Origin: Planctomycetota bacterium
GTDB taxonomy: Bacteria > Planctomycetota > Phycisphaerae > WQYP01 > JAJZKY01
NCBI GenBank assembly: GCA_021803885.1
Contig: JAJZKY010000037.1
Span: forward strand, 1-13,970
Direction of reading: 5' to 3'
DNA length: 13,970 nt
Made by a program: the position numbers and the translations under genes. Positions within the stretch are counted from its first letter, which is position 1. Each line of letters opens with the position of its first letter. Shown here piece after piece: positions 1 to 13,970 of the stretch. A model generated the notes under the pieces. It was given only the letters and a program-made list of their open reading frames with translations, ran no database searches and was not told where the DNA came from.

Positions 1-284
1 CCAACCATCCAACCCCTCATCAAAAACGTTCCGCTCCCATTCCGAAATGGCCTCTTAAGCAGGTCGGATAACGTTTTGACTTCTACAGATAAAGTGCTTC
101 CCGCTGCTTCGCTCGCGATTGTCTTCAGACACTTGCTAACGTCCTTTTTTGCCGCCGCCTGGCTGCTTGCGCAAAGCCATCCGATCTGAACCGCGCCGGG
201 GATGTCCCGCGTATTGATGAAGTAGATGCAGCGGCGTTGCCTGCCTTGCGCTTGTAGGCTCGGATGTCGAAACGACTGAGTCAT
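1..284 (-). CDS. Unrecognised protein, 5' part only (runs off the left edge)
   Basis: An open frame starts at the ATG at 284-282 on the minus strand and stays open to position 1, giving about 94 residues with no stop in the window. The start is supported by a strong Shine-Dalgarno sequence, AGGAGG, ending 5 nt before the ATG. The protein begins MTQSFRHPSLQAQ and contains a stretch reading IYFINTRDIPGAVQIGW. That stretch faintly recalls the start of GIY-YIG-like domains of the T5orf172 type, but the resemblance is too weak to name a function. No membrane segment or signal peptide is visible. The IS701-family element lies only 23 bp upstream of the start codon, so the native promoter is probably displaced. 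It is likely a real gene because of its start signal and open frame. Confidence 0.5.
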   Translation of the reverse strand, partial: MTQSFRHPSLQAQGRQRRCIYFINTRDIPGAVQIGWLCASSQAAAKKDVSKCLKTIASEAAGSTLSVEVKTLSDLLKRPFRNGSGTFLMRGWMV

Positions 285-306
285 TGGAGCCTCCTGTTCA
301 TTGAGG

Positions 307-325
307 TTAGCACTACTTTGGCAGA
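307..325 (+). repeat. IS701-type left end: target duplication TTAG plus 15-bp inverted repeat
   Basis: TTAG (307-310) is the left copy of the target duplication. CACTACTTTGGCAGA (311-325) is the left inverted repeat and matches the complement of 1740-1754 exactly. The identity breaks after 15 bp. Confidence 0.9.
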
Positions 326-1754
326 AAGTTGCGATGCTGGTGATTTTTGGGATTCCCGAATCGGCGTTTGAGTGATTCATGGGAGGTCGGCATGAGAGGA
401 GCCGACCATGGCGAGCCATGATCCGGGGTGCGGCGAGGAACTCGAGCGGTGGCTGGAGCCATTCCTTGCTCGACTTGGCAACAAGACCCGGCGGCGCATG
501 TGTCCGCGCTACGTTGCGGGCCTGATTGGTCCGGGGGATCGCAAGAGCGTGCAGCCGATGGCGGCGCGATTTGCTGCCGGCGAATATGATCGGCTGCATC
601 ATTTCATCGCGGCGGGTCTGTGGGAGATGGCGCCTCTTGAGGCCGAGTTGCTGGCACAGGCCGACCGGCTGGTGGGTGGGGATGACGCCGTGCTGGTGAT
701 CGATGACACGGCGCTGCCGAAAAAGGGTCGCCACTCGGTGGGAGTGGCACCGCAATACGCGTCAGCCCTGGGCAAGAATGCGAACTGCCAGACATTGGTC
801 TCCGCGACGCTGGCACGGCATGAGGTGCCGCTCATGATCGGATTGCGCCTGTTCCTGCCGGAGAGCTGGACGAGCGATCCAACCCGGATGGGCAAGGCGC
901 GCGTGCCGCCAGACTGCCAGAGGTTTCGCACGAAGACGCAGATCGCAATTGAGGAGGTCGACCGCATCAGGGCGGGCGGCGTGCGGTTCGGCTGTGTGCT
1001 CGCCGACGCCGGCTATGGCCTGAGCGCGCCGTTTCGCCAGGCGCTGAGTGCTCGCAATTTGCGGTGGGCTGTGGGGATTCCGTTCAAGCAGAAGGTCTAT
1101 CCGGCTGACGTGGCGCTGATCTTCCCGACCGCCGGCCGCGGCCGTCCACGCCAGAGGCATATCCCGGACAGCAAGTCGATCGCGGCGGAAACCATGCTCG
1201 CCAAGGCGTCCTGGCGGTCGCTCAGCTGGCGCCGCGGCACCAAGGGGCGCCTTGTCGCCCGCTTCGCCGCCGTGCGGGTGCGGGTCGCCGACGGATCGCC
1301 CCAGCGCATCCGCGACATGGGGGCTCAGCACATGCCTGGTGAAGAGGTCTGGCTCATCGGAGAGCGCCGTTCGAACGGCGAGCGCAAATACTACCTCTCC
1401 AACCTGCCGCCAGACACACCGCTCAAGGCGCTTGCTGGTACGATCAAGGCCCGCTGGATCTGCGAGCAGGCCCATCAACAGCTCAAGGAAGAACTTGGTC
1501 TAGACCACTTCGAAGGAAGATCATGGACCGGTCTGCATCGTCATACCCTGATGACCATGATCGCCTACGCCTTCCTCCAGGCCCGCAGGCTCCAGAAAGC
1601 CAGAGGGGGAAAAAAGAATCCCCGGCCCTCCGCCACAACCAAGCCTGCCAGCAGTTCGGCAGGCGATCATCGCCTATCTCGGCGCACCGCCAGACCGATG
1701 TCCGCACTGCTACAGTCCGCTCCGTCACTCACCATATAATCTGCCAAAGTAGTG
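311..1754 (+). mobile_element. Complete IS701-family insertion sequence
   Basis: This 1444-bp element is bounded by perfect 15-bp terminal inverted repeats, CACTACTTTGGCAGA at 311-325 and its complement at 1740-1754. It is flanked by a directly repeated TTAG at 307-310 and 1755-1758. A 4-bp duplication of the form YTAR is, from memory, typical of the IS701 family, and the internal transposase agrees. One DDE transposase gene fills the element. The clean ends and intact target duplication point to a simple, fairly recent insertion. It lies between the minus-strand partial gene at the left edge and rpfF, and it may have altered expression of either neighbour. Confidence 0.92.
408..1739 (+). CDS. 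IS701-family DDE transposase, probably frameshifted near its C-terminus
   Basis: This 443-residue protein is the transposase of the surrounding element. The DDE catalytic triad is visible: VIDDTALPKKG near residues 97-107, VLADAGYG near 198-205 and the acidic QLKEELGLDHFEGRS near residues 358-372. The fold belongs to the IS4-like RNase H superfamily and moves DNA by cut and paste. The last 40 or so residues are low-complexity and unlike a transposase end. A different frame over 1627-1752 encodes a much more family-like tail, with SLPAVRQAIIAYLG and a CPHC motif, ending in a TAG at 1750-1752. One extra base (or two missing) between about 1605 and 1630, a region of G5, A6 and C runs, would explain this. 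The catalytic core is intact, so activity cannot be excluded. Confidence 0.88.
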   Translation: MASHDPGCGEELERWLEPFLARLGNKTRRRMCPRYVAGLIGPGDRKSVQPMAARFAAGEYDRLHHFIAAGLWEMAPLEAELLAQADRLVGGDDAVLVIDDTALPKKGRHSVGVAPQYASALGKNANCQTLVSATLARHEVPLMIGLRLFLPESWTSDPTRMGKARVPPDCQRFRTKTQIAIEEVDRIRAGGVRFGCVLADAGYGLSAPFRQALSARNLRWAVGIPFKQKVYPADVALIFPTAGRGRPRQRHIPDSKSIAAETMLAKASWRSLSWRRGTKGRLVARFAAVRVRVADGSPQRIRDMGAQHMPGEEVWLIGERRSNGERKYYLSNLPPDTPLKALAGTIKARWICEQAHQQLKEELGLDHFEGRSWTGLHRHTLMTMIAYAFLQARRLQKARGGKKNPRPSATTKPASSSAGDHRLSRRTARPMSALLQSAPSLTI

Positions 1755-1758
1755 TTAG
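1740..1758 (-). repeat. IS701-type right end: 15-bp inverted repeat plus target duplication TTAG
   Basis: TCTGCCAAAGTAGTG (1740-1754) is the right inverted repeat and TTAG (1755-1758) the right copy of the target duplication. The TAG that would end the alternative transposase frame lies within this repeat. Confidence 0.9.
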
Positions 1759-1973
1759 GTGTGCAATCCAAACCTCTTAAACAAGTTTACCGGCATGCGA
1801 AGGTTGCAATCAACGGCATCGGAAAAACTAGCGCATAGCGGTTTTGTTCATTCTCCCTCAAAATCAAATGACCACAGACCCTAATTTCAGGTCATACTCT
1901 GGATGCAACCGCCAGGCGAAGGGGCTCCTGCCAAAACGCATGACGGGCAAGCCTTTACATATGGAGAAATGAA

Positions 1974-2945
1974 ATGAACTTCGTTGATTGTGCCACTGTA
2001 TCCAGCCTTCAGAATGCGAACTCCTCATACCGGCAGAGCAAGGACATGCACCTGCTTTCATTTCAAAGCCTTCTTGAGCACCGTTTCGACAATCTGCGGT
2101 TGGAAATAGATGCATCCAGCAGCGCCTGCTGGTGCTTCATGCAGCCGCAAGGGCGGCCCTCTTATACTCACGAGCTTATGCAAGATATCGGCGAGATGCA
2201 GGATTTGATTACCTCGTCTTTTCCCAGGTCTCCGCGCCGGGAAGACATGCCATTTTCCTGGTTCGTGATGGCATCAGCGGTTCCGGGCATTTATAATCTT
2301 GGCGGCGATCTCGACCATTTCGCTCAGCGCATCCGTCAGGGGGATTTGGAGGCCCTGCGCCATTACGGGCATGTCGCGGTGAACGCGATCCATCGAAACG
2401 CAATTTCGTTCGATGTTCCCGTCATCACCATGGCGCTGGTGCAAGGGGATGCCCTAGGCGGCGGATTTGAACACGCTTTGTCCTTCGACATGATCGTCGC
2501 CGAACGCAGCGCCAAGCTTGGCCTGCCGGAAATCCTGTTCAATATGTTTCCTGGCATGGGAGCTTACAGCTTCCTCTCCCGCCGGATCGATCGCAAGCGC
2601 GCGGAAGAAATGATCCTCTCCGGCCAGATCTATTCAGCCGAAGAGTTGTTCGAGATCGGCGTGGTAGATGTGCTGGCGGAAGATGGTCAAGGTGAGCAGG
2701 CGGTACAGGATTATATCTCCCGCCATAACCGGAAATTTAACGCCCACATGTCCACCTATCGAGCGCGGCGCAGGGTCAACCCGGTGACGCTGGAAGAGCT
2801 GATCGATGTGGTCGATATCTGGGCGGAAGCCGCCTTGAACCTGACTGAAGCGGACCTGCGTAAGATGGACAGACTCTGCGCGGCGCAGGACCGCCGCTTG
2901 GCGGCGATGTTACCTCAGCCGTCCGCAATCATGGCTGCGGAGTAA
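1974..2945 (+). CDS. rpfF: RpfF-like DSF synthase (crotonase fold)
   Basis: This 323-residue enzyme of the enoyl-CoA hydratase/isomerase superfamily resembles Xanthomonas RpfF. RpfF converts 3-hydroxyacyl-ACP to a cis-2-unsaturated fatty acid by combined dehydratase and thioesterase activity, giving the diffusible signal factor. The diagnostic sequences are NLGGDL (108-113, oxyanion-hole region), LVQGDALGGGFEHAL (155-169) and LGLPEILFNMFPGMGAYSF (182-200). The two catalytic glutamates fall at E166 and E186, with the same 20-residue spacing as E141 and E161 of Xanthomonas RpfF. The protein is roughly 30 residues longer than the roughly 289-residue Xanthomonas enzyme, mostly at the N-terminus. 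The start at 1974 is supported by GGAG at 1963-1966; nearby upstream ATGs at 1961 and 1969 hit stops at once, and Met25 is a second possible start. It converges on the rpfC-like gene with a 31-bp gap. No clear promoter or terminator was found in 1759-1973 or 2946-2976. Confidence 0.93.
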   Translation: MNFVDCATVSSLQNANSSYRQSKDMHLLSFQSLLEHRFDNLRLEIDASSSACWCFMQPQGRPSYTHELMQDIGEMQDLITSSFPRSPRREDMPFSWFVMASAVPGIYNLGGDLDHFAQRIRQGDLEALRHYGHVAVNAIHRNAISFDVPVITMALVQGDALGGGFEHALSFDMIVAERSAKLGLPEILFNMFPGMGAYSFLSRRIDRKRAEEMILSGQIYSAEELFEIGVVDVLAEDGQGEQAVQDYISRHNRKFNAHMSTYRARRRVNPVTLEELIDVVDIWAEAALNLTEADLRKMDRLCAAQDRRLAAMLPQPSAIMAAE

Positions 2946-2976
2946 TGGCAGCAGAACGCACAAACGAGATATTGTA

Positions 2977-5475
2977 TCATTGATTATTCACCTTGCGGAT
3001 CGTGCCCAAGGCCATCACGGCCTGCCTAGTCACCTTCAATTCTGCGTGCGCACAGGCGGCAAACGATGCCGCCTGTGATCTCAGTTCAGTCCCCCGCAAT
3101 CCGTGCCAGTTGGAACATAGCTCCCCCAACGCCTTAGCGCCGACATTCGCCGCGCTACTGCGCAAAGCGTGAGCATGATTGCGGAATTCTAGGCTATCAC
3201 CGCGAGTTGCATCACTAACTAACTGGTCGATCAGGTTCTCCGCGTCAGCGAGAAAGTCTGAAAGCAGCTCATGCAGGAAATGGCCATCATTCCCCAACTG
3301 CTGCAGATTGGAGATGATCGCCTCGTCCAAAGGCTGGATGTTCGGCTTGGCCCGCGCTTCAATGGGCGAAGTTGATGACTGCCCGTGGCGTACACGGGCC
3401 ATTTTCTCAACCACCGCAACCAAATCCTGTGGCGCCACAGGCTTAACCAGGCAATCATCCATATCGGCATTACGCCAATCACCATTCGCCTGGGAAAATG
3501 CATCCGCTGTCAGACCAATAATCGGCAAGCGCGTCTGACCGAGCGACATCACACGATACAGCTTGGTCACCTCCAGCCCGTCCATGCCGGGCATATTGAA
3601 GTCCATCAGAACGATATCAAAGCGTTCCCCCTCGTGCTCCAACACATCAATGGCACGATTACCGTCATCCGCCACTGTCACCCTATGGCCCGCTGCTTCC
3701 AGAATACATTTGAACACGCGTTGATTAATGCGGTTGTCGTCCACCAACAGCACATCCCGACTAGTGAGGGAAATCGGCAAGGACGGCCGCACTGGCGCCA
3801 TTGGCATTTCGCTCTCCGGAGAGGCACGCATCTCAGACGCACTGAACCGGCTCGCGATGAGCAGTGCCCGCTGCAGTTCCTCACCTGAGAAATCCTCTGA
3901 CAGCAAAGACACACAGCGTTGCCGAATGGCAATCTCCGGCAGTCCAGGCGCTGCGGATGGATGGATAAGAATGGTCCGGAGAAGTTCCTCGCCAGGCACG
4001 TCCTGAATGTCCCTATCAGCGTAATATTCTATAACTATGCTCATGCCGTCTTTCTCAGCGACGACTGCGTTGGCCGGGTTCATCAACCCCACATTCACCC
4101 CCATCGCGACGAGGGTTTTGCGCAATAAGGACATCTTCAGCGGGTTACTCACGCGCAGCAAAACCTTACCGGCAGGAGGTTGCCAAGCTTCCTCAGTGGC
4201 ACCGAGAGTCTTGATATGGAACCTGAACAGGCTCCCCTCTCCGACCGTGCTTTCAACTGTGATATCCCCGCCCAGCAACCCGACCAGGCGGCGGGTGATT
4301 GCCAACCCAAGGCCGGTTCCGCCGAATTTGTTGAGGATAGAGGCATCGCCTTGGGTAAAATTATCGAAAATTCGGGCCTGCGCTTCAACAGGAATACCAA
4401 TCCCAGTATCCGCGATCTCCCCCCTCAGGACCAGCTCGCCCTCCCCCCCTTCCATAAGGTGACCGTCCAGCGCGACAGTGACACTGCCGGCTTCAGTGAA
4501 TTTCACGGCATTACCAACCAGATTCACCAATATTTCCTGTAATTGCAGACGACTAGTCTTCACACGAAGCGGCGTACGCGGCGTGACATGGATCGTGAAT
4601 GCCAATTTTTTTTCGCGAACTTGGCTTTCGATGATGCGCCGTACGTCAATCAGCAAGGTCAGCAGGTCGAATTCCTCGATTGTGCTGATCATTTGGCCAG
4701 CTTCGATGCGCGATAAGTCAAGCAACTGGTTGATCATCGTCTGCAGGGACCGGCTGGCGACGTCCACCGTCTCGACCATGTCCAGCTGGGCGCTGCCAAG
4801 CGCGCTGGCGCGCAACATCTGGTTCATGCCGATAATGGCGGTTAGCGGCGTGCGCAACTCATGACTGACGCTGGCTAAGAACAAGCTCTTAGCTTTATTG
4901 GCCTTCTCCGCCGCCCGGGTGGCTAAAGAGAGCTTCTTTATCAAAGTGCCCGCATAGGCCGGCAGGATAACCAGCCCAATGAGCAGCCCTGTGGAAAGAT
5001 GCGGTTGTAAAAACCAGAATGGCGTGCTGAGCACAACCAGTAGAAAGCTGAGTGTGGCAACCGGCACCGCGAGGAACAGATACCTAATACCAAAACGAAA
5101 GCCATTCCCGAATATGACCCATAGATATACAGGATAAAACAACGCAACGCGCTCGCCGCCCAGATGCAACTGCAGAGAGAGAAAGCCGCAATCCAGCAGC
5201 AGCGCATAAACCCTGCGGGCTTGGCAAATGCCGGGCCGCCAGATGATGTGAGTAAACCCGCCCAATGCCAGGATAAAATAGACAACCATCCAGGCCAGCG
5301 CGAAATGAGAACTGGCGTCGTCGGTCACGGGGGACAAAATAAGAACGATGAGACCCGCAAAAACCAAGCGGTTGAAGCTCATCTCATGTTCGCTATCCGG
5401 CCGACCGCGCAGACGCTTCGTAAGAATACGAGTCCCATTTCGTATCCTGCTGGCGGAGTGTGTCAGCCAACTCAT
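2977..5475 (-). CDS. rpfC: RpfC-like hybrid sensor histidine kinase (TM - HisKA - HATPase - REC - HPt)
   Basis: An 832-residue inner-membrane kinase expected to sense DSF and start a phosphorelay. The N-terminal juxtamembrane segment (20-30) reads KRLRGRPDSEH, almost the same as the Xanthomonas RpfC segment that is known to bind DSF. About five hydrophobic helices follow (roughly 35-178). Then come the H-box SHELRTPL with H205, the N-box with N322, DTGIG (356-360) and GGTGLG (385-390). A receiver domain spans about 573-692, with acid pair D579/D580, phosphoacceptor D625 and K678. An HPt domain follows at about 715-825, with H769 in HALRSSAANVG. Between kinase and receiver lies an unusual 430-550 region that looks like a decayed receiver, which helps explain the length above the roughly 726 residues of Xanthomonas RpfC. 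The start ATG overlaps the upstream regulator's stop by 4 nt (ATGA), suggesting translational coupling. In Xanthomonas the RpfC receiver also binds RpfF and restrains it; that is plausible here but inferred. Confidence 0.93.
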   Translation of the reverse strand: MSWLTHSASRIRNGTRILTKRLRGRPDSEHEMSFNRLVFAGLIVLILSPVTDDASSHFALAWMVVYFILALGGFTHIIWRPGICQARRVYALLLDCGFLSLQLHLGGERVALFYPVYLWVIFGNGFRFGIRYLFLAVPVATLSFLLVVLSTPFWFLQPHLSTGLLIGLVILPAYAGTLIKKLSLATRAAEKANKAKSLFLASVSHELRTPLTAIIGMNQMLRASALGSAQLDMVETVDVASRSLQTMINQLLDLSRIEAGQMISTIEEFDLLTLLIDVRRIIESQVREKKLAFTIHVTPRTPLRVKTSRLQLQEILVNLVGNAVKFTEAGSVTVALDGHLMEGGEGELVLRGEIADTGIGIPVEAQARIFDNFTQGDASILNKFGGTGLGLAITRRLVGLLGGDITVESTVGEGSLFRFHIKTLGATEEAWQPPAGKVLLRVSNPLKMSLLRKTLVAMGVNVGLMNPANAVVAEKDGMSIVIEYYADRDIQDVPGEELLRTILIHPSAAPGLPEIAIRQRCVSLLSEDFSGEELQRALLIASRFSASEMRASPESEMPMAPVRPSLPISLTSRDVLLVDDNRINQRVFKCILEAAGHRVTVADDGNRAIDVLEHEGERFDIVLMDFNMPGMDGLEVTKLYRVMSLGQTRLPIIGLTADAFSQANGDWRNADMDDCLVKPVAPQDLVAVVEKMARVRHGQSSTSPIEARAKPNIQPLDEAIISNLQQLGNDGHFLHELLSDFLADAENLIDQLVSDATRGDSLEFRNHAHALRSSAANVGAKALGELCSNWHGLRGTELRSQAASFAACAHAELKVTRQAVMALGTIRKVNNQ

Positions 5476-7643
5476 CTTTCGGCCCGTTTCGCATTCAGGA
5501 ACGAGGCCTGAAGCTCTTGGTAATAAATCTCCTTTAGAAACCGCTCGGGCGGTAGCGCCTTGCCTAACAGATAGCCTTGTCCTTCGTCACACCCTTCGGC
5601 TTTCAGCAGGGCAAGCTGGGCACTGGTCTCAATCCCCTCCGCGAGCACACGCAGCTTCAGGATGTGGCCAAGATCAATAATCGTGCGCACGATAGCGAGG
5701 TCATTCTTATTCTCCGCCAATCCCTGAATAAAGGAGCGGTCGATCTTTAACCGGTCGAGAGGGAATTTCTGAATATAGCTCAGTGAGGAATAGCCGGTCC
5801 CAAAATCATCGAGAGATATTGTAACTCCAAGGCCGCGCAAGGCATCAAGTTGGGCAATAGAGTCATCGGCATCCCGTAGCAAAATCCCTTCGGTCAGTTC
5901 CAAATCAAGCGATTTTGGATTGATCCCCGCTTCGGCGATCGCATTAGAAACCGTCTGGAATATCGTCCGGCGGCGGAACTGGATGGAGGAGGTGTTAAGC
6001 CCCACCCGCAATTCAACACCCCGCTTCCCCCAAGCGGCAATCTGGCGACAGGTCTCCTTTATGACCCATTCACTGATCGGCAGAATAAGCCCGGTTTCCT
6101 CCGCGAGGCCCAGGAAAAGATTGGGATATACCATCCCCAAATCCGGGCTTTTCCAACGCAGCAGCGCCTCCACTCCCAACAGCGCTCCGCTGTGCAGATC
6201 AAATTGTGGCTGATAATTGATGATGAATTCCTGCTGAGTGATCGCATTGCGCAGATCGCGTTCCAGATTTACCACCTCACCTGTGGTGGTGCCCATCTCG
6301 ACAGCAAAAAACCGCCACATATTACCACCCGCCAACTTCGCAGAATACATGGCTTGGTCAGAGTTCTTCATCAGCGCCTCGGCATCCTGCGCATCCAGCG
6401 GTGCGATGGAAATGCCGATACTCGCCCCAACATTCAGCGGATCTGGCGACTGTGCACTCTCATTTAACCGCGAAATGATTGTTCCTGCCAGGTTCGCTAT
6501 ATCGTCAGGCCCGCTAATGTTGGTTTGCAGCACAGCGAACTCGTCACCGCCGATGCGCGCGACGGTATCGCCTTCATTTACCACGTCAGTTAGCATATCG
6601 GCGATACGGCGCAGCAGCTTATCGCCCTGCAAATGCCCCTGGGAATCATTGATAGCCTTAAAGCGGTCCAGATCAATAAAGTGCAGCGCAAAATGCTGGT
6701 CGCCTCGGCGGCCCCGCGCAAATTCCCGCTGAATTCGTTCACGCAGTAGCGCCCGGTTCGGCAGTTCGGTCAGCGGATCGTGACTGGCCAGATATTCTAG
6801 ACGTCTTTCGGCATTCCGCCGCTCCGTGATATCGACCGACGTAGTAAGAACCGCGATCGCGACCCCATTCCTGTCGCGAAGCGGCACCTTGGTGGTGAGA
6901 TAAACATGGGTGTCGCCAGAATCGGTCAACACCTCTTCTTCCCTGGATGGTAAGGCTTGACCGGTTTCCAACACCAGCCGGTCGAGCCGCCGGCTTGAGG
7001 CGCCGCGTTTCCGCCCAAACAACGCTTCCACCGGCCGCCCGACTAGATCCGCCGGAATCCCCCCGGCAACAGCCGCCTGCTGGGCATTTACGAAAATACA
7101 GTTGCCGGCGCGGTCTGCCGCGCTGATCATGGCAGGCACCGTGTCGATCACCTGAGCCAGCGCCTCGCGGCTATCCAGCACAAACTGGTTTTGCGTGATG
7201 ATACCCGAGGCAAGGCGGCGTTCAAGCATCTCCGCCCTGCGCGCGGTAATATGCTGATGCGAACGGAGTCTGAGTAGGTTGCGTGCGCGAGTTACAAACT
7301 CAACATGGTCGACCGGGCTGAGCAAGAAATCCGTGGCTCCTGCATCCAGGCAAGCCGCCCGATAGCTACGATCATTATAAGCTGTCACCACAACCACCGG
7401 AATATTGGGATCGTGGGCGCGGATATGTGCCACTAGCTGACCCCCGGTCATGACCGGCATCTTATAGTCAGTAATGATCAGGTCGACCTGATTATTTGGC
7501 AGCCAATCAATCACTAGCGCGGGATTTTCGAAGGTCTCGACTTGGACCTCAAAACCCAGATTTCGGGACAAACGAGCATAAATCCGCCTATTCGTAGGGC
7601 TGTCATCGACAATCGCAATGACAGGTTTGGAAAGCTGCATCAC
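5472..7643 (-). CDS. Response regulator with PAS, GGDEF and EAL domains (cyclic di-GMP turnover)
   Basis: A 723-residue soluble response regulator, first gene of the operon with the rpfC-like kinase. The receiver (about 7-125) has D13/D14, phosphoacceptor D59 and T87, but the expected conserved lysine is S109 in DFLLSPVD. A coiled linker leads to a PAS domain (about 160-275). The GGDEF domain (about 280-445) has an intact RIGGDEF at 363-369. The inhibitory RxxD site is missing, as the equivalent positions (356-359) read NEGD. The EAL domain (about 455-705) keeps EALLRW (492-497), N550, E585, DDFGTGYSSL (612-621), K633, E669 and Q689, so phosphodiesterase activity is expected. Both enzymatic halves look competent; the net direction cannot be read from sequence. 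It occupies the position of rpfG in the Xanthomonas rpfGHC operon, although RpfG is REC-HD-GYP. The start is GTG at 7643 or, as likely, ATG at 7640, preceded by a GATGGGG-type ribosome site. Confidence 0.9.
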   Translation of the reverse strand: MMQLSKPVIAIVDDSPTNRRIYARLSRNLGFEVQVETFENPALVIDWLPNNQVDLIITDYKMPVMTGGQLVAHIRAHDPNIPVVVVTAYNDRSYRAACLDAGATDFLLSPVDHVEFVTRARNLLRLRSHQHITARRAEMLERRLASGIITQNQFVLDSREALAQVIDTVPAMISAADRAGNCIFVNAQQAAVAGGIPADLVGRPVEALFGRKRGASSRRLDRLVLETGQALPSREEEVLTDSGDTHVYLTTKVPLRDRNGVAIAVLTTSVDITERRNAERRLEYLASHDPLTELPNRALLRERIQREFARGRRGDQHFALHFIDLDRFKAINDSQGHLQGDKLLRRIADMLTDVVNEGDTVARIGGDEFAVLQTNISGPDDIANLAGTIISRLNESAQSPDPLNVGASIGISIAPLDAQDAEALMKNSDQAMYSAKLAGGNMWRFFAVEMGTTTGEVVNLERDLRNAITQQEFIINYQPQFDLHSGALLGVEALLRWKSPDLGMVYPNLFLGLAEETGLILPISEWVIKETCRQIAAWGKRGVELRVGLNTSSIQFRRRTIFQTVSNAIAEAGINPKSLDLELTEGILLRDADDSIAQLDALRGLGVTISLDDFGTGYSSLSYIQKFPLDRLKIDRSFIQGLAENKNDLAIVRTIIDLGHILKLRVLAEGIETSAQLALLKAEGCDEGQGYLLGKALPPERFLKEIYYQELQASFLNAKRAER

Positions 7644-7855
7644 CCCATCTCACCGAATGCTGGGGGCGGTTCAAACATGCCAAGCCCTTGCAAGCAGACG
7701 CAGCAAGGCCGAAAACAGGGCATCGGAATATGTTCGCGCTTTCCCTCCCCCTGCAATTTGACCGATCATTTGTGAATTCGCCCTCTACCCTCACAGCTAA
7801 GCATGACTTTATTACAAAACCACTTCTGGTTCCACCTGGTGTGGCTTCCTGACAA
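7644..7855. other. Upstream region of the cyclic di-GMP regulator operon, no gene
   Basis: These 212 bp separate the start of the response-regulator operon from the IS110-family element and must hold the operon's promoter if it survived the insertion. Only weak sigma-70-like hexamers can be seen on the minus strand (around 7727-7756), too poor to call. No convincing ORF is present. The IS110-type element begins a little over 200 bp upstream of the operon start, so it may have removed or supplied control sequences. Confidence 0.4.
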
Positions 7856-7863
7856 TTAGAGTA
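7856..7863 (+). repeat. Possible subterminal repeat of the IS110-family element (transposase 3' side)
   Basis: TTAGAGTA, 11 bp past the transposase stop, is the exact complement of TACTCTAA at 8897-8904. Eight bases is short, so this could be chance; its symmetric placement around the transposase is the only support. Confidence 0.35.
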
Positions 7864-7873
7864 TCCGTGATGG

Positions 7874-8814
7874 TCAAGCGGGGGAATTGGTCCACAAGCG
7901 GTCTGTTTTGAGCAGTGCGTTGGCGATGACGACGAGCTTTCGCATGATGGCTGTGATGGCGAGCTTGGCGGGTTTTCCGGCGTTGATGAGTTGGCGATAC
8001 TTTGCCTTGAGATCTGGGTTGAAGCGAGCGGCGACGAGGGCGGGCATGTAGAGGGCCTGCCTGACATTGGCGCGCCCACCTTGGATGAAACTCTTGCCCT
8101 TCCACTGGCCGGACTGCCGCGCGACGGGGGCGAGACCTGCGAGCGCTGCGGCCTGTTTGTTTTCGAGGGTACCGAGCTCTGGCATGGTCGCGATGAGCTG
8201 GTTGGCGGTCAGTGTCCCGACGCCGTCGATGCTGGTGAGGATTTGGTGGCGTCGGCCAGTGGGGGATCGGCGGCGATGATCCTGGCGATTTCGGCATCGA
8301 GAGCTTCGATGTGGCGCGCTATCTGGTCGAGGCGTTGCCGGCATTGCCGCTTCAGGAATGCGATGGTGAGATTTTTCTCCCGGTTTTTCAGCGCGGTCCG
8401 GTCACGCACGAGCCCGTCGCGGGCGTTGATGAGTTCGGCCAGCTGGACCTGACTTGCGGTTCTGGACGGCCTTATGGGCGGCTGCAGGGTCGCGGCCATC
8501 CGGGCAAGCAGACAGGCATCGATGCGGTCGGTCTTGACCAATGTGCCGGTGGCCTGGGCGAAGCGCCTGGCGCGTTCCGGATTTAGTTTGACGCAAGGAA
8601 AGCTGACAAGCGCTGCCTCAAGCGCACGGTGATAGGTTGCCGTTGCCTCATAGGCGATCCGCTCGATCTCCCATTGTGCTGTCCAGACGATCAGCGCCTT
8701 GTGGCCTTTGGCCGTGTTGGCGAAGCGCCGGCCGATCCCGGCAGGGTGGACATGGCAATCAAGGCTCGCTTTGGAGAGGTCGATCCCGATGGTCTGTGGT
8801 AGAGTGTTACTCAT
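7874..8814 (-). pseudogene. IS110-family transposase, broken by a one-base frameshift
   Basis: The 5' part (8814 to about 8250) encodes the RuvC-like DEDD domain: GIDLSKASLD, YEATATYHRALE and VKTDRIDACLLARMA carry the acidic residues. The 3' part (about 8262 to 7874) encodes the C-terminal transposase domain. Its signature runs from ILTSIDGVGTLTANQL through MPELG, ALAGLAPVARQSGQWKGKS, GGRANVRQALYM and RFNPDLKAKY to AITAIMRKLVVIANALL; the serine in QSGQWKGK is probably the catalytic one. The two halves lie in different minus-strand frames. The break falls at about 8247-8256, where the coding strand reads CTGGCCGACGCC; one additional C after GAC would restore LADRHQILTSID. Restored, the protein would be about 313 residues, normal for the family. 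IS110 elements are not known for programmed frameshifting, so a mutation (or sequencing error) is the simplest reading. Confidence 0.88.
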
Positions 8815-8896
8815 CTTTTCCGCTGTCCCATGCTTGTCATCCGGGTCGAAAACCCCGGTATCCGTTCGGGCCTGATGGAAAAGAAAGGGGCGATCT

Positions 8897-8904
8897 TACT
8901 CTAA
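8897..8904 (-). repeat. Possible subterminal repeat of the IS110-family element (transposase 5' side)
   Basis: TACTCTAA, about 82 bp upstream of the transposase start, is the exact complement of TTAGAGTA at 7856-7863. The same caution about short length applies. Confidence 0.35.
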
Positions 8905-8949
8905 CTCGGTCCCCAAACGACCGGCGTTTTCACGATCCGTCCCCTTCCG

Positions 8950-8979
8950 CCCGTTCCGGGGCGGCCACCCCGGAACGGG
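8950..8979. repeat. Perfect 12-bp inverted repeat with 6-nt loop
   Basis: CCCGTTCCGGGG (8950-8961) and CCCCGGAACGGG (8968-8979) are exact complements separated by CGGCCA. The resulting hairpin would be very stable. There is no T-run on either strand after it, so it is not a typical intrinsic terminator. It lies in non-coding DNA between the IS110-family transposase start and the IS630-type remnant. It could belong to the end or guide-RNA region of the IS110 element, or be a landing site of the kind IS elements favour. Confidence 0.7.
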
Positions 8980-9030
8980 CAAATCAATCTGCCCCAAACA
9001 AACGGAAGTCATAAGACAAGCGGTAGCCGA

Positions 9031-9258
9031 TCATATTGGATCATATCCGACTGCGGCGAACATGTTTTGGCATTCTGCGGGTGTGATGAGGTCGACAAGT
9101 CGTCCGATTGCGGTCCAAAGGGTGTCGATGGTCCGCGCGTCGTCTTTTCGCAGCAAGGCCTTGAGCTTGCTGAAGGTGTTCTCGATGGGGTTGAAGTCCG
9201 GGCTGTAAGGTGGGAGGTGGCGCAGTTCAGCGCCTGCACGATTTTGAAATCGAGGTGG
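9031..9258 (-). pseudogene. 3' remnant of an IS630-family transposase
   Basis: This minus-strand frame ends at the TGA at 9033-9031 and encodes the last roughly 69 residues of an IS630-family DDE transposase. The tell-tale sequence is AGAELRHLPPYSPDFNPIE, whose final E is the third catalytic acid, followed by NTFSKLKALLRKD and ITPAECQNMFAAVGYDPI. Family similarity fades at about 9237 and an in-frame stop occurs at 9261-9259. The N-terminal two thirds, with both catalytic aspartates, is absent from the window. It is a dead fragment, truncated where the iteron-bearing replication region begins. Confidence 0.88.
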
Positions 9259-9327
9259 TCACCAGTGCATTCTCGCGTGCGATCGATCCGATAGGTGTAT
9301 ATTTCGTCTGTTGAAGACCCGATCCCC

Positions 9328-9341
9328 TCACCAGAGTCCAC
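9328..9341 (-). repeat. Iteron, inverted copy
   Basis: TCACCAGAGTCCAC is the exact complement of the array core GTGGACTCTGGTGA. It lies 69 bp beyond the end of the IS630-type remnant, in the opposite orientation to the main array. Confidence 0.8.
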
Positions 9342-9448
9342 GATGTCACGCCGAAATCACGCTGCAAACTAGCGTCGGCTCCCGGTCCAGTGTTTGCTTA
9401 CCCATTCAGCTCAAACCGAGGATTTTGGTGAGCATTGATCCTGGCAGA

Positions 9449-9462
9449 TCACCAGAGTCCAC
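9449..9462 (-). repeat. Iteron, second inverted copy
   Basis: TCACCAGAGTCCAC is again an exact complement of the core iteron, 121 bp from the previous inverted copy. Confidence 0.8.
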
Positions 9463-9649
9463 AGTTTGAGCCAGAGTCAGGATGCGAACGAGTGTGGATT
9501 TTGTGAGAGGTGTCGTCGGCGAGTGGCAACCAGCCATACGGACCCTGTCAGCTGACAAGGCTGTGCGGCGAATAAGCCTTTGATGTCGTGATGTTGGCCT
9601 TGCGCCCACAAATTATCCCAGAGCTCGGCATAAGCTCGATTACAAGGGC

Positions 9650-9820
9650 GTGGACTCTAGTGAGATGCCATGAGGACCGGCACCAGGGTGTGGACTTTGG
9701 TGAGATGGCATGAAACCTGGCACCAGGGTGTGGACTCTGGTGAGATGGCCTGAAATTCGGCACCGGGGTGTGGACTCTGGTGAGATGACATGAAATTCGG
9801 CACTAGGGCCTTCACTCTAG
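9650..9820 (+). repeat. Iteron array, 40-bp tandem repeats (left part)
   Basis: The core GTGGACTCTGGTGA or one-base variants begins at 9650, 9690, 9730 and 9770, exactly 40 bp apart. The rest of each unit is also conserved (GATGgCaTGAaa..cGGCACcaGGG). A fifth, degenerate unit begins at 9810 and is cut after 11 bases by the IS5-family element. Arrays like this bind the plasmid replication initiator and control copy number and incompatibility. The array lies downstream of the rep gene's 3' end, not between promoter and rep. Confidence 0.85.
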
Positions 9821-10726
9821 GAAACGTGGGCAAACCGGACGGGGGCATTCCCACGACGCGGTGAGATGTGATTCGACGCTGACTTCTTGGATGGAGGTCA
9901 GCGTTGGTTCGTGGATTGATGCACGACGAGGAATGGGGGTTTTTCAGGCCGTTTCTGGCTGAGCCTGGAGCGGTAGGGGGCCGACCGCCCACGGACCATC
10001 GCCGCGTGCTGGACGCGATTTTCTGGATTGCCCGGACCGGGGCTCGGTGGCGGGATCTGCCGGCGTAACTTGGAAGATGGAACTCCGTGCACCGACAATT
10101 CCGGAGCTGAACCGTGAGCGGGATCTGGGACGTGATGCTCGACGCCCTGGCCGATGGTGGCGGTCCGGCGGATACCTTGCAGATGATCGACAGCACCATC
10201 GTCCGGGCTCACCATTGCGCCGCCGGCTTAAAAAGGGGACTCAGAGCCTGGCTCTTGGCGGAGCCCCAAGGTTCCGGCGGCGCAGCCGTTGGAATAAGGG
10301 CGGAGGTCGTTCTCTAGGTGATTTCTCGACCAAGATCCATCTCCGCGCCAACGCTGAGGGGTTGCCCATCGGCATCATCCTGAGCCCCGACGAGGCTCAT
10401 GACAGCACGGCTTATGCCGATCTGATGGAAGAGCGCGAAAGTGACCCCGGCATCCTGCCCGCTGATCGGGGATATGACAGTGTCGCCACCCAGCAGGACG
10501 CACGCGACCGCGGGACAATCCCCGAAATTCCAACCAAGAGAAACCGTCGCGTCCAGCATTCAGTCGATCGCCCTCTCTACGTATTGCGCAATCGCATTGA
10601 GCGCTGCTTCAACAAACGCAAGAACAGCCGCCGGATCGCCACAAGATACGATCGAACCGCCAGCAGCTTCCTCGGCTTCACCATCCTCGCCTCAATCCGT
10701 CTCTGGATCAGAGTCGTCCACGCTTC
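9821..10726 (+). mobile_element. Decayed IS5-family insertion sequence inside the iteron array
   Basis: The ends are imperfect inverted repeats: GAAACGTGGGC at 9821-9831 against GTCCACGCTTC at 10716-10726 (complement GAAGCGTGGAC). CTAG occurs at both junctions (9817-9820 and 10727-10730). Because CTAG is itself palindromic, the target duplication could be 2 to 4 bp (TA to CTAG). Removing the element together with one CTAG copy restores a 40-bp iteron unit exactly, which confirms the boundaries. The single transposase gene carries two stops and a frameshift. Size and protein fit the IS427/IS1031-like part of the IS5 family. Confidence 0.88.
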
Positions 10727-10730
10727 CTAG
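9904..10730 (+). pseudogene. IS5-family transposase with two nonsense codons and a frameshift
   Basis: Reading from about 9904, the frame gives LMHDEEWGFFRPFLAEPG and VLDAIFWIARTGARWRDLPA, the usual N-terminal domain. It then meets TAA at 10066-10068 and TGA at 10108-10110. It resumes in the same frame with VSGIWDVMLDALADGGGPADTLQMIDSTIVRAHHCAAG, which holds the first catalytic D. Near the A5G4 run at 10230-10238 the family sequence continues in the -1 frame: KGTQSLALG, FSTKIHLRANAEGLPIGI, DRGYDS (second D), LRNRIERCF (third residue E) and FLGFTILASIRLWIRVVHAS before TAG at 10728-10730. Some IS5-family subgroups use programmed -1 frameshifting, so the shift alone might be natural, but the two nonsense codons make the gene dead. 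Confidence 0.87.
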
Positions 10731-10811
10731 TAAGATGCCATGAGGACCGTCACCAGGGTGTGGACTCTGGTGAGGAAATCGAGCCAGGCGTGCTGGCGTG
10801 GACTCTGGTGA
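10731..10811 (+). repeat. Iteron array, right part after the IS5-family insertion
   Basis: The remaining 29 bp of the interrupted fifth unit (10731-10759) is followed by a perfect core GTGGACTCTGGTGA at 10760-10773. A second perfect core lies at 10798-10811, 38 bp on. The last core starts about 43 bp from the rep stop codon. Confidence 0.85.
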
Positions 10812-10840
10812 GGCCAGCCTTGATGCGGAAGAGTGGGTGT

Positions 10841-11821
10841 CTATCGGATCGATTGCACGCGAGGACGCACCGGTGGCCGGCTCGATTTCAGAATTACCCC
10901 CTCGTCCACGATATCCACCTGTGCATCTGGATATACCGCAAGAGCCAGCTTCAGCGCGCTCGGCCAGCGTGCCTTGAAATGATATACTTCTCGATAGCCG
11001 CAGCCGAACTGCGCTTTCAGAGCTTTCCAGGTGACGAGCTTTGCGGCGGGCAGGGCGTGCAGGCGGTAGGCCAGCCAGAGGTAGCAATCCAGCGCCCCGG
11101 GGTTGTTGTTGATGGCCTTGATGGCAGCTTCCTCAAGCGGGACCGGATGCTTTTGCAGCTGCTCGAAAAAGCCCTCCGAGAGTCGCGCCATTGAGAGCAT
11201 CGGCTTTCCACCGCCCTCCTCGGTATCTTCGACGAACAGTGCGCCGTCCATAATCGACTGGTTGATCAATCCGACTGATTTGCCACCCTGGATGTGAAAT
11301 GTCAGGCGGCAGCGGCTGATCCTCTCGGCCTGATCCTTGACCAACTTCGCTGTCTTGCCGCCGACGCTTACCCCGATTCGACTCAGCCAGTCCCGCAAAG
11401 AGCGCCCGAGCTCGATTTCTCTCGACCCGGTCCTGATTGCCTCGGTCTGAAGGTAGAGAAGGATAAGTCGAGCATGTGCCCCAAACGGTACACCGACGAA
11501 ATCTAGAGGGCCTTCTTCGCTCCTAGGCTTCCGACCAGGCTCGACGACAAGCCTTGTTCTTTCAATGCTGATTTCCCAAGGCTGATCGTCCGCCAGTCTG
11601 CGATGAGGGAGGGCGCACTGAGCCCAACCCGAATAGGCAAAGCTTAGGGTAGTGTCCTCGTCCCCCATATACTGGGCCGCAGCTTCAACAAAGCTGCGCT
11701 CAATACCGGCATCAAGCGCCCCTGCCCTTCCCCTCGCCTCGATTAGATTATGGATTTCTCCCATCGCATTTTCCAGTGACTCGGTGATCGGACAAATCCG
11801 ATATAGCAAAGTTATCAACAT
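10841..11821 (-). CDS. repA: RepA-like plasmid replication initiator
   Basis: This 326-residue protein belongs to the plasmid RepA family common on alphaproteobacterial plasmids (I believe Pfam RepA_C). It should bind the iterons and open the origin. Family-like stretches are LIEARGRAGALDAGIERSFV (27-46), FAYSGWAQCALPHRRL (61-76), a winged-helix-like VGVPFGAHARLILLYLQTEA (109-128), REIELGRSLRDWLSRIGVSVGGK (134-156) and ALDCYLWLAYRLHALP. The start is uncertain. The ATG at 11821 has no good ribosome site, and its first codons overlap a DnaA-box-like TTATCAACA (11812-11820). Met20 (ATG at 11764-11762) has a GGA seven bases upstream and begins the more family-like MGEIHNLIEARGR. An iteron variant lies just upstream at 11830-11843, suggesting autoregulation. 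The gene is transcribed away from parAB. Confidence 0.88.
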   Translation of the reverse strand: MLITLLYRICPITESLENAMGEIHNLIEARGRAGALDAGIERSFVEAAAQYMGDEDTTLSFAYSGWAQCALPHRRLADDQPWEISIERTRLVVEPGRKPRSEEGPLDFVGVPFGAHARLILLYLQTEAIRTGSREIELGRSLRDWLSRIGVSVGGKTAKLVKDQAERISRCRLTFHIQGGKSVGLINQSIMDGALFVEDTEEGGGKPMLSMARLSEGFFEQLQKHPVPLEEAAIKAINNNPGALDCYLWLAYRLHALPAAKLVTWKALKAQFGCGYREVYHFKARWPSALKLALAVYPDAQVDIVDEGVILKSSRPPVRPRVQSIR

Positions 11822-11829
11822 CTGTCGCT

Positions 11830-11843
11830 GTGGACTTTGGAGA
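11830..11843 (+). promoter_or_regulatory. Iteron variant upstream of rep, possible operator
   Basis: GTGGACTTTGGAGA matches 12 of 14 positions of the iteron core and lies 8 bp before the upstream rep start codon. Initiator binding here would overlap the rep leader, a common autorepression arrangement; the function is inferred. Confidence 0.55.
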
Positions 11844-11850
11844 GGAAGCT

Positions 11851-11888
11851 ATTCGTTAGATTATTAGATTCTTATTATTAGTTTCATC
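11851..11888. other. AT-rich candidate unwinding element
   Basis: A compact A+T-rich run stands out in GC-rich surroundings and contains TTAGATTA at 11856-11863 and TTAGATTC at 11864-11871 back to back. Its place between iteron-like sites and a DnaA box suits a DNA unwinding element. Confidence 0.55.
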
Positions 11889-11889
11889 G

Positions 11890-11900
11890 CAAGAGTCCAC
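11890..11900 (-). repeat. Short iteron core CAAGAGTCCAC, copy 1
   Basis: The complement, GTGGACTCTTG, shares GTGGACTCT with the iteron core and then diverges. An identical 11-mer occurs at 11946-11956 and a shorter GAAGTCCAC at 11970-11978. Confidence 0.6.
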
Positions 11901-11945
11901 GGGATAATCCTGTTAAGTCGTTGATTTTCCACTTCTGGCCTCTCT

Positions 11946-11956
11946 CAAGAGTCCAC
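11946..11956 (-). repeat. Short iteron core CAAGAGTCCAC, copy 2
   Basis: Identical to the 11-mer at 11890-11900, 56 bp away. A related GAAGTCCAC follows at 11970-11978. Confidence 0.6.
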
Positions 11957-11995
11957 AGATTTTATCACTGAAGTCCACAAGAGAGGCTCACGACC

Positions 11996-12004
11996 TGTGG
12001 ATAA
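11996..12004 (-). promoter_or_regulatory. DnaA box (perfect consensus)
   Basis: TGTGGATAA on the plus strand is the complement of TTATCCACA, the consensus DnaA binding site. It lies beside the short iteron cores, which supports host DnaA taking part in origin opening. Confidence 0.75.
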
Positions 12005-12041
12005 GATCCTGCCGACTGGATCCGACTCGGGGTGCCTCCCA

Positions 12042-12063
12042 CCCGCGAATCCGGGACCGCGGG
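12042..12063. repeat. GC-rich hairpin, 6-bp stem
   Basis: CCCGCG (12042-12047) and CGCGGG (12058-12063) can pair around a 10-nt loop, between the origin and parA. No T-run follows directly; no role is assigned. Confidence 0.35.
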
Positions 12064-12170
12064 CTCACCAAAAAATGGATAGAACGGTATCTCAAACACT
12101 TAATGGCGGTTCTTCAGCTATCATAAGAAGCCGAATTTTCTGGACAACAAGTCGCAAGGTCCATATGACA

Positions 12171-12208
12171 TGACGGGTAACGCCTGTCAGGGCGTATTTT
12201 TACCGTCA
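12171..12208. promoter_or_regulatory. Interrupted inverted repeat upstream of parA (operator or centromere candidate)
   Basis: TGACGGgTAA (12171-12180) pairs with TTACCGTCA (12200-12208) with one bulged base, and an inner CGCC/GGCG (12181-12184 and 12191-12194) closes around TGTCAG. The inner stem is followed by TTTTT (12197-12201), so in RNA it could act as a weak terminator or attenuator. In DNA it could be a ParA/ParB operator or centromere site. It ends 40 bp before the parA start codon. Confidence 0.55.
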
Positions 12209-12248
12209 GATCGAGGCTTCATTTAGTCTTCGGAGGGTTTCAATCATA

Positions 12249-13442
12249 ATGGACCAGATCGAGTCGCCGCCTGACAAAATCGTCCGACATGCGACACTTT
12301 TGTCCAATCAACTTCATGTATTGCGGCAGCGCATGTATCCACCGGAGGCACAGAAATCCCTCAGGCCGTTTGCAACGCATGAAGTCTCGTCACTGACGTC
12401 TATCCCCGAATCGACGCTGCGGACGATGTCGATTGAGGGTAAGGGCCCAATCCCTTCGCGGCGCGAAAACAACCACCGGACTTATACGCTTGAGCAGGTC
12501 AATGAGCTCAGGCAGTTCTTTGCCGCACAGAAGCCCAACGATGCTCTCCGCTACCTACCTCGCCGGCGCTCTGGCGAACACCTCCAGATCCTCGGAGTCG
12601 TGAATTTCAAGGGCGGTTCAGCCAAAACCACCTCAAGCGCGCATCTCTGCCACTACCTGGCGCTGCAGGGCTATCGGGTGCTGGCGATCGATCTCGATCC
12701 CCAGGCCAGCCTTTCTGCAATGTTCGGTGCCCAGCCCGAACTTGATGTCGGTGCCAACGAGACGATTTTCGCATCTCTGCGAAGCGGCGAAGACAGGCGC
12801 CCGATGCGCGAGATCGTGCGCAAGACATACTTTACCGGGATCGATCTCATTCCTGGCAACATCGAAGTCATGGAGTACGAGCACGAGACCCCTCGCCTTC
12901 TCGCTGAGAGCAACGGCGGCGAAGCGGCTCTGTTCTTCGAGCGTCTCAGGATGTCAATTGCCGAGGTCGAAGACGACTATGACATCGTCATTCTCGACAC
13001 GCCGCCATCACTGGGCTTCCTGACCCTTGGCGCCATCTGTGCCGCTACCGGGCTAATTGTTACGGTTCATCCGGCGATGCTCGATATGATGTCAATGTCC
13101 CAGTTCCTTTTGATGATGGGGGATCTGATCAGTGTGATCGGTAGTGCTGGCGCAGCCCTGCAGCAGGACTTCCTCAAATACCTGATCACGCGACATGACC
13201 CTAACGACCAGCCGCAGACGCAAATCGTCTCGTTGATGCGCCACCTTTTCGCCGATGACGTCTTTATTCCGACCGCGATCGAAAGCACTGCGGTAGAGAG
13301 TGCCGGGCTACACAAGAAGAGCGTCTACGAACTGGCGCCCGGTGATGTCGGTCGTGACACATACCGGCGTGCGCGGGATTCCATGGATGCCGTCAATTTC
13401 GCGATCCTCGAGATGATCAACAGGGCCTGGGGGCGCAAATGA
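12249..13442 (+). CDS. parA: ParA partition ATPase (RepABC-type RepA/ParA)
   Basis: A 397-residue ATPase that, with ParB and a centromere site, segregates the plasmid. The N-terminal 100 or so residues form a DNA-binding extension with a helix-turn-helix-like stretch (VSSLTSIPESTLRTMSIEG, about 46-64, then RRENNHRTYTLEQVNELRQF). This is typical of large ParAs that repress their own operon. The deviant Walker A motif is KGGSAKTT at 121-128, with signature lysine K121 and K126. Walker A' is LAIDLDPQAS (145-154) and Walker B is DIVILDTPPS (245-254). The start at 12249 has GGAGGG 11 bases upstream, a slightly long spacing. The stop overlaps the parB start by 4 nt (ATGA), indicating one operon. 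Length and sequence fit the ParA subtype of alphaproteobacterial repABC plasmids, although the initiator here is not RepC. Confidence 0.95.
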   Translation: MDQIESPPDKIVRHATLLSNQLHVLRQRMYPPEAQKSLRPFATHEVSSLTSIPESTLRTMSIEGKGPIPSRRENNHRTYTLEQVNELRQFFAAQKPNDALRYLPRRRSGEHLQILGVVNFKGGSAKTTSSAHLCHYLALQGYRVLAIDLDPQASLSAMFGAQPELDVGANETIFASLRSGEDRRPMREIVRKTYFTGIDLIPGNIEVMEYEHETPRLLAESNGGEAALFFERLRMSIAEVEDDYDIVILDTPPSLGFLTLGAICAATGLIVTVHPAMLDMMSMSQFLLMMGDLISVIGSAGAALQQDFLKYLITRHDPNDQPQTQIVSLMRHLFADDVFIPTAIESTAVESAGLHKKSVYELAPGDVGRDTYRRARDSMDAVNFAILEMINRAWGRK

Positions 13443-13970
13443 GCAAGAAGCCATCACGATCGATCGTCGGCAGCTTCAACCTGCTTTCCGAATCCCTGCG
13501 CCCCGACAAAGAACCGGCCGAACCAAACAATCCGTCTTTCTCCCCCGCATCTCACCACACACCCAGGATGCCGGCCGGCGTTGTCGCGGCCACCGAGCGG
13601 TCGATCTCCCAACTCCGCGAGGAGCGTGACCAGCTCAGGGCCAGGCTTTCGAATATGGCCCCCGATGAGTTGGACCCGGCCATCTTGGAGCCCTCCCCGA
13701 TCCCTGATCGTCTGCCGGATGATGATCAGGAAGGCTTTAATGCCCTGGTGGATTCAATTTCTGCCGAGGGACAGAAGCTTCCGATTCAAGTCCGCCCCCA
13801 CCCGTCCAAGCCCGGTCGCTACCAGATCGTCTATGGCCACCGTCGCTGGAGAGCCGCCCAGCATCTGGGTGTCAAAGTCAGGGCGTTCGTTGTCGACCTG
13901 GACGACCGGGAACTGATCATCACGCAAGGACTGGAAAACGAGTCCCGACAGGATCTGAGCTGGATTGAGC
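13439..13970 (+). CDS. parB: ParB partition protein, N-terminal part (runs off the right edge)
   Basis: A ParB/RepB-family protein, with the first 177 residues in the window. It starts MSKKPSRSIVGSFNLLSESL, a basic N-terminal tail that in this family contacts ParA. A charged, probably helical segment (SISQLREERDQLRARL) precedes the ParB N-terminal domain. That domain carries LVDSISAEGQKLPIQVRP, the nucleotide-binding box YGHRRWRAAQHLG, and the ENESRQDLSWIE motif that ends at the window edge. The HTH and dimerisation domains lie beyond the window. The ATG overlaps the parA stop by 4 nt, so the two are probably translationally coupled. It should bind a parS site not identified here. Confidence 0.93.
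   Translation, partial: MSKKPSRSIVGSFNLLSESLRPDKEPAEPNNPSFSPASHHTPRMPAGVVAATERSISQLREERDQLRARLSNMAPDELDPAILEPSPIPDRLPDDDQEGFNALVDSISAEGQKLPIQVRPHPSKPGRYQIVYGHRRWRAAQHLGVKVRAFVVDLDDRELIITQGLENESRQDLSWIE

Follow-up and report, generated by a model that had tools for sequence, protein, structure and literature searches.

Module organisation and conservation

The window, by which we mean the whole stretch of 13,970 nucleotides analysed, holds a DSF-like module of three intact genes called as open reading frames between positions 1974 and 7643. The gene for the RpfF homologue, a relative of the DSF synthase (323 aa), lies on the forward strand at 1974-2945. Facing it on the reverse strand are an RpfC-type hybrid histidine kinase (2977-5475, 832 aa), built of a membrane sensor and HisKA, HATPase, REC and HPt domains, and, in the place of RpfG, a response regulator (5472-7643, 723 aa) with the domain order REC-PAS_4-GGDEF-EAL, which starts at a GTG at 7643 or at the next ATG, at 7640. 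The stop of the regulator and the start of the kinase overlap (ATGA), and this regulator-kinase operon converges on rpfF. The gene order is thus Xanthomonas-like, as the initial annotation had it, with rpfF convergent with a regulator-sensor operon; neither rpfB nor clp was recognised among the window ORFs scanned.

The synthase, sensor and partner regulator had also been described as intact, and this holds: the reading frames are real, lie where they were placed and are conserved in Acidocella aminolytica, whose RpfF, kinase and regulator are 92, 86 and 91% identical to those of the window (locus L001). Conservation of all three proteins rules out chance. At the DNA level, the blastn block shared with A. 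aminolytica spans 1883-7840 at 86.8%. By blastn and alignment, the homology begins in the region upstream of rpfF (1883-1973, forward strand) and takes in the conserved region upstream of the regulator-kinase operon (7644-7840, reverse strand).

The RpfF homologue

The key residues given for RpfF of Xanthomonas campestris pv. campestris (Xcc) are the catalytic E141 and E161, together with G86 and G138 (PMC9040811). In our alignment they correspond to E166, E186, G110 and G162 of the window protein, and all four are kept in 76 of the 77 aligned rows, the exception being a split copy (L251). The best PDB matches are RpfF structures, at 175 bits, against 60 bits for the best other crotonase, and the protein scores 377 bits in the wider family NF006452 (cut-off 177). 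Against the NCBIfam RpfF equivalog NF053515, it reaches 209 bits, below the cut-off of 550, and for this reason we term it an RpfF homologue and not a confirmed DSF synthase. Its earlier identification as RpfF is borne out to the extent that sequence, conserved residues and trees (constructed without an ordinary enoyl-CoA hydratase as outgroup) relate it to RpfF and that PDB matches favour RpfF over other crotonases.

The RpfC-type kinase

Five residues of Xcc RpfC are required for DSF sensing: R15, D17, S18, E19 and Q22 (PMC5391125). Their counterparts in the window kinase are R25, D27, S28, E29 and M32, so that four of the five are kept and Q22 is replaced by Met. The sensor, which precedes the HisKA-HATPase-REC-HPt portion, aligns as a homologue of that of a xanthomonad-like RpfC (L138). 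Sensor profiles derived from a set of 54 such kinases that includes 11 of non-GGDEF-EAL type but leaves out L138 recognise the L138 sensor, which thus serves as a positive control; its locus encodes an RpfF 87% identical to that of Xcc and adjoins a REC-HD-GYP gene. The putative relay residues are nearly invariant, with H205 and D625 present in 130 of 130 aligned kinases and H769 in 129. The RpfC-like character proposed for this sensor is supported by sequence, conserved residues and trees.

These observations bear on the reading in which RpfF is a crotonase with another role in fatty-acid metabolism and the cue for the kinase pair is a different one, such as acid or membrane stress. It would accommodate the RpfF score under the NCBIfam cut-off, the replacement of Q22, and the RpfF genes that have no kinase or regulator nearby. 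Among class regions this is so in 8 of 25, or 5 of 18 when those cut by contig ends are set aside; among family regions the figures are 22 of 74 and 9 of 53. Against it stand the retained catalytic residues, the four sensor residues, and the covariation of RpfF and kinase distances (Spearman 0.80 over 68 taxa, uncorrected for shared ancestry). We regard this reading as unlikely.

The regulator and its output domains

The initial annotation noted a different output protein, and the domain calls agree: the regulator is REC-PAS-GGDEF-EAL, and RpfG is REC-HD-GYP. Because the REC domain is kin to that of RpfG, the sequence relationships indicate that an RpfG-like REC has been kept and the output behind the conserved sensor swapped. 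That the locus is an ordinary RpfFCG system with a plasmid-borne RpfG would fit the gene order, the RpfC-type kinase and the kindred REC, but the protein has no HD-GYP domain and carries a C-terminal PAS-GGDEF-EAL portion, a form that recurs in 42 of 80 loci. We rejected RpfG as the identity of the regulator, and domain content refutes this reading to the point of leaving it scarcely credible.

The lysine usually conserved in REC domains corresponds to Ser109 of the window regulator. A serine occupies this site in 58 of 66 EAL-type regulators, and with the lysine replaced, signalling by phosphorylation of this REC may be atypical. In the EAL domain, the expected residue is found at all 10 positions checked. 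The GGDEF domain is also intact, although with a degenerate I-site (N356), so that the net effect on c-di-GMP could go in either direction.

The PAS domain raises the question of a second kind of receptor. The regulator could be of RpfR type, in which case the PAS would itself bind the signal and the kinase would play a secondary part or supply a second input. The domain order PAS-GGDEF-EAL is that of RpfR, the PAS profile matches RpfR weakly (27 bits, and 17 bits for 6dgg), profile comparison finds the PAS common to EAL, PAS-kinase and PAS-only regulators, and a PAS_4 domain of RpfS is reported to bind DSF (PMC5391125). However, domain calls place a REC in the N-terminal position that the FI domain takes in RpfR, and other PAS folds match equally well or better. 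The contacts to BDSF mutated in Burkholderia cenocepacia RpfR are S168, N171, R186 and N201 (PMC6361424). By a weak profile alignment only the first is kept, as Ser, the others being Leu, Glu and Lys, respectively. With a REC at the front and one of four contacts kept, we rejected the identification as RpfR, and a receptor of this type seems to us improbable.

Distribution and comparison with known systems

The same triad was found in 42 of the 80 RpfF loci read. A profile rule gives 41, adding L069 (Gammaproteobacteria) and dropping L006 and L044 because their regulators are cut by contig ends. Its hosts belong to the Acetobacterales and Hyphomicrobiales, and in at least seven genomes it lies on contigs larger than 1 Mb and is thus chromosomal. 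A plasmid-specific output swap, as first supposed, does not survive this survey, since the swapped form is common across a large alphaproteobacterial group. The trees lend support to a presumed transfer of the module between orders.

Set against RpfF-RpfC-RpfG of Xanthomonas, the module shares both catalytic glutamates of RpfF, an RpfC-type kinase whose sensor, REC and HPt are homologous, the convergent layout and a kindred regulator REC; it differs in having PAS-GGDEF-EAL for HD-GYP, Ser for the Lys or Arg of the REC, and Met for Q22 of the sensor. The RpfF-RpfR (BDSF) system of Burkholderia and Cronobacter likewise has rpfF converging on a gene for a PAS-GGDEF-EAL protein, but RpfR begins with an FI domain where this regulator has its REC, and it has no RpfC partner. 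Megaplasmids of Methylobacterium and Sphingomonas (L081, L082, L123 and L124) carry an alphaproteobacterial rpfF (protein 48-51% identical) beside a GGDEF-EAL protein gene, yet the stretches read there are without an RpfC-type kinase or REC regulator. There are also other alphaproteobacterial loci, found here, in which homologous RpfF, RpfC sensor, REC and PAS are joined to a different output, namely a histidine kinase (REC-PAS-kinase), or to none (PAS alone).

Two core systems of DSF perception, RpfC-RpfG and RpfR, are distinguished besides accessory sensors (PMC4504480), and the same two are named in a 2026 review (PMC13220807). The combination of RpfF and RpfC with a REC-PAS-GGDEF-EAL regulator is not among the core systems in the available text of these two sources.

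Plasmid setting and possible mobility

Beyond the module lie genes for a plasmid replication protein RepA_C (10841-11821, reverse strand), a partition ATPase RepA/ParA (12249-13442, forward) and a partition protein RepB/ParB (13439-13970, forward, truncated where the window stops). From the module to the rep gene is 3.2 kb and to the par genes 4.6 kb, which makes the earlier estimate of about 5 kb more exact. The presence of plasmid genes on the contig is confirmed: 10727-13970 is 96.4% identical in DNA to a conjugative Acidiphilium multivorum plasmid, which is itself without the module. The contig appears from its sequence to be a plasmid of an acid-loving alphaproteobacterium of the Acidiphilium/Acidocella group; it could also be an integrated plasmid. 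Eight iteron-like repeats, GTGGACTCTGGTGAG, occur on either strand within 9327-10812 (at 9327, 9448, 9650, 9690, 9730, 9770, 10760 and 10798, with at most one mismatch). The stretch from about 9796 to 10726, which holds the remnant of an IS5-family transposase (10047-10730, forward), has no counterpart in the A. multivorum plasmid.

Insertion elements lie on both sides of the module. An IS701-family element (311-1754, forward; transposase 408-1739) has 15-bp terminal inverted repeats and is bordered by TTAG at 307-310 and 1755-1758, likely a target duplication. On the other side is an IS110-family element (7856-9022, reverse), about 83% identical to copies on Sphingobium plasmids and probably inactive, because its transposase reading frame is split in two. 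A composite transposon was rejected, the flanking elements being of different families (IS701 and IS110). At the sensitivity of the searches, none of the 72,556 plasmid records matched most of the module, and no transfer genes were recognised among the window ORFs scanned. Mobility of the module is no more than plausible, and it is possible that such a circuit, if mobile, would let a recipient both produce the signal and respond to it at one stroke.

Proposed working and significance

We favour, with a probability of roughly 0.7, the reading of the module as a self-contained quorum-sensing circuit of the DSF family, of alphaproteobacterial type, adjoining a plasmid replication region. RpfF would make a cis-2-unsaturated fatty acid, which the RpfC-type kinase would sense at the membrane via the conserved short sensor beside its first membrane helix. 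A relay through His205, Asp625 and His769 would then hand phosphate to Asp59 of the regulator, whose PAS and GGDEF-EAL domains would alter c-di-GMP, most likely by way of the intact EAL phosphodiesterase, the sign of the change being inferred. The architecture may have originated by replacement of the part behind an RpfG-like REC, with RpfF, RpfC and the REC itself retained.

More tentatively, and as a conjecture that we hold to be possible at best, this may be a third DSF architecture in Alphaproteobacteria, in which a fixed core of RpfF, RpfC and a REC-PAS adaptor is coupled to an interchangeable output, which may be GGDEF-EAL or a histidine kinase or be missing altogether. The PAS would be a second input, such that two conditions are needed at once. 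Since synthase, sensor and adaptor would move together in a single 6-kb block, plasmids could bring the circuit in and the host lineage could rewire its target.

A survey of 83 acidophiles names Leptospirillum and Acidithiobacillus as having DSF systems, and its main text does not contain the word Acidocella (PMC9040811). The module suggests that acidophiles such as Acidocella participate in DSF signalling. It also brings into view a third, large group of systems that keeps the Xanthomonas-type sensor and replaces the output, which takes four forms when HD-GYP is included. These forms offer a natural series for asking which parts of a quorum circuit are fixed and which exchangeable, and with the plasmid copy one can ask by experiment if an entire circuit for fatty-acid signalling may be gained in one step.

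The module and its genes

The initial annotation claimed three intact DSF genes, and these are confirmed: rpfF (1974-2945, + strand) encodes a crotonase, a hybrid histidine kinase (2977-5475, - strand) joins a membrane sensor to HisKA-HATPase-REC-HPt, and a response regulator (5472-7643, - strand) has the architecture REC-PAS_4-GGDEF-EAL. The kinase and regulator genes share a four-base overlap, ATGA, and rpfF converges on the pair, with stop codons 31 bp apart. The module is of DSF type and lies on a plasmid contig. An inverted repeat (CCGTCAGGC/GCCTGACGG) stands 5' of rpfF in the Acidocella aminolytica locus L001 (about 9930-9975) and in a related locus, L030 (7268-7301); the window has a degenerate form of it, and the repeat is not a general feature.

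The main DSF receptors in the sections of the literature consulted are RpfC-RpfG and RpfR, with BCAM0227 and RpfS as accessory sensors (PMC4504480, PMC9040811, PMC8357829, PMC6361424, PMC5391125, PMC9592645, PMC8846402, PMC13220807), and the RpfR system is assigned there to Beta- and Gammaproteobacteria (PMC8846402). These sections describe neither an RpfC paired with a REC-PAS-GGDEF-EAL regulator nor natural plasmid carriage of rpf genes.

RpfF, sensor and regulator

The best solved relatives of the window's RpfF are RpfF structures (175 bits; the top other crotonase scores 60 bits), and 76 of 77 rows retain the four residues named for Xcc RpfF, the Xanthomonas reference. In the short sensor of Xcc RpfC, five residues are required for DSF sensing (PMC5391125); the window's kinase has the same residue at four of them (its R25, D27, S28 and E29), and Met at the fifth position, Xcc Q22. 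Across 130 kinases, 17 of which have no classed regulator, this position is Gln in 19/19 HD-GYP and 14/15 PAS-kinase loci, Met or Ile in 64/69 GGDEF-EAL loci, and Met in 10/10 PAS-only loci, which may reflect a different ligand. The relay residues are kept in the same comparison. In the xanthomonad-like locus L138, the sensor domain is present twice within the kinase ORF, and an rpfH-like sequence may here lie in frame with rpfC.

The regulator was checked at the key REC, GGDEF and EAL positions. Asp59 and Thr87 are kept across all output types, while the REC Lys is Ser in alphaproteobacterial regulators (58/66 EAL, 14/15 PAS-kinase, 11/11 PAS-only) and Lys or Arg in 19/19 HD-GYP regulators. 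The window's GGDEF is intact, its I-site is not, and the checked EAL positions are as expected; judged by sequence, we would expect net phosphodiesterase activity.

Replicon and mobility

To the left of the module lies an IS701-family element with TTAG at either end, and to the right an IS110-family copy whose transposase frame is split in two. Beyond that copy lie iteron-like repeats, followed by genes for plasmid replication and partition. The repeats (9327-10812) are broken, relative to an A. multivorum plasmid, by a stretch of ~0.9 kb that includes the remnant of an IS5-family transposase. Positions 10727-13970 match A. multivorum JZ-6 plasmid unnamed4, typed in PLSDB as conjugative, at 96.4% identity; RpfF was not found in the 33.75 kb of it that were read (L084), and within the searched plasmid collection it has no place covering 80% of the module.

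Every match of RpfF to 72,556 plasmid records falls below 60% identity (best-ranked 50.6%), and at blastn sensitivity no place covers 80% of the module DNA, with 70 records matching part. Among the best 5000 records for each protein, none covers 80% of the kinase and all regulator matches are below 60%. The window is therefore the only plasmid copy found, although distant copies could escape these searches.

Window positions 1883-7840 share 86.8% DNA identity with L001, a block comprising the three genes together with upstream stretches of about 90 and 200 bp, and the rest of that 21-kb locus has no DNA homology to the window at E 1e-5. Because the flanks differ (glutamine synthetases, a transporter and a transposase fragment in L001; an epimerase and a glycosyltransferase in L030; an aminotransferase in a further locus, L002), the block occupies different places.

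Phylogeny and distribution

In the RpfF and kinase trees the window groups with A. aminolytica and then with L030 and A. facilis. Ancylobacter, Kaistia and Chelatococcus adjoin Acidocella, inside Acetobacterales, and forcing the eight Hyphomicrobiales rows together is rejected in quick trees (AU p 0.0024 for the kinase, 1e-10 for RpfF). This argues for cross-order transfer of the block. RpfF and kinase distances correlate (Spearman 0.80, 68 taxa), a value uncorrected for shared ancestry.

The three-gene cluster recurs in genomes; among the plasmid records, at the sensitivity of the searches above, no other carrier of the module was found. The search for RpfF relatives gave 145 places, and 42 of the best 80 analysed hold the full triad of RpfF, RpfC-type kinase and REC-PAS-GGDEF-EAL regulator (the last cut by a contig end in 2/42). 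The class, named for 40, is Alphaproteobacteria each time, and the orders, where named, are Acetobacterales or Hyphomicrobiales.

Profiles built from the module proteins classed further, partly overlapping samples. RpfF occurs in 73/299 genomes of the A. aminolytica family (the tool's grouping) at E 1e-40; its 74 regions (in brackets, the 53 uncut near RpfF) comprise 35 (29) with RpfC-type kinase and REC-GGDEF-EAL, 10 (10) with kinase and REC-PAS alone, 5 (3) with kinase only, 2 (2) with regulator only and 22 (9) with neither. In the genus it is patchy (6/38 genomes at E 1e-30). The class sample has RpfF in 24/385 genomes at E 1e-35, and its 25 regions (18 uncut) comprise 15 (11) with kinase and REC-PAS-histidine kinase, 2 (2) with REC-GGDEF-EAL and 8 (5) with neither. 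With Xcc RpfF as query, 67/369 gammaproteobacterial genomes match at E 1e-30; regulators typed at 20 of 68 places, chosen among the better-scoring, are REC-HD-GYP in 10 and REC-GGDEF-EAL in 2, and the remaining 8 have a kinase with no regulator found nearby.

Over all loci read, profiles class 65 distinct loci (73 including repeats) as kinase plus REC-PAS-GGDEF-EAL; 57/65 share the window's convergent order, and some lie on contigs >1 Mb (L007, L026, L042, L177, L223, L230 and L043, of which L208 is a duplicate).

Variant arrangements also occur. The rpfF gene adjoins a REC-PAS-GGDEF-EAL regulator, with no RpfC-type kinase found nearby, in L193, L195 and L031; on Methylobacterium and Sphingomonas megaplasmids (L081, L082, L123, L124) it converges on or overlaps a GGDEF-EAL gene, again with no such kinase nearby. 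The Methylorubrum extorquens AM1 megaplasmid (L121, L254) carries an RpfF homologue. An RpfC-type kinase that shares the sensor domain lies about 217 kb from it, and the stretch read there contains no REC regulator. The Breoghania cluster (L047) is fragmented, kinase and regulator spanning several frames, and is apparently decaying.

Output domains behind a shared receiver

Regulator residues 1-165 served as query against 5.8 billion proteins, with candidate length limited to about 165-525 aa, a range that excludes full-length orthologues; 147/431 passed E 0.001, and the best 120 of these were examined. The top rows are pieces of REC alone, REC-PAS or REC-PAS-GGDEF, and the first differing outputs are PAS-HisKA from row 31 (P0151) and HD-GYP from row 87 (P0207); P0213, P0219 and P0223 bear the source name RpfG. 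REC-GGDEF without PAS (from P0229) and REC-EAL (P0239) rank lower, except P0139 (432 aa; REC and GGDEF, PAS not called), which ranks among the top pieces.

In a REC tree of 87 domains, with only 135 columns and few controls, rpf regulators of every output type form a single group (66 rows, support 92), separate from the kinases' own RECs and 11/12 controls; the twelfth, L167c, adjoins an rpfF gene and so does not qualify as a control. Alphaproteobacterial RECs and L167c make up a starred set of 48 within this group. Two gammaproteobacterial GGDEF-EAL regulators, L140 and L141, fall among the HD-GYP RECs (support 84-88), a placement suggesting that a like output swap probably occurred twice. 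The rpf clusters of L140 and L141 are in tandem order, and their swap is apparently independent.

Other rpf regulators stop directly after REC-PAS (253-291 aa; L199, L201, L202, L206, L211, L213, L220, L222) and, without catalytic output, adjoin RpfF and an RpfC-type kinase. In L046, L160-L166, L168-L172, L174 and L175 the regulator is REC-PAS-HisKA-HATPase (PAS not called in L172), and an RpfC-type kinase beside a REC-bearing second kinase makes a kinase cascade possible.

Alphaproteobacteria have a conserved sensing core with exchangeable outputs, which we consider more interesting than the plasmid copy.
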